From positions 310,001 to 374,000 of the forward strand of contig CALUVT010000001.1 of assembly GCA_944324345.1 (NCBI GenBank): 64,000 nucleotides of DNA. Direction: 5' to 3'. Of this stretch, positions 1-64,000 are shown one piece after another. Below the pieces are notes generated by a model. It worked only from the letters and a program-made list of their open reading frames with translations. It was not told the origin of the DNA and did not search any database. The translations under genes and the position numbers were made by a program. This DNA is from Candidatus Gastranaerophilales bacterium. GTDB taxonomy: Bacteria; Cyanobacteriota; Vampirovibrionia; Gastranaerophilales; Gastranaerophilaceae. How positions within the stretch are numbered: the first letter of the stretch is position 1; every line of letters starts with the position of its first letter.

Positions 1-300
1 TGTTACGCAAAAGCCTATTATTGCCATTAATTTTCCGTGAGAAAAAATCATAGCCTCCGACAGAACCGTCAAAATTAAATCCATAGCCTGCTCAGGCATA
101 AACGTTGCAAGGAATCTTAATATAGGAGTCATAAGAGCTTTATTTCCCATCCATCCGAAAATAGATGTTAATAAAAGCATAAACGGGAAAATCCCGATAA
201 CCATCATAAATCCCATTTCTGCGGCCATTCCGTAGAAATCATTTTTGATGATTGATATAATTAATCTTTTTATACCTCTTACAAACCCTTTAAAACTCAC
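1..300 (-). CDS. YihY/BrkB family inner-membrane protein (partial, runs off window start)
   Basis: The first 100 residues of a membrane protein read from a GTG start at 298-300, two bases after the nrnA stop, with a purine-rich AGAGAG upstream. After a short basic amphipathic start, the chain shows D-x-x-G-M-A-A-E-M-G-F followed by a hydrophobic segment ending in L-L-L-T. This matches the first membrane helix of the YihY/virulence factor BrkB family, whose molecular function is still unclear. A second hydrophobic stretch follows near the window edge. The gene lies in an operon downstream of nrnA. The family assignment rests on the N-terminal pattern only, because the C-terminal two thirds lie outside the window. 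Confidence 0.7.
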   Translation of the reverse strand, partial: MSFKGFVRGIKRLIISIIKNDFYGMAAEMGFMMVIGIFPFMLLLTSIFGWMGNKALMTPILRFLATFMPEQAMDLILTVLSEAMIFSHGKLMAIIGFCVT

Positions 301-302
301 TT

Positions 303-1268
303 TTAAATCTCTCTTGTTTTAATCTCTGCAAGAACTCTTTTGACAGCATCCTCAACAGGAGCCTTAATAGTACAGCCGGAAGCGAACTTGTGTCCACCGC
401 CGCCAAAGACCTCACAAATTTTAGCGACGTCCGCAAATTTACTTCTCATAGAAATTTTGGTTGCACCGGATTTCATTTCTTTAGCGACAAATGCGACTCT
501 TGTCGTCACTATCGCCCGAAGTTTTTCGGTCAAGCCTTCCATACACTCGTCATTTGCCGAGTATTTTTCCATATCTTTTTTATAAACTACTGTGTAAGCT
601 ATTTTATCATCCTCAAGAAATTTTGCTTTACTTATGCAATATGCTTGGAACATTACAAGCGTTTTTGAATCTGATTCATATACTTTTTTATATATTTCAG
701 AAGGTTTTACCCCAATTTCAACGAGTTTTGAAGCACATTCAAAAGTTTTTTCTTTTGTATTGTCAAAGCGGAATGACCCTGTATCTGTGAGAATTGCAGT
801 GTAAAGACAAGTTGCACAGTCGATATCAATATTTAAATCCATTTTTCTGAAACAGTCAAATAATACTTCCCCTGTTGAACTTGCATCAGGATTGATGATA
901 TTTAAATTAGCGTATGCATTATTTGTTTTATGATGATCAATGTTAACTGTATTTTTAGCTTTATCAAAAAGAATTTTCCCGTCACAAATCCTTTCAATTG
1001 AAGCCACATCTACATTAATTACCAAATCATATTCTCTTGATTTATCAATCTCATCGATGTTTTTTACTTCCGATATATGGGGTAAAAATGAGTATATATC
1101 AGGGATTTTTGAGATTGCAGCCATATCACATTTTTTCTTGTAATTTTTTAAAACAGCAGAATACAATGCACACATAGACCCTAAAGTATCCCCGTCAGGG
1201 TTGATATGGGAAAATATTAATATGTTTTTAGATGATTTTATGATATCATTCAAATTAGAACATTCCAT
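303..1268 (-). CDS. nrnA: DHH-family oligoribonuclease / pAp phosphatase
   Basis: This is a 321-residue DHH/DHHA1 phosphoesterase of the NrnA type, which degrades nano-RNA and/or dephosphorylates 3'-phosphoadenosine 5'-phosphate. Visible motifs are the first metal motif H-x-N-P-D-G-D near residue 22, a D-V-A-S segment, the DHH signature (DHHKTN) near residue 112, and the C-terminal DHHA1 glycine motif GGGGHKFASG near residue 290. The length is normal for the family. It is the first gene of a minus-strand pair with the YihY-like gene. No Shine-Dalgarno is visible. A promoter places the transcription start at or next to the ATG, so the mRNA is probably leaderless. A RecJ-like relative is excluded by the short length. 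Confidence 0.92.
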   Translation of the reverse strand: MECSNLNDIIKSSKNILIFSHINPDGDTLGSMCALYSAVLKNYKKKCDMAAISKIPDIYSFLPHISEVKNIDEIDKSREYDLVINVDVASIERICDGKILFDKAKNTVNIDHHKTNNAYANLNIINPDASSTGEVLFDCFRKMDLNIDIDCATCLYTAILTDTGSFRFDNTKEKTFECASKLVEIGVKPSEIYKKVYESDSKTLVMFQAYCISKAKFLEDDKIAYTVVYKKDMEKYSANDECMEGLTEKLRAIVTTRVAFVAKEMKSGATKISMRSKFADVAKICEVFGGGGHKFASGCTIKAPVEDAVKRVLAEIKTREI

Positions 1269-1274
1269 TTCTAA

Positions 1275-1302
1275 ATGGTATCACAAAAAAAAAGGGGTGC
1301 AA
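1275..1302 (-). promoter_or_regulatory. nrnA promoter (leaderless arrangement)
   Basis: On the minus strand there is a -35 box TTGCAC (1297-1302), a 16-nt spacer, and a -10 box TACCAT (1275-1280) preceded by TGA, giving an extended -10. Only six bases (TTAGAA) separate the -10 from the nrnA ATG at 1268, so transcription should start at the start codon. Confidence 0.6.
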
Positions 1303-1348
1303 AACTTCAAAAAAGTTAAGGTGCTGTTATAAGGTTTCAAGAGGAAAG

Positions 1349-1684
1349 ATGAAGAAGATTCTTTATACGGATTTTGTGACAACCGAGTCGCTTGTCGAGG
1401 AATTGCTTGAAAAAAAGGAAATAAAAAAAGCCATTACTCGCAGTAATCTATACAAATTTTGGGAAAAAATTGCAGGCACAAAGTTCGGGAAAAAATCAAA
1501 ACCATATTCGATGTTGCCCGGGAGCATAATGTTAATAGCTTGTGAAAATGCGATTGTTGCTCAGGAATTGACTTTGAGAAAAACTCAGCTTTTGGTAAAA
1601 TTTGAACCCTATTTAAAATCTTTAAAGATAACAGTAAAAGATTTACGCTTTGATCCTAAAAAATGGGATGATAATAATGTTTAA
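1349..1684 (+). CDS. DUF721 / DciA-like protein
   Basis: This small basic 111-residue protein carries the DUF721 pattern: a W-E-x-I-A-G segment at about residues 38-43, K-x-x-x-P-Y-S-M, and a V-A-Q-E-L-T segment followed by a K-x-x-L-L-x-K-x-x-P run. Members of this family include DciA, the ancestral loader of the DnaB replicative helicase. Whether this protein does that job is inference from the family. It starts at an ATG with the upstream sequence AAGAGGAAAG and is followed 28 nt later by dapF on the same strand. It is divergent from nrnA. Confidence 0.7.
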   Translation: MKKILYTDFVTTESLVEELLEKKEIKKAITRSNLYKFWEKIAGTKFGKKSKPYSMLPGSIMLIACENAIVAQELTLRKTQLLVKFEPYLKSLKITVKDLRFDPKKWDDNNV

Positions 1685-1712
1685 TGTATAATACTTTCAA
1701 AAAGGATAAATT

Positions 1713-2552
1713 ATGAAGACTGTAAAAATTACTAAAATGCAAGGATGCGGTAATGATTTTGTAATAATGGATTATTCGGAATATGAAAAGACCGGTATGA
1801 AAATGGAAGTACTTGCTAAAAAGATTTGTGACAGACACTTTGGAGTCGGAGCGGATGGTTTGATAATACCGGATTGCTCTCATGAAAATTCTGATGCTGA
1901 CATAAGTTGGTATTTTTATAATTCAGATGGTTCAACGGCACAGATGTGCGGTAACGGGATGAGATGTTTTGCAAAATACGTTTACGATAACAAGCTGGTA
2001 GATAAGAAAGCATTTAGTGTTAAAACCCTTGCCGGTATAATAAAGCCAGAATTGTTGGACAATGGTTTAATAAGAGTAAATATGGGCAAACCCATTTTAG
2101 AGGATAAAAAAATTCCATTTTGGGGCGAGAGAAAGATTAATGTGATTGACCGAGAATTTGATATAACTCCCGTTTCTATGGGTAATCCTCATTGCGTAAT
2201 TATAACGGATGATGATCCTATGAAGCTGGCGGAAAAATACGGACCGAAAATAGAAACTCACGAGTATTTTCCGGAAAAGACGAATACTGAATTTGTAAAA
2301 ATTAAATCCCGTATGGAAATTGATATGCGTGTTTACGAACGCGGATGCGGAATTACTTTAGCTTGTGGAACAGGAGCTTGTGCAAGTGTAGTTGTCTGTG
2401 TTTTAAATAACTTAACAGAAAATAAGGTTAAAGTGAATCTTCTTGGAGGCCCTGTATTTATTGAATGGCAAGGCTCTAAGGATAATCCAAATCAGGATAT
2501 ATTTTTGATAGGTTCTGCAAATTATAGCTTTTTTGCAGAGTATGTATTGTAA
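1713..2552 (+). CDS. dapF: diaminopimelate epimerase
   Basis: This 279-residue cofactor-independent racemase converts LL- to meso-diaminopimelate for peptidoglycan and lysine synthesis. The two catalytic cysteines are visible in their usual motifs: C79 in MCGNGMRC and C218 in ACGTGACAS. The N-terminal Q-G-C-G-N-D-F-V and central MGNPHCV motifs are also present, and the length is typical. A TATAAT lies at about 1686 and an AAGGA Shine-Dalgarno precedes the ATG. It sits between the DUF721 gene and the rpsF operon. The aspartate kinase of the same pathway lies at the far right end of the window. Confidence 0.96.
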   Translation: MKTVKITKMQGCGNDFVIMDYSEYEKTGMKMEVLAKKICDRHFGVGADGLIIPDCSHENSDADISWYFYNSDGSTAQMCGNGMRCFAKYVYDNKLVDKKAFSVKTLAGIIKPELLDNGLIRVNMGKPILEDKKIPFWGERKINVIDREFDITPVSMGNPHCVIITDDDPMKLAEKYGPKIETHEYFPEKTNTEFVKIKSRMEIDMRVYERGCGITLACGTGACASVVVCVLNNLTENKVKVNLLGGPVFIEWQGSKDNPNQDIFLIGSANYSFFAEYVL

Positions 2553-2609
2553 AATATTGTATTTCCATGGTATTATTATCCCATACACTAAAAACGAAGG
2601 AGAATAGTA

Positions 2610-2906
2610 ATGAAAACTTATGAATTATTAACTGTATTTAAGCCGAATTTAGATGCAGAAGAAGTAGATAAAGCTCTTGACAAATTAAACGCATTTGTAA
2701 AAGAAGTTGGCGGAAAAGTTGAATCTACAGACAAATCAGGCAGAAAAAAATTGGCTTATGATATCCAAAATTTCAGAGACGGATTTTTTGTAACTACATT
2801 GGTTAGTCTTCCAGCTGAAAAAGTTGCAGAATTTAGACGTCAATTAAGATTAAGCGATAATATTTTGAGAACAATGTTTTTAGAAGCTTCAAAAGCTTCT
2901 GTATAA
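2610..2906 (+). CDS. rpsF: 30S ribosomal protein S6
   Basis: This 98-residue protein matches S6 in full: the start Y-E-L-L-T-V-F-K-P, the central G-R-K-K-L-A-Y-D-I and the terminal L-R-L-S-D-N-I-L-R-T segments. S6 binds 16S rRNA in the 30S platform as a dimer with S18. It starts at an ATG with GAAGGAG seven bases upstream. It is the first gene of the conserved rpsF-ssb-rpsR cluster, and the S18 partner lies 500 nt downstream. Confidence 0.97.
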   Translation: MKTYELLTVFKPNLDAEEVDKALDKLNAFVKEVGGKVESTDKSGRKKLAYDIQNFRDGFFVTTLVSLPAEKVAEFRRQLRLSDNILRTMFLEASKASV

Positions 2907-2922
2907 AAAGAAAGAAGCGAAA

Positions 2923-3318
2923 ATGAGTTTAGCAAAAGCAGTAGTAACAGGGACAGTTTACAGAACACCGGAAAAGCGTTTTACACAAAATAACGTTGCA
3001 GTTTCTGCATTTGTTATGAATATCGGTGAAAGAGAGGAAACACTTATTAGAGTTATTTCTAAACGTAATGCTCTTGATGAAATTGTTTCGTCTTTAAATC
3101 GCGGTGAAAGAGTCCTTGTTGAAGGCAGACTTCAAATTGCAACTGTCAAGACAGATGACGGAGCCGAAAGAAAAATTTATGAAATTGACGCAAATACTAT
3201 TGAAAAAATGGGTGAAGCGTCAGCATCAAATTCTGATTTTGGTACTGAAGAAATTGTTAAATTTGAATCTGATGATATTTCAAATGAATTGATTAATGAG
3301 GATGAGATTCCTTTTTAG
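2923..3318 (+). CDS. ssb: single-stranded DNA-binding protein
   Basis: This is a 131-residue OB-fold protein. The first part matches bacterial SSB (V-x-G-x-V-Y-R-T-P-E, F-x-L/V-A-V, G-E-R-V-L-V-E-G-R-L). The protein ends in the acidic tail N-E-D-E-I-P-F, the peptide that recruits partner proteins such as DNA polymerase III chi, RecO and PriA. The linker is short compared with the usual 160-180-residue SSBs. Its position between rpsF and rpsR is the standard bacterial order, and it begins 16 nt after rpsF. Confidence 0.95.
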   Translation: MSLAKAVVTGTVYRTPEKRFTQNNVAVSAFVMNIGEREETLIRVISKRNALDEIVSSLNRGERVLVEGRLQIATVKTDDGAERKIYEIDANTIEKMGEASASNSDFGTEEIVKFESDDISNELINEDEIPF

Positions 3319-3404
3319 GTTTCTGTCTTTTGTTCAATCGTTTGATTTTCGCAAAGAACAATATAAATATGTAGTATATAATGGCTAGAAAGGCTAAATA
3401 AAAA

Positions 3405-3638
3405 ATGGCAAGACAAAACAACGACGAAAAGAAAAAACGTAAAAATTGCGGTCTTTGTGCAGACAAAGTTGAAGCAATTGATTACAAAGATGCTGCTAAG
3501 TTAAAAAGATACTTAACAGAAGCCGGAAAAATTATTCCAAGAAGAATTACCGGTAACTGTGCAAAGCATCAGAGAATGGTAGCAAAAGCAATTAAACGTG
3601 CTAGAGAAGCTGCTATTATTGATTACGTTTTTGATTAA
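3405..3638 (+). CDS. rpsR: 30S ribosomal protein S18
   Basis: This basic 77-residue protein has the S18 signature: an R-K-N-C-x-x-C N-terminus, I-D-Y-K-D, L-K-R-Y-L-T-E-x-G-K-I-x-P-R-R-I-T-G and the C-terminal I-K-R-A-R-E. The C-G-L-C cysteines suggest the zinc-binding form of S18. An AGAAAGG lies 13-19 nt before the ATG. A TATAAT at about 3374 in the 86-nt ssb-rpsR gap could give rpsR an additional promoter. The operon ends at the hairpin 18 nt downstream. Confidence 0.96.
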
Positions 3639-3655
3639 TTAAGAAAACAAATAAG

Positions 3656-3690
3656 CAGACCGAGAATGAAATTCTCGGTCTGTTGTTTTA
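3656..3690 (+). terminator. Rho-independent terminator of the rpsF-ssb-rpsR operon
   Basis: A perfect 12-bp stem (3656-3667 with 3671-3682) closes a GAA loop and is followed by a T-rich TTGTTTT. It lies 18 nt after the rpsR stop. The convergent M48 gene ends at 3707, so the hairpin may serve both directions. Confidence 0.9.
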
Positions 3691-3706
3691 TGATTTTTAA
3701 ATAATT

Positions 3707-4486
3707 TTAGTTTTTTATTGCATCTAATCTTTTTTGAGTTGAGGGGTGTGTTGAAAAATATTGTAAAAATTCAGGGAATTTTTCTTTTTCCTTAAGCATT
3801 TGGAAAAACTCAACTGCCCCATCATTATTCCCGTAAAGTTTGTAAACAATTTTATTTGCAAACAGGTCAGCTTCAAGTTCTTGTTTTCTGGAATATGATA
3901 GTCCGTTCAGGTCTGCAATACTTTCAATAGTTAAATTTATGTTATTGTTTTGGGACATGAATATTGAAGTTATAAATCCTATAATTATTTGTCTGCTAAT
4001 ACTTTTCAAATGATCCCTATGTGCATAGTGTCCGAGTTCATGAGCCAATACAAAGGTTAGTATTTCTTCGTCTTTAACTTCTTTTAAAAGACCTTGTGTA
4101 AAAAATATTGTTCCGTTCGGAAGTACAAAAGCATTAATCTCTTTGCCGGAAATTTCATATATAGGGAATTTGGATTTTCCTTGAAGTCTTTTATCCAATG
4201 GGATAATTTTGTCTCTTATTGTTTCAAGTTGTTTAGTATTACTTGTTGTTTCATACATGTTTTTATTTATCATGAATGAAAAAGCATTTTCAATTTGCAT
4301 TTGTGTCTTATTTGACATTCTGTCTATAAAAAAACAACCTATTGAATCCGCAAAAATATACAACAACACAAATATTCCGACAATTCCTGCAATCAGAATA
4401 AAAAATTCCACAACCGCGTTAGAATTCCCTACATTTACATTGTCTTCTATCACGCTTAAATATTTTTCTTCGAGGTCTTTATTCAT
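3707..4486 (-). CDS. membrane-anchored M48 family metalloprotease
   Basis: This 259-residue zinc peptidase has an N-terminal membrane helix at about residues 24-46. The zinc motif HELGH is at 149-153, and the third ligand is probably E205 in Q-E-L-E-A-D. The C-terminal S-T-H-P-S-T-Q-K-R-L-D-A-I is typical of the M48 Ste24/HtpX/BepA/LoiP group. Such enzymes degrade misfolded envelope proteins. The side of the membrane is not certain from sequence. The start overlaps the stop of the upstream YbjQ-like gene by 8 nt, indicating translational coupling with that gene. Confidence 0.88.
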   Translation of the reverse strand: MNKDLEEKYLSVIEDNVNVGNSNAVVEFFILIAGIVGIFVLLYIFADSIGCFFIDRMSNKTQMQIENAFSFMINKNMYETTSNTKQLETIRDKIIPLDKRLQGKSKFPIYEISGKEINAFVLPNGTIFFTQGLLKEVKDEEILTFVLAHELGHYAHRDHLKSISRQIIIGFITSIFMSQNNNINLTIESIADLNGLSYSRKQELEADLFANKIVYKLYGNNDGAVEFFQMLKEKEKFPEFLQYFSTHPSTQKRLDAIKN

Positions 4487-4928
4487 AAGTTACTGCTGTA
4501 CCGTACGCTATAATTGCACATTGAGGAACACTTTCTTTAGTGTAGTTATCATTAATCATAATAGATTCTATGCGAGTGTTGATAATGAAATTTGCTCCTT
4601 TTGCTTTTTCTCTCATTCTAAGTACTGCTTCACGTCTGCCTCTGTCCAAGACAGATTCAAATGTTGTTAATCTGCCGCCAAACAAGTTTTTTAATCCGGC
4701 AACAAAATTTTTAAAATAATCACCGCTTATAACGCATTCCCCGGTTACAAGTTCAATTTTTTTTATCTTTTTATTTGTATTCCAGGTTTTTGCTCCAAAG
4801 TTTATAATGGGTTTTTTAATGAGTGCAATTTCTCTTTTTTTAATACTTTCAAAATGCCTCTTTTCAATAATTGTGCCGGTTGCATAAGTTACTCCAAGTA
4901 GGATTAATAGAAATATTATATCTTCCAT
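4479..4928 (-). CDS. YbjQ/UPF0145-like protein with N-terminal membrane helix
   Basis: This 149-residue protein has a hydrophobic helix at about residues 4-21, then a UPF0145/YbjQ-like domain: V-T-G-E-C-V-I-S-G-D-Y, G-L-K-N-L-F-G-G-R, A-V-L-R-M-R-E-K-A, G-A-N-F-I-I-N-T-R and a final A-Y-G-T-A-V. It is a diverged paralogue of the next upstream gene. YbjQ proteins form pentamers of unknown function, and the heavy-metal-binding label in databases is not supported by visible ligands. The membrane helix is an unusual addition. The gene is sandwiched in an operon between a canonical YbjQ gene and an M48 protease. Confidence 0.75.
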   Translation of the reverse strand: MEDIIFLLILLGVTYATGTIIEKRHFESIKKREIALIKKPIINFGAKTWNTNKKIKKIELVTGECVISGDYFKNFVAGLKNLFGGRLTTFESVLDRGRREAVLRMREKAKGANFIINTRIESIMINDNYTKESVPQCAIIAYGTAVTYE

Positions 4929-4936
4929 TACAGAAA

Positions 4937-5260
4937 TTATCCTTTCGGTTCTACTTTTACTGCTGTTCCGTATGCATATACTTCTGCTGCTCCAACAGTA
5001 ACTGATGATGTTGCTAACCTGACGTTGATAACGGCGTTTGCTCCCATTCTAAATGCTTGTTGTTCCATACGGGCAATTGCCTCTTTACGAGCTTCTGTCA
5101 AAAGTTCCGTATAGCTTTTCAATTCTCCGCCAACCATGTTTTTTAAGCCCGCACCAATGTCTTTTATCGCATTCTTTGCTCTTACCGTGCTTCCGGTAAC
5201 AAGACCAAATTGTGCAGTAATAGTCATTCCGGGTACTGATTCAATATTTGTTAAAATCAT
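4937..5260 (-). CDS. YbjQ / UPF0145 family protein
   Basis: This 107-residue protein has a near-canonical UPF0145 layout: S-V-P-G-M-T-I, G-L-V-T-G-S-T-V-R-A-K-N, G-L-K-N-M-V-G-G-E, a T-E-A-R-K-E-A helix, G-A-N-A-V-I-N-V-R and Y-G-T-A-V at the end. Its function is unknown; the family forms ring-shaped pentamers. The start is set by GGAGG seven bases upstream, and a nearer out-of-frame ATG lies between. It is the first gene of a three-gene operon with its membrane-anchored paralogue and the M48 protease. Confidence 0.85.
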   Translation of the reverse strand: MILTNIESVPGMTITAQFGLVTGSTVRAKNAIKDIGAGLKNMVGGELKSYTELLTEARKEAIARMEQQAFRMGANAVINVRLATSSVTVGAAEVYAYGTAVKVEPKG

Positions 5261-5323
5261 TTCATAACCTCCGTTGAGATACTAGCATCAAATGGAGATT
5301 TTGAAATCATATACTTAAATTAT

Positions 5324-6769
5324 TTATTTAATTACTTCCACGGTATCGTAATCTACAAGATATGGTAAATGTTCTTCTGTTATCAATTCCCCCGGAAGCA
5401 AAACGGCTATTCCCGGAGGACATTCTGCAATTACTTCTGCACAAATTCTGCCGATTGCTTGCTCTTTAGGAACAGTTTCCTTATGAGAATAAAATGCTTC
5501 CCTTAAAGTCATTTTAATAATCGGAGTGAGCATAGGCATATGCTTTTTCTTTTCAAGATAGTAAATATCTGTGTAGTTTGTTTTATCAATTTTTTGCAGA
5601 CATTTGGCAAGATACTGCATATCAGATCTTGTGTTACCTATGTTAGAAAGTATCAAAAGCCCGGCATCTGAAGCACTTTCCACTTCTATATTAAAATCAA
5701 TTTCTAAAATTGATTCAAGACGTTTGCCTGATAGCCTATCATCTTTTATAAATATTTTCGTGATATCTGTTTTATATCCAAAATCAGGTTGAAGATGATG
5801 TATATGTTCAAGTTTATCAATTTCTCTTCGAAGATATTTTGCATTTTGTACAGCTCGTTCAAGTTGTTTTCTTCCTCTCGGACTGTCTAAGTTTGCACGA
5901 GCGGCATCCAAACTTGCCAGAAGCATTAAAGATGGGCTTGTTGTATGTAAAAGTTTCAGGGCTTTTTCTACTGAATCCTCATCAATAATTGAATTTTCTG
6001 AAATATGTAACATAGAGCTTTGGCTCATACTTCCGCCTGTTTTATGCAAAGAATGTACTACAGCATCTGCCCCAAGTTTTAAGGCTGATGTTGGCAGGTG
6101 ATTGTTAAAGTTCCAAAGACAAGCGTGTGCCTCATCAACAATCAATGGTACATTATGTTTTTTGCAAATTTCTGCGATAGACTTAACGTCTGATACAACA
6201 CCTTCATAAGTCGGATTTGTAATCCATACCATTCCTGCATCAGGATTTTTTTCAAGCATCTCTTCGACGCTTTCAGGAGTGACATTTCCCCAGATTCCCC
6301 ACTCTTCAAATTTTTTAGGAATGAGCCATAAAGGTTCGGCTCCAGAAATTATCATTCCGGTTAGAATAGAACGGTGACAATTCCTGTTAGTGATAACTTT
6401 CTGCCCTTTCCGTGTCAGTGACATCGCAAGTGCAAGGTTTCCAGCGGTTGAACCGTTTATAAGAAAAAATGTTTTTTTAGCTCCAAAGGCTTTTGCAGCA
6501 AGTTCTTGAGCTTCTTTTATAGGACCTGTTGCCGGATGTAATGTTCCAAGTCCGTCAAATTCGTCTGTTGTGTCAATACATAAAGCTTTCTTGCCTATTA
6601 ATTTTTTAAATTCCGGCAAAGAACCGTTGCCTCTTGTATGACCAGGGATATGAAATTGGTAGGATGGGGTTTCATAAGCCTGTTTTAATGCTTCTACAAT
6701 CGGGGCTTTAATTCTAGTATATTTATTTTCTTGTAATTTGTTCATTGCTTTTTTTGTTACATTTGTCAT
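5324..6769 (-). CDS. Orn/Lys/Arg decarboxylase family PLP enzyme (SpeA-like)
   Basis: This 481-residue fold-type I PLP enzyme belongs to the short, biosynthetic Orn/Lys/Arg decarboxylase group, like Bacillus SpeA. Visible features are H-I-P-G-H-T-R-G-N-G near residue 40, D-E-F-D-G-L-G-T-L-H-P near 69, INGSTAGN near 104, V-D-E-A-H-A near 211, and the PLP lysine K243 in HSLHKTGG. Substrate (arginine, ornithine or lysine) cannot be decided by eye; arginine to agmatine is the likeliest for this length. No other polyamine genes are nearby. The ATG lacks a Shine-Dalgarno and lies 7 nt after TATATT, so the mRNA is probably leaderless. Confidence 0.88.
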   Translation of the reverse strand: MTNVTKKAMNKLQENKYTRIKAPIVEALKQAYETPSYQFHIPGHTRGNGSLPEFKKLIGKKALCIDTTDEFDGLGTLHPATGPIKEAQELAAKAFGAKKTFFLINGSTAGNLALAMSLTRKGQKVITNRNCHRSILTGMIISGAEPLWLIPKKFEEWGIWGNVTPESVEEMLEKNPDAGMVWITNPTYEGVVSDVKSIAEICKKHNVPLIVDEAHACLWNFNNHLPTSALKLGADAVVHSLHKTGGSMSQSSMLHISENSIIDEDSVEKALKLLHTTSPSLMLLASLDAARANLDSPRGRKQLERAVQNAKYLRREIDKLEHIHHLQPDFGYKTDITKIFIKDDRLSGKRLESILEIDFNIEVESASDAGLLILSNIGNTRSDMQYLAKCLQKIDKTNYTDIYYLEKKKHMPMLTPIIKMTLREAFYSHKETVPKEQAIGRICAEVIAECPPGIAVLLPGELITEEHLPYLVDYDTVEVIK

Positions 6770-6830
6770 AATAATTAATATACACTAAAAAAAATTTTTT
6801 TTGCACATATTTTGTGTTACATTAATATTT
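6770..6830. promoter_or_regulatory. divergent promoter region, decarboxylase / porin-like gene
   Basis: These 61 bases must hold both promoters. Minus strand: TATATT (6777-6782) lies 7 nt before the decarboxylase ATG. Plus strand: an extended -10 TGTTACATT (6815-6823) lies 7 nt before the GTG at 6831; alternatively TTGCAC (6801-6806), 16 nt and TAATAT (6823-6828). Neither gene has a Shine-Dalgarno, so both look leaderless. The plus-strand choice is uncertain. Confidence 0.4.
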
Positions 6831-8132
6831 GTGAACTATTTTTTAAGAACAGCTTTAATATATTTGCTGCTTTTATGTGCCCCGCCTGTTTTTGCGTTTG
6901 GGAAGGCTAAACGTAGTGTAAATAAGCCTGTTGAAAATCAGGAAGTTATTCATCTTGATGTAACAAAAAATGATTCTGAACAATCTGCTTCAGGACAGGC
7001 TGCAAAGACAAATGATTGGGTTCAAAAAGATATTATCAGAGACAATGTGGACACGGAGTTCTCTATTTTTGATAATTTGATTGATACGGATAAAACTGCT
7101 GATCATCCTTTTAAAATTGAGGAAGAGTCACTTTTTGGAAGAATTTATAAAAAGAAATTGGAAAGAACTTCAATACCATCTTTCCTTTTAAAAGATGAGT
7201 TGACGTTTAAATATGAAAAGGGGCCTATAGATAGAGTTCAATTTTATGGAGCTTATCAGGGGAATTTAGGGTTTGATTTCGCAGGAGCTGATTATGATAC
7301 TGATTATGGTTTCGGGTTTATGGAAGCAGGTGTTGTAGGAGATTTCAAAGACAAGAACACCGATTTTAAGTTGCAATTTAATTTTAAAAATGGTGAGAAT
7401 AGAACTTTCCTTCAGGGATTAGTTACAGATGCTTATATTATGAACACAAGGATTCCTCATCATAAAATTATTGTAGGTAATTCAAGAAACCAGGTCGGTT
7501 TTGAAGGAGGTATGGGGTCATACGTACTTCCGTTTGTCATGCGTTCACAAATATCAAGAACTTTTGGTAATACCAGAGCCTTAGGTGTAAGGGTTGTAGG
7601 GAATTATGATTTGGTTGACTATAGTTTGGCGTTGAACAGTTCAGATAGATTTTTCAAAGAATTTTTCCCTGGAGCTGAATTCACAGGGTGGCTTAACTTT
7701 AAACCTTTAGGAAAAACTGACGGGAAATATGGTACTCTCGTTTTGGGCGGAGGGTTGAATGCTGGACATAATGATACGGATTACACTGTAGGTGGTGCTT
7801 ATGCAAGTTACCGCTACAAAAAATTTATGGCAAATTTTGAATATGCAATAGCAGACGGTTATAACGGAACCTACAGAAGCACAGACAAAGCTACAGGGTT
7901 TTATTCCACTATAGCTTACAGAATTACTCAAAAACTTCATATCTTAGCAAGATATGACCAATTTGACCCTAATAGAGATATATCTGATGACTTGCGAAGA
8001 GAATATTCTGTTGGGCTAAACTATTTCATCAAAGGTCAGGCTCTTCGACTAATCTTGAATTATGTCTTTTGCGATAACGAAGATATGGAAGACAGTCACA
8101 GAATTATTCTTGGAACACAGATTGTTCTATAA
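6831..8132 (+). CDS. outer-membrane porin-like beta-barrel protein (phosphate-selective porin O/P-like)
   Basis: This secreted protein is about 433 residues long. A signal peptide is seen from the GTG at 6831: N-Y-F-L-R, a hydrophobic L-I-Y-L-L-L-L core and P-P-V-F-A-F-G. An in-frame TTG at 6801 is possible but would put a -35-like element inside the gene. A polar, acidic linker of about 100 residues precedes a barrel-like region of alternating strands rich in Y, G and F. The C-terminal part (L-H-I-L-A-R-Y-D-Q-F-D-P-N, Y-S-V-G-L-N-Y-F) resembles OprP/OprO porins. The substrate is unknown. It ends 2 nt before the convergent small gene. Confidence 0.68.
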   Translation: MNYFLRTALIYLLLLCAPPVFAFGKAKRSVNKPVENQEVIHLDVTKNDSEQSASGQAAKTNDWVQKDIIRDNVDTEFSIFDNLIDTDKTADHPFKIEEESLFGRIYKKKLERTSIPSFLLKDELTFKYEKGPIDRVQFYGAYQGNLGFDFAGADYDTDYGFGFMEAGVVGDFKDKNTDFKLQFNFKNGENRTFLQGLVTDAYIMNTRIPHHKIIVGNSRNQVGFEGGMGSYVLPFVMRSQISRTFGNTRALGVRVVGNYDLVDYSLALNSSDRFFKEFFPGAEFTGWLNFKPLGKTDGKYGTLVLGGGLNAGHNDTDYTVGGAYASYRYKKFMANFEYAIADGYNGTYRSTDKATGFYSTIAYRITQKLHILARYDQFDPNRDISDDLRREYSVGLNYFIKGQALRLILNYVFCDNEDMEDSHRIILGTQIVL

Positions 8133-8133
8133 A

Positions 8134-8331
8134 TTATTCTTTTGTGTGTTTTACATCTTCTTTTATTACAATGAGATTGTTTATAATTTTCATCGCACAA
8201 GTCGGAAGTACAACGTCATTTAAGCCGGTTGCTATGCTTATAATTTTTCCGGCACCCAAAACTACTTCGTCACCTTTGTAATAAAATTTGTAATCATCTT
8301 TTCTGTCTGAGCGGATTGTTACTTTTTCCAT
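8134..8331 (-). CDS. small hypothetical protein
   Basis: This 65-residue protein has no recognised family. It contains mixed beta-like segments (D-D-Y-K-F-Y-Y-K-G-D-E-V-V-L-G-A-G-K) and one hydrophobic stretch, with no signal peptide. The ATG at 8331 is chosen over an in-frame TTG at 8337 because AGGAG lies eight bases upstream of it. It is the last gene of the minus-strand set hisS, nucleotidyltransferase-like gene, this gene; the spacing to the previous gene is about 20 nt. Confidence 0.6.
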   Translation of the reverse strand: MEKVTIRSDRKDDYKFYYKGDEVVLGAGKIISIATGLNDVVLPTCAMKIINNLIVIKEDVKHTKE

Positions 8332-8351
8332 CTGCAATTCTCCTTTTTATT

Positions 8352-8684
8352 TCAAATTTGTTTTTTCCCGTTTTTGTCAAAAAATATACCGTGTTCCATT
8401 ACTTCCTCGTATATTTCTTCATCTTTTTTGAAGCTTTCTTGCGTATATGGGTAAAAATCTATACAAACATTCATTTCTGTTTCAATTTTACCTATAATTG
8501 GCCATATCTGTTCTCTTTTTGATTTGTCTTCTATGTCAAAAAGTCCTGCAAGTTCAATATCTTCATCTTCATGTATTTCACCGTCAGTATGTATTCCGAA
8601 CAAATACATTCCCTTAAAATCGTTAAATATACGATTAAATGCTGTAGATAATTTTAAAATAACTTCATCAACCGAATTCGCCAT
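8352..8684 (-). CDS. nucleotidyltransferase-like (MNT fold) protein with altered active site
   Basis: This 110-residue protein resembles the minimal nucleotidyltransferase fold. A helix leads into Y-L-F-G-I-H-T-D-G-E-I and then E-D-E-D-I-E-L-A-G-L-F-D. In active family members the motif is G-S-x-x-x-G followed by S-D-I-D-L. Here the serine is isoleucine and the second aspartate of D-I-D is glutamate, so catalysis is doubtful. MNT proteins usually act as antitoxins paired with HEPN toxins, but no HEPN partner is adjacent. It lies 5 nt after hisS with an AGGA upstream. Confidence 0.55.
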   Translation of the reverse strand: MANSVDEVILKLSTAFNRIFNDFKGMYLFGIHTDGEIHEDEDIELAGLFDIEDKSKREQIWPIIGKIETEMNVCIDFYPYTQESFKKDEEIYEEVMEHGIFFDKNGKKQI

Positions 8685-8689
8685 AGTAA

Positions 8690-9928
8690 TTATCCTATAT
8701 TATTTAATACATCATTTCTGTCAACGGTGATTTGTTCAGATGTTGCCAAATTTTTAACAGCTACTTTGTTTGTTTTAATTTCGTCTTCGCCCAAAATTAA
8801 AGCATATTTTGCAACTTTTGAGGCTTTTTCAAGTTGTTTGGTAAACTTTTTATTAGATAGATCAAATTCAACCTTAGATCCTTTTTCTCTTAATTCTTGT
8901 GCAAGTTCAAAAGCGTCGGCAGGTGAGTTGCAAACTATATATGCGTCTAATTTGTCGGGTTCAATTTCAGGAAGTAAAGAATTTAATCTTTCCATTCCCA
9001 TTGCCCAACCGACAGCAGGAGTATCTTCCCCGCCGAGATTTCTTACTAAACTGTCATATCTGCCGCCTCCGCAAACTGCGTTTTGAGATCCCAGATTGTT
9101 TGATTTGATCTCAAATACTGTTCTGTTATAGTAATCCAATCCTCTTACAAGAAGTTTGTTTTCTACGTATGGAACTTGAAGCTTGTCGAGATATAATTTT
9201 AAATCGTGATAATGTTTTGCACATTCTTCGCAGATGAAATCAGATTGAATAACCTTTTGAATTTCAGGTTTTTCAAAGATTTCTTTGCAGCTTTCAACTT
9301 TGCAGTCCAAAAGTCTTAAAGGATTTTTTTCATATCTGTTTTGGCAGTCTTCGCAAAGGTTGTTAAATTCTGGTTTCAAGACTTCTTTTATTTTTTGCTT
9401 ATATTCTTCTCTACATTTTGGGCATCCGAGAGAATTAATCTCGACTTCCAAGTCGTTTAGCCCTAGAGATTTTAAATAGTCAACAGCAAGAAGAATAACT
9501 TCGGCATCAGCTGTTGGTTCCTTAATTCCAAACATTTCAACCCCGACTTGGTGAAATTGTCTTTGTCTACCCGCTTGAGGCCTTTCATATCTGAACATAG
9601 GCCCTTTATACCATAGCTTTACGGGAGCTGACAGTCTGGACATATTATTTTCGATGAAAGAGCGGACAACACCTGCTGTATTTTCAGGACGCAAAGTTAT
9701 GGAACGGTCACTTTTTTCAAAAGTGTACATTTCTTTATTCACAATATCTGTGGTATCACCAACTCCGCGTGCAAAGAGTTCTGTTGCCTCAAAAATTGGG
9801 GTTCTTATTTCCTTATATCCGTATCTGCTGAAGACATTGAGAGCATTTTGTTCAAGTCTTTGCCATTGGAGAGATTCTTGAGGTAAAATGTCTTTTGTCC
9901 CTTTAAGTACTTTAATCATTTTAGTCAT
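8690..9928 (-). CDS. hisS: histidyl-tRNA synthetase
   Basis: This 412-residue class II aminoacyl-tRNA synthetase shows K-G-T-K-D-I-L-P at the start, R-P-E-N-T-A-G and motif 2 F-R-Y-E-R-P-Q-A-G-R-Q-R-Q-F-H-Q near residue 110. It also has the histidine-specific L-V-R-G-L-D-Y-Y-N-R-T-V-F-E near residue 265 and G-G-G-R-Y-D. The C-terminal anticodon-binding domain is complete. The ATG is preceded by a consensus promoter with only six bases between -10 and start codon and no Shine-Dalgarno, so translation probably uses a leaderless mRNA. A second in-frame ATG nine bases downstream also lacks a Shine-Dalgarno. Confidence 0.97.
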   Translation of the reverse strand: MTKMIKVLKGTKDILPQESLQWQRLEQNALNVFSRYGYKEIRTPIFEATELFARGVGDTTDIVNKEMYTFEKSDRSITLRPENTAGVVRSFIENNMSRLSAPVKLWYKGPMFRYERPQAGRQRQFHQVGVEMFGIKEPTADAEVILLAVDYLKSLGLNDLEVEINSLGCPKCREEYKQKIKEVLKPEFNNLCEDCQNRYEKNPLRLLDCKVESCKEIFEKPEIQKVIQSDFICEECAKHYHDLKLYLDKLQVPYVENKLLVRGLDYYNRTVFEIKSNNLGSQNAVCGGGRYDSLVRNLGGEDTPAVGWAMGMERLNSLLPEIEPDKLDAYIVCNSPADAFELAQELREKGSKVEFDLSNKKFTKQLEKASKVAKYALILGEDEIKTNKVAVKNLATSEQITVDRNDVLNNIG

Positions 9929-9934
9929 AAAGTT

Positions 9935-9963
9935 ATTATATAAATTTGTTGTCCAATTGTCAA
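9935..9963 (-). promoter_or_regulatory. hisS promoter, full consensus, leaderless
   Basis: Minus strand: TTGACA (9958-9963), a 17-nt spacer, TATAAT (9935-9940), then AACTTT and the ATG at 9928. This is a perfect sigma-70 consensus with a start codon where transcription should begin. It is the clearest leaderless case in the window. Confidence 0.85.
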
Positions 9964-10197
9964 ATGCAATTGATTTTTGACTTAGATTTAGCTGTTTTAA
10001 AATTATGTTTTTTGTGTATGTAAAATTATACTAAAATTTTAAGCATTTTATTAAATTTATTCTGAATTATGTCGATATTAAAACTGTGTGGCAAATTACG
10101 GAATAATATGTTTGAACCCATTAATAATTCAAAAAATGTAGATAAGAGAGCTCAAGATTTAATATCGATAAGACATTGTCCTTAAACAAAAGATTAA
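9964..10197. other. intergenic region with a distant inverted repeat
   Basis: This AT-rich spacer separates the hisS promoter and the end of the MlaA-hydrolase gene. An 11-bp inverted repeat (TCGATATTAAA at 10072-10082 and its complement at 10158-10168) has its arms 75 nt apart. A 25-codon ATG frame at about 10110-10187 has no Shine-Dalgarno and was not called. No good terminator for the downstream end of the MlaA-hydrolase gene is seen. Confidence 0.3.
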
Positions 10198-12303
10198 TTA
10201 TCTTATTGCAATTTCTCTTTTCAAATCCTCAATAAATTCAGGTTTGTACATAAACCCAAGATGTGCACCGTTACTTAATAGTAAAGTCTTTTTACCGGTA
10301 TAAATTTTAAGCTTTTTCAGTTGAGCTTGATTAACCAAATAGTCATCCAAGGAATGGTATATTTTATAATTATTGTTGTTTTGAAGGTAATCATGTAGAG
10401 ATAAAAGACTTGTATCATTTTCTAAGTCTTCAAAATTTTTATATTTTCCCCCAAGAAGATATTTTTGTGCATAGCCTTTATAATTAATATTATTGATTGT
10501 TTCGTAAATATTTGTCTTTTTATTTAATGGGGTTTTCTCAATAGTAAATACAAGATCTGATAATTTTTGATGCATTACAAAACCTGTAATTATTTTACCT
10601 TCTTCTTCGCTAAAAGGTAAAAGTTCAATATTTATGTTTTGGTTATTATTTTTCATCTCCAATAGTTGAACAATTTTGGCCGCGGTGATTGCAACACGTT
10701 CTTTTATATTATCTGTATTCTTGTTCCATTCCTCACTATTTTTGTCCACTTGTTCCATTGCGTACAAAAGTTCTATCGGAGGACACACGGATATATATTT
10801 GCTTATATTAAGAGTGTTGTTTTTGTATTCTTTATTTGCAAGAAAAAGTGTAGTTAAAGCTCCAAATGATGTTCCGAAAAGAGTTTTGCTTTTGAATTTA
10901 CAGGAATACTTATTTTCAAGTTTGTCGATAATTTTTGCTGTTGTAAGTTTCAGATAATCCGCATCTTGAGTTGGGATGCCGGGTTTGTAGGCGTCAGGCA
11001 TGCTCTTTACAAATTCCCACTGGAAGTGGCTGCCCTGAATTACAACAGAGTAGCCTGAATCGTAGAAAATTTTTGCAAGAATTTCTGAGTGTTCAGACAT
11101 TATCCCTTCTCCTATGGAGGGATAAATTATTGCTAAGGGAGAATTTTTATCCTTTTGCATTATGTACCTGAATTTGTAATTCTCTTTTTCAGGTGTAATG
11201 TTTACTGATGAAGTTTTTATTCTCTTTGCAAAACTTCTGTTCCATATAGAAAGATCGTTCCATATTGATTTGTGAATTTCAGGCATTGAAAATAGTGCAG
11301 TTCTCATCGAATCTACAATAGGATTTTGAGGGTTGTAATCAAATAAAATTACATCTGCCATAAGTTTCGAGTTATTTATTTTATAACTGTTTATAACAAG
11401 GTCATCAACGTTGTTTTTACAGTTCACTATTTCTGTTAGGGAAAGTTTATCGGTTTGGTTCTCCAAGTTTTTTTGTGCTTCTATTAAATTATTTTTGTTC
11501 TCCACAAATTCAGGGGATTTGTTATTTGGTATAAGTTCTTTTTTCGTATCTTCAAAAGCCTTTTCAAGGATTTCTTTCCTGTCGTAATTTTTGCATTTTA
11601 TGTAATTATCAATCCCATAGGCTTTTTTAGTTATGTCGTATGGGTCAGCGTATGTCGATTCAACCATTTTGATGAAGGGTTGAATGTAAGACGTTCTGTT
11701 GACGGTCAGACCTGCCTTTACCATTGCAAGAACAGGTGTTGCAACATAGGTTGTAGGGTTGAGTGATATATCAAGAATTTTTCCGGCAGCTCCTCTTGGG
11801 GTTGTTCCGGAAATTACCGGTAATACTATGTAAGAACCTGAATTACATTTACATTTTGTAAGAGCTTGTTCCATATCTTCTGTTGAGGGTTCTACCTTGA
11901 AGTACCTTTTTGCAGGATCAAACATTCCTCCAAGCCCTATGGTTGTATTTGTCAAAAATCTCACAGTTTCTGTGCCGCAAGTTTTGAAATCTTTTTGAAT
12001 AAGACTGCTTACAAGTCTTTTTGGGTATTCGACATTTTTGTAAGCATATTGAATCCTTTCCATTCCATATTCGGGCAGTATTGATGACCATAGAATATGT
12101 ACGGGTCTGATTGCATACTTATTCAAACCTAAGTTGAATGCGAAAACTTTCCTGTTAATATGCTCAAATTTGTCAGGGCCAAGATATTCGTAGGAATAAT
12201 CCGGATATTTATAGTGCTGTTTTGGAATTTCCTTTGTGAATGCACAATTAAAACTTGCTACAAAGCATAGTAAAATTAAAATCAATTTGCGATATTTTGA
12301 CAT
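10198..12303 (-). CDS. MlaA (VacJ)-like domain fused to an alpha/beta-hydrolase
   Basis: This 701-residue exported protein starts with a signal peptide (S-K-Y-R-K-L, hydrophobic core to about residue 22). A Cys at 20 lacks a good lipobox. Residues about 40-235 match MlaA/VacJ, the outer-membrane phospholipid-transport component: F-E-H-I-N-R-K-V-F-A-F-N, T-N-T-T-I-G-L-G-G-M-F-D-P, and Y-I-V-L-P-V-I-S-G-T-T-P-R-G. After a helical linker (about 240-300), residues about 370-701 look like an alpha/beta-hydrolase: nucleophile elbow G-T-S479-F-G-A, late acid D653/D654, and H681 in N-G-A-H-L-G-F. The natural guess is a lipase or transferase acting on lipids moved by the MlaA part; this is inference. 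Shine-Dalgarno GAGGAG. Confidence 0.75.
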   Translation of the reverse strand: MSKYRKLILILLCFVASFNCAFTKEIPKQHYKYPDYSYEYLGPDKFEHINRKVFAFNLGLNKYAIRPVHILWSSILPEYGMERIQYAYKNVEYPKRLVSSLIQKDFKTCGTETVRFLTNTTIGLGGMFDPAKRYFKVEPSTEDMEQALTKCKCNSGSYIVLPVISGTTPRGAAGKILDISLNPTTYVATPVLAMVKAGLTVNRTSYIQPFIKMVESTYADPYDITKKAYGIDNYIKCKNYDRKEILEKAFEDTKKELIPNNKSPEFVENKNNLIEAQKNLENQTDKLSLTEIVNCKNNVDDLVINSYKINNSKLMADVILFDYNPQNPIVDSMRTALFSMPEIHKSIWNDLSIWNRSFAKRIKTSSVNITPEKENYKFRYIMQKDKNSPLAIIYPSIGEGIMSEHSEILAKIFYDSGYSVVIQGSHFQWEFVKSMPDAYKPGIPTQDADYLKLTTAKIIDKLENKYSCKFKSKTLFGTSFGALTTLFLANKEYKNNTLNISKYISVCPPIELLYAMEQVDKNSEEWNKNTDNIKERVAITAAKIVQLLEMKNNNQNINIELLPFSEEEGKIITGFVMHQKLSDLVFTIEKTPLNKKTNIYETINNINYKGYAQKYLLGGKYKNFEDLENDTSLLSLHDYLQNNNNYKIYHSLDDYLVNQAQLKKLKIYTGKKTLLLSNGAHLGFMYKPEFIEDLKREIAIR

Positions 12304-12403
12304 TTGCTCCTCTGAACTTTTTTCAAATTTTTATATTTATATTCTTTAAAGTTAAAGCTAAAAGTTCATTGCTCGTCAGGGTAGTTTTTTGTGAGAATAA
12401 ACA

Positions 12404-12434
12404 CACAAAAAAGGCTTTCTTTAAGAAAGCCTTT
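12404..12434 (-). terminator. terminator of the 12472-12975 gene
   Basis: A 10-bp perfect stem (12410-12419 with 12425-12434) closes a five-base loop. On the minus strand it is followed by TTTTTTGTGTG. It lies 38 nt after the stop of the minus-strand gene upstream. Confidence 0.85.
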
Positions 12435-12471
12435 ACGCAAAAATGTTTCAGTATTTCTGAAATGTTGATAA

Positions 12472-12975
12472 CTACAAGCCCAAAGCGTATTTGTTGCTTA
12501 CAGAAATCATATTCATTGCATTAAAAATATTCTGTTGTGTGTTTGTGATAGAGTTTGCTTGATCTGAAATGCTTGCAAGTTGAGTTTGATATTCCTGTGC
12601 CATTTTTACTTTTGATGGATCATTTGAGTTCATCATAGCCTGAATTTGTTCGGCGATATTGCCGGTGATATCATCCAAAGTATCATTTGTTGATACTGTA
12701 ACCCCAACTTTTGCTGCAAGTTCTTTTGCTTCAGATATTAGCTCTCGTTCTGATGAATTACCTCCTTGCTGCTGTTGTTGTGAATTTTGTTGATGTTTGG
12801 TCGCTTCTGCTTGTGCAATAAGTTGTTGTGCTTGTGCTTCAGAAGTTACAGAGGAAGGGTCTATCCCGAGTGCTTCCAACTTCATTTTTGTGGAAGAACT
12901 TAACTCCTCACTTTTGTATGCTGACACCGCCATTGACTGTGTACTGCATATAGAACTGATTGACGACATACCCAC
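12472..12975 (-). CDS. hypothetical Ser/Gln-rich helical protein
   Basis: This 167-residue protein has no recognised family. The N-terminus is Ser-rich and contains S-S-T-K-M-K-L-E-A-L-G-I-D-P-S-S-V, then a Gln-rich tract (about residues 82-92), then helical segments with N-S-N-D-P-S-K-V-K-M and a Q-N-I-F-N-A-M-N-M-I end. No signal peptide or membrane helix is seen. AAAGGA lies upstream of the ATG. The composition suggests a linker-rich structural or surface-associated protein, but function is unknown. It is monocistronic, with its own terminator. Confidence 0.6.
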   Translation of the reverse strand: MGMSSISSICSTQSMAVSAYKSEELSSSTKMKLEALGIDPSSVTSEAQAQQLIAQAEATKHQQNSQQQQQGGNSSERELISEAKELAAKVGVTVSTNDTLDDITGNIAEQIQAMMNSNDPSKVKMAQEYQTQLASISDQANSITNTQQNIFNAMNMISVSNKYALGL

Positions 12976-13175
12976 GTCCTTTCTGTTTTTTTACTTTCTT
13001 TTAATGTTTTTTATGAAAAAGTCAATCAATTTTTCATATAATTTTTGTCGGAATTTTTTGTAGAAACTTTATGATATTGAAGTCTTTTTTTACATTTCTT
13101 AAATAACAATTTGATTGCAGGTGTAAATTGGCATTAATTGTATATTTGTGGTACAATGTGAGAAGGAGTTATATT

Positions 13176-13916
13176 ATGAGAAAGATATTTTTGTTGTTTT
13201 CTATAATGCTTTTATTGGCTTCACCGTCATTTGCATCTAAGTACGTTAAAATTGAGCCGGAATTTCTTACTGCAGCACAAAGCAAAAATTATGAGACGGT
13301 AAATCAAACAATTGCCATAATTTTTAGTAAAATTAAACCAGTGGTCAAAACCGATAAATATCCGAAATATTACCACGATTTTACTTTGGTAAAGGATGAC
13401 GGTACGCAAAATAAAGCTTATCATTACGTGAAATCCGGCGGAGCTGAATTGATTTATACCTTAGATTCCAACGAATTAAAATATGTATCTTTCAGAAGGC
13501 CGGAACTTCAAAAATGCAGAATAATTTATGATTACCCGTCAGGAAATCTTCATGCCGTTCAGGTTTTCATATCTGAAACGGAGTCTTATGCTTTCAGTGC
13601 CGATGGGAAATATGTTGATTATTCCCCATATGTAAAAGAAGTCAAAGAAAAAGTTATAAAGAGTTGGAAGGTTCCGCCAAGAAAACAGATTGATGTTCTT
13701 GCAAAAGGTCAGAAAGATTTGCTTGTTCAGATTGCTGTAACTGTCGATAAAACAGGAAAAGTTAAAAAATGCAGAATCTTAAAATCCTCAAAAATAAAGC
13801 AGCTTGACGATAATGCAGGTTCTGCGATACGAGCAGCAGCTCCTTTTAAACCATTCCCTTCAAATTTTTTCAATGAAGAAATAGTTATTATATTAAATTT
13901 CAATTTTAGTTTATAG
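13176..13916 (+). CDS. secreted protein with C-terminal TonB-like domain
   Basis: This protein of about 246 residues has a clear signal peptide (M-R-K-I-F-L-L-F to P-S-F-A-S-K). The ATG at 13176 is set by AAGGAG ten bases upstream. Residues about 155-246 form a TonB C-terminal-type domain: V-K-E-K-V-I-K-S-W-K-V-P, then V-Q-I-A-V-T-V-D-K-T-G-K-V-K, L-D-D-N-A-G-S-A-I-R-A-A-A-P-F and P-F-P. It has no membrane anchor beyond the signal peptide, so it is not a classical TonB. It runs head-on into the TonB-like/zinc-ribbon gene of the adjacent operon, overlapping by 11 nt. It is probably related functionally to that operon (inference). Confidence 0.72.
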   Translation: MRKIFLLFSIMLLLASPSFASKYVKIEPEFLTAAQSKNYETVNQTIAIIFSKIKPVVKTDKYPKYYHDFTLVKDDGTQNKAYHYVKSGGAELIYTLDSNELKYVSFRRPELQKCRIIYDYPSGNLHAVQVFISETESYAFSADGKYVDYSPYVKEVKEKVIKSWKVPPRKQIDVLAKGQKDLLVQIAVTVDKTGKVKKCRILKSSKIKQLDDNAGSAIRAAAPFKPFPSNFFNEEIVIILNFNFSL

Positions 13917-14775
13917 TAATTTCATAGCTGCCATTATCAATTACAAACTTCATTTTAATTGTTTGTCCGCTGTACTCACTTGGCGGAGGCAGGTATTTGG
14001 GAACACTCATAAGCATATAATAGACTACATCATTAAGAGTTTTGTTATCTGATTCATGTGTAAATTTACGATTTATAAGTTTCCCAGTGCTATCTACCGA
14101 AAACGAAATTTCGCAGGTGCCGGAACCTGGTATACTGCCGGCTGCAAATTTTGAAAACAACGCGGCTCTAAGGTCTCCCTTGTATTTTAACATAGCAGAG
14201 CTGTTGGGGTTATAAGTCGGCCTGGAGGGTTTTGCAAGGTTACGTCGTTGCGTAACTTCTTTTTTTTTAGGGGTTGGGGGAGGGTTGTAAACTATTTCAT
14301 ACTCAGCAGGTTTTGACACTGTTGTGTGTGAAGAGTTTTTTTTTACGGTTTTGCTTTTATTCACATTATTATTTAAAGTAATATTCTGAGTCGGATTATA
14401 ATCTGAAGCTGTAGAAATGGGTTCTGTTATATTTATTTTTTCCGTAGACATGTTATTGACAGGATTATCTTTCCATATCTTTTCTATGTCGGGAATTTGC
14501 TTTGTAACCGCAGGTTTTGGCTTTGTTTGATTTGGGAATTTCTTTGTCGTTGCAGGCTTGATAGGTATAAGCCAAACTATTATAGAAATTATAATACACA
14601 AAGTAAAAAACAATTTTGATATAAGTTCAGATTTTTCATCCAGTGTCATATTTTTTATGTGTTTTTGTTTACTTGCAACCGGAGAATCCTCAATATAATC
14701 AAAGGTATTGTTTCCGCAATCACAATATTCCACTTTGTTTTTATATTCTGCTTTACATTCTTTGCATCTGTACAT
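13906..14775 (-). CDS. zinc-ribbon, membrane helix and TonB-like C-terminal domain protein
   Basis: This 289-residue bitopic protein starts with a zinc ribbon (C4-x2-C7, C18-x-C20). It has one membrane helix at about residues 52-70 (L-F-F-T-L-C-I-I-I-S-I-I-V-W-L), then a long Pro/Lys/Asn/Thr-rich stretch. The C-terminal domain at about 195-289 resembles TonB-C: Y-K-G-D-L-R-A-A-L-F-S-K-F, C-E-I-S-F-S-V-D-S-T-G-K-L, and L-P-P-P. The predicted topology is ribbon inside and TonB-like domain in the periplasm. It is the last gene of the vWA-FHA-TonB operon, starting 4 nt after the small membrane gene. Such a ribbon on a TonB-like protein is unusual. Confidence 0.72.
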   Translation of the reverse strand: MYRCKECKAEYKNKVEYCDCGNNTFDYIEDSPVASKQKHIKNMTLDEKSELISKLFFTLCIIISIIVWLIPIKPATTKKFPNQTKPKPAVTKQIPDIEKIWKDNPVNNMSTEKINITEPISTASDYNPTQNITLNNNVNKSKTVKKNSSHTTVSKPAEYEIVYNPPPTPKKKEVTQRRNLAKPSRPTYNPNSSAMLKYKGDLRAALFSKFAAGSIPGSGTCEISFSVDSTGKLINRKFTHESDNKTLNDVVYYMLMSVPKYLPPPSEYSGQTIKMKFVIDNGSYEITIN

Positions 14776-14779
14776 AATT

Positions 14780-14959
14780 TTATCCTATCATAAACAATCC
14801 GATTTTATAAATAACAAATACTATAAATAAAATTATAAGCATAATGATTATTATAGCTGTCTGTTTTATTATATCAAAATCTTTTCTTGCCTTAATAAAT
14901 TTTGCGACAAATGGAAATTCCATAATGAGTAATAGTATCAGACAAGCAATTTTAAACAT
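14780..14959 (-). CDS. tiny two-helix membrane protein (59 aa)
   Basis: This 59-residue protein has two hydrophobic helices (residues about 4-19 and 33-56) joined by the basic K-F-I-K-A-R-K-D-F loop. Its ATG overlaps the stop of the preceding gene as TAATG, and GAGGAG ends eight bases upstream of the ATG. The next gene follows 4 nt after its stop. No family is recognised. Translational coupling on both sides supports a real gene making a small subunit of the membrane complex encoded by this operon. Confidence 0.7.
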   Translation of the reverse strand: MFKIACLILLLIMEFPFVAKFIKARKDFDIIKQTAIIIIMLIILFIVFVIYKIGLFMIG

Positions 14960-15099
14960 TATTTACTCCTCACAAAAATTATATTTTCTAGCAGAATTGT
15001 TTTGTGCATTTGAGGTTTAAAGCTCACAATCAACACCGTAGAAATTCCGATTATGCATATTGCAGAGATTAAGATAATTAAAATTTTTTGTATGCTCAT
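14959..15099 (-). CDS. tiny single-helix membrane protein (46 aa)
   Basis: This 46-residue protein is mostly one hydrophobic helix (residues about 5-27) followed by a short basic tail. The ATG shares its A with the stop codon of the TonB-like gene upstream (TAATG), and its own stop overlaps the next ATG the same way. This double one-base coupling argues that it is expressed with the operon. No family is recognised. The size resembles the accessory small subunits of envelope complexes, but there is no ExbD/TolR aspartate in the helix. Confidence 0.65.
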   Translation of the reverse strand: MSIQKILIILISAICIIGISTVLIVSFKPQMHKTILLENIIFVRSK

Positions 15100-15920
15100 T
15101 AGTAAGTTATCCTTTCATAATCCGAGAACTGTTCCGGAGTTGAATATCTTTCTTCAGTTCTCATAATAAATCCTCCAATCACAACGGTTGAGGTTCTTTG
15201 TGAACCAAGAGGAAATTTTAAAATAGGTTTTCGTTGAAGATTTGCTATGGCAGGTTTAACTTTAGTTCTGGCATCTTCCATGTAATTCGGGTTAGAACAA
15301 AGAACTTTTATATTTGAAATATTACCAAACTTGTCAACAACAAATGTAAATGAAAATAATGTACCTAAAGGTGCATAGTCTATCTTAGCATCTCTCATGA
15401 TTTGATTTTGAAGGTTACTACGCCATTTATTCCAGGCAATGATTTCTTCTTGTTCTGTCATGTAAGGGTTTTTCTTCGTTTCAACTTGGTGCGGTTTTGT
15501 TACCGCTTTATCTACCGGCTTTTCAAGTTCAATAGGCTTTTCTTGTTCGGTTTGCTTTATTATTCTCTGCAAAAGCTCAAGTTGAGAAGTGTCCTGAGAC
15601 GGGATATTTTGGTGTGTTATTTTATTTTCTGTTCTTTTAATTCTTTGCGGTTCTTGTTGAATATATTTTGTTTCAGAAGCTACAGGTATTTGTTGTTTAA
15701 CCTCTACTGTTTTCTCTTGAATATTTTCATTATTTACAATTTTTGTTTTCGTTGTTGGTGCAACTGAAAGATCTTTTGTTGAAATGGTATCGCTAATTCT
15801 TGTCAGCTGAAAATTTTCATCTTCAATAATCATGGGCTGATGCATTTCAGGATGAATTCTTATTGTGAAGATGGTAAGAAATATAAATAAGATAATTGTT
15901 ATAACTTTAAGAAAATCCAT
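15099..15920 (-). CDS. TonB-like periplasmic-spanning protein
   Basis: This 273-residue bitopic protein has an N-terminal membrane helix at residues about 5-21. A long Gln/Lys/Glu/Thr-rich periplasmic stretch follows to about residue 155, then a TonB-C-like domain: W-N-K-W-R-S-N-L-Q-N-Q-I-M, L-G-T-L-F-S-F-T-F-V-V-D-K-F-G-N-I-S-N-I-K-V. TonB proteins carry proton-motive energy to outer-membrane transporters. Here the neighbours are not ExbB/ExbD, so the role may differ. The ATG follows the FHA gene stop by 2 nt (TAGTTATG), with no independent Shine-Dalgarno visible, so coupling is likely. Confidence 0.75.
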   Translation of the reverse strand: MDFLKVITIILFIFLTIFTIRIHPEMHQPMIIEDENFQLTRISDTISTKDLSVAPTTKTKIVNNENIQEKTVEVKQQIPVASETKYIQQEPQRIKRTENKITHQNIPSQDTSQLELLQRIIKQTEQEKPIELEKPVDKAVTKPHQVETKKNPYMTEQEEIIAWNKWRSNLQNQIMRDAKIDYAPLGTLFSFTFVVDKFGNISNIKVLCSNPNYMEDARTKVKPAIANLQRKPILKFPLGSQRTSTVVIGGFIMRTEERYSTPEQFSDYERITY

Positions 15921-15922
15921 AA

Positions 15923-17536
15923 CTAATCTTTATCTACTTTTGCGAGCAACTCGTCGCAGGCGTATATATCAAATTTTGTCTGACTCAGCATCATAGTTTC
16001 TGCAATCAGCAGTGCGGTCGGAACTAATGCTGCAACCAAACTTAAAAATATACCTTGCATATCTCCACCGATTTCAGTCATAAAGTATGAAACGTTCATT
16101 GCAAATTCAATAAATATGATTGCACAAGCAATTGCGAGAGATCTGTTTTTTTCAAAATTAAGCCTTCTAACACCCTCAAGCCCGTAAATTGTAACCCCGT
16201 GGTGTTGATAATCTGAAAATCCGTCCTGTTTAATAACCTGGGATCCTTGAACTTTTTTAGTACAGAAAAACGCATTAACAAAAGAAAAAAATGCAAATAT
16301 AATCAAGAATGTTGCGAGTACTAAAAATACAGGGCTTATTCTCAAACCCGAAATTCTCACCCATCCTGCAGCTTCAGGGAAGCACATAGCAAGAGTGTTT
16401 GAAACTCCATAAGCCAAAAATGGTGCTGTTAATATTCCAACAACAGTTTCTCCGACTGATTTTAGTTGAAGATTAAACATTTTATCTCTAATATATTGGA
16501 GTCTTGAGTTGCTCAAACTGTTTATATATCTTTCAATCCATTGTCTGTAAGATTTAATAACACTTTCGAAATCCTCTCTGTATTCGTATTTGTCAAGTGT
16601 CATAGTCCATTCGGTGCCGTTGCACTTGAAATACCCGCAGCTTATTGCAAGTACTGCCATGATGCCGGCAAAGAAGAATGAAATAAATATCGCAAATGTC
16701 ATGAAATCATTTAAATTCATATAATAAACAAGGTTTACTACATAAATTCCAAGCACAAAGATAAGTGAAAAAATTAACATAAAACTTTGAGCAAGTTTTG
16801 ATGATTTTGACAATTCTTTTTGAATATTGCTTTGAAGATATAAATATATTCCCTGTTTCAAAAGCAGGCAAATACCGTAAATTAATATTGTATAAACTCC
16901 CCAAACTTTGATATTTGTCGGGAGGTGAAGGAAGTTTGCGGATTCTTTTATTTCAAGTCCCATTAGGTAATTAGAAACTCCAAATGCACAAACCATGGCA
17001 CTTAAAAACATTGCTACATGAAGAAACACGCTTGTTTTCGCGTTTGTTGAAAGTTTGTTTTTTAAATCGTTTATATGGAACGCAACCTGTTTAATTATTG
17101 CAACACGTGCATTTTCCAAGTCTTCTTTTTGTTTTTCAAGTTTAACTTTGGTAACTGCGTTAACATCTTTCCCGTACAGACCTTTAATATCTTCTTCTGT
17201 TAAATCCTCTTTCCCGATTGATGTTATAGTTTTTGAGCCTGTATTTTGGTGTTCTTCAAGTAATCTTATGCTAACAAATTCTTCTGAACCTGCGAACATA
17301 AGTTTGCAAACATTTTTTACTTCAACTTTTTTTATCGGTTGTCCTTTAAAAAGTACTTTGTCACTCTGGAATGTGTTCATTATGACGCATTTGTTTTCCG
17401 TTGAGTTGTATTGAACAGTTAATAAAACGTCATATCCCGGATTTATAACTATGTCGCATCCGGGGTTTGTGCCAATGTTTACAACATCTTTCTTAAACAC
17501 TTTTTCTCCGGATAAAGTTGATATTATTACAGCCAT
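15923..17536 (-). CDS. FHA-domain multi-pass membrane protein
   Basis: In this 537-residue protein, residues about 1-90 look like an FHA (phosphothreonine-binding) domain: V-F-K-K-D-V-V-N-I-G-T-N-P-G-C-D-I-V-I-N and later C-V-I-M-N, with the usual S of the G-R-x-x-x-x-D loop replaced. A helical linker follows, then about eight membrane helices in two groups of four, separated by a soluble loop at roughly residues 305-375. No transporter family is recognised. The upstream gene encodes a vWA protein and the downstream one a TonB-like protein, so this is probably the inner-membrane core of their complex (inference). Shine-Dalgarno AGAGG. Confidence 0.7.
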   Translation of the reverse strand: MAVIISTLSGEKVFKKDVVNIGTNPGCDIVINPGYDVLLTVQYNSTENKCVIMNTFQSDKVLFKGQPIKKVEVKNVCKLMFAGSEEFVSIRLLEEHQNTGSKTITSIGKEDLTEEDIKGLYGKDVNAVTKVKLEKQKEDLENARVAIIKQVAFHINDLKNKLSTNAKTSVFLHVAMFLSAMVCAFGVSNYLMGLEIKESANFLHLPTNIKVWGVYTILIYGICLLLKQGIYLYLQSNIQKELSKSSKLAQSFMLIFSLIFVLGIYVVNLVYYMNLNDFMTFAIFISFFFAGIMAVLAISCGYFKCNGTEWTMTLDKYEYREDFESVIKSYRQWIERYINSLSNSRLQYIRDKMFNLQLKSVGETVVGILTAPFLAYGVSNTLAMCFPEAAGWVRISGLRISPVFLVLATFLIIFAFFSFVNAFFCTKKVQGSQVIKQDGFSDYQHHGVTIYGLEGVRRLNFEKNRSLAIACAIIFIEFAMNVSYFMTEIGGDMQGIFLSLVAALVPTALLIAETMMLSQTKFDIYACDELLAKVDKD

Positions 17537-17581
17537 TAATTTACCTCTTTTTTGTTACTTATTAAGAGTTTGTTTTAGTTT

Positions 17582-18256
17582 TTATCTTCCTAATGCGTGA
17601 AGAAATCGTCTTATCGACTTATCAATATTCTGTTCGGGAGAGACAATCAAATGATTTTCTCCTAAAACAGGAGTTAATTTTTCTTTAACAAGATCAAGTT
17701 TTTCGGGATGAGCATCCAAAAACATCATTGATATATCGGGTGCATATTTTTTTACATTTTGAACATTACTTGGTAATATGTCCCAATTAATTTGTTTTTC
17801 AACTGCCCCTTCGTTTTCAAGATCCCCAATTACTACAACAGCAGGGACATAACCATTTTTTTTCATGTTAAGAGCGTGAGAAAATGCTTTTTTCATTCCT
17901 ACGCCATAAGCGGTTCCATAATCTGTTTCATCATATTTTGTAAAAGCATCCATTGATTTGGTTATTGTGCTTCCATTCATTGGAGAACCTTCATATATAA
18001 GATATGCATCCTCTGAAACCCTTAGAATTTTTATTTGATCTTCAGGATCTAAAAGGTTGCAAATTTGTCTTAAAGTTTTTTTCTGTTGAGGCAGACGTTT
18101 TTGGTTTGATGCAGATGAATCTACAACAAATATAACAGCTGCCGGATGAAAATCATCAACCTTAATTTGTTTTAGTCCTGCCCATATAAATTTCAAGGTA
18201 ACAGAAAGTATAAGAATTATTAAACCTAATGTAATTAGTTTTTTATTTAACTTCAT
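17582..18256 (-). CDS. membrane-anchored von Willebrand factor A domain protein
   Basis: This 224-residue protein has an N-terminal helix at about residues 7-27, and the rest is one vWA domain with a complete metal site: D46-x-S48-x-S50 in V-V-D-S-S-A-S, T115 in Y-G-T-A-Y-G and D145 in V-I-G-D-L-E-N-E-G. With a basic N-terminus and one helix, the domain should lie in the periplasm, where it would bind a protein partner through Mg2+ or Mn2+. It is the first gene of the operon, with AGGCGG before the ATG and 45 nt before the FHA gene. vWA-FHA pairing is known from regulated secretion and ATPase systems, but no ATPase is present here. Confidence 0.8.
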   Translation of the reverse strand: MKLNKKLITLGLIILILSVTLKFIWAGLKQIKVDDFHPAAVIFVVDSSASNQKRLPQQKKTLRQICNLLDPEDQIKILRVSEDAYLIYEGSPMNGSTITKSMDAFTKYDETDYGTAYGVGMKKAFSHALNMKKNGYVPAVVVIGDLENEGAVEKQINWDILPSNVQNVKKYAPDISMMFLDAHPEKLDLVKEKLTPVLGENHLIVSPEQNIDKSIRRFLHALGR

Positions 18257-18374
18257 TATTCCGCCTAAACTAAATTAATTCTAAGAGTAATATAGCATAT
18301 ATTTGCCAAAAAGTGAAGAATTTTTTACTGACAACTACACAATAAAGTAATTTTGGGGTTTTTATAAGAATAAA

Positions 18375-18403
18375 GATGGCAGATAAATTCTTTATCTGCC
18401 ATC
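18375..18403 (-). terminator. terminator of the 18449-19294 gene
   Basis: A 13-bp perfect stem (18375-18387 with 18391-18403) closes a TTC loop. On the minus strand it is followed by TTTATTCTTA. It sits 45 nt after the stop of the minus-strand gene, and separates it from the vWA operon. Confidence 0.85.
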
Positions 18404-18448
18404 CAATTTTATATATGATTGTTATATTTTTTTAATGCTTTGAATTCA

Positions 18449-19294
18449 TTAAGCATTTATAGATTTTAGCTTTTTTGCAACTTCATCAAGATTTGCCGCG
18501 TCCATAACTCCGAGTTTACCAGTTTTTGGATGGAAATACACCTGAACTCCATTCTTGCTTAATTCTTCTTTTAATTTTGTAAATGCAACTTTGTCTGTTT
18601 TATTAAGTTGCTCTAGTTCGGTGATTAATTTTTTATCAACTTTTGCTACAGTGTGGGAATTATTCGGTACAGCTCTTGTTGCAGTAGCAGCAGGATTGCC
18701 CCTAAGAACATTTCGAATATCTACCATAAGTCTGTCAAGTGAAGATTGCAAGCGTCTGTTGCTTTGAGTATATTCCATAAGAAATCCATCTCCTCCGGTA
18801 AGTTTAGCTAAATCAACAAGATCCTGTTCTCTGAATTGTATTTCATGTCCGGTTGTTTCTCCGATTTTTAATTTACCTCCCATCATTCCGTTCTGACGAG
18901 ACATTGCCATTGCAACATTTTGTGTATCTACGGGTTTACCTGCATCTAAGAAACCTCTGGTAAAAAGTCTTTCTCCATTTTGTGCTGACACATGATACTT
19001 AATGACACCATCTGCTGCCCCAGGGTTTGTCAAAGAAACAGCCCCTTGACCTACAACTTTGTTACCGTCTCTTAATCTTATCCCCGCAATTGCATAGTTT
19101 GATTTTGCTTTATATGCTACATCTATTTTAGGATTATTGACCCCTTTTAGTACTTCTTGTAATATTTTCCCAGCCTCTTTATCTCTTGCAGTAAGCAAAT
19201 TAAGCTGCGTTTTGTTCAATGTAATTCTTGCGGCTGAACCCTCTGTTTTAGGTATAAATTTAACAATTTTGCTTAATACACTTGGTATTGACAT
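18449..19294 (-). CDS. hypothetical protein
   Basis: This 281-residue protein has no recognised family. The start M-S-I-P-S-V-L-S-K-I at 19294 is chosen because AAAGGGG lies seven bases upstream; an in-frame ATG at 19312 overlaps that Shine-Dalgarno. The middle is Gly/Asn-rich and beta-like (G-I-R-L-R-D-G-N-K-V-V-G-Q-G), followed by a helical part. The C-terminus carries V-Y-F-H-P-K-T-G-K-L-G-V-M-D. No signal peptide is seen. Its upstream region shares a long sequence element with the LysM gene at 44248, suggesting co-regulation. Monocistronic. Confidence 0.65.
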   Translation of the reverse strand: MSIPSVLSKIVKFIPKTEGSAARITLNKTQLNLLTARDKEAGKILQEVLKGVNNPKIDVAYKAKSNYAIAGIRLRDGNKVVGQGAVSLTNPGAADGVIKYHVSAQNGERLFTRGFLDAGKPVDTQNVAMAMSRQNGMMGGKLKIGETTGHEIQFREQDLVDLAKLTGGDGFLMEYTQSNRRLQSSLDRLMVDIRNVLRGNPAATATRAVPNNSHTVAKVDKKLITELEQLNKTDKVAFTKLKEELSKNGVQVYFHPKTGKLGVMDAANLDEVAKKLKSINA

Positions 19295-19379
19295 GATTTT
19301 TCCCCTTTCCATTTCCTTTTAATATTGACTTTTTGTGAAATATAGTTAAGTGATAAGTGATTCCTTTTTGTATTTTTGA

Positions 19380-19410
19380 AAATCGATTTCCCCTTACTCT
19401 TTTATAAAAA
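19380..19410 (-). promoter_or_regulatory. conserved upstream element, copy A (before the 18449-19294 gene)
   Basis: On the minus strand this reads TTTTTATAAAAG, then AGTAA, then GGGGAAATCGATT. Nearly the same block occurs on the plus strand at 44174-44204 before the LysM gene. It ends about 85 nt before the start codon here. It does not look like a housekeeping -35/-10 pair. It may be an alternative-sigma promoter or an activator site. Confidence 0.5.
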
Positions 19411-19445
19411 CTTTAACCATGAAAAAATTGCTAAATTTTACGAAG

Positions 19446-19538
19446 TTTAAAGTATAAATTAGTCAAATATAGAATTTACAATACATTACAGGTTTACAAA
19501 ACTTAATGTACAATACTTTAAAGTACTAAATTAGACAA
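19446..19538 (+). promoter_or_regulatory. direct repeats upstream of the XRE regulator (putative operators)
   Basis: Two near-identical blocks of about 21-22 nt, TTTAAAGTATAAATTAGTCAA (19446-19466, last A shared) and the related 19517-19538, lie 71 nt apart. The second contains the perfect 10-bp palindrome ACTTTAAAGT at 19516-19525. Their position just before an HTH gene suggests autoregulatory operator sites. Confidence 0.4.
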
Positions 19539-19556
19539 TTTAAGAAGTGATTTGTA

Positions 19557-19883
19557 ATGGGTGTAAAACAAGAATTTGGTAAAAAAATTAAGAGAATGCG
19601 TTTAAATCGCGGTCTTACACAAGAAGAACTTGCAGAAGCGGTTGATTTATCGCAGCGAGCAATGAGTGGGATAGAAACAGGTGAAAATTTTGCCTCAGCA
19701 GAAACAATAGATAAACTCGTATCTGCTCTTGATACAACGCTTGAGGAACTTTTTTCAACAAATCATTTGAAAGTGCAAGAAGACTTGCGGCAAGAAATTG
19801 ACGAAAAATTAAATTCAATAAATGACGACAGTGAAAAACTAATTATAGTTTACAATGTTATACAGAGTTTGTTAAAAGAATAA
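19557..19883 (+). CDS. XRE-family HTH transcriptional regulator
   Basis: This 108-residue protein has a Cro/CI-type helix-turn-helix at residues about 6-62: F-G-K-K-I-K-R-M-R, L-T-Q-E-E-L-A-E-A-V, R-A-M-S-G-I-E-T-G. A short helical tail follows (D-S-E-K-L-I-I-V-Y-N-V-I). No ligand domain is present. The target is unknown; repeats in its own upstream region suggest autoregulation. It is convergent with the next gene, ending 9 nt before that gene's stop. No toxin or phage gene is adjacent. Confidence 0.88.
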   Translation: MGVKQEFGKKIKRMRLNRGLTQEELAEAVDLSQRAMSGIETGENFASAETIDKLVSALDTTLEELFSTNHLKVQEDLRQEIDEKLNSINDDSEKLIIVYNVIQSLLKE

Positions 19884-19891
19884 TTTACGGT

Positions 19892-20695
19892 TTAATTGCT
19901 GTATGGGATTGCGTTTATTGGTTCAACAAGTTTAAGTTCAAAAGTTGTTCCATCAGGAATATTTACGTCTTTACCTCTTTGCATTGTCCCTCGTAATCCT
20001 CCACCTAAAGCTCCAATGCCTCCATATATTAACATATTTCTTCCCCAATTGTCGCTGCCCCCAAGTGCAGTAAAGGCTGCTCCAATTAGCATTGAACCTA
20101 AAGCTCCTATAACAACATCCCTTGTCATTTTTTTTGCACGTTCACTTTGTTCTTCAATATAAATTTTTTCTGTGGAAATTTGTATGATATTTCCGTTAGG
20201 CGTTAATATTTCATTGAAGCTAAATTCTACAGCTCCGCTTCCGTACGCGTAACCGGCATTTTGAGCATCAGTTGCTGTCCCATATACAAGACTTCCTGCC
20301 GGTGCAATTAAAATACCATTATAAACAAGGTTTTCTGAAAGAGTAGCAGTAAGTCTGTCATCTTTTTCCAAACTCCCAGAATTAATGCCAGAATCGAAAG
20401 TTACATGAAAAGTGGTTCCTGCAGGTATATATACAACATTTCCCAAAAGAGGTTTTGGTTGCGGCTCGTAGGTGTTATTTATGACTTCTTCCAGAATAAT
20501 AGGGGGTGTATAATTTGTTCTATCCTCGTTATGATTTCTTTTTTTTGTAAAATCATTATCAACAGGTGCTGATTGGACAGGTTGAAATTTCTTTCTGTCA
20601 AATTCAGCCTGAGCTTCATCACTAAAATCGTAAGATGCTATAGCCGGAAGAGTTATTATTTGAAAACATATAAAGAGAGACAAAATCTTTTTCAT
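19892..20695 (-). CDS. secreted protein with VirB10-like beta region and glycine-rich helical hairpin
   Basis: This 267-residue protein has a signal peptide (M-K-K-I-L-S-L-F to P-A-I-A-S). A polar linker leads to a beta-rich part with I-P-A-G-T-T-F-H-V-T-F-D-S and L-I-A-P-A-G-S-L-V-Y-G-T-A. This is similar in style to the C-terminal domain of VirB10/TrbI proteins. A glycine-rich hydrophobic hairpin follows (I-G-A-L-G-S-M-L-I-G-A-A and Y-G-G-I-G-A-L-G-G-G), then a final I-P-D-G-T-T-F-E-L-K-L. Function unknown; an envelope or outer-membrane role is likely. A TATAAT 4-9 nt before the ATG and no Shine-Dalgarno hint at a leaderless mRNA. Confidence 0.6.
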   Translation of the reverse strand: MKKILSLFICFQIITLPAIASYDFSDEAQAEFDRKKFQPVQSAPVDNDFTKKRNHNEDRTNYTPPIILEEVINNTYEPQPKPLLGNVVYIPAGTTFHVTFDSGINSGSLEKDDRLTATLSENLVYNGILIAPAGSLVYGTATDAQNAGYAYGSGAVEFSFNEILTPNGNIIQISTEKIYIEEQSERAKKMTRDVVIGALGSMLIGAAFTALGGSDNWGRNMLIYGGIGALGGGLRGTMQRGKDVNIPDGTTFELKLVEPINAIPYSN

Positions 20696-20717
20696 TATAA
20701 TTATATTATAATAATTC

Positions 20718-20746
20718 TTGAATTATTACAATATCCTTGTTATAAT
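20718..20746 (+). promoter_or_regulatory. plsY promoter
   Basis: TTGAAT (20718-20723), a 17-nt spacer and TATAAT (20741-20746). AAGGAG (20755-20760) follows at once, giving a leader of only about 13 nt before the ATG at 20766. Confidence 0.65.
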
Positions 20747-20765
20747 TCTTGAACAAGGAGAGATT

Positions 20766-21371
20766 ATGGAAAAGTTTTTTGAAATACTGGCAGTAGTTGT
20801 TAGTGCTTATATTATAGGATCAATTCCTACAGGTTATATTATAGTTAAAATTTTTACGGGACAAGATATAAGAACAATAGGTTCAGGATCAACCGGAGCT
20901 ACAAATGTAAAAAGAGTTATGGGTAAAAAATGGTTCTTTATAACCATGATACTTGATGCTATAAAAGGAGCGTTGCCTGTTGTCCTTGCTGCTTTGTTTG
21001 CAAAAACTTATACAGAAATAGGCCTTTTACCTGTTTTAGCAGCTGTTGCAGTTATTTTAGGACATAGTAAGTCTGTATTTCTCAAATTTACAGGCGGGAA
21101 ATCGGTAGCATCGGGAGTTGGAACAATTCTTGCCTTGAACTGGCAGGTTGGTCTTATTATTGCAATAATTTGGGCGGTTATAACATTTTTTACCAGATAC
21201 GTTTCTGTTGGTTCAATGATCGCACTTATTTTGTCACCTTTTATAATGTATGCTTTTAATGCTCCTGTTGCTTATGTTTGGTATTGTGCTTTAGGAGCTC
21301 TTTACATAGTTTATTTACACCGCTCAAATATTCAAAGACTATTAAAAGGCGAAGAAAACAAGGTGAGATAA
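20766..21371 (+). CDS. plsY: glycerol-3-phosphate acyltransferase PlsY
   Basis: This 201-residue inner-membrane enzyme transfers acyl groups from acyl phosphate to glycerol-3-phosphate, the first step of phospholipid synthesis. The three PlsY motifs are visible: G-S-I-P-T-G-Y near residue 18, G-S-G-S-T-G-A-T-N-V near residue 39, and G-H-x-x-x-V-F-L-K-F-T-G-G-K-S-V-A-S-G near residue 100. About five to six membrane helices are present. The start at 20766 follows AAGGAG; an upstream in-frame start would lie within the promoter. A small membrane gene follows after one base. Confidence 0.95.
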   Translation: MEKFFEILAVVVSAYIIGSIPTGYIIVKIFTGQDIRTIGSGSTGATNVKRVMGKKWFFITMILDAIKGALPVVLAALFAKTYTEIGLLPVLAAVAVILGHSKSVFLKFTGGKSVASGVGTILALNWQVGLIIAIIWAVITFFTRYVSVGSMIALILSPFIMYAFNAPVAYVWYCALGALYIVYLHRSNIQRLLKGEENKVR

Positions 21372-21372
21372 A

Positions 21373-21576
21373 ATGGATTTTACAATTATTTTAATAGGTT
21401 TAGCAGTAATTATTGCTCTGTTTATAGTAGGAAAAGTATTTGCAATATTGACAAAAATTTTTATTGTAATTCTTGTTGTTGCAGCTTTAACTGTCGGTTT
21501 TTTTATTTGGAAAAATAACAACGGTGAAGTCTCACAAAAACAAGTGGGATACCATGTTGTGACCGAGCTTTTTTAA
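21373..21576 (+). CDS. small membrane protein downstream of plsY
   Basis: This 67-residue protein has two hydrophobic helices filling residues about 4-48, then a short polar tail. Its ATG lies one base after the plsY stop codon, and AAGGTGAGA at the end of plsY can act as Shine-Dalgarno. No family is recognised. Tight coupling suggests expression with plsY, although no functional link is known. Confidence 0.65.
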   Translation: MDFTIILIGLAVIIALFIVGKVFAILTKIFIVILVVAALTVGFFIWKNNNGEVSQKQVGYHVVTELF

Positions 21577-21595
21577 TCTGTAAAAAATCTATAAA

Positions 21596-23932
21596 TTAAC
21601 CTTTAACCATTTTTCTTAGTACGCTTCTGTTGGTAAAGTTTATATCCTGTACAGGAGTTTCTTCCTTTTGGATTTGGTTTCTTGGTTCTACTTCGTACGT
21701 TTTAATAGGACGTTTACCTGTTAAGCGTTTCATAAAGTTGTAGTAAGATTTTTTTATACCTGTAGCACTATTTTGTTTATTTTCAAGGTCAATAAGCTGG
21801 TCTCGTGTGTGTGTTCCGATAGGAACTCCGACTGATGCCCTTGTTAACCATTCACCGAGTGTCGTATTTGTTAGTGTAATCCAGCTCATTCCAAAAAGTG
21901 ATCCGTTGTATTGACGTCTGAATGTGCTGTTGAATAAATCAATCAAAAGCGTTTGGTAGAAAAGTCTTGAACCTTCTTGTACAAATCTTTCTTTAAATTT
22001 TGTTTGAGCACCTTCAACATCGTTTCCGTTTGACTTTAACATAACCATGTTGTAATTATCTGTCATAAGGAACCATATTGTCGCCGCAAGTGCAGCTGTT
22101 TTAGCGAGATTTGATAATTCGCTGTTTGAAACATTTGACATAGTATCAACATTAAATGCCTTTAAAATGTTGTCACTGACGTAATCTCTAAAGGCTTTTT
22201 GAGAAATTTTGCCATTAGAATATTTTTCGGCTTCACGTCCGATATTTTGCACACTTTTTGCTAACGCTGAAATGTCTTCGACTTTTTTAGGAGGTTTTTT
22301 AGCTCCTTTTGAAAATATCGATTTTACCGCATCATCTACAAACTTGTATGGCATAGTACCGTATTTCCAGATAAATCTAAATGGTGCAAGGAAGAAATCT
22401 ATTGCAGGTTTGATTTTTTTCTCTTTTGCTCCCAAACTTATTGTTCCATCAGGATTTAGTGCCTTAGAAGCTATATTTTTGTATTGGTGAGCAAGTTCTG
22501 TAAACCCGTTTTCTTCCAATACGTTTGTTATGTTATCAAATTTTTCTTTAGAAATTTTAAAATCTTTTATTTCTGTTGCGTCTTTGTATATCTTTTTGAA
22601 AAATCCTGAAAAATCTTTCCAAGCGTTGTCAATTGTATTTATTTTTCGCAAACCTTTGATTGCAAAACCACCAGCAATGATTACACCTATGGCTTTTGCT
22701 ACCGTATTTAGTGATAATAACGGTTTTTGAGGAGCATCTTTATTCTCTTTGTTCCCTGAAGATTTGAATGACATATCAGGTTTAATTTCAGCTTCAGGAG
22801 CGTGGTTTCTTTCATTTTCTGCTCTGGCTTGTTCAGGGGTTAATCTTGTGATGTGTTTCCCGTTTATTACACGAGAGAAAGCTTCCGTAGTTAATGTAGT
22901 CAAAGCTGTCATCAACATTATACCCATTTTGGAATTGTTAATATATTTGTTTAAGGCCCCAAGAGTTACAAGTGTAATATAAGCATTAAACCCTATTCTT
23001 GCCATTTCCTGTTTAAATCTGATTTTTTGTTCTTCAGTAGCTGCTTTAGGATCATCATCCATCATTCTTGATAAGTTGTAAGCATCATTTGCAAGAAAGA
23101 TAGCAGGAGGAATTCCTGATACAATTCTGTTTAATGATCTTTCGTGTTTGGTATCGTAGTTTCCTGTTTTGGGATCAAACATTTTTACTGAACGTTGGAA
23201 GATAGCTGAAGTTATTTCACTTTCAGGTTTCCCTTTAAGTTTATCAGCTGTTTCAAAAAGCCCGCGTAAAGAATTAACTTGAGCATCAATTTTAGAACGT
23301 TGTCTGATTTTTTTGAACATCGGTCTGTTTAAAGTTTTAGCAGACCAATCTTTTAAAGGCTTAATTTTCCCCAACAGTTCCACAGTTCCGTTCAGGATGT
23401 CTGCCGGAAGTATCTTAAACGGGTAAACCAATCCGTCCCATATCAGTTGAGGGACTGTTTTTTTAATAAAAGTTATTTTGTCACCGTCAGTCTGAACCAT
23501 TTTCTTAGCTAATTCAGATTTTGTCAGGTGTTCTAAAAGTTCTTCACCAATTGACGTTTTAATTTCTTGCCCATCAACCTTTCTTGTGATTCCCATATAC
23601 TTTTGGGCGAATTTTTTGAACTCATTGATACTGTATGTTCCAGCCTTTTTATATCCGGGAGCCAAACGTAAAGCAACCCCGACAGCTGCCAAAGTACCAA
23701 CCATTGCCAAGGTTGGAGCAAGTGATGACGGTTTTTTCTTTTCGTCATTTTTTCCGCTAAAAGAAAGACCTTTAAAAGATAAATCCTGGTGTTTATTTTT
23801 TAAAGGTCTCTCGTTTAAATTATTTTTTAAAGACATGAACTCGGAAGAAAGAGGAACATGTTTTGGAGATAGTTCTCCTTTCGGCTTTTTTCGCTGTTTC
23901 ACTGTATCATAAGTTAATTTACCAACAAGCAT
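21596..23932 (-). CDS. large hypothetical membrane protein with N-terminal F-x-G motifs
   Basis: This 778-residue protein has no recognised family. The N-terminus holds the doubled motif D-L-S-F-K-G-L-S-F-S-G-K at about 50-61, then a hydrophobic stretch (L-A-M-V-G-T-L-A-A-V-G-V-A-L). Long basic helical segments alternate with several more hydrophobic helices, for example A-Y-I-T-L-V-T-L-G-A-L, A-I-G-V-I-I-A-G-G-F-A and A-A-L-A-A-T-I-W-F-L. The Shine-Dalgarno is GGAAGGAA. The SF-x-G pattern recurs in other orphan proteins of this window, which suggests a lineage-specific family. Function unknown. Confidence 0.65.
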   Translation of the reverse strand: MLVGKLTYDTVKQRKKPKGELSPKHVPLSSEFMSLKNNLNERPLKNKHQDLSFKGLSFSGKNDEKKKPSSLAPTLAMVGTLAAVGVALRLAPGYKKAGTYSINEFKKFAQKYMGITRKVDGQEIKTSIGEELLEHLTKSELAKKMVQTDGDKITFIKKTVPQLIWDGLVYPFKILPADILNGTVELLGKIKPLKDWSAKTLNRPMFKKIRQRSKIDAQVNSLRGLFETADKLKGKPESEITSAIFQRSVKMFDPKTGNYDTKHERSLNRIVSGIPPAIFLANDAYNLSRMMDDDPKAATEEQKIRFKQEMARIGFNAYITLVTLGALNKYINNSKMGIMLMTALTTLTTEAFSRVINGKHITRLTPEQARAENERNHAPEAEIKPDMSFKSSGNKENKDAPQKPLLSLNTVAKAIGVIIAGGFAIKGLRKINTIDNAWKDFSGFFKKIYKDATEIKDFKISKEKFDNITNVLEENGFTELAHQYKNIASKALNPDGTISLGAKEKKIKPAIDFFLAPFRFIWKYGTMPYKFVDDAVKSIFSKGAKKPPKKVEDISALAKSVQNIGREAEKYSNGKISQKAFRDYVSDNILKAFNVDTMSNVSNSELSNLAKTAALAATIWFLMTDNYNMVMLKSNGNDVEGAQTKFKERFVQEGSRLFYQTLLIDLFNSTFRRQYNGSLFGMSWITLTNTTLGEWLTRASVGVPIGTHTRDQLIDLENKQNSATGIKKSYYNFMKRLTGKRPIKTYEVEPRNQIQKEETPVQDINFTNRSVLRKMVKG

Positions 23933-24150
23933 TTCTTTTCCTTCCCGTCATGTATTCTTACGTGAACAAAAATTTTTGACAAGTGGAAGTATATACAAAA
24001 TTTACAATATTTTATAATTCGTGAAAAAAGCCTCATTATAAACGTTTTAGGTAGTATTTCTATCTCAAAATCTGTGTCATTAGATATTTAAATTTATAAA
24101 TATGTACCGCATTATACATTTTATTTAGTTGAGTTCATAGTCAAATGTTC

Positions 24151-24957
24151 TTATAAATTAAGTTCTTTTAAGATTTCTAAAATCAATGATTTAAATTTTA
24201 TTTTTGCATTTGACGCTGCTTCAATTACCTCTTCATGAGATAATTTTGATCCGTTTGTTGAGCTTGCAGTATTTGTTATACAGCTTATGCCAAGAACATT
24301 CAAACCACAATAATTTGCGACTATGGCCTCAGGAACGGTTGACATGCCAACGGCATCTCCACCAAGCATTCTTATCATATTTATCTCTGCTGGAGTTTCG
24401 TATGATGGACCTGAATTGGCCCAGTATACACCTTTTTTTACATCTATTCCCAAATCTTTTGCACATTTTTCGGCAATTTCAATAAGATCTTTTTTGTATA
24501 CTTCTGACATGTCTGGAAATCTTTCTCCCATAGAGTTATCATTTTTCCCTATAAGAGGATTGGAGCCCATAAAGTTAATATGATCCGTTATAATCATCAA
24601 ATCAGACGGTCTGAAGCTTTCATTTACAGCCCCTGCAGCATTAGTTAAAATAAGAGTTTTTACTCCAAGTAACTTCATAACTTTGATCGGAAAGGTTATT
24701 TCCTCCATTGAATGCCCTTCATAAAAATGATTTCGACCTTGCATCATTACAACTTTTTTACCGCAAATATCGGCAAAAACCAGTCTGCCTTTATGTCCTT
24801 CAACTGTTGATTTTACAAAGTGCGGGATGTCTGTGTAAGAGATGGCATAATCGCAGTATTCATCAGCAAGTTCCCCTAGTCCCGACCCCAAAATAATTCC
24901 AATTTCCGGAACGAAGTTGTTTGTTTTTTCTTTTATGAAATTCACGGTTTCTTGCAT
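24151..24957 (-). CDS. punA: purine nucleoside phosphorylase (trimeric, PunA type)
   Basis: This 268-residue phosphorylase cleaves inosine/guanosine with phosphate in purine salvage. The phosphate site G-S-G-L-G is near residue 24, and G-R-x-H-x-Y-E-G-H near 75-83. Other family motifs are T-N-A-A-G-A-V-N near residue 110, and the base-site G-P-S-Y-E-T-P-A-E and G-D-A-V-G-M-S-T-V-P-E. The length fits the low-molecular-mass trimeric class. Shine-Dalgarno AGGGAG. upp, another salvage gene, lies 1 kb away on the other strand. Confidence 0.94.
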   Translation of the reverse strand: MQETVNFIKEKTNNFVPEIGIILGSGLGELADEYCDYAISYTDIPHFVKSTVEGHKGRLVFADICGKKVVMMQGRNHFYEGHSMEEITFPIKVMKLLGVKTLILTNAAGAVNESFRPSDLMIITDHINFMGSNPLIGKNDNSMGERFPDMSEVYKKDLIEIAEKCAKDLGIDVKKGVYWANSGPSYETPAEINMIRMLGGDAVGMSTVPEAIVANYCGLNVLGISCITNTASSTNGSKLSHEEVIEAASNAKIKFKSLILEILKELNL

Positions 24958-24978
24958 TATAAACTCCCTATTTAGCTA

Positions 24979-25006
24979 AAAAAGTTAGAGTACTCTCTAA
25001 CTTTTT
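24979..25006 (-). terminator. terminator between the rpoZ-like gene and punA
   Basis: A 12-bp stem (24979-24990 with 24995-25006) closes a TACT loop and, on the minus strand, runs into A/T-rich sequence. It lies 31 nt after the stop of the 25038-25280 gene and just before the punA Shine-Dalgarno, so it separates the two units. Confidence 0.75.
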
Positions 25007-25037
25007 CGTACAAACTTAATCCGGTTAGTACTTAAAA

Positions 25038-25280
25038 TTAACCAACCAACCTGTCATCATCAGCTTCTGCTGCTTTTACCATTATAGCATGTTCAACAGG
25101 ATTTTCTTTTTTATATGTTGTGTCAAAATTTTCTTCAAAATTGAATTCGTCATGGGCTTTTTTAGCTTGATTTTCATCTACTAACTTTTTTGCAAGTTCT
25201 GCTATTTCGTATACAAGCTGGTATCTGTTATCTGTATTTTCGTTTAAGTCCCAAGCAACTCTTATTATTTGATCCATCAT
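25038..25280 (-). CDS. rpoZ: probable RNA polymerase omega subunit
   Basis: This 80-residue helical protein has N-R-Y-Q-L-V-Y-E-I-A-E-L-A-K-K-L near residue 18 and K-E-N-P-V-E-H-A-I-M-V-K-A-A-E near 59. These match the omega pattern of N/S-R-Y-x-L-V-x-x-x-A-K-R-A followed by K-P-V-x-x-A-L-x-E-I. The central insertion is acidic and diverged. Omega helps assemble and stabilise beta-prime. It stands alone, with its own terminator, rather than beside gmk/coaBC as in many bacteria. The start is one of two adjacent ATGs, with GAGG 10-13 bases upstream. Confidence 0.6.
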   Translation of the reverse strand: MMDQIIRVAWDLNENTDNRYQLVYEIAELAKKLVDENQAKKAHDEFNFEENFDTTYKKENPVEHAIMVKAAEADDDRLVG

Positions 25281-25380
25281 AAATTAAAAACCTCACTTTT
25301 TGTTTCTGTAGATATATAGTATAATACAAAAACTTTTTTGGCAAGTAGCAAAAAATTGTGTGTTGTTGTATAATCGTTTT

Positions 25381-26001
25381 ATGAAAATTTTTGAGGGTAT
25401 GCATAAATATATTTGGGTAGAACTGATTATATGGTTTTTTATTTTATGCATTACTGTCGCTTGCGTTAGAATTCATTATTACAACAAACAGAAAAAACTT
25501 GTGACTTATCAAATTTTTATGCCGGATGTTGACGGTATTGTTGTTGGTTCGCCAGTAAAATTTATGGGTGTCCAGGTAGGATATATTGATAAGGTTAAAA
25601 TCGTCTCTAACGATGTTTATTTGAAACTTGTTATAACAGAAGATGGTATGGAATTGCCTAAGGGGTCAATTGCTACAGTTGAATTTAACGGTATGGGAGG
25701 TTCAAAATCCCTTGAGATATATCCTCCAACTCAAGAAAGTCTTGCTTCAAAGAAGATTATTGTCGTTCAAAATCCTAAAAGACTTCATGATTCATTAGGT
25801 TTGCTTAACGATATGTTTGATAAAATCGGTTCAATATCAAGCAGGTTATCATTTTTTGCAAAAGAGACAAATGGAACTGACTTGAGTAAGGGAATTCAGA
25901 CTGTTGGTATAGAAAATAACTTAAATGTTCTGAATAAATGGATAGAAGAATTTAGTGTAAAAAAAGAGCACAAAGGAGTTGGAAATTATGAACAGAGATA
26001 A
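25381..26001 (+). CDS. single-MCE-domain (MlaD-like) lipid transport protein
   Basis: This protein of about 206 residues has one N-terminal membrane helix (about residues 15-32) and one MCE domain: Y-Q-I-F-M-P-D-V-D-G-I-V-V-G-S-P-V-K-F, V-G-Y-I-D-K-V-K-I, and P-K-G-S-I-A-T-V-E-F-N-G-M-G-G. MCE proteins form hexameric rings that carry lipids between membranes, usually with an MlaE/MlaF ABC transporter. None is adjacent here, but an MlaA-like gene is in the window. The ATG at 25381 lies six bases after TATAAT (25369-25374) and lacks a Shine-Dalgarno, so it is probably leaderless. It overlaps upp by 14 nt. Confidence 0.82.
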   Translation: MKIFEGMHKYIWVELIIWFFILCITVACVRIHYYNKQKKLVTYQIFMPDVDGIVVGSPVKFMGVQVGYIDKVKIVSNDVYLKLVITEDGMELPKGSIATVEFNGMGGSKSLEIYPPTQESLASKKIIVVQNPKRLHDSLGLLNDMFDKIGSISSRLSFFAKETNGTDLSKGIQTVGIENNLNVLNKWIEEFSVKKEHKGVGNYEQR

Positions 26002-26638
26002 AGTCCGAGTAATTAACAATCCGGTTATTTTACTCAATCTATGTACAATGCGTGATAAAAATACGGATAGTCAAGGGGTTAGAATTGCAACTAGAAAGAT
26101 AACAAGATGTTTGCTTTATGAAGCTGCTAAAAACTTGCCGCTTGTAGATAAAGAAATTACAACGCCTTTAACGACTTTTACAACCAAGACTGTTGATTCT
26201 GATATTAACATAATTATTTCTCCTATTCTTCGAGCAGGATTGATTTTTACAGATGAAGCCATTGATATATTACCTCAGGCTTGCATAAGACATATCGGTA
26301 TGTACAGAGATGAAAAAACTTTGAAACCAGTTTGGTATTACAATAAAGTCCCTATGGAAGCTCCAAATCCTGAGAAATTTTACATTTACATAACAGATCC
26401 GATGCTGGCCACGGGAAATTCTTTATTAGAGGCTATCAAATTGTATGCTGATAAAGGTATACCAATTGATAATATTAAGGTAATATGTATAATTGCTGCT
26501 CCTCAGGGTATTGAAAATATCCAAAAACATTATCCTGATATTGAAATTATTACTGCTGCAGTTGATGACCATTTAAATGAAAAAGGTTATATTGTCCCAG
26601 GCATGGGTGATGCAGGAGATAGAATTTTTAACACATAA
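25988..26638 (+). CDS. upp: uracil phosphoribosyltransferase
   Basis: This 216-residue PRTase converts uracil and PRPP to UMP. It shows S-P-I-L-R-A-G-L near residue 76, the PRPP loop I-T-D-P-M-L-A-T-G-N-S near residue 136, A-A-P-Q-G-I-E near residue 171 and a C-terminal G-D-A-G-D-R-I-F-N-T. The ATG at 25988 is set by AAAGGAG nine bases upstream; an in-frame TTG at 25979 overlaps that site. The start lies inside the end of the MCE gene. It is convergent with the prepilin gene, with a gap of 3 nt. Confidence 0.96.
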   Translation: MNRDKVRVINNPVILLNLCTMRDKNTDSQGVRIATRKITRCLLYEAAKNLPLVDKEITTPLTTFTTKTVDSDINIIISPILRAGLIFTDEAIDILPQACIRHIGMYRDEKTLKPVWYYNKVPMEAPNPEKFYIYITDPMLATGNSLLEAIKLYADKGIPIDNIKVICIIAAPQGIENIQKHYPDIEIITAAVDDHLNEKGYIVPGMGDAGDRIFNT

Positions 26639-26641
26639 CCT

Positions 26642-27292
26642 TTAATTTGGTAATTTTCTCCAGTAATCTTTATCGGTCAGAGCCATATATGTGCAACCTA
26701 CACCATTTTCGGAGCTGGAACTTTTATTGTCGCAAAGGCTTGATCTCGTACCTTCAGCTCCCATAGGTACAAGTTTGCCGTTATCCATAATTTGAAAAGT
26801 AAATAAATCGTGTCCCCATCTGTTTGGTTTTTTATCTTTTCCGTTTACATCGACAGTTAGTTCTAATCTGTTGTCACCGTTTTCAATTATGACAAAGGTT
26901 CCGTCTTGTAATATAAAATTTCCATCATCAAATCTGTATGTAAATAGTTCTTTGCCAGTATAAGTTTTATATTCTGTTGGACGTGTATTGTTTGAAAGGC
27001 AAGTTTTTGTTTCGCTCGTGCTGCAGTCATAAGCGTTTGCAAATTGTTTTATTAAAGTATTTTTGAAGGTAGTGCTTCCATGTGTACTGTTGTAGTTGAT
27101 TGTATACCCTCCCATCTCTTCTTGGGTTTTGCTTAATCCTTGAGCTAAAATAGAGTAGCTCCTTTCAAGCTGTGCTTTCAACTTCCTTCCTTTAATATCA
27201 GAAATTACACTGGGTAAAGTGATTGCTGCTACAACACCAATTATTCCCAATGTTATGAGTGTTTCTGAAAGAGTAAATCCCTTTTTATACAT
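26642..27292 (-). CDS. type IV pilin-like / pseudopilin prepilin
   Basis: This 216-residue prepilin has a short leader M-Y-K-K-G cleaved before F-T-L-S-E-T-L-I-T-L-G-I-I-G, with glycine at -1 and glutamate at +5, and a hydrophobic helix to about residue 28. The C-terminal globular part is rich in Gly/Asn/Thr and contains a D-V-N-G-K-D-K-K-P-N-R-W-G-H-D-L-F segment. That segment is shared in style with the prepilin at 34086 (D-V-N-G-N-E-P-P-N-R-N-G-Y-D-R-F), which suggests a minor-pilin family. Shine-Dalgarno AAGGA. The assembly proteins PilMN and PilO are at 55-58 kb. Confidence 0.9.
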   Translation of the reverse strand: MYKKGFTLSETLITLGIIGVVAAITLPSVISDIKGRKLKAQLERSYSILAQGLSKTQEEMGGYTINYNSTHGSTTFKNTLIKQFANAYDCSTSETKTCLSNNTRPTEYKTYTGKELFTYRFDDGNFILQDGTFVIIENGDNRLELTVDVNGKDKKPNRWGHDLFTFQIMDNGKLVPMGAEGTRSSLCDNKSSSSENGVGCTYMALTDKDYWRKLPN

Positions 27293-27398
27293 AATTTGTC
27301 CTTATTTTATAATTATATAATACTTATATTATAAAAGTATAACAATTTAAAATGATTTTGTAAAGTGTTTGTATATACAAAATCATGGAGAAGTAAGG

Positions 27399-27563
27399 AT
27401 GAAGAAGAAATTATCTCGTTCAGGAAGCGGTTGGGCATTGTTTATGCCAAAGACTTTACTTGAATTAATAGATGTTAATCCTGAAGAAGATTTACTTGAA
27501 GTCAAGGTTGAGAATAATGTTGTTAAAATAACTAAAGCAGAAGGTTCTAAATTGAAACCTTAA
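27399..27563 (+). CDS. AbrB/SpoVT-like swapped-hairpin DNA-binding protein
   Basis: This protein of about 54 residues has the AbrB/MazE pattern: K-K-L-S-R-S-G-S-G-W-A-L-F-M-P-K-T-L-L-E-L, then D-L-L-E-V-K-V-E-N-N-V-V-K-I-T. Such proteins are transition-state regulators or antitoxins. No toxin gene is adjacent, so a regulator is likelier. The ATG at 27399 follows GGAG by eight bases; a longer reading from 27369 has no Shine-Dalgarno. The 3' end overlaps the convergent asparaginase gene by 17 nt. Confidence 0.75.
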   Translation: MKKKLSRSGSGWALFMPKTLLELIDVNPEEDLLEVKVENNVVKITKAEGSKLKP

Positions 27564-28503
27564 TTTCGCCAACTTTCTCTCCGTGAAGAGTTTTTATTTC
27601 GTTTTCATAATTGATTTCAGCCCAGTGAAGATTTTTTAATACCTGTAAAACCACTATTTTTCGTGCTTGCATATCGCAGTCTGCAATTTTTACAACAAAT
27701 GCCTCTTCACTTTTTGTGTTAACAACGATGCAAAGGCCACCTGCTCCCACTTTTGCTACTATTCCATCAGAGTTTTCAATAATTTTTGTATCAGTTCTAT
27801 TTTCTCCGCCAATTATGTACGGGTGATTTAAAAATGCATTTTTAATTTTTTCATATTTAGGGTTGCAGAAAATGTTCAAGTACCCTTGAAGCATGTTTGT
27901 TAGAGGCATAGACATTATCGGAACACCACAGCCGTCGGTTGTTGTCGGGTATTCTTTGTTCTGACGGCATAATTCTGTAATCTTGGATTTTATTGCCTGC
28001 TGAAGCGGGTGCTCGGGACTGTCATATGTTTTTAAATCCCAATCTTTCATTTTGCTCAAGCCAAGCATCATGATGTGTTTGCCGGAACAATTGTTTTGCA
28101 ATACATTTTCGGTTTTGCCATCTATTATCATACGTGTTTGTTCTGTTTTTGACAGGGGTTTATGAAGACCGCATTTTAAAAATTTTTCGTCCAACCCGAT
28201 TTTTTCCAAAAGCGACTTTGCTGTTTTTACATGTATTTCCTCTCCGGCATGAGAAGCACAGCAGATGGCAATTTCTTCTTCCGTCATGTTGTAGAACTTG
28301 TCCATTCCGTAGTCAATAATTAAGCTTGCTTGTAACGGTTTTGCACAGGAACGTAGATAAAACGGATAATTTTTTGAATCTCCGGTAAAATCAATTGCAC
28401 GTTCTTTGTTCGAAAGAACAATGAATCCATAGTGTTCTTCGTCTACAAGCTTACCTCTTAAGTGTTCAACCAAAAGCTCAGGTTCTGTATTATTGTTGGT
28501 CAT
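27547..28503 (-). CDS. asparaginase family protein (PF06089 / Rhizobium etli AnsA type)
   Basis: This 318-residue protein of the asparaginase II family (not the E. coli type) shows the family motifs F-Y-L-R-S-C-A-K-P-L-Q near residue 48, C-C-A-S-H-A-G-E near 82, N-N-C-S-G-K-H near 138 and T-D-G-C-G-V-P near 187. These carry the catalytic serine and lysine residues of the serine-beta-lactamase-like fold. It hydrolyses L-asparagine to aspartate and ammonia in studied members. The start lies inside the upstream gene (14-nt overlap), so the two are co-translated. Confidence 0.85.
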   Translation of the reverse strand: MTNNNTEPELLVEHLRGKLVDEEHYGFIVLSNKERAIDFTGDSKNYPFYLRSCAKPLQASLIIDYGMDKFYNMTEEEIAICCASHAGEEIHVKTAKSLLEKIGLDEKFLKCGLHKPLSKTEQTRMIIDGKTENVLQNNCSGKHIMMLGLSKMKDWDLKTYDSPEHPLQQAIKSKITELCRQNKEYPTTTDGCGVPIMSMPLTNMLQGYLNIFCNPKYEKIKNAFLNHPYIIGGENRTDTKIIENSDGIVAKVGAGGLCIVVNTKSEEAFVVKIADCDMQARKIVVLQVLKNLHWAEINYENEIKTLHGEKVGEIKVSI

Positions 28504-29245
28504 TACGTTTTACAAGCTCCAAAAGTTGCAACATCTTGCGTTTTAATTTGATATTTTCATCCTTTAAAACTGCAATCTCTTCTTCATATTTTTGATTATC
28601 ACTGCTAAATTGTGTCTCCGGTTTGGGAACAGTGTTGTAATCAAGTATAAACCTCTTCTTTGACTCGTCTTTTAAAATCAGAATTGCTTTTAAATCTTCT
28701 TCTGTAACAAGGCCCAATTCTATCATAACTTCACCAAATCTTTTTGGATTACCGCTTTCTTGGGCAGCTTTGTGGGCAAGTATTGCTTGTTGAAGTTGAT
28801 CTACATCTATCACGCCTTTTTGTTTAAAGTATTCTCCTGTTCTGAATTTCCCTGCAATGTATCCGGCCATTGCGTGTATTTCAAGCGATTCAGGTTTTTT
28901 AATAAAGTTTTGTTCAAGACAAAGTTCGTAATATTTTGCGATTTCTTCCATAGAAAGGAAAGTGTTTACTGAAATCTCAAGCATACTGTATTCATTCAGG
29001 CAGCATTGCAAAAAATTGTAGATGTTGTTATCAAGACCATATTTTCTTTCGCTTAATTCTGTTTTTCCTTTGAATGTAATTGTAGGGACAAATGTTGCAA
29101 ATATTTCATCTCTGTTGTTTTGCAGCATATTTTCAAAGGCTTGCTCTTTCATTTCATCAGCCAGTTTAAGATACATAACTATCTTGACCCAAAAAGGTAC
29201 ATTGAAAACTTTATCCAGAAACAATTCGAAAATATTTTTTTTCAA
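28490..29245 (-). CDS. MshEN / GspE-N-like domain protein with C-terminal coiled coil
   Basis: This 251-residue cytosolic protein starts at TTG (AGAGG upstream). Residues about 135-190 have F-R-T-G-E-Y-F-K-Q-K-G-V-I-D and then F-G-E-V-M-I-E-L-G-L-V-T-E-E-D-L. These are the paired short motifs of MshEN domains (nucleotide or c-di-GMP binding) that usually sit before type II/IV pilus ATPases. Here no ATPase follows. The C-terminus is a short coiled coil (about 210-250). The N-terminal 110 residues are not recognised. It overlaps the asparaginase gene. A role in pilus or c-di-GMP signalling is inference. Confidence 0.6.
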   Translation of the reverse strand: MKKNIFELFLDKVFNVPFWVKIVMYLKLADEMKEQAFENMLQNNRDEIFATFVPTITFKGKTELSERKYGLDNNIYNFLQCCLNEYSMLEISVNTFLSMEEIAKYYELCLEQNFIKKPESLEIHAMAGYIAGKFRTGEYFKQKGVIDVDQLQQAILAHKAAQESGNPKRFGEVMIELGLVTEEDLKAILILKDESKKRFILDYNTVPKPETQFSSDNQKYEEEIAVLKDENIKLKRKMLQLLELVKRNDQQ

Positions 29246-29408
29246 ATCAACCTCTCATCAGAATGTCCTCTATTTTCCCATTATAACACAACTTACAAAT
29301 AATATCAAGACACATTATCCAAACGGGGAATTGAATTCTTCTTCTTTGTGCTATTGATTTATGAAAATGAAAATTGTATTATATAATTTATATAATAGGA
29401 GATTATGT

Positions 29409-30605
29409 ATGGAAAGAGATATGAAAAAAAGTATTATAATTGCGGTAATTGCAATTATAGGGATTATTACAACGATAAAGCTTGCTGTGATTTATTATAA
29501 TGCTAATTTTAACCCTTATGCACTTTCAAGCTTTTGTTCTATTAATGATTTTATTGATTGTGACGGTATTGCACAGACTGCTGAAGCTCAGTTTTTGGGA
29601 ATTCCGCTTGCGTATTGGGGGTTGTTTTTCTATGCATTTGTATTTTGGATGTTGTTTGCTAAAAAACTAAAAAATTATAAGTTATTCAAGTTTATGGAAG
29701 TTTTTAAGAATCCGTTTGATTATCTTGCTTCTTTAGGGCTTTTTGCATTTATTGTTTCAATGATTTTATTGTGTTTAAGTTTGTTTGAAATAAAAAAATT
29801 GTGCGTGTTATGTGCGTTTACATATTTATTGAACTTGTTGATTGGTTGTGTCGCAACTGATTTCAAAAATGGTGGTTTTGTCCATTCAATCAAGCAGAGT
29901 GTGTTAGACTTTTTAGATGCAATAAAAATAAGAAAATATTTGGTTGCATTTGTTATAGTAATGTTGGCAGCAGCCGGTTTTCTTACTTATACAAGAGTAT
30001 CTTTTGTGTTTGCTCCTCAGGTAAAGAACCAGCTTGAATTTAGAGAATTTACAAAGGCAAAACATAATAAATATGCTGTTAAAGGAAATATTTTGGGCGA
30101 TAAAGATGCCAAAATTCTTATATATGTTTATTCAGATTATCAATGCCCGATTTGTCCTGCACAGAATATTATGATGCACAAACTCGTAAAAGAAATGAAG
30201 GGTGTTCAAATTATCCATAGAAATCTTCCTTTGGATACTGATTGTAATGCATATTTACAAGCTCCATTCCATCAGGGTTCCTGCATAGATGCAAAGTATG
30301 CGATTGCTGCCGAGAAACAAGGAAAGTTCTGGGAGATGAACAATATATTGTTTGAAAAGAAACCCCAAACAGAAGAGGCAATATTGGAGCTTGTAAAGGA
30401 TATGGACTTCGATATTGAAAAACTTAAAGAGGATGCAAATAGTCCTGAAACTTCAAAAGAAATCAAAAAGCAAATTGATTATGCATATAGTAACGGTATA
30501 AACGGGACTCCTTCAACTGTTATTGACGGTAAGGTAGAAGTTGGTATAAAAAAATACAGTTCATATAAGGAGATGGTAAAAAATCTTGGAGCAGAAGAAA
30601 GATAG
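29409..30605 (+). CDS. VKOR-DsbA fusion (vitamin K epoxide reductase homologue)
   Basis: This 398-residue membrane enzyme oxidises periplasmic thiols. Residues about 1-150 form the VKOR part with loop cysteines C43 and C51 and the quinone-site pair C132-x-x-C135 (C-V-L-C). Another helix leads to a periplasmic DsbA-like thioredoxin domain with C246-P-I-C249 and the cis-proline region N-G-T-P-S-T-V. The fusion allows electrons to pass from substrate through DsbA and VKOR to quinone in one chain, as known for cyanobacterial VKOR-thioredoxin fusions. The start at 29409 follows AGGAG. It overlaps queH by 20 nt. Confidence 0.92.
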   Translation: MERDMKKSIIIAVIAIIGIITTIKLAVIYYNANFNPYALSSFCSINDFIDCDGIAQTAEAQFLGIPLAYWGLFFYAFVFWMLFAKKLKNYKLFKFMEVFKNPFDYLASLGLFAFIVSMILLCLSLFEIKKLCVLCAFTYLLNLLIGCVATDFKNGGFVHSIKQSVLDFLDAIKIRKYLVAFVIVMLAAAGFLTYTRVSFVFAPQVKNQLEFREFTKAKHNKYAVKGNILGDKDAKILIYVYSDYQCPICPAQNIMMHKLVKEMKGVQIIHRNLPLDTDCNAYLQAPFHQGSCIDAKYAIAAEKQGKFWEMNNILFEKKPQTEEAILELVKDMDFDIEKLKEDANSPETSKEIKKQIDYAYSNGINGTPSTVIDGKVEVGIKKYSSYKEMVKNLGAEER

Positions 30606-31131
30606 AATATTAATTCATACATGTTGTGCAATATGTTCAGGGTATCCCATATCTTATTTAAAGGATATGGGTTATCTTGTCAGTGCTTATTTTTACAATC
30701 CGAATATATACCCCGATACAGAATATCAAAGACGTCTTGAAGCTGAAAGGACTCTTTGTAAATACCTTGAATGTGATTTAGTGGAAGCACCTTATTCTCC
30801 GGATGAGTTTTTCCAAGCGGCAAGGGGTCTAGAATTAGAGCCGGAAAAGGGTAAAAGATGTGATAAATGTTTTGAATTGAGGCTAAGAAAGACTGCTGAA
30901 TATGCAAAACAAAACGGGATAAAAAAAATTACGACATCAATTGTAATTAGTCCTCACAAAAATTATCAGAAAATTTGCCAAATAGGAGAAGCTGTTGCAA
31001 AGGAATACGATCTTGAGTATGTTGCAATAGATTTTAAGAAAAAAGACGGTTTTTTGAAAACAAACAAATTGTCAAAAGAACTCGGTTTATACAGACAGAA
31101 TTATTGCGGATGTAAATTTAGTTTGAGATAA
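30586..31131 (+). CDS. queH: epoxyqueuosine reductase QueH
   Basis: This 181-residue enzyme makes the last step of tRNA queuosine, reducing epoxyqueuosine. It has the QueH cysteine motifs H-T-C-C-A-I-C near residue 12, R-C-D-K-C-F-E-L-R-L near residue 88 and the C-terminal Y-C-G-C-K-F-S. It also has Y-N-P-N-I-Y-P near residue 36 and L-Y-R-Q-N-Y. QueH carries a Fe-S cluster and metal and is unrelated to QueG. It starts at TTG inside the VKOR gene, with AGGAG 13 bases upstream, so expression is coupled. No other queuosine genes are in the window. Confidence 0.93.
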   Translation: MEQKKDRILIHTCCAICSGYPISYLKDMGYLVSAYFYNPNIYPDTEYQRRLEAERTLCKYLECDLVEAPYSPDEFFQAARGLELEPEKGKRCDKCFELRLRKTAEYAKQNGIKKITTSIVISPHKNYQKICQIGEAVAKEYDLEYVAIDFKKKDGFLKTNKLSKELGLYRQNYCGCKFSLR

Positions 31132-31236
31132 ATCATATATTTACATTATGATTATTCTGCAAAATGTTATATAATGAAATAAACTTGATTTATATAAATT
31201 TTTCATTAAAAACATCATAAAGAAGGATTTAGTCGT

Positions 31237-32259
31237 ATGAATAAAAATTTTGTTTGGTTAATATCAGCTTTTTTATTGTTAACTTACGTGCAAGCAGATG
31301 CAGCCGGAGTTGACAAACTTGAACCCATAGGTAAAAATATCAATTATTCATCGAGAACTGACAGAAGTTCAAGTACTTCTTCACGTTCTGCCGCAAAAAA
31401 TAAAGTGAAAACCTATAAGAATAATTCTAATGTTGTTCTTGATAAAGATACTGTATATTATCCAAATGCAAATATTAACAGTGCTGTTAAAAAGTATAAA
31501 TCAGGAAACTATACAGGGTGTTTGCAAGAGTTATTTTCCCTAACCCAAAAAGATCCTTCAAATGCTTTGGCTTATTATTATATGGCAATGGCCTATACCC
31601 ATGTTGATATGGAAGCCGATGCAATTGAGGCTTATGAAAAGGTATTGGCATTAAATCCGAATAAATTCTTAGCGGAATATGCATTGAAAGGTAGAGATTG
31701 CTTGACCGGCGGCCCTGCTTGTCAAGCCCCGGAAGAAGAGGAAATGTCCGATTTGGATAAATTTGTTAATTCTCCTTACGGTAATGGCTTATCTCCAGAG
31801 TTGAACCAGCAGGTTAAGCAAAAACAATTAACAAATATAAAAGAAACTATTAACAAAAAAGAACATCTTGAAGATAAAGATATCAACAAAATCAAGAAGT
31901 TTGATGAAAAGTACCAATCTGAAGCTCAAGAAACTATAAAGATAGCACAGGTAAGTGATGAAGAAGTTCTGCAAGCTATAAAAACTCTAAAAGATGCAGG
32001 TTTAAACCTAACAGTCCAAAAAGATGATGTGTATTCTCAAATGTCGCAATATCAGGACCCCAAACTTGCAGAGATGAGCCTTTTGTTGGGTGGAAATAAC
32101 AACAACAATAACAACAACATGATGAATATGATTCCTATGTTGATGAGCCAATCTCAAAAAGGTGAAAATATTGATCCCAGAGTTATGCAAGCACTGATGA
32201 TGAATTCTATGATGTCTGATTTTGGGTATATGAACAACAATAACAATAATAACTACTAA
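31237..32259 (+). CDS. secreted TPR protein with Asn-rich tail
   Basis: This 340-residue protein has a signal peptide (M-N-K-N-F to A-D-A-A-G) and a Ser/Arg-rich linker. It has about two TPR units at residues 85-150 (N-S-A-V-K-K-Y-K-S-G-N-Y, A-Y-Y-Y-M-A-M-A-Y, A-I-E-A-Y-E-K-V-L-A-L-N-P). Helical segments follow, and the Met/Asn-rich C-terminus has two N-runs of seven to eight residues. AAGGA precedes the ATG. It is followed 5 nt later by a second TPR gene. A scaffold role in the envelope is likely (inference). Confidence 0.75.
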   Translation: MNKNFVWLISAFLLLTYVQADAAGVDKLEPIGKNINYSSRTDRSSSTSSRSAAKNKVKTYKNNSNVVLDKDTVYYPNANINSAVKKYKSGNYTGCLQELFSLTQKDPSNALAYYYMAMAYTHVDMEADAIEAYEKVLALNPNKFLAEYALKGRDCLTGGPACQAPEEEEMSDLDKFVNSPYGNGLSPELNQQVKQKQLTNIKETINKKEHLEDKDINKIKKFDEKYQSEAQETIKIAQVSDEEVLQAIKTLKDAGLNLTVQKDDVYSQMSQYQDPKLAEMSLLLGGNNNNNNNNMMNMIPMLMSQSQKGENIDPRVMQALMMNSMMSDFGYMNNNNNNNY

Positions 32260-32264
32260 GCTTT

Positions 32265-32867
32265 ATGGATTTAAATTACGAAACAGCCAAAAAAAAATTG
32301 TTGACAAATAAAGATAAAGATTGTCAGCGATTTTTTGTTGAAAATGGTTATATTTTGGAAAATGCCTATTATGAATTATTGTCCGAGAATTTGGAAAAAG
32401 CCAAAAATCTTTTTAGAGCTATCAAAAATAACGATATTCGTGCACATTGGGCAGATTTTATGATTTCTCTCATTGAAGAGAATATCAAGGAGTATCCTTC
32501 TTATTTTGAATTAAGAAATTTCCTAGAAATTGATTTGAATATATTGTTAACATACTTTAAAGGTAATTATGTTGAAAAGATAATCAGATATTGTGATTTT
32601 TTGTTTACTATAAACCCGGAAGTTCATAAGTACATTGGGAGAGTGTTTTATAATAACGGTTACTTTGAGCAGGGAATGTTTTTTTTAGACAGAGCAAAGA
32701 ATTATTTTTATCATGATCCTGAATTACATTATCTTTTAGCTTACATTTATTACAATAATAATGATTTTGCACAGGCCAAAAAAGCTCTTGATGACTGCCT
32801 TAGTATATTGCCCAAATATTTTCCGGCAGAAAATTTGTTAAAGCAAATTCAGGAAAAAATAATATAG
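32265..32867 (+). CDS. TPR-like repeat protein
   Basis: This 200-residue helical protein has TPR-like units: Y-Y-E-L-L-S-E-N-L-E-K-A-K-N-L-F, V-F-Y-N-N-G-Y-F-E-Q-G-M-F-F-L-D-R-A and L-A-Y-I-Y-Y-N-N-N-D-F-A-Q-A-K-K-A-L. No signal peptide is seen, so it is probably cytosolic. It begins five bases after the secreted TPR gene, without a strong Shine-Dalgarno, suggesting coupling. Partners are unknown. Confidence 0.75.
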   Translation: MDLNYETAKKKLLTNKDKDCQRFFVENGYILENAYYELLSENLEKAKNLFRAIKNNDIRAHWADFMISLIEENIKEYPSYFELRNFLEIDLNILLTYFKGNYVEKIIRYCDFLFTINPEVHKYIGRVFYNNGYFEQGMFFLDRAKNYFYHDPELHYLLAYIYYNNNDFAQAKKALDDCLSILPKYFPAENLLKQIQEKII

Positions 32868-32935
32868 TTTGCGGGTTTCGCTTGTTCGTGTTACCCTTTC
32901 AGTTACCCGATAATTTTAAAGGAGAAATAATAGAT

Positions 32936-33985
32936 ATGATAATTATAATGGAGCGTAATGCTACAAAAGTTCAAGTACAGCGTGTAATTGATTTTCTGAA
33001 AGACAATGGTTTTGATATCAGATACAATCAGGGCCAAGTACATACAGTAATAGATGCAATCGGAGACAAAACAACCGTTACTCCAGGCAGAGTTTCCGCA
33101 TTTGATGGTGTGAAAGAAGTTAAGATAATAAGAGAACCTTTCAGACTTGCTTCAAGAGATAGAAAACCGGATGATACGGTTATAGAATTTCCAAACGGCG
33201 TGAAAATAGGTGGAGGGAACAAACCTGTTTCAATTATTGGTCCCTGTTCTGTAGAGGAGGATTTTGAAGGCCTTTTAAAGGTTGCAATTGCCGGCAAAGA
33301 AATGGGATGTGAATTTTTAAGAGGTGGAGCTTTTAAGCCGAGAACTTCTCCTTATGATTTTCAAGGTTATGGAGAAAAAGCCTTGAAATACTTAAAAAGA
33401 GCCAGTGAAGAAACAGGGCTTCTTGTAGTTTCTGAGGTGATGGATGCTTCTGATTTGAGTATGATGTGTGATTATGTTGATGTATTACAAATAGGTGCAA
33501 GAAATGTACAGAATTTCAAATTACTTCATGCCGTTGGCCGATGCCAAAAACCTGTAATCTTAAAGCGAGGTCTGGCAAGTACTATAAGAGAATTTTTACT
33601 TGCAGCGGAACATATAATGTTTAGCGGCAATCCGAATGTAATTTTGTGTGAACGAGGGATAAGAAGTTTTGATAGTGCATTTACTCGTAATGTTATGGAT
33701 ATAGCGTCAATACCTGTTATTAAAAAATATTCTCACCTTCCTATAATAGTTGATCCAAGCCATGGTACAGGACAGAGATATTTAATAGAGCCTATGGCAA
33801 AAGCAGGACTTGTTGTTGGAGCCGACGGGATTATGATAGAAGTCCATCACGACCCTGAAAATGCCCTTTCAGACGGTAAACAAAGTTTACCTATACCTAT
33901 GTTTAAAGAGGTTATGAAAAGGATTAACAGCTTCAATGAACATTTACGATATGAAAAAACTTGCTTGTCTGCGAATGTTGAATAA
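32936..33985 (+). CDS. aroF: 3-deoxy-7-phosphoheptulonate (DAHP) synthase
   Basis: This 349-residue enzyme of the class I-beta type condenses PEP and erythrose-4-phosphate, the entry step of the shikimate pathway. An N-terminal ferredoxin-like domain (residues about 1-70) precedes the barrel: I-G-P-C-S-V-E near residue 104, [11 protein letters not shown] near residue 130, [16 protein letters not shown] and D-P-S-H-G-T-G. The N-terminal domain usually mediates feedback inhibition by tyrosine or phenylalanine. The ATG at 32936 follows AAAGGAG by 11 bases; an in-frame ATG four codons later is possible. Confidence 0.95.
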
Positions 33986-34085
33986 GTAAAGGTAGAATTC
34001 AATAAACGAAAAATAACTCCCCACTTGCATGAACAGGTAAATTATGTTATAATGTACGATGAGGATTATAAATAAGGAGCTGTAT

Positions 34086-34967
34086 ATGATTGGATTTTTG
34101 CGTTCTGGGGATAGTTGCGAGATGCTTTTTTGTGAAAAAAATAGAAAATATTCTGCTTTCACATTGGCGGAAGTTTTAATAACTCTTGGGGTAATTGGTA
34201 TTGTTGCTGCCTTAACGTTACCCGGAGTAATTGCAAAGTACCAGGAAAAACGTGTTGCAACACAGTTGAAGGTTGCAGTTTCTACTTTAGAACAAGGGTT
34301 TAAAAAGATGCTTGCTGATGAAGGGGTCGATTCATTAGTGGATACACCGTTTTTCCAACATTATGTAGAAGGCTCCAATTATCCGTATGAGATTCCGGAA
34401 TCGGTAGCTGTATTAAAAAAATATTTCCCGGGAGTAAAAGTTTACTCTACTCAGGAAGAGATAAATCAACTTGGAGATGCAAAATATAAAGACAATCCTT
34501 TCATATCCACATCTCCTTGGCGTTGGACAGTTTATGAGTTTCCGAAAGGTTTTAGTACAAATTTTGGTGCTTTTGCTCCAAAAGGTAAAGAATCTCCTGT
34601 TGGTTGTGATGCTGTAAAAGCTGCTGGTGGTGCGTATTGCAGATTAATGGTTAATGAATGGTTAAACTTTCCTATTGATGTAAATGGTAATGAACCACCG
34701 AACAGAAACGGGTATGATAGATTTTACTTTGTTTTAACGGATGATGGACGTATTTTCCCTTCATTTGATGCAAACTATTCAATATATTCTACGGGGCGTC
34801 CTGATAGTGCTTACTATATTTACGATAATCCTTCTTTTCGTTGTCCTACAACTGCTGCTATTGCTGCTGGAGCAAGCGGTTCTTTTGACAACTATTCCGG
34901 CTGTGCCGCAAAGATAATAGCTGACGGTTGGGAAATAAAGTACTATTGGAGAGGTGCAAATAAATAG
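34086..34967 (+). CDS. type IV pilin-like prepilin with Ala at -1
   Basis: This 293-residue prepilin has the core F-T-L-A-E-V-L-I-T-L-G-V-I-G preceded by K-Y-S-A, so alanine stands at the -1 position instead of glycine. The leader is long (about 26 residues) if the ATG at 34086, which follows AAGGAG, is used. An in-frame ATG at 34122 would give a leader of about 14 residues but lacks a Shine-Dalgarno. The C-terminal part is Tyr/Pro/Gly-rich with several cysteines and ends in W-E-I-K-Y-Y-W-R. It shares a D-V-N-G-N segment with the 26642 prepilin. Confidence 0.88.
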   Translation: MIGFLRSGDSCEMLFCEKNRKYSAFTLAEVLITLGVIGIVAALTLPGVIAKYQEKRVATQLKVAVSTLEQGFKKMLADEGVDSLVDTPFFQHYVEGSNYPYEIPESVAVLKKYFPGVKVYSTQEEINQLGDAKYKDNPFISTSPWRWTVYEFPKGFSTNFGAFAPKGKESPVGCDAVKAAGGAYCRLMVNEWLNFPIDVNGNEPPNRNGYDRFYFVLTDDGRIFPSFDANYSIYSTGRPDSAYYIYDNPSFRCPTTAAIAAGASGSFDNYSGCAAKIIADGWEIKYYWRGANK

Positions 34968-35022
34968 TTTTACTTTTGAACAACAATTTGGTATAGCAAG
35001 CTTTTGTCAAATGTTAGAATAT

Positions 35023-36804
35023 TTACATATTTCTTTGAAAGAAGCTTGCTATTTCTTTGTGTGAGAAAAACTTTACAATAGTACGTCCGTGAGGACAGGT
35101 ATATGGCATTTTTGTTGTACGCCATTTTTTGACTATTTCTTGCATTTGCCATGTAGAAAGCTTTTGTCCAGCTTTTACAGATGCCTTACAGGCTGTTGTT
35201 ATTAGTATTTTTTCTTCCAGTCTGTCTATATTGCCATCAATATTTTCCAAAATATCAGATAAAATTTCCTTTGGATTTACTTTCGCAATCATTTGAGGAA
35301 CTTTTCTAAAAATTAATTCATTTTCTTTTAAAAATTCTATTCCAAAACCGAATTTTTCAAATTTTTCAATATTTTCTTTTATTAATTCTGCCTCAGTACT
35401 CGAAACTTGGATTACATCAGATACAAATAGCATTTGAGAAACAATATTTTTCTCTGACATTAGCTTTTCGTAAATATATCTTTCTTCTGCAATGTGCTGG
35501 TCAATAATTTCCATTCCATCATCTTTTTCTACCAGAATGTATGTGTTTTTGTACTGCCCTATAATATTTTCTTCAGGTTCCTGAGATTTTTCTACAGGGA
35601 CAAACAATTGTCTTTGATCAGTTTTTTCACTTTTTGTTTGTTCAAGATTTTGGGTTTCTTCCGCCATAATATTATCGGAAACGTACATTGTATCATTTTC
35701 TTTGTCAAAGAAAATTTCTCCTGTACTCTCAAGTTTAGACTGTGTAAAATTAATAATATTTTCATTTGCATTGCCGACTGGATCGTAGTTTTGGCTTAGT
35801 TGTGGTTGTTTTTCAATGTAGTTCATCAAACCTGCTTGGATTGATGTATATATAAAATTAAACACCTGATTAGGGTTTTTATACCTTACTTCTTTTTTGG
35901 TAGGGTGTACATTTACATCAACATCAGATGGCGGAATTTCCAAATTTAACACAACAAAAGGATATTTCCCGTTTGCAATGAGACTTTTATATGCTGTGTC
36001 AATTGCCTTTTGAAATACTGGGCATTTAACTGTTCTTGAATTGATGTAAATATGGTAACTCTTCTTACTTGAGCGGGTATAATCAGGAGTGCTCACATAA
36101 CCGCTGATTTTTAGACCCGAAAGATTATCTGTTTTCAAGACTTCTTTAAGATTTGAAATTACATCTGAAGAATAAACCTCTTTTATAGTTTGGAGTAGGT
36201 TGTTTTGGCCTGTTGTTTTGAGTGTCTGTTTACTGTTCTTTTTTAATTCTATTGAACATTCTGGATGTGCCAGTGCAAGAGATTGAAGTAATTCTTGTAT
36301 GTATGAAAATTCAGTATTAGAGCTTTTTAAAAACTTAAGGCGTGCGGGCAGGTTGTAAAATAAATCTTTTATATCCATAATTGTTCCGATGGCACAGCCT
36401 GTTTTCACTTGAGAAACTTTGGAGTTTTCGCATTTTACTTTTGTTCCTGTCTCAAAATCAGCAGTTCTTGTTGTACAAGTGAGTTTTGAGATTGAAATAA
36501 TACTTGATAGTGCTTCTCCTCTGAAACCGAGAGTATGAATGTCAAACAAATCTTCATCGGTTTCTATTTTGCTTGTTGCGTGTTTGGAAAAAGCCAGCAT
36601 TATATCATCTGGATGAATTCCACAGCCATTGTCAGCAACTCTTATGTCTCTACAGTCGTTGTTGATTTCAATACTAATTTTTGAGGCTCCGGCATCAATT
36701 GAATTTTCTACCAATTCTTTAACTACAGATGCAGGACGTTCGATTACTTCTCCAGCAGCGATTTGATTTATCAGATGTTTAGATAGTTGTTTAATCCTTG
36801 CCAT
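35023..36804 (-). CDS. mutL: DNA mismatch repair protein MutL
   Basis: This 593-residue GHKL ATPase has I-A-A-G-E-V-I-E-R-P-A-S-V-V-K-E-L-V-E-N-S-I-D-A-G-A, D-N-G-C-G-I and G-F-R-G-E-A-L-x-S-I at the N-terminus. The C-terminal domain has the endonuclease motif as D-Q-H-I-A-E-E-R-x-x-x-E, plus A-C-K-A-S-V-K-A and C-P-H-G-R. The protein is therefore predicted to nick DNA itself, as in MutH-less bacteria; the usual D-Q-H-A has I for A. The linker between domains is acidic and diverged. mutS is not in the window. Shine-Dalgarno GAGGG. Confidence 0.95.
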   Translation of the reverse strand: MARIKQLSKHLINQIAAGEVIERPASVVKELVENSIDAGASKISIEINNDCRDIRVADNGCGIHPDDIMLAFSKHATSKIETDEDLFDIHTLGFRGEALSSIISISKLTCTTRTADFETGTKVKCENSKVSQVKTGCAIGTIMDIKDLFYNLPARLKFLKSSNTEFSYIQELLQSLALAHPECSIELKKNSKQTLKTTGQNNLLQTIKEVYSSDVISNLKEVLKTDNLSGLKISGYVSTPDYTRSSKKSYHIYINSRTVKCPVFQKAIDTAYKSLIANGKYPFVVLNLEIPPSDVDVNVHPTKKEVRYKNPNQVFNFIYTSIQAGLMNYIEKQPQLSQNYDPVGNANENIINFTQSKLESTGEIFFDKENDTMYVSDNIMAEETQNLEQTKSEKTDQRQLFVPVEKSQEPEENIIGQYKNTYILVEKDDGMEIIDQHIAEERYIYEKLMSEKNIVSQMLFVSDVIQVSSTEAELIKENIEKFEKFGFGIEFLKENELIFRKVPQMIAKVNPKEILSDILENIDGNIDRLEEKILITTACKASVKAGQKLSTWQMQEIVKKWRTTKMPYTCPHGRTIVKFFSHKEIASFFQRNM

Positions 36805-36926
36805 GTTAAAGCCCTCAATCCTTATCTCAATCTACATCAAAAACAAATTCATCTAAATGTTTGATTACAAATTTGAAACATTTCTATAAGATGCAATAAA
36901 GAGAATTTTTATAGGGAGATAAAGAC

Positions 36927-37799
36927 TTGGTAAGAGCTAGAATTAATACAAAATTAAAACCGTCTAAAAAGGCAGATTTGCAGGTTGTAAAACCGGTAAA
37001 AACAACAAAATACAGTGATATTGATTTAAATAACTGGAAGGCTTATGACCATGTTAAAACGGATACTTTGTGGGAATTTCCGACTCGTTTAAGAGAAGGC
37101 GGTCATTCAAACGAATATCACGGGAATTATATCCCTCAGATTGCTCAGCAGTTATATGAAAGATTTACTAAGAAAAATGACGTTGTGCTTGACTTATTTT
37201 TCGGATCTGGAACATCAGGGATAGAAGCTATAAATATGGGAAGACGCTGTATTGGTGTTGAGTTGAAGGATGAACTTGCTGAGAGTGTTTCTCAAAAATT
37301 CACGCCCAAACAGCTTGTAACTGATGTAAGGATAATTTGTGGAGATTCAGCATCAGAAGGTGTTAGAGATAAAATTCAGGCAGGACTTGATATTTTGGGT
37401 GAAGAAAAAGCACAATTTTTAATCCTTCATCCGCCTTATGACGATATTATAAAGTTTTCCGACAAAAAGGAAGATCTTTCAAATTGTGACACTACGGAAG
37501 AATTTTACGATTTGTTTGAAAAAGTTGCTAAAAACGGTTACGATATGCTTGAAAAAGGCCGTTTTGCAGCGTTGATAATAGGAGATAGTTACAAGAATTC
37601 TGAAGTTCAGCCTCTTGGCTTTGAATGTATGGCCAGAATGATGAAATTAGGCTTTAGATTAAAAGGTATTATTGTTAAAGATATTCAAGGAAATGAGCGT
37701 GCAAAAGGTAAGACTGCAAATTTATGGAGATATAGAGCTTTAGCAGGCGGATTCTTTATCTTTAAACACGAATATGTAATGGTTTTCCAAAAAAACTAG
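36927..37799 (+). CDS. DNA (N4/N6) methyltransferase with HPPY catalytic motif
   Basis: This 290-residue SAM-dependent amino-methyltransferase has motif I at D89-L-F-F-G-S-G (SAM loop), E112 at the end of the next strand, and D140 in I-I-C-G-D-S. The catalytic motif IV is H168-P-P-Y rather than D/N/S-P-P-Y/W. The order I before IV and the F-P-T-R-L-R-E-G-G-H-S-N-E-Y segment near residue 51 are notable. It starts at TTG with AGGGAG eight bases upstream. No restriction endonuclease is adjacent, so it is an orphan methyltransferase. Its target sequence cannot be read from the protein. Confidence 0.75.
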   Translation: MVRARINTKLKPSKKADLQVVKPVKTTKYSDIDLNNWKAYDHVKTDTLWEFPTRLREGGHSNEYHGNYIPQIAQQLYERFTKKNDVVLDLFFGSGTSGIEAINMGRRCIGVELKDELAESVSQKFTPKQLVTDVRIICGDSASEGVRDKIQAGLDILGEEKAQFLILHPPYDDIIKFSDKKEDLSNCDTTEEFYDLFEKVAKNGYDMLEKGRFAALIIGDSYKNSEVQPLGFECMARMMKLGFRLKGIIVKDIQGNERAKGKTANLWRYRALAGGFFIFKHEYVMVFQKN

Positions 37800-37800
37800 G

Positions 37801-38730
37801 TTAATGTAAGACATTTATTCTAAAGATATTCTTACCGACCGTAGATTTAGAGAGGTTTTTAACAAATTTTATAAAATCTTTCGCGTATTTACCGTCTAAA
37901 ATATCAAATTTTACAATTTTGTTTTTATTTGTCTTAATAAAATTCAGAGTACCTTGTACAATGTCTTCATGAGGAATTTTATGTCCGCGTTCCAACCCAA
38001 GAGATATTTTGTTTCTTAGCAGATAGGTATAAAAGTATTCAACCGAATTTGTCATTTTTTTTCTTAAAATTGACAATGTTAAATCTCTTTCATTTGGGCG
38101 TACAGCTAATTTGTCTAAGAATTTGTTTTCTTCTATGTATTTTAAAATTTCATATTTTTTTATAAAATCCTTTTCACATATACTTAGAGTTGTAGGTTGT
38201 CTTAAAAATGTTTCTAAGATATCTGAAGTTGGGATATTAAGTTTTTTTGAGATTGTGTATATTTTTTTCTTTATGGTTTCGGCTTTTGTAATATAAATTG
38301 TAGGGTTATACGAAGCACTATGGAGATATTCTTCTGTTGTAATACCGTAACTGCCGAATAATTTGACCGCAGATCTTATATTTTTTTCTATAGTTTCAGG
38401 AGAACAAGAAAACAATACGGGATAACTCATTGCGGATTTTAAATACTTGGCTGTTGTAAGCCCTTCTTTGTTAAATCTTTTTGCGGTTTCTCGGATATTA
38501 AATTCTAATGTTTCAGGCTTTTGAACAAGCAAGTATGGATGTTTTTTCGCAGCTTTAAGGCATTGTTGATATGTAAGTCCTTCTTGGGAAAACCTTTCTG
38601 CAAGGCCTTGTAAATTTGCTGTATTTACTTCTGTAAGTCTGTTTTCATCAAGGCGTTTTGAATAATTTTTCCTTAACTGTGAACTTTTTCCACTGAAATT
38701 AACATTGTAAGTATAAAATTTTACCTGCAT
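37801..38730 (-). CDS. mTERF-like helical repeat protein
   Basis: This 309-residue protein has three clear tandem repeats of about 39 residues starting at 51, 90 and 129, and a weaker one at 166. The pattern is G-L-T-x-x-x-Y-L-K-x-A, two to three residues, P-x-L, then P-E-T-I-E-x-N-I-R. This resembles the mTERF repeat (P-x-L-L, then S/P-x-x-L at fixed spacing) of eukaryotic organelle nucleic-acid-binding proteins. The N-terminus has Y-N-V-N-F-S-G-K, the F-x-G motif also seen in other orphans here. Function unknown. The C-terminal 100 residues are basic. It is convergent with the methyltransferase, 1 nt apart. Confidence 0.65.
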   Translation of the reverse strand: MQVKFYTYNVNFSGKSSQLRKNYSKRLDENRLTEVNTANLQGLAERFSQEGLTYQQCLKAAKKHPYLLVQKPETLEFNIRETAKRFNKEGLTTAKYLKSAMSYPVLFSCSPETIEKNIRSAVKLFGSYGITTEEYLHSASYNPTIYITKAETIKKKIYTISKKLNIPTSDILETFLRQPTTLSICEKDFIKKYEILKYIEENKFLDKLAVRPNERDLTLSILRKKMTNSVEYFYTYLLRNKISLGLERGHKIPHEDIVQGTLNFIKTNKNKIVKFDILDGKYAKDFIKFVKNLSKSTVGKNIFRINVLH

Positions 38731-38761
38731 ACCTGAGTAAAACTCGTGAAAAAATTTTTTG

Positions 38762-40228
38762 TCATAAGTTTAAATTTTTTATAATTCTTATCATTAATTC
38801 ATCCCAAGTTTCAGTTTCTCCGAGTCTGAACAATTTAACACTGTCATACCAGTCGCAATGTGTTAAATCTGTATGCCAACGCCAGTTGTAATTGTAGGGT
38901 AAAAGTACAATACAAGGTTTTCCCATAGCACCAGCAAGGTGTGCTAAAGATGTATCACTGCAGATTACAAGATCAACATTTTCTAATGCCCCTGCTGTAT
39001 ATGAAAAATCTTTAAAACTCCCGGATAAATCTGTTATGTCATATTTTGATGCCAGCTTCTCAAATTCTTCGGAACCTTCAAATGTTTGTGCAGAATATAT
39101 CTTTGCATTTTTAATTTCAAATAACGGTGCAAATGCTTCGACATTTATTACTCTATCTGTTTCGTAGTAGGTATTTCCCTGCCATTTTATAGCTATTTTC
39201 AATTTGTTGTTGTTGAAAAACTTTTCTTTGAAATAAGCCGTTTTTTCAGGATTTGCACTCAGATATTTTTTATGCCCAATAAAAATATCTTCATTTTTTA
39301 ATCCCAAAACGTATGGTATACTTAAGAATGGAATATGAAAATCAAAATTAAAGTCACTTTCCTCATAAAACAAATCCATAACTTCAATTTGAGGGAAGTT
39401 ATCTCTGAAAAGTTGAGATAGAGCTTTTTGGGGTTTCAAGATAATTTTTTTACAGCGTTTTTGAAGAAGTGTTAGGTATCTTGCAAACATTATCATATCC
39501 CCAAAACCAGCTTCGTAGTATGTGTAAAGTGTTTTATCTGAGATGTCTTCTCCCTGCCATAATTTTGCTTTTTTCATTATATGAGGATAAGTTACATTTT
39601 GAGATGTTATTGCAGTGCTTCTACACAATCTGTTTTCAAAGAATTTTAGACCTGTTTCGTAATTTTTAATTCTGAGATATGCGAGTGATAGAAAATACAG
39701 AACTTCTTTATCTGCAGGGTTTATTTCAAGACATTTGTTAAAAAATTCTATAGCTTTCTCAGGCTTGTTTAAAAACAAATATAAACTTGCAAGATTATAC
39801 AGTGCTTTTTCTGATTTTGGATTAATTTTAATTGCTTGCAAGTACATACCTTCAGCTTTTTGATATTCTATATTGTTTTTGTAAGCTAGTGCAAGAATAA
39901 AATAAATTTCAAAACTGGTAAAACCTTTATTTACAGCTTTTTTAAGAGTGTTGATTGCAGACTGGTAATCATTTTTTTTCATATAGACTCTTGCAAGATT
40001 TTCATAGAAGTAACAGTCCTCCCTTTGCAAAAGAGCATCTTTTATATATTTTTCCGCTTTTGATAATTCCGATTTTGCGAGCATCACAAGCCCCAGCAAA
40101 TTTAATACGTTATAATTGTTTGGGGATGATTTTAAAATTTCCAAATAAATGCTTTCAGCTTTTTCCAACTCCCCGGCACTATGATATTTTAAGGCAGTTT
40201 CAAGATTTTCTTTCTCGCTAATATTCAT
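38762..40228 (-). CDS. TPR protein with C-terminal glycosyltransferase-9-like domain
   Basis: In this 488-residue cytosolic protein, residues about 1-210 are five to six TPR units (A-L-K-Y-H-S-A-G-E-L-E-K-A, A-L-Y-N-L-A-S-L-Y-L-F-L-N-K-P-E-K-A). The C-terminal part ends with L-V-I-C-S-D-T-S-L-A-H-L-A-G-A-M-G-K-P and L-P-Y-N-Y-N-W-R-W, the GT9/heptosyltransferase-like acceptor found in many bacterial TPR-GT proteins. Donor and acceptor are unknown. The ATG has no Shine-Dalgarno and lies 5 nt after TATAAT, so it is probably leaderless. Confidence 0.82.
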   Translation of the reverse strand: MNISEKENLETALKYHSAGELEKAESIYLEILKSSPNNYNVLNLLGLVMLAKSELSKAEKYIKDALLQREDCYFYENLARVYMKKNDYQSAINTLKKAVNKGFTSFEIYFILALAYKNNIEYQKAEGMYLQAIKINPKSEKALYNLASLYLFLNKPEKAIEFFNKCLEINPADKEVLYFLSLAYLRIKNYETGLKFFENRLCRSTAITSQNVTYPHIMKKAKLWQGEDISDKTLYTYYEAGFGDMIMFARYLTLLQKRCKKIILKPQKALSQLFRDNFPQIEVMDLFYEESDFNFDFHIPFLSIPYVLGLKNEDIFIGHKKYLSANPEKTAYFKEKFFNNNKLKIAIKWQGNTYYETDRVINVEAFAPLFEIKNAKIYSAQTFEGSEEFEKLASKYDITDLSGSFKDFSYTAGALENVDLVICSDTSLAHLAGAMGKPCIVLLPYNYNWRWHTDLTHCDWYDSVKLFRLGETETWDELMIRIIKNLNL

Positions 40229-40233
40229 AAGTT

Positions 40234-40263
40234 ATTATATACAAATTTTTTTAAAAAAATCAA
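40234..40263 (-). promoter_or_regulatory. promoter of the TPR-glycosyltransferase gene (leaderless)
   Basis: Minus strand: TTGATT (40258-40263), an 18-nt spacer, TATAAT (40234-40239), then AACTT and the ATG at 40228. The stretch resembles the hisS start region. Confidence 0.6.
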
Positions 40264-40481
40264 AAAATTCATGCATTTATAGGATAAAATCTTCAAAAAT
40301 ATAGTTTACTGTATAAATGTACGTCGCAGGCATGCCAAAAAATATAAAAGGCATGGTCTAAAAGGGACAATATTACAAAATATTAACCAAACTTGAAGAA
40401 ATGTTAAATATCCTGAAACCATGATGAAATCATGGTTTTCACGAAAAAAAAACAATGGAGGAAGGGTTAGAAATAAAAAAG
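40264..40481. other. divergent intergenic region with hairpins; possible small RNA
   Basis: The region between the TPR-GT and yggS promoters holds no credible gene. It contains a 10-bp hairpin (40416-40425 with 40429-40438, GAA loop) and a weaker GCATGCC/GGCATGG pair at about 40331-40356. A TATAAA at about 40312 could start a short transcript ending at the hairpin, but the U-tract is weak. A 15-codon frame at 40454-40501 was not called. Confidence 0.25.
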
Positions 40482-40510
40482 TTGTCCGCTGCAGATGTAT
40501 AGAGTACAAT
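40482..40510 (+). promoter_or_regulatory. yggS-sepF promoter
   Basis: TTGTCC (40482-40487), a 17-nt spacer and TACAAT (40505-40510), about 36 nt before the yggS start. Confidence 0.55.
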
Positions 40511-40552
40511 TAATACTATATTCAACTTCTTGTAGAGGTAGGATGATTATTG

Positions 40553-41215
40553 ATGCAGTATAAAGTTAGACAAAATCTTTTACAGATACAGGAAGACATC
40601 GCACCTTATAAACCAAATATTATTGCAGTTACGAAGTATTTTGATGAAAGTGCCATAATTGATGCATATAATGCAGGGTTAAGGGACTTCGCAGAATCAA
40701 GGGTAGTTGAAGCTGTCAAAAAGATTGACAATCTTCCGTCTGATATAAAGGATAATTCACGTTTTCATTTTATCGGGCATCTTCAAACCAACAAGGTTAG
40801 AAAAGTTGTCGGGAAATTTGATTATATCCATTCAGTTGACTCACTCAGACTTGCAGAAGTTATATCTGAAGAAGCTCAGAATGTAGGAAAAATCCAACAA
40901 GTTCTTCTTGAAGTTAATATTGCTGAAGAAGATCAAAAATACGGTTTTTCTGAAGACGAAATTATTCGCGAGTTTGCCTCTTTAAGAAAACTTCCAGGTA
41001 TAAACATTGCGGGTTTGATGTGTATGACCCCTTTGGGAGCATCTGAAAAAACTCAGGATGAAGTTTTTAAAAAGATTGTTAGTTTGAAAGAGAGTTTGGA
41101 GAATATGTTTGACTGTGAGCTTAAGGAGCTGTCTATGGGAATGAGTCAGGATTATAAAGAGGCAGCTAAATTTGGGGCAACGATGTTAAGGATTGGTAGA
41201 AAATTATTTAATTAA
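40553..41215 (+). CDS. yggS: YggS/PROSC family pyridoxal phosphate homeostasis protein
   Basis: This 220-residue alanine-racemase-like single-barrel protein binds PLP without known catalysis and controls B6 levels. The PLP lysine is K in I-I-A-V-T-K-Y near residue 26. Other family features are F-I-G-H-L-Q-T-N-K near 79, S-V-D-S-L-R, G-L-M-C-M-T-P and the terminal L-S-M-G-M-S-Q-D and T-M-L-R-I-G-R. The ATG at 40553 is preferred over the adjacent TTG at 40550, and a weak AGG lies ten bases upstream. It precedes sepF, a gene order conserved in Firmicutes and Cyanobacteria. Confidence 0.94.
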   Translation: MQYKVRQNLLQIQEDIAPYKPNIIAVTKYFDESAIIDAYNAGLRDFAESRVVEAVKKIDNLPSDIKDNSRFHFIGHLQTNKVRKVVGKFDYIHSVDSLRLAEVISEEAQNVGKIQQVLLEVNIAEEDQKYGFSEDEIIREFASLRKLPGINIAGLMCMTPLGASEKTQDEVFKKIVSLKESLENMFDCELKELSMGMSQDYKEAAKFGATMLRIGRKLFN

Positions 41216-41238
41216 GTAAGATAAACGGAGGAAAAACG

Positions 41239-41739
41239 GTGGCAGCAGTAACAGACAAAATTAAATCAGTAGTGGATTTTTTAGTAAAAGGATTTGAACC
41301 AAGAGAAACAATTTTTGATGAAATGGCTCAGGAAGTAGAAGAAGATTATCCTGTTCAAGATAATTTAGCTATAGATCCTGCTTATTCTTATCAACCGACT
41401 ATGGATAGAACAAATGAGCTTAAAGTTGTTAATCACCCGAGTTTTAAAGGTTATGAAGTAAAGGTTATGGAACCGAGATCATTTGAAGATGCTGCAACTA
41501 TTGTTCAACACCTTAGAAACAGAAAGACCATCGTTTTAAACCTTCATCTTTTAGATAAGGAACAGTCACAAAGAACAATTGACTTTGTTTGTGGTGCAGC
41601 TCATGCTCTTGATGGCAAACCACAAAAGGTTGGTGATTTAGTTTTCGTATTTACACCAAGCAACGTTACATTGTCTGTTGATGTTTCTGTAAATCAAAAT
41701 AAGTTTAATGACTCATTGTGGAGAGCTCCTTTGCAGTAG
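41239..41739 (+). CDS. sepF: cell division protein SepF
   Basis: In this 166-residue protein, the N-terminal amphipathic helix (A-A-V-T-D-K-I-K-S-V-V-D-F-L-V-K-G-F) binds the membrane, followed by an acidic linker. The SepF core is at residues about 70-155: V-M-E-P-R-S-F-E-D-A, V-L-N-L-H-L-L-D-K-E-Q-S-Q-R-T-I-D-F-V-C-G-A and F-V-F-T-P-S-N-V. SepF tethers and bundles FtsZ in Cyanobacteria, Firmicutes and Actinobacteria, and ftsZ lies one gene downstream. It starts at GTG with GGAGG upstream. Confidence 0.95.
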   Translation: MAAVTDKIKSVVDFLVKGFEPRETIFDEMAQEVEEDYPVQDNLAIDPAYSYQPTMDRTNELKVVNHPSFKGYEVKVMEPRSFEDAATIVQHLRNRKTIVLNLHLLDKEQSQRTIDFVCGAAHALDGKPQKVGDLVFVFTPSNVTLSVDVSVNQNKFNDSLWRAPLQ

Positions 41740-41795
41740 TTGCAAGTCTTTACATAGAGTCTGATATTATGAGAAAGAGAGAGATAGTTGAATAT

Positions 41796-41821
41796 GAGGT
41801 GCTTTGCACCTCTTTTTTTTA
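41796..41821 (+). terminator. terminator of yggS-sepF
   Basis: Stem GAGGTGC (41796-41802) and GCACCTC (41806-41812) with a TTT loop, followed directly by nine T. It lies 57 nt after sepF and before the nadK promoter, so nadK is a separate unit. Confidence 0.92.
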
Positions 41822-41824
41822 TTG

Positions 41825-41853
41825 TTGTAGAGTTTTTTATATTATGGTATAGT
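41825..41853 (+). promoter_or_regulatory. nadK promoter (near-leaderless)
   Basis: TTGTAG (41825-41830), a 17-nt spacer and TATAGT (41848-41853) preceded by TGG (extended -10). The ATG at 41863 is nine bases further, leaving a leader of about three bases. Confidence 0.7.
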
Positions 41854-41862
41854 CTTTTTGTT

Positions 41863-42663
41863 ATGGAAACGAAAAATTTTGCTGTATGTTTTAATCCGAA
41901 TATTGATAATTCTGTCGAGGTGAAAGATAAGCTTCTGGCTATATTAAAACGCAGGAATTTAAACGCGGAAGCTTTGGATGTTGATGTTTTAAAAGATGGA
42001 TTTGACTTTGTTTTTGTTGTTGGCGGAGACGGAACAATCTTAAAAACAGCCAGGTTTTATGCAAGATTTCAAACACCTGTTTTTGGTATTAATTTAGGAA
42101 GATTAGGGTTTTTATCCCAGTCTTCGCGGGAAGATATAGAACAGTCTGTTGATAAAATTATAAAAGGCCAATTCATTATAGAAGATAGAATTATGCTCCA
42201 GTGTGGAAATTACACTGCATTAAATGATTTTGTTTTAAAATGTTCTTCCTTAGGCAGAACATCAAAATTTATCTTAAAAATTAATGGAAAGCCGGTTTGT
42301 GATTACTTAGCAGATGGTATAATAATTTCAACTCCAACAGGCTCGACAGCTTATGGCTTATCCGCCGGAGGCCCTGTTCTAACTCCTTCATTAAATGCGT
42401 TTGTAATCGTTCCAATCTGCCCTCATACCTTGACAGCACGCCCTTTGGTTATTGCGGATACTGAAAAAATTACTGTTTGTGTTGACGAAGATAAAGAGCA
42501 CTATTTGTACGCTGATGGGCAGGAAAATGTTTTGTTTAACAGAGAAATCCACATAGAAAAATCAAATTTTAAAGTAAAACTTGCCCTTTTAGAAAATTCA
42601 GATTTCTACTCTGTTTTAAGCGACAAACTCCATTGGGGTGTTTCTTTTAAATATAATTATTAA
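41863..42663 (+). CDS. nadK: NAD kinase
   Basis: This 266-residue enzyme makes NADP from NAD and ATP. It shows G-G-D-G-T near residue 48, N-L-G-R-L-G-F-L-S near residue 69, L-N-D-F-V-L-K near 110, and D-G-I-I-I-S-T-P-T-G-S-T-A-Y near 146 with the following G-G-P. A longer reading from 41788 would run through the sepF terminator, so the ATG at 41863 is used. It is short for the family but complete. No Shine-Dalgarno is visible and the leader is about three bases. Confidence 0.94.
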   Translation: METKNFAVCFNPNIDNSVEVKDKLLAILKRRNLNAEALDVDVLKDGFDFVFVVGGDGTILKTARFYARFQTPVFGINLGRLGFLSQSSREDIEQSVDKIIKGQFIIEDRIMLQCGNYTALNDFVLKCSSLGRTSKFILKINGKPVCDYLADGIIISTPTGSTAYGLSAGGPVLTPSLNAFVIVPICPHTLTARPLVIADTEKITVCVDEDKEHYLYADGQENVLFNREIHIEKSNFKVKLALLENSDFYSVLSDKLHWGVSFKYNY

Positions 42664-42690
42664 TTTTTGTTCATAATTTCAGATAATTTC

Positions 42691-42733
42691 TTGTACTTTT
42701 TTTCTATTTAAAATAGTATGTTATTATACTATT
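42691..42733 (+). promoter_or_regulatory. ftsZ promoter with overlapping 8-bp inverted repeat
   Basis: TTGTAC (42691-42696), 17 nt and TAGTAT (42714-42719) form a likely promoter. The -10 lies inside an inverted repeat AATAGTAT (42712-42719) and ATACTATT (42726-42733), so a protein bound there would affect ftsZ transcription. The half-site ATAGTA also forms the palindromes at 46133 and 47132. Confidence 0.5.
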
Positions 42734-42773
42734 GTAGATGTCTAATTATACAATTATATAAAGAGGTAAAAAA

Positions 42774-43961
42774 GTGGAAAATTTCGTATCAGATATCTTT
42801 GCTAAAAAAGATGAAACAACAAGCAATGATCAAGCTCAAAGGTCTCCTGTTAACCCAACAAAAATAAAAGTAATAGGTGTTGGCGGCGGCGGTGGAAATG
42901 CCGTTAATCGAATGATAAAAGCAGGACTTTCAGGTGTAGAGTTCTGGTTAATGAATACAGATTTGCAAGTTTTGGAATATGGCCAGACAAAAAACAGAAT
43001 TCAATTGGGTGCCAAATCAACAAATGGTTTGGGAGCCGGTGGTGATCCTTCAGTAGGAGAAAAAGCCGCTGAAGAAGCTCAGCAAGAAATTACAGAGGCA
43101 CTTGATGGCGCAGATATGGTATTTATTACAGCCGGAATGGGCGGTGGTACTGGTACCGGTGCTGCTCCTGTAGTTGCTAAAATTGCTAAAGAATTAGGAA
43201 TTTTGACAATTGCTGTTGTAACTAAACCTTTCACTTGGGAAGGAAGAAAAAGACAAAATCAAGCTAACCAAGGTTTGGAAAAACTAAGAGAAGCTGTTGA
43301 TGCTGTTATTGTTGTTCCAAATGATAAGTTGTTACAAGTTGTTGACAGACAAGTATCTTTGACAGAATCTTTCATTATCGTTGATGAAGTTCTTTTAAGA
43401 GGTGTTCAAGGTATTTCTGATATCATAACTGTTCCCGGACTTATTAACGTTGATTTTGCAGATGTTAAGTGTGTTATGCAAGCTTCCGGTTCTGCTCTTA
43501 TGGGTATTGGCCGCGGCCAAGGTGAAGGAAGAGCTATCAAAGCTGCAGAAATCGCTATTAATTCACAGCTTTTGGAATCTTCAATTAACGGTGCAACCGG
43601 CGTAATTGTTAATATCACAGGTGGTCCTGATATGACATTGCATGAAATTTCAGATGCAGCAAACATTATTCACGATGCTGTTAATGACGATGCAACAGTT
43701 ATTATTGGTACCGCAGTTAATGAAAATATTCAGGGCGAAATTCAAATTACTGTTATTGCGACAGGTTTTGAATTAAAAAATTCAATGAAGCCTGATCAAA
43801 AAACTGACGTAAAACAGTTGAGTGCATCTGATTTCTTTGCAGGGACTTTTAATAATTCATCAATGTCCTCTGCTCAACAGACTTCTACAAGAAGATCTTC
43901 AATGCCGGATGTTTCTCCAAGTTTTACAAACATAGAAATTCCTGACTTTTTGAAAAAGTAA
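42774..43961 (+). CDS. ftsZ: cell division GTPase FtsZ
   Basis: This 395-residue bacterial tubulin forms the Z-ring. It has [17 protein letters not shown], the tubulin signature [12 protein letters not shown] near residue 125, T-K-P-F-T-W-E-G and a T7-loop N-V-D-F-A-D. After a linker of about 50 residues, it ends with I-E-I-P-D-F-L-K-K, the conserved tail that binds FtsA, SepF and others. It starts at GTG with GAGG upstream. It is not in a dcw cluster; sepF is 1 kb upstream and ends in its own terminator. Confidence 0.97.
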
Positions 43962-44007
43962 TTTTAAAAACTTATCACACTAACAAGCTGGAATATGAGA
44001 AAGATGA

Positions 44008-44040
44008 AAAGGGAACCGACTGTAAAAATCGGTTCCCTTT
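44008..44040 (+). terminator. terminator of ftsZ
   Basis: A 12-bp stem (44008-44019 with 44029-44040) and a nine-base loop, followed by a weak T-rich run (CGTATTT). It is 46 nt after the ftsZ stop. Confidence 0.75.
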
Positions 44041-44173
44041 CGTATTTATGTGATAAATATTACGTATTGTAACGGACTGTAAAAATAAATTTAATATAGT
44101 CTAAAACTCAGATATACTCTTTCCTATGATAGGATGTGGTCCGAAGTCTTTAGTCAATTTTTTCTTCAAAAAA

Positions 44174-44204
44174 TTTTTATTAAAAGCATAGGGGAAATCG
44201 ATTT
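44174..44204 (+). promoter_or_regulatory. conserved upstream element, copy B (before the LysM gene)
   Basis: This reads TTTTTATTAAAAG, CATA, then GGGGAAATCGATTT, and nearly repeats the minus-strand element at 19380-19410. It ends 43 nt before the LysM start. It is probably a promoter for an unusual sigma factor or a regulator site shared by the two genes. Confidence 0.5.
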
Positions 44205-44247
44205 CACGGGGAAATTTTTTAAATTTTAAAGAAAAAGGAGAAAAGTT

Positions 44248-44925
44248 ATGTCAGCAATTGGGAAAGTTATTGTTACGCTTGCAAAAGGATTTAAAAAACC
44301 TACATCTAAAGCCATTACGAAACAGTTTGGGCAGGAAGCTTCAAAATTTGCTAGTACATGGAGACTGCATCCACAGACTGCTCAAGTTCTCGGACAAACA
44401 GTTAAAAAAACTGCAGAAGAAGCAATTGGACAAGCCTATTCGGCCGGAGCAAGAAGTGCGGCAGTTATTACAGGAGGTATAGGAACAGTTACTACATTAT
44501 CGGCTGTCGGGTATGGTTTACACGAAAAAAATAGAGCAGATAATGCAGAAATTGCAAATGAAAACCTTCAAAATGTAGAACAAGAGTTAGTTGCTGCTAA
44601 TGAAGAACTTAGAAAAAGACAAGAGGAATTGGAAAAAGTTAAACAAGAAGCTCAGGAAGCTAAAAATAAACTTAAAGAGCAGGAAGAAGCTAAAAAAGAA
44701 CCTGTAGAATACACTGTTAAGAAAGGTGATTGTTTTTGGAATATTGCTAAAAACTTTCTGATAGATGAGGTTCATAAAAATGAACAGGATTACAAGCCTT
44801 CAGATAAAGAAATTCTTGAATTAGCTAAGAAGTTTATGAAAGACAATAATTATCATCTGGGTGCAGATAGTTACGATTCAGAACCGCCTCTATATCCCGG
44901 TGACAAATTAAATTTGGCAGCATAA
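44248..44925 (+). CDS. LysM-domain protein with coiled coil
   Basis: This 225-residue protein has a basic N-terminal region and a Gly/Ala/Thr-rich hydrophobic stretch at about residues 72-92 that may be a membrane anchor. A charged coiled coil covers about 98-150. A C-terminal LysM-like domain follows: Y-T-V-K-K-G-D-C-F-W-N-I-A-K near 154 and Y-P-G-D-K-L-N-L at the end. The usual G-D-T-L-W has cysteine for threonine, and the domain holds an insertion of about 20 residues. LysM binds glycan chains of peptidoglycan or chitin. AAAGGAG precedes the ATG. Monocistronic. Confidence 0.75.
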   Translation: MSAIGKVIVTLAKGFKKPTSKAITKQFGQEASKFASTWRLHPQTAQVLGQTVKKTAEEAIGQAYSAGARSAAVITGGIGTVTTLSAVGYGLHEKNRADNAEIANENLQNVEQELVAANEELRKRQEELEKVKQEAQEAKNKLKEQEEAKKEPVEYTVKKGDCFWNIAKNFLIDEVHKNEQDYKPSDKEILELAKKFMKDNNYHLGADSYDSEPPLYPGDKLNLAA

Positions 44926-44940
44926 ATTTGACTTGATAAT

Positions 44941-44970
44941 AAAAAGACCGCTTTTTAAAAGCGGTCTTTT
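44941..44970. terminator. bidirectional terminator between the LysM gene and fba
   Basis: A long stem AAAAGACCGC...GCGGTCTTTT (44942-44955 with 44957-44970) has A- and T-tracts on both flanks. It serves the plus-strand LysM gene, 16 nt after its stop, and could serve the convergent fba. Confidence 0.88.
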
Positions 44971-45058
44971 GGTCTTTATTAGGTATTTGCCCTTAAACGC
45001 TAATCAAGTTTTTACCTATAACTTGATTGGGGTTAAGGTAGTTGGAGCATTTCCTAAC

Positions 45059-46018
45059 CTAGTCTTTAGCGTGGCCAGCTGTTCCTAAAACGTCACGCAT
45101 TTTGTGCATAACCATTTCTTTTACAGCAGTTCTGCCTGGTCCCATGTATTCTCTTGGGTCGAATTTTTCAGGATGTTCAACAAAGAATTCTCTAATTGTT
45201 GAAGTCATTGCTAATCTTAAGTCTGTATCAATGTTAATCTTAGCTACACCGTGTTTAGACGCGTAGTTAAGCATTTCTTCAGGAACACCCTGTGCATCAG
45301 GTAATTGGCCGCCAAATTTATTACATTTAGCAACAAATTCTGCAGGTACTGATGATGAACCGTGAAGAACTAGAGGATAATCATATCCTACAACTGCATT
45401 AACTGCCTTTTTAATTTCAGCAAGTCTTTCAAAGTCTAATTTAGCTTCGCCTTTGAATTTGTATGCACCGTGAGATGTTCCGATTGCAACAGCTAAAGAA
45501 TCACAACCTGTTTCTTTTACAAATCTTGCTGCTTCTTCAGGGTCTGTGTATGTAGAATCTTTTGCATGTACTTTTACATCATCTTCTACACCTGCAAGTT
45601 TTCCGAGTTCTGCTTCAACTGAAACTCCACGAGCGTGAGCGTAATCAACAACTTGTTTTGTTAATTTTATATTTTCTTCTAATGGGAATCTTGAACCATC
45701 AATCATAACTGATGAAAAACCACCATCGATACAAGCTTTACAAATTTCAAAATCAGCACCGTGATCTAAGTGTAAAGCGATAGGTACTGTAGTAGTTGCA
45801 AGAGCAGCTTCAACAAGTTTGATTAGGTATGTTTGGTTAGCATATTTTCTTGCACCTGCAGAAACTTGTAAAATAATAGGTGATTGAGTTTCTTCAGCAG
45901 CTTCTGCAATACCTTGTAAAATTTCCATGTTGTTAACATTGTAAGCACCAATAGCATAACCGCCTGCTAGTGCTTTTTTGAACATTTCTCCTGTTCCAAC
46001 TAATTTTCTTTCACTCAT
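45059..46018 (-). CDS. fba: class II fructose-1,6-bisphosphate aldolase
   Basis: This 319-residue zinc-dependent aldolase of glycolysis and gluconeogenesis shows A-Y-N-V-N-N-M-E near the start and H-L-D-H-G near residue 82 (zinc and catalytic residues). It also has S-V-M-I-D-G-S near residue 103, A-V-E-A-E-L-G, A-I-G-T-S-H-G and L-H-G-S-S, with K-I-N-I-D-T-D near the end. It starts at an ATG with AAGGAG upstream. It stands alone. Length and motifs fit the class IIB cyanobacterial/Firmicute group. Confidence 0.96.
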   Translation of the reverse strand: MSERKLVGTGEMFKKALAGGYAIGAYNVNNMEILQGIAEAAEETQSPIILQVSAGARKYANQTYLIKLVEAALATTTVPIALHLDHGADFEICKACIDGGFSSVMIDGSRFPLEENIKLTKQVVDYAHARGVSVEAELGKLAGVEDDVKVHAKDSTYTDPEEAARFVKETGCDSLAVAIGTSHGAYKFKGEAKLDFERLAEIKKAVNAVVGYDYPLVLHGSSSVPAEFVAKCNKFGGQLPDAQGVPEEMLNYASKHGVAKINIDTDLRLAMTSTIREFFVEHPEKFDPREYMGPGRTAVKEMVMHKMRDVLGTAGHAKD

Positions 46019-46119
46019 TTGAGTTCTCCTTCTTTTATACTAATTCCTGACATTTGTCAGATACAATACAAAATTTTACATGAGTAGGGTATAACAAACA
46101 AACAATGGGTGCAAGTGTA

Positions 46120-46199
46120 AAGAAATATTAATATAGTATATACTATTTTACAAATTGCTAAATGACTTGCTATAATACGCTTATAGGGGAATTAATGAA
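46120..46199 (+). repeat. duplicated promoter cassette, copy 1
   Basis: An 80-bp block aligned without gaps to 47119-47198; I count 69 identical positions, the first 37 all identical. It contains a perfect 14-bp palindrome ATAGTATATACTAT (46133-46146), directly followed by TTTACA (46147-46152), 18 nt and TATAAT (46171-46176), then AGGGGAA and an ATG at 46195. Confidence 0.85.
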
Positions 46200-46236
46200 A
46201 AAACAAGTTGTCAAAAAATATTTTGACTGGTTTTAA
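46195..46236 (+). CDS. 13-codon leader peptide-like ORF
   Basis: An ATG directly after AGGGGAATTA opens a 13-codon frame (M-K-K-Q-V-V-K-K-Y-F-D-W-F). It starts at the same place in the repeated cassette as the 39-codon frame at 47194, whose start M-N-K-L-T-A-K-Y-Y is similar. It may be a leader peptide of the gene at 46282 or a shortened relative of the second small protein. Expression is not shown. Confidence 0.35.
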   Translation: MKKQVVKKYFDWF

Positions 46237-46281
46237 AAAAAATAAAAATAAGTGTTAAATTAGATAAAGTGGGGTAAAACT

Positions 46282-47010
46282 ATGACAATCAGACCAATTA
46301 CGTCAGTATCATTTAATGGAAACTACAACAGATTATCATTTGAAGGAAGGAAAAATAATAGTGGAAGTAGCAGAATGTCTTCTATTTCTTCTACATTAAA
46401 GGCTATTCCTGTTGCGACTTTAATAGCTATGAGTCCGCTAAACACAAGTGTTAATCTTTATGCACAGGCTCCTGTTGAAGAAAAACTTATAATGACAGGA
46501 AACGTTAATAATGCAACTATTCCTGATGGCCTTGGAAAGATGAAAGAATGCGGTATAGATTTTATCAGTACTGATGGAAACGATAACAATATAGAAAAAG
46601 TACGTTTGCGTTTTGTTGACTGGCATAAAGGCAAAGAAATTATTAACGGTAAAAGTATATCCGGTAAATATGCTTTTACTACAATGATTGATGTTAAAAA
46701 TCTTGAACTTTGTAAAGAGATAAGAAAATATTCCGGATCTCCTGATCAAGTAAAAGAACGTTATTATGTATCAGGCCCTGGGGATTACTCAAGATCACTT
46801 TTCTTTGACGAAGAAGACAATTCTTATAGAAAAGGTGTATTTTCCAGAAAGTCAGACAATTTGAAAGAAGAAATTTCAAAAGAATTTTATGATTATCTGG
46901 TAGATTTATTCAAGGATGCAGATATGGTTGAAAATAAGACAACAACAAAAATAATTGACGGTGATGCAGAAACTGACGCTTTGTATGAAAGCATTTTTGG
47001 AATCTTCTAA
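46282..47010 (+). CDS. hypothetical protein with N-terminal SF-x-G motifs, probably exported
   Basis: This 242-residue protein has no recognised family. The N-terminus has S-V-S-F-N-G and L-S-F-E-G-R-K, then a hydrophobic stretch P-V-A-T-L-I-A-M-S-P-L and V-N-L-Y-A-Q-A, which looks like a late signal peptide with an A-x-A site near residue 63. The rest is a mixed domain with Y-Y-V-S-G-P-G-D-Y-S-R-S-L and an acidic end. GTGGGG precedes the ATG. The promoter is the first copy of the duplicated cassette, and a terminator follows. Confidence 0.65.
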   Translation: MTIRPITSVSFNGNYNRLSFEGRKNNSGSSRMSSISSTLKAIPVATLIAMSPLNTSVNLYAQAPVEEKLIMTGNVNNATIPDGLGKMKECGIDFISTDGNDNNIEKVRLRFVDWHKGKEIINGKSISGKYAFTTMIDVKNLELCKEIRKYSGSPDQVKERYYVSGPGDYSRSLFFDEEDNSYRKGVFSRKSDNLKEEISKEFYDYLVDLFKDADMVENKTTTKIIDGDAETDALYESIFGIF

Positions 47011-47040
47011 TCATCCTCAAGTTTTTGAACAAATAAATGA

Positions 47041-47076
47041 AAACATGCTAAATATAACGTTTTAGCATGTTTTTAC
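47041..47076 (+). terminator. terminator of the 46282-47010 gene
   Basis: Stem AAACATGCTAAA (47041-47052) and TTTAGCATGTTT (47061-47072) with an eight-base loop, then TTTACTTATTTT. It is 30 nt after the stop. Confidence 0.88.
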
Positions 47077-47118
47077 TTATTTTAATCAAACTGGTCTAAA
47101 TGATATGTTATAAATATT

Positions 47119-47198
47119 AAGAAATATTAATATAGTATATACTATTTTACAAATTACTAAACGGGTTGTTATAATGAATTTGTAAGGGAATTAATGAA
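47119..47198 (+). repeat. duplicated promoter cassette, copy 2
   Basis: Second copy of the 80-bp block. The palindrome is at 47132-47145, TATAAT at 47170-47175, and AAGGGAA just before an ATG at 47194. Copies are about 1 kb apart in the same orientation. The part upstream of the -35 is identical, while the spacer and leader have diverged. Confidence 0.85.
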
Positions 47199-47313
47199 TA
47201 AACTGACCGCTAAATACTATTTAGCGTGCATTAAAAATACAAAAACAAACGGTGATAATGTTGAACATCCAGTGAGGTTCGAGGAAATTGATGATTCGTA
47301 TGATATGTTTTAG
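47194..47313 (+). CDS. 39-residue small protein behind the duplicated cassette
   Basis: An ATG follows AAGGGAATTA and opens 39 codons. The sequence starts M-N-K-L-T-A-K-Y-Y-L-A-C and ends acidic with E-E-I-D-D-S-Y-D-M-F. It has no known family. Support comes from a good promoter and Shine-Dalgarno and the resemblance of its start to the 13-codon frame of copy 1. It precedes the 926-codon gene by 106 nt. Confidence 0.45.
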   Translation: MNKLTAKYYLACIKNTKTNGDNVEHPVRFEEIDDSYDMF

Positions 47314-47419
47314 TAATAAAAATAAGAATGTAAAATTTTGTAAACAACTTGAGACATGCTGAAATCCATGGTTTTGGGATGTTTTTATATTGTTAAAAAG
47401 AAGTTAAGAGAACAGTATT

Positions 47420-50200
47420 ATGACATTAGAAGTTAATAATCCAAGTAATATATCTCCAATTCAATCCAGCTCAAACGTATCGCAAACATCGGCGAATACA
47501 TCTGCTTCGCATGGTTCTTCTAACATTCCTTTGGTAGATATTGAAAAACAAAAGCTTTTAGAACGTTTAAATATAACTTCAGATCAATATGCCTTAATTC
47601 TGAAAGATAATCCTAATTTTGGAACATATAGTATTACAAAGCAGTTAGAAGTAGTAAAATTATTTAAAATTACTCAATCCTTTGCTGTAACTGAATCTGC
47701 TGATGTTGAAGAAAAATCTGATATTTCATCCGAATTCAACAGAACAGAGTATAATTCTATGAATAAGGATGCAAAGTTAGATAAAATAAGGTACGAATTT
47801 GCAAAAAACATATTTATTTACGGTATAAAAAACAAACAAGGTGAAACTGTCGGGAATTTAGTTCCTCACTCTCCAGAAGTTTGGGACAAAATGACCAATG
47901 AACAAAGACAGGAGGTCGTAGATAAATTATTAACCGAAATGAAGAATTTCCCTGGTCTCAAGAAATTAGATGATTCAATTATGAGTCTTAGCAAAGGGAA
48001 CTTGAGTGAAGAGAGACAAATCGGATTAATTGACTCTACAATGCGTGCTATACAAGTCGCAAATTCAAAAGGCATATCCATTTTAGAATTCTTTAGTTTG
48101 AATGAATTTGAAAAAATTGATGCTACTGAAGCTTATTTAAGTACACATAAAGACAATTTATCTGCTTCTGAAGAGACTTACTTGGCAATAAATGGTGCTA
48201 AGAAGAATGCAATGAAAGAAGCTTTAGCTTCTCGTGGTGTTGGTGTAAGTCCGGATATGTCAATTTCTAAAATAGCAGAGTTGGCAAAATACTGTAATAT
48301 TGACCCTACAGAAGAGGCATTGCGTAAGTTAAAGTCTAAAAAGGAAGAATCAGGTCTATCCAAGAGAGAAGAACAATGGCTGCAAGAGTTAAGTAAGTTT
48401 GATAATGGTAACGGTAAAAATATTATAGACAAATATAAGGCAGTAAATCTTCAAGATTTGGAAAAAGAGTTTGACCAGTTAAATAAAAAACTTGATGCCG
48501 GGGAACTTTTAACATCTGAAGAACAGAAGCACTACAATTTGATTTTAAAATACTTGGAAACTGATGAGGCAAAATACTTGAAAAAAGAAATTGTCCCTAA
48601 TTTAAGTAAGCCGGAAACTGAGTATGAAAAATCTGTAGCTGCTGATATTTCAGATTATAAAGAAAAAATAAGTGGTTATTTAAATGATGACAGATTAAGA
48701 GATATTGCAACAGTAAAATATCTTGAAAATAAAACTGCAAATATGAGCAAAGAAGAAAAGGAAAAGTATGTAAAGACATTCCTTGACTTCAATAATGACA
48801 GAACTTCTGTAGCTGTTTTCAGACATTATGCAAAAGAAATGGATAGCTTATGGAGTAGTAAATCTACATTATCCGAAGCTGCCATAAACATGGATGTGGC
48901 AAACAAAGAACAAGCTAGATATCATTATGAAACTAGAAATTCAGCTGCAACAGAAAATCCATATTGGAAGAAATGTGCATTAGATGCGGCAAATTGTGCA
49001 AACGCTGTTTTAGAAAATTCTGAAGGCAATGATTCCGTAAAACTTTTAAATGCGGAATATGCAGTTAAATTAGCGGATTTAGATTATTCTAAAGATGAAA
49101 TTATTAATCTTTTTAATGGCACAACCGATGTAAACGCTACTATTGATGACGCTAAAGTAGCAATTGAAGCGCAAAATAAAATTTATGAATCTGAAAATGC
49201 TACTGATGAAGTTTTTGTTCATGCAACCAATAAAGGTAAAGATTTTGCTGATGCAGCACAAGAAGCTATTGTCACTGGAGCTATGGACAGAAGTGCAGCA
49301 GCTACTGCAAATGTTACCGATAATGATATAATATCAGGTTTAGCAAAAGTTGCACAATCCGGTGTATTTAAGTCAGCTCATCGTAATACCGAAAAATATT
49401 TTGAAGGACAAGAAGCTATTAATCATTTGAATAACTTGGCTGATCAAATTCAAAACTGTGATAAAGATAATCAGCTTTCTATGCACAATGATATTATGAG
49501 TTCTAGATATACTGAGGTTCAAGAACATGCAGCAGGTAATATTGGAAATTATGATCCGAGTGTTCAAAGCGATGCATTAAACACAGTTTATTCTACCGGA
49601 AATCAGTCTGCAATTGATGCTGCTGTTGAAAGTGTTGCAAATTCATCTTCTGTTGATGTTGTAGAACAAGTTAGTCCAATAGTTATAGCTGATGCAGCAA
49701 TAAAAACTCTTGAATCTGATGAACATGCATTTGATGATTTGAGTGCAATTTCAACAGAGCAAACTATCTTTGAAAAAATAGCTTCAGGAGCAAAACTTAC
49801 ATCTCAGGAATATGCTTCACTTTCCCCCGCAGAAAAACGAGAATATTTTATAAAATTTTTCAAATCATTGTCACCAAATGAAAAAATAAAATTAATCAAG
49901 TCAATTTCAAGTGGTGTACAAAAAAGAAATATATACAAAATGATAGCTCGTACTAATAATGATATGTTTGATAGATTAATTCAAGACGCAGGTATTGCAA
50001 AGACTATTTATGATATGCATATCTCAGGTGATATTGATTATAAGATAGAGAGTCTTGCCAACAAGAAATATTTGTCAAATAATGCTTTTGCAGAGCTTGC
50101 GACAGAAACAGAAAATAAAAACATTGATCCAACTCATTTGAATGAGAGAAAAACTCTTGAGTTATGGAAAAAAACTGATGACGGTATTCTCTTGGGGTAA
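47420..50200 (+). CDS. very large alpha-helical hypothetical protein (926 aa)
   Basis: This 926-residue acidic protein has no signal peptide, no membrane helix and no recognised family. The N-terminus is Ser/Asn/Thr-rich and disordered-looking (about 45 residues). The rest is helical with Lys/Glu-rich segments. From about residue 500 to 770 there are degenerate Ala/Asn-rich helical units such as A-A-N-C-A-N-A-V, A-A-T-A-N-V-T and A-A-V-E-S-V-A-N. Near 800-850 it reads Y-A-S-L-S-P-A-E-K-R-E-Y. The Shine-Dalgarno AAGAGAA is weak. It could be a structural, surface or effector-like protein; nothing decides. Confidence 0.6.
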   Translation: MTLEVNNPSNISPIQSSSNVSQTSANTSASHGSSNIPLVDIEKQKLLERLNITSDQYALILKDNPNFGTYSITKQLEVVKLFKITQSFAVTESADVEEKSDISSEFNRTEYNSMNKDAKLDKIRYEFAKNIFIYGIKNKQGETVGNLVPHSPEVWDKMTNEQRQEVVDKLLTEMKNFPGLKKLDDSIMSLSKGNLSEERQIGLIDSTMRAIQVANSKGISILEFFSLNEFEKIDATEAYLSTHKDNLSASEETYLAINGAKKNAMKEALASRGVGVSPDMSISKIAELAKYCNIDPTEEALRKLKSKKEESGLSKREEQWLQELSKFDNGNGKNIIDKYKAVNLQDLEKEFDQLNKKLDAGELLTSEEQKHYNLILKYLETDEAKYLKKEIVPNLSKPETEYEKSVAADISDYKEKISGYLNDDRLRDIATVKYLENKTANMSKEEKEKYVKTFLDFNNDRTSVAVFRHYAKEMDSLWSSKSTLSEAAINMDVANKEQARYHYETRNSAATENPYWKKCALDAANCANAVLENSEGNDSVKLLNAEYAVKLADLDYSKDEIINLFNGTTDVNATIDDAKVAIEAQNKIYESENATDEVFVHATNKGKDFADAAQEAIVTGAMDRSAAATANVTDNDIISGLAKVAQSGVFKSAHRNTEKYFEGQEAINHLNNLADQIQNCDKDNQLSMHNDIMSSRYTEVQEHAAGNIGNYDPSVQSDALNTVYSTGNQSAIDAAVESVANSSSVDVVEQVSPIVIADAAIKTLESDEHAFDDLSAISTEQTIFEKIASGAKLTSQEYASLSPAEKREYFIKFFKSLSPNEKIKLIKSISSGVQKRNIYKMIARTNNDMFDRLIQDAGIAKTIYDMHISGDIDYKIESLANKKYLSNNAFAELATETENKNIDPTHLNERKTLELWKKTDDGILLG

Positions 50201-50274
50201 TATAATTCTTTTGCTTGATTTTTAGTAATTTTTATATTTTAATTGTCTTACAGCGGTTTTGACTGCGAGTTCAC

Positions 50275-51168
50275 TTGAAAGAAGACAATTATAAATTGCC
50301 CGATAAAATAGCAAAAGATATAAAATTAGCCAAATATGCAGGTTTTTGTTACGGAGTAAAAAGAGCCGTTGAAACAGTAAAAAAGTTGAAGTGCGAAAAC
50401 CCTGACAAAAAAGTTTTTGTCCTGGGTGAATTAATTCATAATGCTCATGTAATTCGTGATCTTGAAAAACTTGGGATAAAGACTTTAAATGAAATTCCTG
50501 AAAAAGGAGAGGGAATTTGCGTTATAAGAAGCCATGGGGAAAGTCCTGAAATTATTGAAAAAATTAAACAGGTAGGATTTGAACCTGTTGATTTGACCTG
50601 CCCTGATGTTAAAAAAGTTCAACAAAAGGCAGTAGAGCTTGCCAAAGAAGGCTATTTTGTTGTTATTGTCGGAAAAGAAGAACACCCTGAAGTTATTGCA
50701 ATAAAAGCTAATGCAAAACTTTGGTCGGATAAAGTAATTGTCGCAGCAAACCCTGAACAGCTAGAACCCTACAAAGAACAAATAAAGAGTCACAAACGTG
50801 TTGGAGTAGTAGTTCAGACAACACAAAGGATTACAACATTAAACTCAATTGTAGAATATTTGACGTCTATTGCAAAAGAGATTCATATCGCAAATACAAT
50901 TTGTCAAAGTACGGCGATGCGTCAGGCGGAGGCAAGAGAACTTGCTCAGGAAAGTGATCTTGTTATAGTTGTGGGTTCCAAAAAAAGTGCAAATACAACA
51001 CATTTGGCAGAGATTTTAAAAGATATTACAAGTACTATTCACATTGAAAATGCTGATGAACTTGCGAATTACAAGGATATAATAGACAGAGCAGTTAAAA
51101 TTTCAATAACAGCCGGAGCATCGACTCCTCAAGATGTTATTGAAGATGTTATCAAAACTTTGAATTAA
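50275..51168 (+). CDS. ispH: 4-hydroxy-3-methylbut-2-enyl diphosphate reductase
   Basis: This 297-residue Fe-S enzyme is the last step of the MEP isoprenoid pathway. The three cluster cysteines are in A-G-F-C-Y-G-V near residue 22, L-T-C-P-D-V near residue 106 and N-T-I-C-Q-S-T near residue 212. G-E-L-I-H-N and R-S-H-G motifs are present, plus S-A-N-T-T-H-L near 242 and T-A-G-A-S-T-P near the end. It starts at TTG with only a weak GCGAG upstream, and no nearer start is in frame. It is followed by rpsA, an order common in several phyla. Confidence 0.95.
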   Translation: MKEDNYKLPDKIAKDIKLAKYAGFCYGVKRAVETVKKLKCENPDKKVFVLGELIHNAHVIRDLEKLGIKTLNEIPEKGEGICVIRSHGESPEIIEKIKQVGFEPVDLTCPDVKKVQQKAVELAKEGYFVVIVGKEEHPEVIAIKANAKLWSDKVIVAANPEQLEPYKEQIKSHKRVGVVVQTTQRITTLNSIVEYLTSIAKEIHIANTICQSTAMRQAEARELAQESDLVIVVGSKKSANTTHLAEILKDITSTIHIENADELANYKDIIDRAVKISITAGASTPQDVIEDVIKTLN

Positions 51169-51195
51169 ATTTATAAAGAAAGGAAAAATAAAATA

Positions 51196-52269
51196 ATGAC
51201 AACAATGGAAAAAACAAATTTAGATGAATTTGAAAGATTATTAGAAGAATCTTTTTCAAAATCTTTTTCTGTAGCTGATATCGTAGAAGGTACAGTTATG
51301 AAAAAAGAAAATGATGGTTACTTAATCAGCGTAAAAGGTGCGAAAACAGAAGCATTTTTGCCTGAAAAAGAAATTTCATCTTCAGAAGGCTCTGAATCAT
51401 TAGAGATTGGTGATGAAAAAGAATTTTATGTATTAAAAGAAGAAAATGACGAAGAAGGTATGGTTCTTTCGTTAAAAAGACTTGCTAATGCTCAGGCTTG
51501 GGCTCAGCTTAATGATGCTAAAATACAAGGTGATACAATTTTGGCAAAAGTTGTTTCAATCGTTAAAGGCGGTGTTCTTGTTGACGTTGCTGATTTAAAA
51601 GGTTTTATCCCATCTTCTCAACTTAGAACGGGCACTCCTTTTGATGGTTTGATTGATACAAAAATTGAAGTAAAAGTTTTAGAAGCTGATCCAAAGAAAA
51701 ATAAACTTATTTTATCTCAGAGACAAGCTGTTGCAGAACAACGTGATCAGGTTGTTGATAATATTTTGTCACAACTTGAAGAGGAACAAATTGTAAAAGG
51801 TGAAGTTGTAAGAATTGCTGATTTTGGTGCTTTTGTTGATATTAACGGCATTGATGGATTACTTCCTATTTCAGAAATTTCTTGGTCAAGAATTAAACAT
51901 CCTTCAGATGTAATTTCGCTTGGAGAAACAATTGAAGTAAAAATTATAAAAATTGATAATGAATTAAAAAGAATTTCATTATCATTAAAGAGAATGGGTG
52001 AAGATCCTTGGCATCAAATCGAAGGCCAGTTTGAAGAAGGACAAGTTATAACTGGAACTGTCAATAAAGTAACAGGTTTTGGAGCATTTATTAACATATT
52101 CCCCGGAGTAGAAGCTTTGTTACCTGTTTCTGAAATGGCAGAAGAAAATGTTAATCCTTTCAATGCATTCAAAGTTGGTGACAGTGTAGAGGTTATGATA
52201 AAGAAATTTACACCTCAAGAACACAGAATTGCTTTGAGTATTAAAGATATTAACAAAGATGCTGAGTAG
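51196..52269 (+). CDS. rpsA: 30S ribosomal protein S1 (four S1 domains)
   Basis: This 357-residue protein has four S1/OB repeats. The first begins V-E-G-T-V-M-K, and the second I-L-A-K-V-V-S-I-V-K-G-G. The third has V-K-G-E-V-V-R-I-A-D-F-G-A-F-V-D-I, and the fourth V-I-T-G-T-V-N-K-V-T-G-F-G-A-F. The short form resembles cyanobacterial and Firmicute S1 rather than the six-domain proteobacterial protein. S1 helps bring structured mRNA to the ribosome. Leaderless mRNAs, apparently frequent here, do not need it in E. coli. AAAGGAAAA precedes the ATG, and a terminator follows. Confidence 0.9.
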   Translation: MTTMEKTNLDEFERLLEESFSKSFSVADIVEGTVMKKENDGYLISVKGAKTEAFLPEKEISSSEGSESLEIGDEKEFYVLKEENDEEGMVLSLKRLANAQAWAQLNDAKIQGDTILAKVVSIVKGGVLVDVADLKGFIPSSQLRTGTPFDGLIDTKIEVKVLEADPKKNKLILSQRQAVAEQRDQVVDNILSQLEEEQIVKGEVVRIADFGAFVDINGIDGLLPISEISWSRIKHPSDVISLGETIEVKIIKIDNELKRISLSLKRMGEDPWHQIEGQFEEGQVITGTVNKVTGFGAFINIFPGVEALLPVSEMAEENVNPFNAFKVGDSVEVMIKKFTPQEHRIALSIKDINKDAE

Positions 52270-52298
52270 CTAGCAGGTTTATATAAACAATAAATTAA

Positions 52299-52338
52299 AA
52301 TAAGGTCAGTTCAGATTTTTGAACCGGCCTTATTTTTT
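52299..52338 (+). terminator. terminator of ispH-rpsA
   Basis: Stem AAATAAGGTCAGTTCA (from 52299) with TGAACCGGCCTTATTT, containing one mismatch and one G-T pair, followed by seven T. It is about 30 nt after rpsA. The convergent sigma gene ends at 52361. Confidence 0.88.
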
Positions 52339-52360
52339 TTATTTTTCTCGATAAGAATAA

Positions 52361-53362
52361 TTACTCTCCAAAGTAATTTTTTAAGCCAACTGCTAATTTT
52401 TTATTTTTACAAAGTTTTTTAAGTTTTGCAATCGCTCTATTTTCAATTTGTCTGATACGTTCTCTTGATACACCGTATTGAGAACCTATTTCATCAAGAG
52501 TTTTCTTTGCACCATTATTGTCAAGCCCGTACCGAAGAATTAGTACATCCCGTTCTTTTGGGCTCAACTGGTTAAGCATTTTTCTTATATCTTCAAATAA
52601 ATTTTCCTGAGAAACTCTGCTGTCAGGAGTTATAGAATCTTCATCAACTATAAAATCGGCAATTTTAGATGAGTCTTCAGAAGAATTTGCAGGTGTTTCC
52701 ATACTTATAGTTGATTGAGCTGATTTTATTATTTGAGTTAATTTATTGACGGGAACCCCCAGTCTGTATGCAATTTCCTGCTTTGTTGGAGAGTGCCCCA
52801 GTTCTGTCGTTAAATCAATTGTAGCACGGCGAATTTTTCCTAAAGATTCAATCATGTGAATTGGCAGTCTTATTATTCTGGCTTTGTCTGCGATAGCTCT
52901 TGTTATTGACTGTTGAATCCACCAAGTTGCGTAAGTAGAAAATTTATAACCTTTTGTATAGTCAAACCTGCTTGCTGCTTTCATTAGTCCCATATTGCCT
53001 TCTTGAATAAGGTCAAGAAAAGATAAACCTCTTCCTATGTATTTTTTTGCGATACTGACTACAAGTCTAAGGTTTGCATTTACCAGTAAATTTTTTGAAA
53101 AATCATCATGTTCTTCATATATTTTTTTTGCTAAATCAAGTTCTTGTTCGGATGATAAAAGCGGGATTTTCCCAATTTGTTGTAGATAAATTCTGACACT
53201 GTCATCTGAATTTACACTCGAAAGATTTTCCTGGACTTTTGGATCTTCAACTGATTCCAACACGTCGTCATCTTCATCCGGAATTTCAATTGAATGAAAA
53301 TCTACATTTTCATCGGATATGTCTTCTGTTAATAGCCCATATTTTTCTAATTCTTTTTTCAT
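52361..53362 (-). CDS. RpoD/SigA-type RNA polymerase sigma factor
   Basis: This 333-residue sigma-70 protein has region 1.2 ([12 protein letters not shown]), region 2 ([27 protein letters not shown]), region 3, and region 4 (L-D-E-I-G[14 protein letters not shown]). Region 1.1 and the non-conserved insert are missing. It therefore looks like a compact primary or cyanobacterial group 2 sigma. Whether it is the only primary sigma cannot be told from the window. The start at 53362 follows AGAGAG; an upstream ATG would lie in the promoter. Confidence 0.92.
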
Positions 53363-53428
53363 TGATAAACTCTCTTTTCTAATTTTATAATACTTATTAT
53401 AATAGAATTTTGCAATCAAATATTTGGA

Positions 53429-54169
53429 CTATATTTTTCTTGTAAGTTTTTGTCTTACTGTTTCAAATATAATTGCAGCCAGAGCATTAGAAACATTAAG
53501 GGAATTAAAATCTTTAAGCATAGGTATTTTAACCGTAAAATCAGCCAGTTTAAGAAGAGATTTTGAAACTCCTGCGTGTTCTGCCCCCATGATGATTGCA
53601 AAGTTCATATCATTATAATTAACATCATAATAATTATCTTTTGCGGAGGCATCAGTGGCAACTACCCACCAGTCTGAATTTTTTAAAGCTTGGACAGCAC
53701 TGACAAGACTATTAACTTTTATAATTGGTATATGATTAATTGCTCCTGCACTGGTTTTTTCAACGATTGCGTTTACTTGAACATTTCTTCTTGATGGTAT
53801 GATTATTCCGGAAACTCCTGCACATACACAAGTCCTTATAATTGCTCCAAGATTATGAGAATCTTCTATCCCGTCAAGAATTACAATAGATGACTCTTTA
53901 TGAGGTTTTTCTAAAAATTCATCCAAATCTTCATACTTAACAGGTGATATTTGTGCAATTATGCCCTGATGGTTAAACTCCGCGTAAGGAAGGAATTTTT
54001 CTTTTGCTACAAATTGGAAAACAACACCTCTGGATTTTGCAAGTTCTTTAATTTTATTCAGTTTGCTATCGGAATGGATATTTTTTGAAATTAATATTTT
54101 ATTTATTTCTCTTTCGTTTGAAAGTAGAGCCTCCATTACCGAATTTTTACCAAAGATTATCTCATCCAT
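53429..54169 (-). CDS. rlmB: TrmH/RlmB family 2'-O-ribose RNA methyltransferase
   Basis: This 246-residue SpoU-class methyltransferase has an N-terminal substrate-binding domain (F-G-K-N-S-V-M-E-A-L) and the knot domain with D-G-I-E-D-S-H-N-L-G-A-I-I-R-T near residue 98. I-M-G-A-E-H-A-G near 200 and L-N-V-S-N-A-L-A near the end complete the motifs. RlmB methylates G2251 of 23S rRNA in E. coli; the exact target here is inferred. It overlaps nadA by one base (TAATG), so it is translationally coupled. Confidence 0.92.
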   Translation of the reverse strand: MDEIIFGKNSVMEALLSNEREINKILISKNIHSDSKLNKIKELAKSRGVVFQFVAKEKFLPYAEFNHQGIIAQISPVKYEDLDEFLEKPHKESSIVILDGIEDSHNLGAIIRTCVCAGVSGIIIPSRRNVQVNAIVEKTSAGAINHIPIIKVNSLVSAVQALKNSDWWVVATDASAKDNYYDVNYNDMNFAIIMGAEHAGVSKSLLKLADFTVKIPMLKDFNSLNVSNALAAIIFETVRQKLTRKI

Positions 54170-55092
54170 TAGTTTGCAGCTCCGTTTTTTGAAATATCAA
54201 GCATTCTCTCAATGCATTTTAGTGCTTTTTGTGAAATTTCTCTATTTACTTCTATTTCATAGGTTTCGTTATTTAAAGAATTGTAGATATCTTGAAGAGA
54301 GTTCAGTTTCATACTCCTGCAGACAAGGTTTTCTTTTATTATAACAAATTCCTTTTGCGGGTAATCGCGTCTTAGTCTGTCAACAACCCCTTTTTCTGTG
54401 GCAATTATGAATTTTTTATCAGAACTGTTTTTTACAAAATTCATAATTCCTGTGGTGCTTCCGACAAAATCAGCCTGAGAAGTAATTACTTCTTGACATT
54501 CAGGATGTGCAAGAAGTTTGATATTAGGATTTGCTCGTTTTACATTCAATACATCTTCGATCGTTATGTTATGGTGTATTGGACAATATCCGTCATAAGT
54601 AATGACAGTTGTGTTTGCAAGATGTTTTTCAACCCATCTGCCAAGGTTTTTGTCAGGTAAAAACAAAACTTTTTCAGATTTTAGGCTGTCAACTATTTTT
54701 ATTGCATTTGAACTTGTGCAGCAAATATCGCATTCTGATTTAACTTCAGCGGTTGAATTTATATAGCAAACTGTAGGTATATTCGGATATTTGTGTTTAA
54801 AATCTTTAAGTTGCTCCAAATTTATCATATCAGCCATTTCACATCCTGCATTAATATTTGGGAGTAAAACTTTTTTGTCAGGGCAAAGAATTTTTGCTGT
54901 TTGGGCCATAAAATATACACCGGCGAACAGTATAATTTTTGCATTCGTTTTTGATGCCATTTGGCTTAAATAAAGAGAATCCCCGACAAAATCAGCCACT
55001 TCATCTATTTCAGCATTCTGATAACAGTGTGCTAGTATTACCGCGTTTTTGTCTTTTTTAAGTTTAATAATCTTGTCAACAAGCTCTTTCAT
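54169..55092 (-). CDS. nadA: quinolinate synthase
   Basis: This 307-residue Fe-S enzyme makes quinolinate from iminoaspartate and DHAP in NAD synthesis. Motifs are A-H-C-Y-Q-N near residue 20, D-F-V-G-D-S-L near residue 34, G-V-Y-F-M-A-Q-T-A, N-I-N-A-G-C-E-M-A-D near residue 82, Y-I-N-S-T-A-E-V-K, C-C-T-S-S-N-A and H-P-E-C-Q. The usual N-P-x-A-G-C is here N-I-N-A-G-C. Neither nadB nor nadC is adjacent, but nadK is in the window. The start follows GGAG by 11 bases. Confidence 0.95.
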   Translation of the reverse strand: MKELVDKIIKLKKDKNAVILAHCYQNAEIDEVADFVGDSLYLSQMASKTNAKIILFAGVYFMAQTAKILCPDKKVLLPNINAGCEMADMINLEQLKDFKHKYPNIPTVCYINSTAEVKSECDICCTSSNAIKIVDSLKSEKVLFLPDKNLGRWVEKHLANTTVITYDGYCPIHHNITIEDVLNVKRANPNIKLLAHPECQEVITSQADFVGSTTGIMNFVKNSSDKKFIIATEKGVVDRLRRDYPQKEFVIIKENLVCRSMKLNSLQDIYNSLNNETYEIEVNREISQKALKCIERMLDISKNGAAN

Positions 55093-55134
55093 ACGGGGAA
55101 ATTCTCCTACATTTAGTGTAAATTTATGTTAAAT

Positions 55135-55164
55135 TTGCATACTTTGTAAAATATATTGTATAAT
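55135..55164 (+). promoter_or_regulatory. promoter of the pilMN-pilO operon
   Basis: TTGCAT (55135-55140), an 18-nt spacer and TATAAT (55159-55164). A GGAG at 55174 is 22 nt from the ATG at 55200, too far for a normal Shine-Dalgarno, and no nearer start codon is in frame. Confidence 0.55.
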
Positions 55165-55199
55165 AAAAATACTGGAGAGCAAATAACAAAAAAATTATT

Positions 55200-56879
55200 A
55201 TGGATTTAAATAGTATACTGTCACAATTAGGAATGGGTGGAGGTAAGGAAGTTGTTTATTTGTCCGTTACCCCAGGTGTTGGTTTGGAACTTATTCAAGT
55301 CGATGCTTCTGCTCGTTCTGTCAAAAACTATTCTTACCGTCCGTTAGAATACAATGAATCGCTTAGAGAAATTGCTAGTATTGACGAATTTAAAAATGCT
55401 GCAGAAGAATTGTTTTCGGAGTTAAAAATTGCTCCGAAGAGTAATGTCGTTGTGAATTTGCCTATGGTTCTCTTTGGTAGCAAAGATTTACCAATATTAC
55501 TTGCTGATGACGCGGTAACTGAAGCATTAACATCAGAAGTTGAACAGTCTTATATCTTTAAAAGATTTGAGCCTGCAGTAAGCTGGTGTGATTCTGCGAT
55601 GGGACAATCCGGTGACACCAGAAAATTGTATTATTCGGCTATTCAGAAAAATGTTGTAGATGATATCAAAAATGCTTTGACAGAACTAGGAGTAAATCTT
55701 GTTGGCGTTGAGATGTCATTGACTTCTATATTAAAGGCTTTGGCATTTACCGGTCTTGCTGAAGAACAGATGAAGGAAAATGTTTCCTGGAATTTGATGT
55801 TGATAAATCAAAACGGTTATTCTATTTGTTCTTTGGTCGGAAAAAATATTGTTGAATATTATGAAGAACCTCTTGCTATAAAGTCTTTTGAAGGTGATGA
55901 AATTTATAATGCAATCAATGCTTCCGCTCAAATTACTCTGATGAGTTATCCGGCAAGTTTCCTTTACATTATATCTACTACAGATATGGTTAGTGCTGAG
56001 CTTTTGTCTAAGCGTATGCATGTCGATGGTATTGTAAAATATTATGATAATAACGATTTTAAAAGAGATAATCCTTTACCTGTAAGTCTTGAGGTTATTG
56101 AAGAGACTTCGCATAAAATAAGTTTAGAAGCAATTGGTGTTGGGGCTGGTTCGTCTGTCAATATGCCAATAAAATTTAATTTTTTAGCTTCCTCTTCAGA
56201 GACAGGTATTGATGACCCTGATGAACCTTTCCATGTTGAACTTGGTTCTTATGAGTTTGATATATCTCCAAATGCAGCTAGAAATATCTCTTTGGTTGTT
56301 TCAGTATTGGCATTGATACCAGTTCTTGCAGTTTTTTTAATAGTGCCTATGATTGCCAAACAAAAACAAACTCAATTGGATTCTGTTAATTCAAAACTAG
56401 AGCAGACAAATGCAGAAATAAAAAGAATTCAAGAGGAGCAAAATAAATTAAATGATTTTGATGCAAATGCTGAGATTAAAAAAGTTTTGGGATATAATCG
56501 TTCAAAGCTTTTGTCGTATATTGCACTGGGAGAATCTGTTCCAAAGAGTTTGTGGGTAACTTATTTTACTGCACAAGATGATGGCAAGATTGATATAAAG
56601 GGAGATTCGGAGAATGTTGAGGATATATATACATTTTTCAAAAACATGAAGGATTCTCTAATCAATACCAAATTAAGACTTCATAAATTGGAGATGAAGA
56701 CAAATTCAATTGATGAGGCTGTGACTATTGATCCTAACCAACCAACGGATTATGAATTTGAAATAACAAATATGACGGATTCTGAGGTTAATTCTTTGAC
56801 AAGTGGTTCAGATAAGAAAACTGATGATAAAAAGAGTGATGCAAAGCAAACTCAAGCACCCAAAGCGAAAACAAAGTAA
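55200..56879 (+). CDS. PilM-PilN fusion, type IV pilus inner-membrane assembly protein
   Basis: This 559-residue protein has an actin-like PilM-type domain at residues about 1-350 (V-Y-L-S-V-T-P-G-V-G-L, N-V-V-V-N-L-P, V-E-Q-S-Y-I-F, and L-L-S-K-R-M-H-V-D-G). The segment N-I-S-L-V-V-S-V-L-A-L-I-P-V-L is a membrane helix at about 360-382, followed by a coiled coil and a PilN-like alpha/beta domain (P-K-S-L-W-V-T-Y-F-T-A, I-K-G-D-S-E-N-V-E-D-I-Y-T-F). PilM and PilN usually are separate proteins whose contact transmits motor movement. Here they form one chain. The C-terminus is Lys/Asp-rich. The PilO gene follows. Confidence 0.75.
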   Translation: MDLNSILSQLGMGGGKEVVYLSVTPGVGLELIQVDASARSVKNYSYRPLEYNESLREIASIDEFKNAAEELFSELKIAPKSNVVVNLPMVLFGSKDLPILLADDAVTEALTSEVEQSYIFKRFEPAVSWCDSAMGQSGDTRKLYYSAIQKNVVDDIKNALTELGVNLVGVEMSLTSILKALAFTGLAEEQMKENVSWNLMLINQNGYSICSLVGKNIVEYYEEPLAIKSFEGDEIYNAINASAQITLMSYPASFLYIISTTDMVSAELLSKRMHVDGIVKYYDNNDFKRDNPLPVSLEVIEETSHKISLEAIGVGAGSSVNMPIKFNFLASSSETGIDDPDEPFHVELGSYEFDISPNAARNISLVVSVLALIPVLAVFLIVPMIAKQKQTQLDSVNSKLEQTNAEIKRIQEEQNKLNDFDANAEIKKVLGYNRSKLLSYIALGESVPKSLWVTYFTAQDDGKIDIKGDSENVEDIYTFFKNMKDSLINTKLRLHKLEMKTNSIDEAVTIDPNQPTDYEFEITNMTDSEVNSLTSGSDKKTDDKKSDAKQTQAPKAKTK

Positions 56880-56909
56880 GTAAAAATTACAACAGATAGG
56901 AACGTATCG

Positions 56910-57632
56910 GTGGAAAAGTATAATATATATTTTAAAAAGTTTCAAATAGCAATATTAATTCTTGCAGCAGCAGTTTTTGCTATTATTTTTCTTATATATA
57001 AAACAGTTCCTGAAGTTCAAAAGATTATCGATATTCAAGAGCAGCAAAAAACTCAATCTACGGCATTGGCTGATGCAGAAAGAAAACTAGCAGGTTTGCG
57101 TGCAGACACTGAAAGAAGAAAAATCGAAAACGAGAATTTGCCGAAGCAGTTCTTCAAACCCGTTAACATGGGTTTGGATACTGAGGCTGCTATTTCTGAA
57201 GAATTTGGGGAAATTTTACAGTTAATAAGAGAAAATAAGATAAAGACACGTTCTATTGTTTATGAATATGATCCGAAGGATGATAATTTCGTAAAAAATG
57301 TTCCGGAAAAATACCAAGTTTGCCGTATTACAGCGGAAATGATTGCTAATTACGGCAATTTTGAAAATTTTTTAAGAGATTTGTATAAGCATGATCACTA
57401 TTTGGAAATTGAAAAAATTGAAGTATTGCCTTACGAAAAAAATAAGAAAATATTGCTTATCAATCTGAAGCTCAAATTGTATGCACAAAGAGATCCTTCA
57501 ACATATATTCCTCCGGCAGCTCCTGCTGATGATTCCGCTAAAGATGGTGCTGCAGCAGGTAAGGGACAGAAAGTTCCTTCTCCTCAAAAGGTTGATACAA
57601 CAGGAGGGGTTTCTCCTGAGGCTGCTCAATAG
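56910..57632 (+). CDS. pilO: PilO-like type IV pilus assembly protein
   Basis: This 240-residue bitopic protein has a membrane helix at about residues 11-31, a coiled coil at about 40-75 and a PilO-like ferredoxin fold (V-C-R-I-T-A-E-M-I-A-N-Y-G-N-F-E-N-F-L-R-D-L, Y-L-E-I-E-K-I-E-V-L). The C-terminus is Ala/Pro-rich. PilO pairs with PilN in the periplasm. Identity rests on topology, the G-N-F-E-N-F-L motif and position after PilMN. It starts at GTG with AGGA upstream. Confidence 0.72.
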   Translation: MEKYNIYFKKFQIAILILAAAVFAIIFLIYKTVPEVQKIIDIQEQQKTQSTALADAERKLAGLRADTERRKIENENLPKQFFKPVNMGLDTEAAISEEFGEILQLIRENKIKTRSIVYEYDPKDDNFVKNVPEKYQVCRITAEMIANYGNFENFLRDLYKHDHYLEIEKIEVLPYEKNKKILLINLKLKLYAQRDPSTYIPPAAPADDSAKDGAAAGKGQKVPSPQKVDTTGGVSPEAAQ

Positions 57633-57635
57633 CTT

Positions 57636-58493
57636 TTATTGAAACAGGTTGTAATTTATCCCGAATAATTTGTCTTTGTTTTTAATACATGTTGCACAAA
57701 ATGGAGTTTCCAGTGAATTGTGCTTTGCGAAATCTTTGAAATCGGAGCCGCATCTTCCTCTGTGGTCGTTTGCCAAAAACGGACAGCTGTAAACCCCTTT
57801 TGAAGTCAAAATTCTGCCATATTCACAATCAAGACTGTTCCAATGTTCTGTTGGTAAATCTTCAAATGGCGAATTTTTGTCATAGAATAAATTTATTGTA
57901 AAATTACTGTCTTTGGCGTTAAATCCTGCTTTAAGGCATATTTGTTTAAATTCATTAAGTAAAACTTTTCTATCTTCATTGTAATAGTTTGTTATGCATA
58001 TTATTGGGTTAAATCCGTATTTTACCAAACTTTTTATGGCATGAATGCTCTGTCTGTAAGAGGCTCGACCTCTTATGTCGTCATTTTTAATTTCATTGTA
58101 GTGGTCTATGCTTAGTTTAAAAATTATTTCAAAGGAACTCTCTTCTTCAACGCGTTTTAAAAAGCGAACTTTTTTCTCATTTATAAATGTACCGTTTGTA
58201 AAAATACAAACGTTTGAACGTTTTAGGCAGGATCTTAATATTGTATTAAAGTCCGGATGAGTCATTGGTTCTGCCCCTGTCAGGTAGATGCATTCAATGT
58301 TTTCATTTTTTGTATCGGACAGGGCATCTTTAATTACATCCAAAGAAATAAAGTCTTTTATATTTTTGCTTAGCGGAAAGTCTATGTAGCAATGTTTACA
58401 GTGTTGATTACAATTTTTTTCAGTTAACTCTATAAAAAGATTGTTAAGCTCTTTAAGTTTGCAGGCTGGTGTTTGGAAAATAGCATTTTTCAT
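57636..58493 (-). CDS. radical SAM protein with C-terminal Cys cluster
   Basis: This 285-residue protein has a radical SAM core with C28-x3-C32-x2-C35, then G-A-E-P near residue 95 and I-F-T-N-G-T near 117. The C-terminal part has further cysteines (C-E-Y-G, S-C-P-F-L, G-R-C-G, F-C-A-T-C), like a SPASM/twitch auxiliary cluster. Such enzymes often modify peptides or activate sulfatases, but no precursor peptide or sulfatase is adjacent. Substrate unknown. AGAGGAG precedes the ATG. It is convergent with pilO, 3 nt apart. Confidence 0.82.
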   Translation of the reverse strand: MKNAIFQTPACKLKELNNLFIELTEKNCNQHCKHCYIDFPLSKNIKDFISLDVIKDALSDTKNENIECIYLTGAEPMTHPDFNTILRSCLKRSNVCIFTNGTFINEKKVRFLKRVEEESSFEIIFKLSIDHYNEIKNDDIRGRASYRQSIHAIKSLVKYGFNPIICITNYYNEDRKVLLNEFKQICLKAGFNAKDSNFTINLFYDKNSPFEDLPTEHWNSLDCEYGRILTSKGVYSCPFLANDHRGRCGSDFKDFAKHNSLETPFCATCIKNKDKLFGINYNLFQ

Positions 58494-58568
58494 ATAATAT
58501 CAACTCCTCTATGATTTATTGATATTTTATGGTTGTAAATATTAAAAAGAAATTCTCCTGTAGGGTAA

Positions 58569-58883
58569 TTATTTTTGAAAATCTTCGGGCTTTTTGTCTT
58601 CCAGCCACTTACTCATTATATAGTGCTCGTAGCTTTGAGCATAATTGTATAGAGCTTTTAGTAATATTCTGCCACTTTCAGATTTGCCGACAATCAAAAA
58701 GTCGCCAGAATTATTTTTGGCCAACATAATTTCTTTGTGCACAATTTTATCAACGTGATTTTTAGGATTTTTGTTTATGACAATGTCTATCCATTCACAT
58801 AAAAGTTTTGTTGAAGTGGTTTTGTTATTTATTATTTCATCTGTTTTAGACTGAATATATTTTGAAAATTCTTTTAATATCAT
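58569..58883 (-). CDS. hypothetical protein coupled to comF
   Basis: This helical 104-residue protein has no recognised family (I-L-K-E-F-S-K-Y-I-Q-S-K, K-L-L-C-E-W-I-D-I, Y-A-Q-S-Y-E-H-Y-I-M-S-K-W). The ATG at 58883 lies one base after the comF stop codon, so it is translated with comF. No signal peptide or metal motif is seen. Confidence 0.6.
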   Translation of the reverse strand: MILKEFSKYIQSKTDEIINNKTTSTKLLCEWIDIVINKNPKNHVDKIVHKEIMLAKNNSGDFLIVGKSESGRILLKALYNYAQSYEHYIMSKWLEDKKPEDFQK

Positions 58884-58884
58884 T

Positions 58885-59532
58885 TTAACTCTCAAACGGT
58901 GTGGTTGCTGCAAGACAGATAATATTATTTATTCCGTGCTTGTTGAATTCTTTTATCATTTCTTCAAACGTAGAACCCGTTGTACAAATATCATCTATAA
59001 GTAAAATAGTTTTTCCTCCGTAGTTTTCTTTATGAACTTTAAATGCATTTGATAGATTTTTTATTCTTTCGTTGCGTTTAAGTTTGTATTGAGGTTTGGT
59101 ATCTTTAATTCTTTCTATAAGGTTTTTATTAAAAGTGTTTGAAGTTAGTTTACAAAATTCTTCTCCGACTAAATTCATGTGATTGTACTTTCTTTTCTTC
59201 TCTCTTTTTATATATATCGGAACCGGAACGACTTCAAAAGTTTCTTTATCATTAATTTTTTCAAAATATTCTGCCATGAATTTTGCAAGAAAAAAGGCTA
59301 AATCCCTTTGATTGTGGTATTTTAACCCTCTTATAAGTTTTTGTAATTCTTTTGAATAAACTCCTGCACAATAAACATTTTTACCCTCAACAATTCGGTT
59401 TACTTTTACAGGTAAATGTTCAAGTTTCTCGTAGCATTTGGAGCACATTCTCACTGCTTCTTTAGAGCTTTTACAAAAATAACACTTCTTTTTATAAATC
59501 CAATCAAGAATATTCTCAAAAAATTTCTGCAT
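58885..59532 (-). CDS. comF: ComF family phosphoribosyltransferase-like protein
   Basis: This protein of about 215 residues has an N-terminal zinc finger (C-Y-F-C near residue 15 and C-S-K-C near 30). A PRTase domain follows, with P-V-P-I-Y, the Y-N-H-M-N segment and the PRPP loop L-L-I-D-D-I-C-T-T-G-S-T. ComF works in uptake of transforming DNA, with PriA and other helicases as partners; type IV pilus genes are nearby. The ATG at 59532 is six bases after TATAAT (59539-59544) with no Shine-Dalgarno, so it is probably leaderless. Confidence 0.9.
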   Translation of the reverse strand: MQKFFENILDWIYKKKCYFCKSSKEAVRMCSKCYEKLEHLPVKVNRIVEGKNVYCAGVYSKELQKLIRGLKYHNQRDLAFFLAKFMAEYFEKINDKETFEVVPVPIYIKREKKRKYNHMNLVGEEFCKLTSNTFNKNLIERIKDTKPQYKLKRNERIKNLSNAFKVHKENYGGKTILLIDDICTTGSTFEEMIKEFNKHGINNIICLAATTPFES

Positions 59533-59566
59533 AACAAGATTATATAACAAATATGATAAAAGCTTC

Positions 59567-60838
59567 CTACATTGGTAATTTTACGCAGAATTCAGTTCGG
59601 ACATTTTCTTCGCTTTCAACAATAATTTCTCCTCCGTGGGATTTTATTATTTGTTGTGAAAGATAAAGCCCCAAGCCTGTTCCAATTTTTCGGAATTTTT
59701 TTGCTGCCGAATAATATTTATTAAAAATTAGTTTTATTTCTTCTGCGGGTATGCCCTGACCGTAATCTATTATTGATATCGTTATATAACCTGGAATTTC
59801 ACCTGTTGTAATATCTATTCTATCTTTTGTGTTGCTATGTGAAATTGCATTTGATATAAGATTTTTTATAACTCGTTCAAGTTGCATAGGGTCTGCAGTT
59901 ACTTTTATATCTCTTGATGGGGTAAAGTATATTGTTATACCGGAATTGTTAGCAATAGGTTGTGTACTGTCAACAATATCTGATATGAATTTGTTTAGCA
60001 TAATGTTTTCTTTTAAAAGCTTTATGCCGGTTTCTTTTATCTTGTATGTTTCAAGAATAATTTGTACAAGTTCCACAAGTTCCTGATTGGAATTTTTCAT
60101 ATTATGCAGGGCAACTCTCTGTTTTTCTGTAATTTCTCCAAACGTTCCGTTAAGGAGAAAGTTTATTATATTCGATTCTGCAACTATCGGGACTTTCAAA
60201 TCGTGGGTTAATGTTGCTACAAAATCCTCTTTTAGAGTTTCTATTTCTCTTTCTTTTGTAACATCTTTGATTAAGATTACGTAACGCTTTTTATCGTCGT
60301 CTAATGAAAGTTTTATAACATTCATAACAAAATTGTTTGTTGGAGTGTGTTTTATAAATACATCTTTATTTCTTACTCTCTCAATTGGCGTATCATCGCT
60401 TATTTGAATATATTCAAAGATATTTGTTCCAACAATTTCCTGCCCTTTAAAGCCAAACCAAGTCCCGATTTTTGGGGTTACACGTAAGATGTTGTATTTG
60501 TCATTGATAATCAATATCCCGTCAGATAAAGAATTAATAACAGACTCCAAAAGCTTGTTCTGTCTCATTAATTCTGTTTGATATTCTACAATCATCTTTT
60601 CTCTGTCATTAAGAGTTTCTACCATTCTGTTAATACTGTCTGTTACATTTTGGTATGTCGGATGATTTATTTCTTCAATTTTAGTTGACAAATTCCCGTA
60701 ACGAACTGAATTTACGGTATTTGTTACCATGCCCAGGTAATCATTTATCTTTGACCACCTTTTATTTGTCTGTCTTGCAAACAAAAATAAAACCAAAAAT
60801 ATAAGAATTATACTTAAATTTAAAATATACCAGAGCAT
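59567..60838 (-). CDS. sensor histidine kinase (PAS, HisKA, HATPase)
   Basis: This 423-residue protein has one N-terminal membrane helix (residues about 5-21), a HAMP-like/coiled region, and a PAS domain at about 97-195. HisKA follows with phospho-acceptor H212 in T-H-D-L-K-V-P. The ATPase domain has N-L-I-S-N-A-I-S-H, D-Y-G-Q-G-I and G-T-G-L-G-L-Y-L. With only one helix and no periplasmic part, it senses the cytosol or the membrane. No response regulator is adjacent, so it is an orphan kinase. GAGAGGG sets the start at 60838. It is divergent from the phosphatase gene. Confidence 0.93.
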   Translation of the reverse strand: MLWYILNLSIILIFLVLFLFARQTNKRWSKINDYLGMVTNTVNSVRYGNLSTKIEEINHPTYQNVTDSINRMVETLNDREKMIVEYQTELMRQNKLLESVINSLSDGILIINDKYNILRVTPKIGTWFGFKGQEIVGTNIFEYIQISDDTPIERVRNKDVFIKHTPTNNFVMNVIKLSLDDDKKRYVILIKDVTKEREIETLKEDFVATLTHDLKVPIVAESNIINFLLNGTFGEITEKQRVALHNMKNSNQELVELVQIILETYKIKETGIKLLKENIMLNKFISDIVDSTQPIANNSGITIYFTPSRDIKVTADPMQLERVIKNLISNAISHSNTKDRIDITTGEIPGYITISIIDYGQGIPAEEIKLIFNKYYSAAKKFRKIGTGLGLYLSQQIIKSHGGEIIVESEENVRTEFCVKLPM

Positions 60839-60893
60839 TTTGTGTTTCCCTCTCTTTATGTTAAAATTATAGCAGATAAGGGATATTTTGTAC

Positions 60894-61376
60894 ATGGATA
60901 AATTGAGATTACCGCACACTATAAAAATGGTTATTACAGACTTTGATGGTGTAGTTACCGATAATTGTGTCTATATAAAAGATGATTTTACAATGAGCCG
61001 AAGATTGAACTTCAAAGATATCATGGCTTTTTCTATACTGAAAAAGAACGGGTATAAAATAGGTATAATTTCCGGAGAGGGAAACGCAGCAATAGAAACT
61101 ATGGCTAAGAAGTTTAGTATAGATGAAGTTCATCAAAATATAAGAATAAAGATAGATGTTCTCAAACAAATTGTTGATAAGTATAATCTTTCTCAAGACG
61201 AATTTGTATATATCGGCGATGATATTAATGATATAGAGTGCTTGAATTTTGCTAAATATAAAATTACAGTCCCTCATGCCGTGGAAAAAGTTAAGAGTGT
61301 AGCGGGTATTCAAGTTACAAAAAGTGAAGCTGGAGAAGGTGCATTTAGAGAGGTAGTAGATTGTTTAATTGGTTAA
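60894..61376 (+). CDS. kdsC: KdsC-like HAD phosphatase (KDO-8-P phosphatase)
   Basis: This 160-residue HAD enzyme without a cap domain has D16-x-D18 in I-T-D-F-D-G-V-V-T-D, I-I-S-G-E-G near residue 60 and I-G-D-D-I-N-D near 107. Its length and pattern match KdsC, which removes phosphate from KDO-8-phosphate for LPS; related phosphatases act on neuraminate 9-phosphate. The ATG at 60894 is preferred over TTG at 60888. It overlaps the next TPR gene by 16 nt. It supports an LPS-like outer membrane, though other Kdo genes are not in the window. Confidence 0.85.
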   Translation: MDKLRLPHTIKMVITDFDGVVTDNCVYIKDDFTMSRRLNFKDIMAFSILKKNGYKIGIISGEGNAAIETMAKKFSIDEVHQNIRIKIDVLKQIVDKYNLSQDEFVYIGDDINDIECLNFAKYKITVPHAVEKVKSVAGIQVTKSEAGEGAFREVVDCLIG

Positions 61377-62854
61377 TTCAAGCTGTAAATAAGGTTAAAG
61401 AAATCAGCGGGTCAATCGATAAATATAAAGAAGATTCGGTAATCCAATCTTTGCCGTCTTATTCCTGTGTAAGCAGAGCCAAAAAACTCATTGAACAAAA
61501 TAAATTTGAAGATGCAAAGCTAATTTTGGAACGAGCTCTTTCTCTTCCGCAGAAAGATGCTCTGGTATACAAATATCTGGGCGTTGTGAATGAAAGATTA
61601 GGTAATAGTGATTTGGCTGTTGAAAACTACCAGACCTCTGCTGATATAGAACCTCATGACAAAACTATATGGCAAAAACTCGGATTTGCATTAATTTCTG
61701 TAGGAAAGTTTGAGCAGGCCGAAAAATCATTTGAAAATGCGGATAAAGTTCAGGGTAACAACACAGATACCTTTACCGGCTGGGGTATGGCACTAATGAA
61801 ACAGAAAAAATACAGCCAAGCCCGTGAAAAATTTATGAACGCTTCGAAAATCAACAAATACAACTTTTCTGCAGTTTTTCTTTGTGCTGTGATGGAAATA
61901 AAGTTGGAAATGTATGACAAGGCAGAAATGAAGTTGACATTTCTTGCTAATGTTTGTCCGAATGAGAGTAATACATTTGAATTTGCAAGATTAAAAGCCA
62001 TAAAAAATGATATCTCGAGTGCAATTCATTACGCTAAAAAATCATTGGAATACAACCCTGAGATGCTTCCTGCGTATATTTTGTTGGGTCAGCTCTATGC
62101 AAGTAATTACGACAGGGAAAAATCTATTGAGTATTTTGAAAAAGCAGAAGAAAGAAATCTTTTTTCCGTAAATTTGTACCTGGAATGGGCAAAGGTATTG
62201 GAAAGATTTGGAGATTATAATGCAGCAAAAGCAAAACTATTAAAAGCTTTTGAATTAGATAAAGATAATTTAGATGTAATGGCAAATTTAGGCTTGTGCT
62301 GTGCTGCAAGAAACGAGTATGATGAAGCTCGTCCGCTTCTTGAAAAAGTTTTTGCTGCAGATAGTGAAAATTCCGTTGTAAAGCAGGCTTTAGGTATTAT
62401 AGATTATCAAAACGGCGACATAGACAGTGCAATAACATTATTCAAAAATAACGATGAGGATTGTGTAAATTGTTATTATCTTGCGAAATGTTACGAAAAG
62501 AAAAATAATGATACAAAAGTTAAAGATTTTTACGAATCCGCACTAACACGTAATCCCAAATATTTAAGTGCATACATAGATTATGCCGAATATCTTATGT
62601 CGAAAAATGAATATGACGAAGCTCGTCGGAAACTTCGCAAGGCAATCAAAGTTGATGAAAACAATTTGACAGTTTTGAACTTGCTGTTTTATGTCAACTA
62701 CGTACTTGTCAAAGATGAAGTTTATGAATATAATGTAAAAGAAACAATAAAAATAGCCCAGAAAATAGAAGAAATTAATCCGGACTTGTTTGAGTACCCT
62801 GAGCAAAAAGCTGAATTGGAAAGGCTTTTGCAGAATATTTCAGAAAGAGAATAG
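61361..62854 (+). CDS. long TPR-repeat protein
   Basis: In this 497-residue protein, from about residue 30 to 470 it is made of roughly a dozen TPR units (A-K-L-I-L-E-R-A-L-S, W-Q-K-L-G-F-A-L-I-S-V-G-K-F-E-Q-A, I-L-L-G-Q-L-Y-A-S-N-Y-D-R-E-K). No signal peptide is seen, and the N-terminus is amphipathic (F-N-W-L-I-Q-A-V-N-K-V). It starts at TTG, eight bases after AGAGG, inside the end of the phosphatase gene. lysC follows 3 nt after its stop. Partners are unknown; a scaffold role is expected. Confidence 0.85.
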   Translation: MFNWLIQAVNKVKEISGSIDKYKEDSVIQSLPSYSCVSRAKKLIEQNKFEDAKLILERALSLPQKDALVYKYLGVVNERLGNSDLAVENYQTSADIEPHDKTIWQKLGFALISVGKFEQAEKSFENADKVQGNNTDTFTGWGMALMKQKKYSQAREKFMNASKINKYNFSAVFLCAVMEIKLEMYDKAEMKLTFLANVCPNESNTFEFARLKAIKNDISSAIHYAKKSLEYNPEMLPAYILLGQLYASNYDREKSIEYFEKAEERNLFSVNLYLEWAKVLERFGDYNAAKAKLLKAFELDKDNLDVMANLGLCCAARNEYDEARPLLEKVFAADSENSVVKQALGIIDYQNGDIDSAITLFKNNDEDCVNCYYLAKCYEKKNNDTKVKDFYESALTRNPKYLSAYIDYAEYLMSKNEYDEARRKLRKAIKVDENNLTVLNLLFYVNYVLVKDEVYEYNVKETIKIAQKIEEINPDLFEYPEQKAELERLLQNISERE

Positions 62855-62857
62855 ATT

Positions 62858-64000
62858 TTGAGAAAGATAATAGTTCAAAAATTTGGCGGGACTTCGGTAG
62901 CCGATACGGAAAAGATAAAAAATGTTGCAAAAATAGTTATCAAAGAAAAAGAAAATGGAAATGATGTTGTTGTTGTCGTTTCAGCGATGGGGCATACTAC
63001 CGATTATCTTGTAAAAATGGCAAAAGATTTGACTCCAAACCCTTCTGAAAGAGAGATGGATATGCTTCTTTCTACTGGTGAAGGTGTTTCAATAGCTCTG
63101 CTGGCTATGGCAATTCAAGCACAAGGATATGATGCAGTAAGTTATAATGCGATGCAAATAGGCATAATGACTGAAAACAAACATTCAAAGGCAAGAATTG
63201 TAGATATAAAAACAGATAAACTCAGACAAAATTTAAAAGAGGGTAAAATTATTGTAATTGCAGGTTTTCAGGGAGTAACTGAAGATGGAGAGATTACAAC
63301 ACTAGGCCGCGGTGGGTCTGATACTTCAGCTGTTGCATTGGCTGCAGCATTAAACGCTGAAAGATGTGATATTTACACAGATGTTGAGGGAGTTTACACT
63401 ACAGATCCTAGAGTTGTTCCAAATGCTTCTAAGTTGAAAGAAATTTCCTATGAAGAAATGTTGGAGCTTGCTCATGCGGGAGCCAATGTTTTGCACCCAA
63501 GAAGTGTTGAAACCGCAAAATTAAATAATGTACCGCTCCGCGTAAGAAGTAGTTTTAAAATAAATAATTTAGGCACGTTAATATTAGGAGTTGATAAAAT
63601 GGAATTAAATAACCCTGTAGCAGGTGTCGCTCAAGATTTATCACAGGCAAGAATAGTTGTATGTGATGTTCCGGATAAACCGGGTGTGGCAGCAAAACTT
63701 TTTAGTAAATTAGCGAATGAAAATATTTCTGTAGATATGATTATTCAATCTTATGCAAGAAAAGTTTCTAATACTAATGATATTGCATTTACCGTAGACA
63801 AAACAGACGTTGCTAAAACCGTTTCCGCATTGAATTTGTTAAAAGAAGAAATAGGTGCAACAGGCCAAATAGAAGTGGATGAAAATATATCAAAAGTTTC
63901 AATAGTTGGAGCAGGGATGATTGACAGGCCCGGTGTCGCATCTTTGATGTTTGAAACTCTTGCTCAACAAAATGTTAACATAAGAATGATATCAACCAGT
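62858..64000 (+). CDS. lysC: aspartate kinase (partial, runs off window end)
   Basis: The first 381 residues read from a TTG start with GAGA upstream. The enzyme makes aspartyl phosphate for lysine, DAP, threonine and methionine. It shows V-Q-K-F-G-G-T-S near residue 7, a G-F-Q-G-V-T segment, T-L-G-R-G-G-S-D-T-S-A near residue 149, Y-T-D-V-E-G-V-Y-T-T-D-P-R and H-A-G-A-N-V-L-H-P. Two ACT domains follow the kinase domain and should bind feedback inhibitors. It begins 3 nt after the TPR gene. It feeds the pathway of dapF at the other end of the window. Confidence 0.95.
   Translation, partial: MRKIIVQKFGGTSVADTEKIKNVAKIVIKEKENGNDVVVVVSAMGHTTDYLVKMAKDLTPNPSEREMDMLLSTGEGVSIALLAMAIQAQGYDAVSYNAMQIGIMTENKHSKARIVDIKTDKLRQNLKEGKIIVIAGFQGVTEDGEITTLGRGGSDTSAVALAAALNAERCDIYTDVEGVYTTDPRVVPNASKLKEISYEEMLELAHAGANVLHPRSVETAKLNNVPLRVRSSFKINNLGTLILGVDKMELNNPVAGVAQDLSQARIVVCDVPDKPGVAAKLFSKLANENISVDMIIQSYARKVSNTNDIAFTVDKTDVAKTVSALNLLKEEIGATGQIEVDENISKVSIVGAGMIDRPGVASLMFETLAQQNVNIRMISTS

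Follow-up and report, generated by a model that had tools for sequence, protein, structure and literature searches.

We found that a gut relative of the cyanobacteria encodes an MlaA-type domain and an alpha/beta-hydrolase in one polypeptide. This protein is very probably a single-chain MlaZ-MlaY, which would take phospholipids from the outer leaflet and degrade them. The fusion gene lies at positions 10198..12303 on the minus strand of the window, by which we mean the whole stretch of 64,000 nucleotides analyzed, and the same frame is open in relatives. The frame consists of 701 codons plus stop without interruption, and the gene is single-copy in its 1.76 Mb genome. The preliminary description, which had placed both halves in one exported 701-codon chain free of frameshifts, is thus confirmed on the open frame. 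A Shine-Dalgarno-like AGAGGAG, read directly, is found 3 bases before the ATG (12307..12313, minus strand). Between the upstream gene and the fusion gene, a terminator-like hairpin with a T-run (12410..12434, minus strand) was picked up by consensus scan only; the scan found 4 such elements against 1.3 expected. Since this hairpin separates the upstream gene, the fusion gene is probably transcribed alone.

The chain begins with a predicted Sec signal peptide at residues 1–24 (12232..12303, minus strand), as judged from the sequence and from comparison with homologues. Residues 17–20 read SFNC, which is not a lipobox. A lipobox is missing in 58 of 59 homologues, and a lipobox-like motif occurs in the remaining one. 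The poor lipobox at C20 and the non-lipoprotein form had been pointed out before, and the homologues agree with both. We therefore assign this half to the MlaA/VacJ domain family, outside the lipoprotein form of that family, and consider it probably free of a lipid anchor. A non-lipoprotein MlaA fits a remark in PMC10665443 that Terrabacteria lack the Lol system.

The MlaA (MlaZ-like) domain spans residues 44–229 (11617..12174, minus strand) by Pfam and by Foldseek, close to the range of about 40–235 first proposed. It matched Pfam MlaA (PF04333) with an E-value of 1.4e-41 and 142.7 bits (gathering cut-off 25). Foldseek aligned the MlaA half with solved MlaA structures at TM-scores of about 0.8 (0.83 to 5nuo), and MlaA chains of the PDB also matched the N-terminal half by sequence. 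The conserved residues of this half are kept among the homologues. Residues 259–307 (11383..11529, minus strand) form a variable linker that is probably disordered; pLDDT is below 50 in the full-length model, and conservation is the lowest after that of the signal peptide.

Residues 308–701 (10201..11382, minus strand) form an MlaY-like alpha/beta-hydrolase domain with a helical cap, as assigned from AlphaFold2, PDB matches and HHalign. The AlphaFold2 model of residues 300–701, built on a 52-sequence alignment, reached pLDDT 90 and pTM 0.90. Hundreds of alpha/beta-hydrolase structures in the PDB matched it, with Z reaching 19, so structure prediction, which had been proposed as a check, bore out the fold. 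Among solved structures, those closest in fold are esterases, peptidases and thioesterases of varied kinds. When the PDB was searched by sequence with a profile of the hydrolase half, no chain matched at E <0.1. All Pfam matches on the C-terminal half were below threshold (Abhydrolase_1, 4.6e-4).

The predicted nucleophile is S479 in the motif G-T-S-F-G (10867..10869, minus strand), which is conserved in 59/59 sequences. The predicted acid D654 (10342..10344, minus strand) and the predicted catalytic H681 (10261..10263, minus strand) are conserved in 58/58 and 57/57 sequences, respectively, where covered. In the model, S479 comes directly after the nucleophile-elbow strand and before a helix, D653/D654 are located behind the next-to-last strand, and H681 behind the final one. 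The modeled strand placement of these residues is that which the alpha/beta-hydrolase fold requires. The cap, about 130 residues long, is inserted between nucleophile and acid. The triad S479, D653/D654 and H681, as earlier named, is thus supported by conservation and by strand topology; its arrangement was judged on topology only. D653 (10345..10347, minus strand) is an alternative acid, present in 53/59 fusions and Asp in all four MlaY proteins compared. Either of the two neighboring residues may serve as the acid, since the Fusobacterium vincentii protein has Asp-Glu, with Glu at the position of D654, where the others have Asp-Asp.

Outside Cyanobacteriota, sampling was through plasmid and chromid records only, and in these records tblastn with the hydrolase half gave only four matches outside the order, three in P. 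aeruginosa and one in F. vincentii. In P. aeruginosa, a VacJ/MlaA gene lies directly downstream of the match, and in F. vincentii the match overlaps its downstream MlaA neighbor. Both neighbors were confirmed by Pfam. A search with Pseudomonas MlaY added two Skermanella records with mlaY directly upstream of mlaZ. The coupling to an MlaA-family partner is therefore covalent in the fusion and by gene adjacency in four other genomes. A passage of PMC11977310 gives the active site of MlaY as S187, D388 and H415. These positions align with S479, D654 and H681 of the fusion, and the Pseudomonas protein has S, D and H there. From the paired VacJ neighbor and the matching active-site residue numbers, we identify the Pseudomonas pair as PA3238-PA3239 (MlaY and MlaZ).

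Compared with MlaY by HHalign, the fusion hydrolase aligned over 321 columns, cap included, at 99.7% and E 2.7e-27. Pairwise BLASTP gave 24% identity (E 3e-24), and identity to MlaY is low throughout at 23–24%. As far as homology can tell, the hydrolase half belongs with MlaY and is not a generic hydrolase. The generic Abhydrolase label was rejected given the MlaY match, the sub-threshold Pfam scores and the lack of a PDB sequence match at E <0.1. PMC11977310 calls MlaY PldA-homologous and an integral outer-membrane protein. In Pfam, the MlaY sequences examined matched alpha/beta-hydrolases weakly and the PldA family not at all; they appear to disagree on PldA homology, and that description should be taken with caution.

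Three of these records deserve separate comment. In plasmid pPALO11 of P. aeruginosa PaLo11 (L143:5518-7163), mlaY is broken into two frames with no gene annotated, and mlaZ is intact. The F. vincentii SB055 record with the overlapping mlaY-mlaZ pair (L142:5785-7825) was deposited as a 2.1 Mb plasmid and is evidently a chromosome. On the Skermanella megaplasmids (L144:3902-9266 and L145:3893-9212), a TamB-domain gene directly follows mlaY and mlaZ, which links phospholipid disposal with a presumed anterograde lipid transporter.

The fusion is present in 57 of 146 related genomes, and MlaA was found in exactly the same 57. Among 386 sampled Cyanobacteriota genomes, 92 carry the hydrolase, and these same 92 are the ones with MlaA; neither a standalone MlaA nor a standalone hydrolase was found in any of the 386. 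The fusion frames are about 625–830 aa long, except in G343, where a contig end cuts the gene. Apart from that gene, MlaA occurs in the sampled order only as the fusion. The fusion was also located in named assemblies, at 41 loci; where these carry a label, it is nearly always Gastranaerophilales or Melainabacteria, so the source organism is a non-photosynthetic gut relative of cyanobacteria. A search of public genomes for the same fusion, another check proposed at the outset, thus found it open in dozens of independent genomes at 42–82% identity, and this excludes chance or assembly error. About half of the sampled order is without the gene, where it is evidently dispensable. A record titled "Fusobacterium sp. 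CAG:439" (L035) carries the fusion at 72% identity together with the gene order of the window, and is probably a mislabeled Gastranaerophilales genome.

In the MlaA-domain tree, the MlaA domains of the fusions form one clade with support 100/100, consistent with one fusion event. The clade sits on a long stem, and holding fusion and MlaZ together was neither supported nor rejected (p-AU 0.507). The domain order in the fusion is MlaZ-MlaY, the reverse of the mlaY-mlaZ operons. A hydrolase profile run against IMG/VR contigs for a viral origin gave no match.

We examined other envelope genes in the same genomes. MlaC (PF05494) matched in no sampled genome of the order; the only matches, in 6 of 146 genomes, were all from other orders of the class. 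The MlaC that the canonical Mla pathway requires was therefore not found in this order. MlaD is present in all of its sampled genomes, and the source genome has two copies of MlaE, one beside an ABC ATPase. A short MlaD-type MCE protein (213 aa) is encoded at 25360-26001 on the plus strand of the window, about 13 kb from the fusion and beside a uracil phosphoribosyltransferase gene; a long MlaD (~455 aa) also occurs in the order. LpxC is near-universal in the order, with or without the fusion, so an LPS leaflet is likely present. Loss of LPS was therefore ruled out as the cause of the patchy distribution. No PldA (PF02253) match was obtained in any of the 146 genomes, which likewise rules out a swap with PldA.

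No neighbor of the fusion in the window is conserved around it beyond close relatives, as seen when an operon partner was sought. A porin-like, beta-rich, exported protein of 443 aa with no Pfam match is encoded at 6801-8132 on the plus strand, two genes away from the fusion on the far side of hisS. Its homologue in the relatives L041 and L043 directly follows the fusion and is convergent with it. E. coli MlaA binds porins, and this protein is therefore a candidate partner of the fusion. The window also holds a 778-aa frame at 21596-23932 on the minus strand with no Pfam match at E 0.01 and, a short way upstream of hisS (9935-9963, minus strand), a promoter that fits the sigma-70 consensus perfectly (TTGACA-17-TATAAT).

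MlaYZ was proposed in P. aeruginosa by Guest et al. (2023, PNAS), as reported in passages of PMC11131202, PMC11977310, PMC12569750 and PMC10925693. In the model described by such passages in papers citing that work, MlaZ would extract glycerophospholipids that are out of place and pass them to MlaY for degradation; the passages also state that an E. coli pldA mutant is rescued by MlaY and MlaZ together. MlaY is the periplasmic enzyme of the pair; the same passages term it a phospholipase or lipase and hold that MlaYZ serves species lacking PldA. The lack of detected PldA in the order matches this last view. A literature search, with the full text of Guest et al. outside its reach, found no report of an MlaA-hydrolase fusion.

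The fusion and the P. aeruginosa pair share both components, the triad, homology over the whole hydrolase with its cap, the pairing with the MlaA family, and the association with missing PldA. They differ in that P. aeruginosa has two proteins from adjacent genes and, in addition, a canonical Mla pathway that includes MlaC. In F. vincentii and Skermanella the same two families stand side by side, but as separate genes, and their MlaZ proteins have lipoprotein-like signal sequences. No MlaC or MlaD match was obtained across the 2.1 Mb F. vincentii record, so that a MlaY/MlaZ pair can exist without the retrograde pathway. This record resembles Gastranaerophilales in the undetected MlaC and differs in the undetected MlaD; its pair is possibly a stand-alone degradation pathway. 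E. coli MlaA shares the fold and the Pfam family of the N-terminal half; in contrast, it is a lipoprotein, works with MlaC and MlaFEDB, and has no enzyme domain. PldA (OMPLA) probably has the same role, the destruction of phospholipids misplaced in the outer leaflet, but it is an unrelated beta-barrel, whereas the fusion hydrolase has the alpha/beta-hydrolase fold.

When proteins that other organisms make separately occur naturally fused, this is a classic sign of joint action. The MlaA channel and the hydrolase are fused here and encoded by separate neighboring genes in Pseudomonas and Fusobacterium, which is strong evidence that they act together. In the mechanism we propose, Sec would export the fusion, which would carry no lipid anchor. 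Its N-terminal MlaA-type channel, set in the outer membrane, would extract glycerophospholipids misplaced in the LPS-containing outer leaflet and hand them on, toward the periplasm, to the C-terminal hydrolase tethered to it. The hydrolase would cleave acyl esters with its predicted S479-D654-H681 triad. The products, namely fatty acids together with lysolipids or deacylated lipids, would then leave for re-use, and no MlaC carrier would be needed. We infer the outer-membrane location, the substrate, the catalysis and the direct hand-over from the assembled evidence, and the phospholipase activity of the hydrolase is likewise presumed. Speaking against this mechanism are the MlaA-domain tree, in which the fusion does not group specifically with MlaZ, the reversed domain order, the low identity to MlaY and the lack of the gene in about half of the sampled order.

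The preliminary description suggested that the enzyme cleaves lipids taken from the outer leaflet, like a built-in outer-membrane phospholipase. Its first part is well supported, since the hydrolase half is related to MlaY, which is partnered by the MlaA paralogue MlaZ. The PldA-like picture is not quite right, because cleavage likely takes place at the periplasmic face after extraction.

Alternatively, the MlaA half might deliver lipids from elsewhere, for example over an MlaD bridge, and the enzyme might be a remodeling acyltransferase or lysophospholipase acting on periplasmic lipids rather than a disposal enzyme. The hydrolase fold alone fixes neither the substrate nor hydrolysis versus acyl transfer, and the presence of MlaD across the order and of MlaE in the source genome would suit such a role. 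However, the MlaY and MlaZ genetics reported in the citing passages indicate removal and degradation, and among the window's neighbors nothing, mlaDEF included, is kept beside the fusion outside close relatives. We regard remodeling as improbable. It is still less probable, indeed very unlikely, that the C-terminal half acts as an esterase or thioesterase on a non-phospholipid (e.g. lipoprotein, LPS or peptidoglycan esters) with MlaA as a mere outer-membrane anchor. The varied nearest folds and the lack of a close solved relative by sequence leave room for this reading, but the homology to MlaY, called a phospholipase or lipase in the citing passages, is full-length with the cap, and a mere anchor would not need the conserved residues that the MlaA half keeps. 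A functionless fusion by chance, assembly artefact or translational read-through, to which only the patchy distribution lends itself, is already refuted by conservation: the frame is open in dozens of independent genomes down to 42% identity, the triad is invariant and the clade is monophyletic at 100/100.

The proposed degradation of outer-leaflet phospholipids by a single-chain MlaZ-MlaY is a variant of a mechanism already known in two-protein form as MlaYZ. What is surprising is that the two parts form a single chain in reversed order, that this occurs in such a lineage, that the lipobox is missing and that neither MlaC nor PldA was found. According to a survey of 1083 genomes, MlaABC is "totally absent in diderm Terrabacteria" (PMC10665443). 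Gastranaerophilales are an exception to this statement, and the fusion shows that, contrary to this view, Terrabacteria are not devoid of MlaA. An MlaA-type protein occurs here in a lineage where MlaC was not found, probably without a lipid anchor. The chances are about even that the fusion is a self-sufficient, anchor-free unit with direct channeling, which would stand in for both PldA and the retrograde transport that depends on MlaC, in a lineage of Terrabacteria believed to be MlaA-less. The F. vincentii pair suggests that degradation can stand alone as a system for outer-membrane asymmetry. For the proposed hand-over from MlaZ to MlaY, the fusion offers a single-chain test object with fixed stoichiometry.

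Follow-up and report, generated by a model that had tools for sequence, protein, structure and literature searches.

Introduction

To our knowledge, all PMF-driven trans-envelope systems with TonB-like arms rely on a single motor superfamily. In the Tol-Pal and Ton systems, single-span TonB/TolA-like proteins with a disordered linker and a C-terminal domain give an envelope-spanning layout. Two classes of vWA force transducer coupled to TolQ-like motors have been proposed, in which a periplasmic vWA domain tethered to the inner membrane is linked to a polytopic membrane protein; in the first class SHLS, a motor-binding motif, lies in the membrane helix of the vWA protein, and in the second a pore helix with a conserved Asp is accompanied by an adjacent TolQ-like gene (PMC12204202). 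The Agl-Glt system of Myxococcus contains GltG, which joins an FHA and a TonB domain and interacts with the motor subunit AglR (PMC3169522).

Here we describe a gene unit from a 64,000-nucleotide stretch of DNA (the window) of a Candidatus Gastranaerophilales bacterium, a relative of cyanobacteria that lives in the gut and has a genome of 1.76 Mb. The unit has parts in common with each of these systems but could be assigned to no known system among those tested, and no publication on this gene set was found in a literature search that was itself incomplete. We propose, at about even confidence, that its products, T-A-B-C-D-(E)-F, form one trans-envelope complex in which B replaces ExbB/ExbD as the inner-membrane hub.

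Results

A sequence-only reading of the window had described six genes as one minus-strand unit, and all six ORFs lie where it placed them, at 13906-18256. They encode A, a vWA protein of 224 aa with an N-terminal membrane helix (17582-18256, (-)); B, a protein of 537 aa that combines an FHA fold with eight membrane helices (15923-17536, (-)); C, a TonB/TolA-like protein of 273 aa with a PxMH membrane anchor, a disordered linker and a C-terminal domain (15099-15920, (-)); D, a single-helix protein of 46 aa with a KPQMHK motif (14959-15099, (-)); E, a two-helix membrane protein of 59 aa (14780-14959, (-)); and F, a protein of 289 aa with a four-Cys N-terminus, one membrane helix, a linker and a TonB_2 domain (13906-14775, (-)). 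A and B are 45 nt apart, and the other four of the five junctions are as tight as had been described, with a gap of 2 nt between B and C, overlaps of 1 nt between C and D and between D and E, and a gap of 4 nt between E and F. The six-gene list misses the usual first gene of the unit, T (19892-20695, (-)), which encodes an exported TrbI/VirB10-C-terminal-like protein with a glycine-rich hairpin. It can be seen that T adjoins A directly, just upstream, in many relatives' loci; in the window the two are separated by two inserted genes. A further gene (13176-13916, (+)) is convergent with F, overlapping it by 11 nt, and encodes a periplasmic TonB_C protein with a signal peptide and no membrane anchor; most members of the genus have it beside these genes. 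Topology was assigned throughout from hydropathy, charge and models, and the structure models are of single chains.

The 'about eight membrane helices' noted earlier in B agree with AlphaFold2, which predicts eight long helices in the membrane region (residues ~165-520, 15977-17044, (-)), in a model of moderate confidence (mean pLDDT 84, pTM 0.69). When a deep alignment was used, the two four-helix halves aligned with each other (hhalign E 7.5e-4; the score was 30.2, while 40 shuffles reached no more than 19.7 and the reversed control 17.8); no internal repeat was visible with a shallow alignment, and the repeat alignment spans 52 columns, so that the step to a complete 4+4 repeat draws in part on the order of the helices. 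Conservation is highest in the second half. Residues K227, E363, T370, S379, E477, N481 and T507 are invariant in or near the membrane, as is a cytosolic loop with the pattern S432...K436-x-D438-G439...H446-G447 (S-x3-K-x-D-G...H-G).

B could be placed in neither a Pfam nor an NCBIfam family, and sequence searches of the PDB gave no match for it. The best fold matches to its membrane part had a Foldseek E of 0.1 and a VIA Z of 8.4, the latter to a designed helical binder, and the best rows, among them ABC exporters, a designed bundle and GltPh, were not convincing. B is thus not a plain member of a known transporter family by any of these searches. A resemblance to ExbB/TolQ/MotA that was picked out by eye (APFL..., LATF...) was not supported, as the hhalign scores of 18 against the ExbB profile of its own lineage fall inside those of column-shuffled controls (25-40 controls per comparison), and B has no match to PF01618. 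Eight helices arranged as a 4+4 repeat, with the invariant membrane charges K227, E363 and E477, might also be those of a transporter or channel, with A, C, F and T serving as periplasmic and outer-membrane accessories of an export or uptake pathway. The resemblance of T to the outer-membrane tail of VirB10 would suit such a pathway; however, B has no convincing match to a transporter family or fold in these searches, and the conserved unit has neither an ATPase nor a substrate gene, which leads us to regard this explanation as unlikely.

The TonB-like character that had been ascribed to C and F holds for both proteins. F scores above the cut-off for Pfam TonB_2 (7.4e-5; residues 198-277, 13945-14184, (-)), and the C-terminus of C aligns to F by profile (hhalign E 1.7e-5, probability 78). 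C, D and E gave nothing above threshold in Pfam, with no convincing family match for E, and sequence searches of solved structures gave nothing relevant for A, B or C and a weak TonB match for F. The zinc-ribbon-like part of F that had also been noted, CxxC-x10-CxC (residues 4-20, 14716-14766, (-)), has invariant cysteines at C4, C7, C18 and C20, and is placed in the cytosol by hydropathy and models. The anchor of C carries a juxtamembrane PxMH motif (HPEMHQ, residues 23-28, 15837-15854, (-)) in which P24 and H27 are invariant, and D carries KPQMHK (residues 28-33, 15001-15018, (-)). Alignment of D with the N-terminus of C gives an hhalign E of 1.6e-10 and a score of 50.3, where none of 40 shuffles exceeded 21.5. 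D, with the KPxMHK (PxMH) motif in common, is therefore a stripped-down relative of the membrane anchor of C. A second carrier of the PxMH module is found in genomes of other genera, some of them rumen-derived, in which a two-helix protein bearing KPDMHKPFS...KINKDGS...TTTKQ is encoded directly before T (L148:2799-3059, L150:4999-5265, L155:4407-4709).

The sequence-only reading had stated that ExbB/ExbD genes are absent. This holds for the unit but fails for the genome, where an ExbD-ExbD-ExbB-TonB cluster lies ~100 kb away (G000:C1:222464-226147; L163:5464-9147). A paralog of T (32% identity, E 3e-21) directly precedes this cluster, read as TonB-ExbB-ExbD-ExbD, so that a T-like gene is paired with TonB-like genes at two genome loci. 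T itself matches the TrbI profile with an E of 2.3e-6, at 28 bits against a curated cut-off of 35. Further upstream of the ExbB cluster there is another gene with a weaker resemblance to TrbI (L163:9171-9755), and TonB_2-like domains are also present in large ORFs of 1081 and 378 aa at G000:C1:207000 and C1:102048. A search of the genome for the plug domain of TonB-dependent receptors found none, and the usual TonB partner is therefore missing.

Since C and F have TonB-like tails, and ExbB is found in 60/60 genomes sampled of the order, the two proteins might be additional force transducers that draw in trans on the single, intact ExbB-ExbD-ExbD motor of the genome, with B as an accessory. The motor-binding motif SxxxH is kept by all 16 intact ExbB-linked TonB proteins (three further TonB ORFs, whose N-terminus is too short, were left out of the count), but it occurs in the membrane helix of none of 78 C and none of 63 F proteins. 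Moreover, in the loci examined the genes for C and F go with B, not with ExbB. Loss of SxxxH from C, F and A would not in itself prove independence from ExbBD, and we consider powering in trans to be rather improbable.

A was correctly described as a vWA protein with a full metal site. It scores above the cut-off for Pfam VWA_2 (E 1.8e-7), and the MIDAS residues D46, S48 and S50 (18107-18121, (-)), together with T115 and D145, are invariant in 12 relatives. The vWA domain is predicted from hydropathy and charge to be periplasmic. Searches with PADLOC and PHROGs gave no convincing match, the sole strong one being between an unnamed phrog and the vWA domain of A, and no relatives were found on viral contigs.

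These features allow the unit to be compared with the systems outlined above. It shares the single-span, linker-bearing arms and the envelope-spanning layout of Tol-Pal and Ton, but has no MotA/TolQ/ExbB or ExbD/TolR gene. It differs further in that C and F are without SxxxH, the genome is without a receptor plug and B is not related to ExbB by profile. A resembles the vWA force transducers (PMC12204202) in that its vWA domain, predicted to be periplasmic, is tethered to the inner membrane and the protein is linked to a polytopic one, but it belongs to neither class: SxxxH (SHLS) is found in the membrane helix of 0/78 A proteins, D or E occurs in the core of that helix in 1/78, leaving no pore-helix Asp, and B is not TolQ-like. 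The unit also adds TonB-like arms, an FHA domain and a TrbI-like part. Compared by architecture, the parts list of Agl-Glt overlaps that of the unit in FHA, TonB-like tails and vWA (the adhesin CglB). GltJ of Agl-Glt has a zinc-ribbon. However, GltG is a single-span FHA and TonB protein, whereas the unit has FHA on the eight-helix B and the TonB-like domains on C and F, and it lacks an AglRQS-type motor and the TPR and OmpA-like Glt genes. T is like VirB10/TrbI in its TrbI profile match, which is below the cut-off, and in its glycine-rich hairpin, but is exported and lacks the segments that VirB10 has in the cytosol and inner membrane. The conserved unit showed no ATPase of the VirB4/VirD4 type.

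The neighbours are conserved together among relatives, as the sequence-only reading required of a real unit. A and B are adjacent and on one strand at 118/118 loci, and B-C pairs are co-directional in 119/119, with a median B-C gap of 2 nt (122 loci compared). Gene order is retained within the genus, in the wider family and also between paralogous clusters, and is therefore not a chance arrangement. A-B-C-D-E-F is kept across 20 loci of the genus, with E missing from one; plsY usually lies upstream of these units, and the convergent TonB_C gene often downstream. Wider relatives have the order T-A-B-C-(D)-(E)-F, E being restricted to the window's genus and close relatives and D spread somewhat wider. 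The composition is not rigid, since some clusters have no F, and a few (L070, L077) consist of T-B-C-F without A.

A profile search found B in 180/261 good-quality genomes of the order. The matches listed belong to the window's own family, in 1-3 copies, bar one 66%-complete genome of another family (G050), and a phylum-wide sample contained no further lineage with B among the matches listed. The unit is therefore almost wholly limited to one Gastranaerophilales family, and is sometimes duplicated. The occurrence in G050 may reflect transfer or misbinning, as another genome of its genus is without B. Second copies of B at G159:C39 and G088:C10 carry an in-frame stop, which suggests that extra clusters may be decaying. 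Two further records (L089, L141) carry this Gastranaerophilales locus under the titles Fusobacterium sp. CAG:439 and uncultured Brachyspira, which look wrong.

Among 117 genomes sampled, A is present in 77, all of which also have B, and the A-negative genomes listed have no full-length B, even in genera where others carry both. The trees of A and B group the clusters in broadly matching fashion. Gene distances are correlated, but this reflects shared ancestry and is not taken as proof of interaction. The evidence for the unit is genomic, and would also be met with if the genes were merely co-transcribed and their products formed no complex; that gain and loss of A and B coincide, that paralogous clusters duplicate as units and that the two trees group clusters similarly makes this very improbable. 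We conclude that the genes behave as one unit, with order and co-occurrence kept among relatives.

The N-terminus of B (residues 1-94, 17255-17536, (-)) is undetected as FHA by Pfam, but AlphaFold2 predicts a beta-sandwich that matches the FHA domain of 6ccd (VIA-align Z 12.8, 92 residues, 2.1 A), and an FHA domain, as had been proposed, is therefore present. In every homologue, in a set of 24 diverse sequences as in one of 46 closer ones, T, S or N stands in place of the canonical Arg. The positions of Ser, His and Asn, which were located by aligning the sequence register to the FHA consensus, are likewise replaced. Despite the real FHA fold at the cytosolic N-terminus of B, it is thus highly doubtful that the domain reads a phosphorylated partner and that the complex relays the signal outward, as was first suggested, because the phosphothreonine-binding residues are gone. 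A stand-alone protein of 99 aa that corresponds to the FHA part of B is encoded in several genomes of genus g22 (L067:6021-6320, L068:6039-6338), in L068 next to TolC-like and EmrA-like genes.

Discussion

The proposal of one envelope-spanning machine survives in part: the genes behave as a unit and the parts span from cytosol to periplasm, but the cytosolic phospho-signal is not supported. In the complex that we favour, B would be the inner-membrane hub in place of ExbB/ExbD, with its degenerate FHA domain acting as a cytosolic protein-docking platform and its 2 x 4-helix membrane part holding the single-span subunits. C and F would be TonB/TolA-like arms that cross the periplasm, along which force or tension could be transmitted. 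D, as an armless copy of the C anchor, may occupy or adjust the same docking site through PxMH. A would present its vWA domain, with the metal site, on the periplasmic side, where it could grip the arms or a ligand, and T would probably be the partner located at the outer membrane or close to it.

The invariant membrane charges E363, E477 and K227 make it possible that B is energised by an ion gradient. A bolder version of the hub would make B a new type of motor in the inner membrane, driven by ions and not related to MotA/TolQ/ExbB, which would pull on the TonB-like arms and the vWA partner and perform outer-membrane work through T; this we put forward as a speculative possibility.

The B family appears to have no recognised or detectable relatives outside its own family. 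What sets the unit apart is that TonB-like arms are kept while the motor gene and the motor-binding motif have been dropped, and the 2 x 4-helix FHA protein B is found instead. The unit reveals either that hubs or motors of a second kind exist or that TonB-like arms can be used without being energised. It also offers a concrete target in a gut lineage that is common but largely uncultured, and in which the envelope has hardly been studied.
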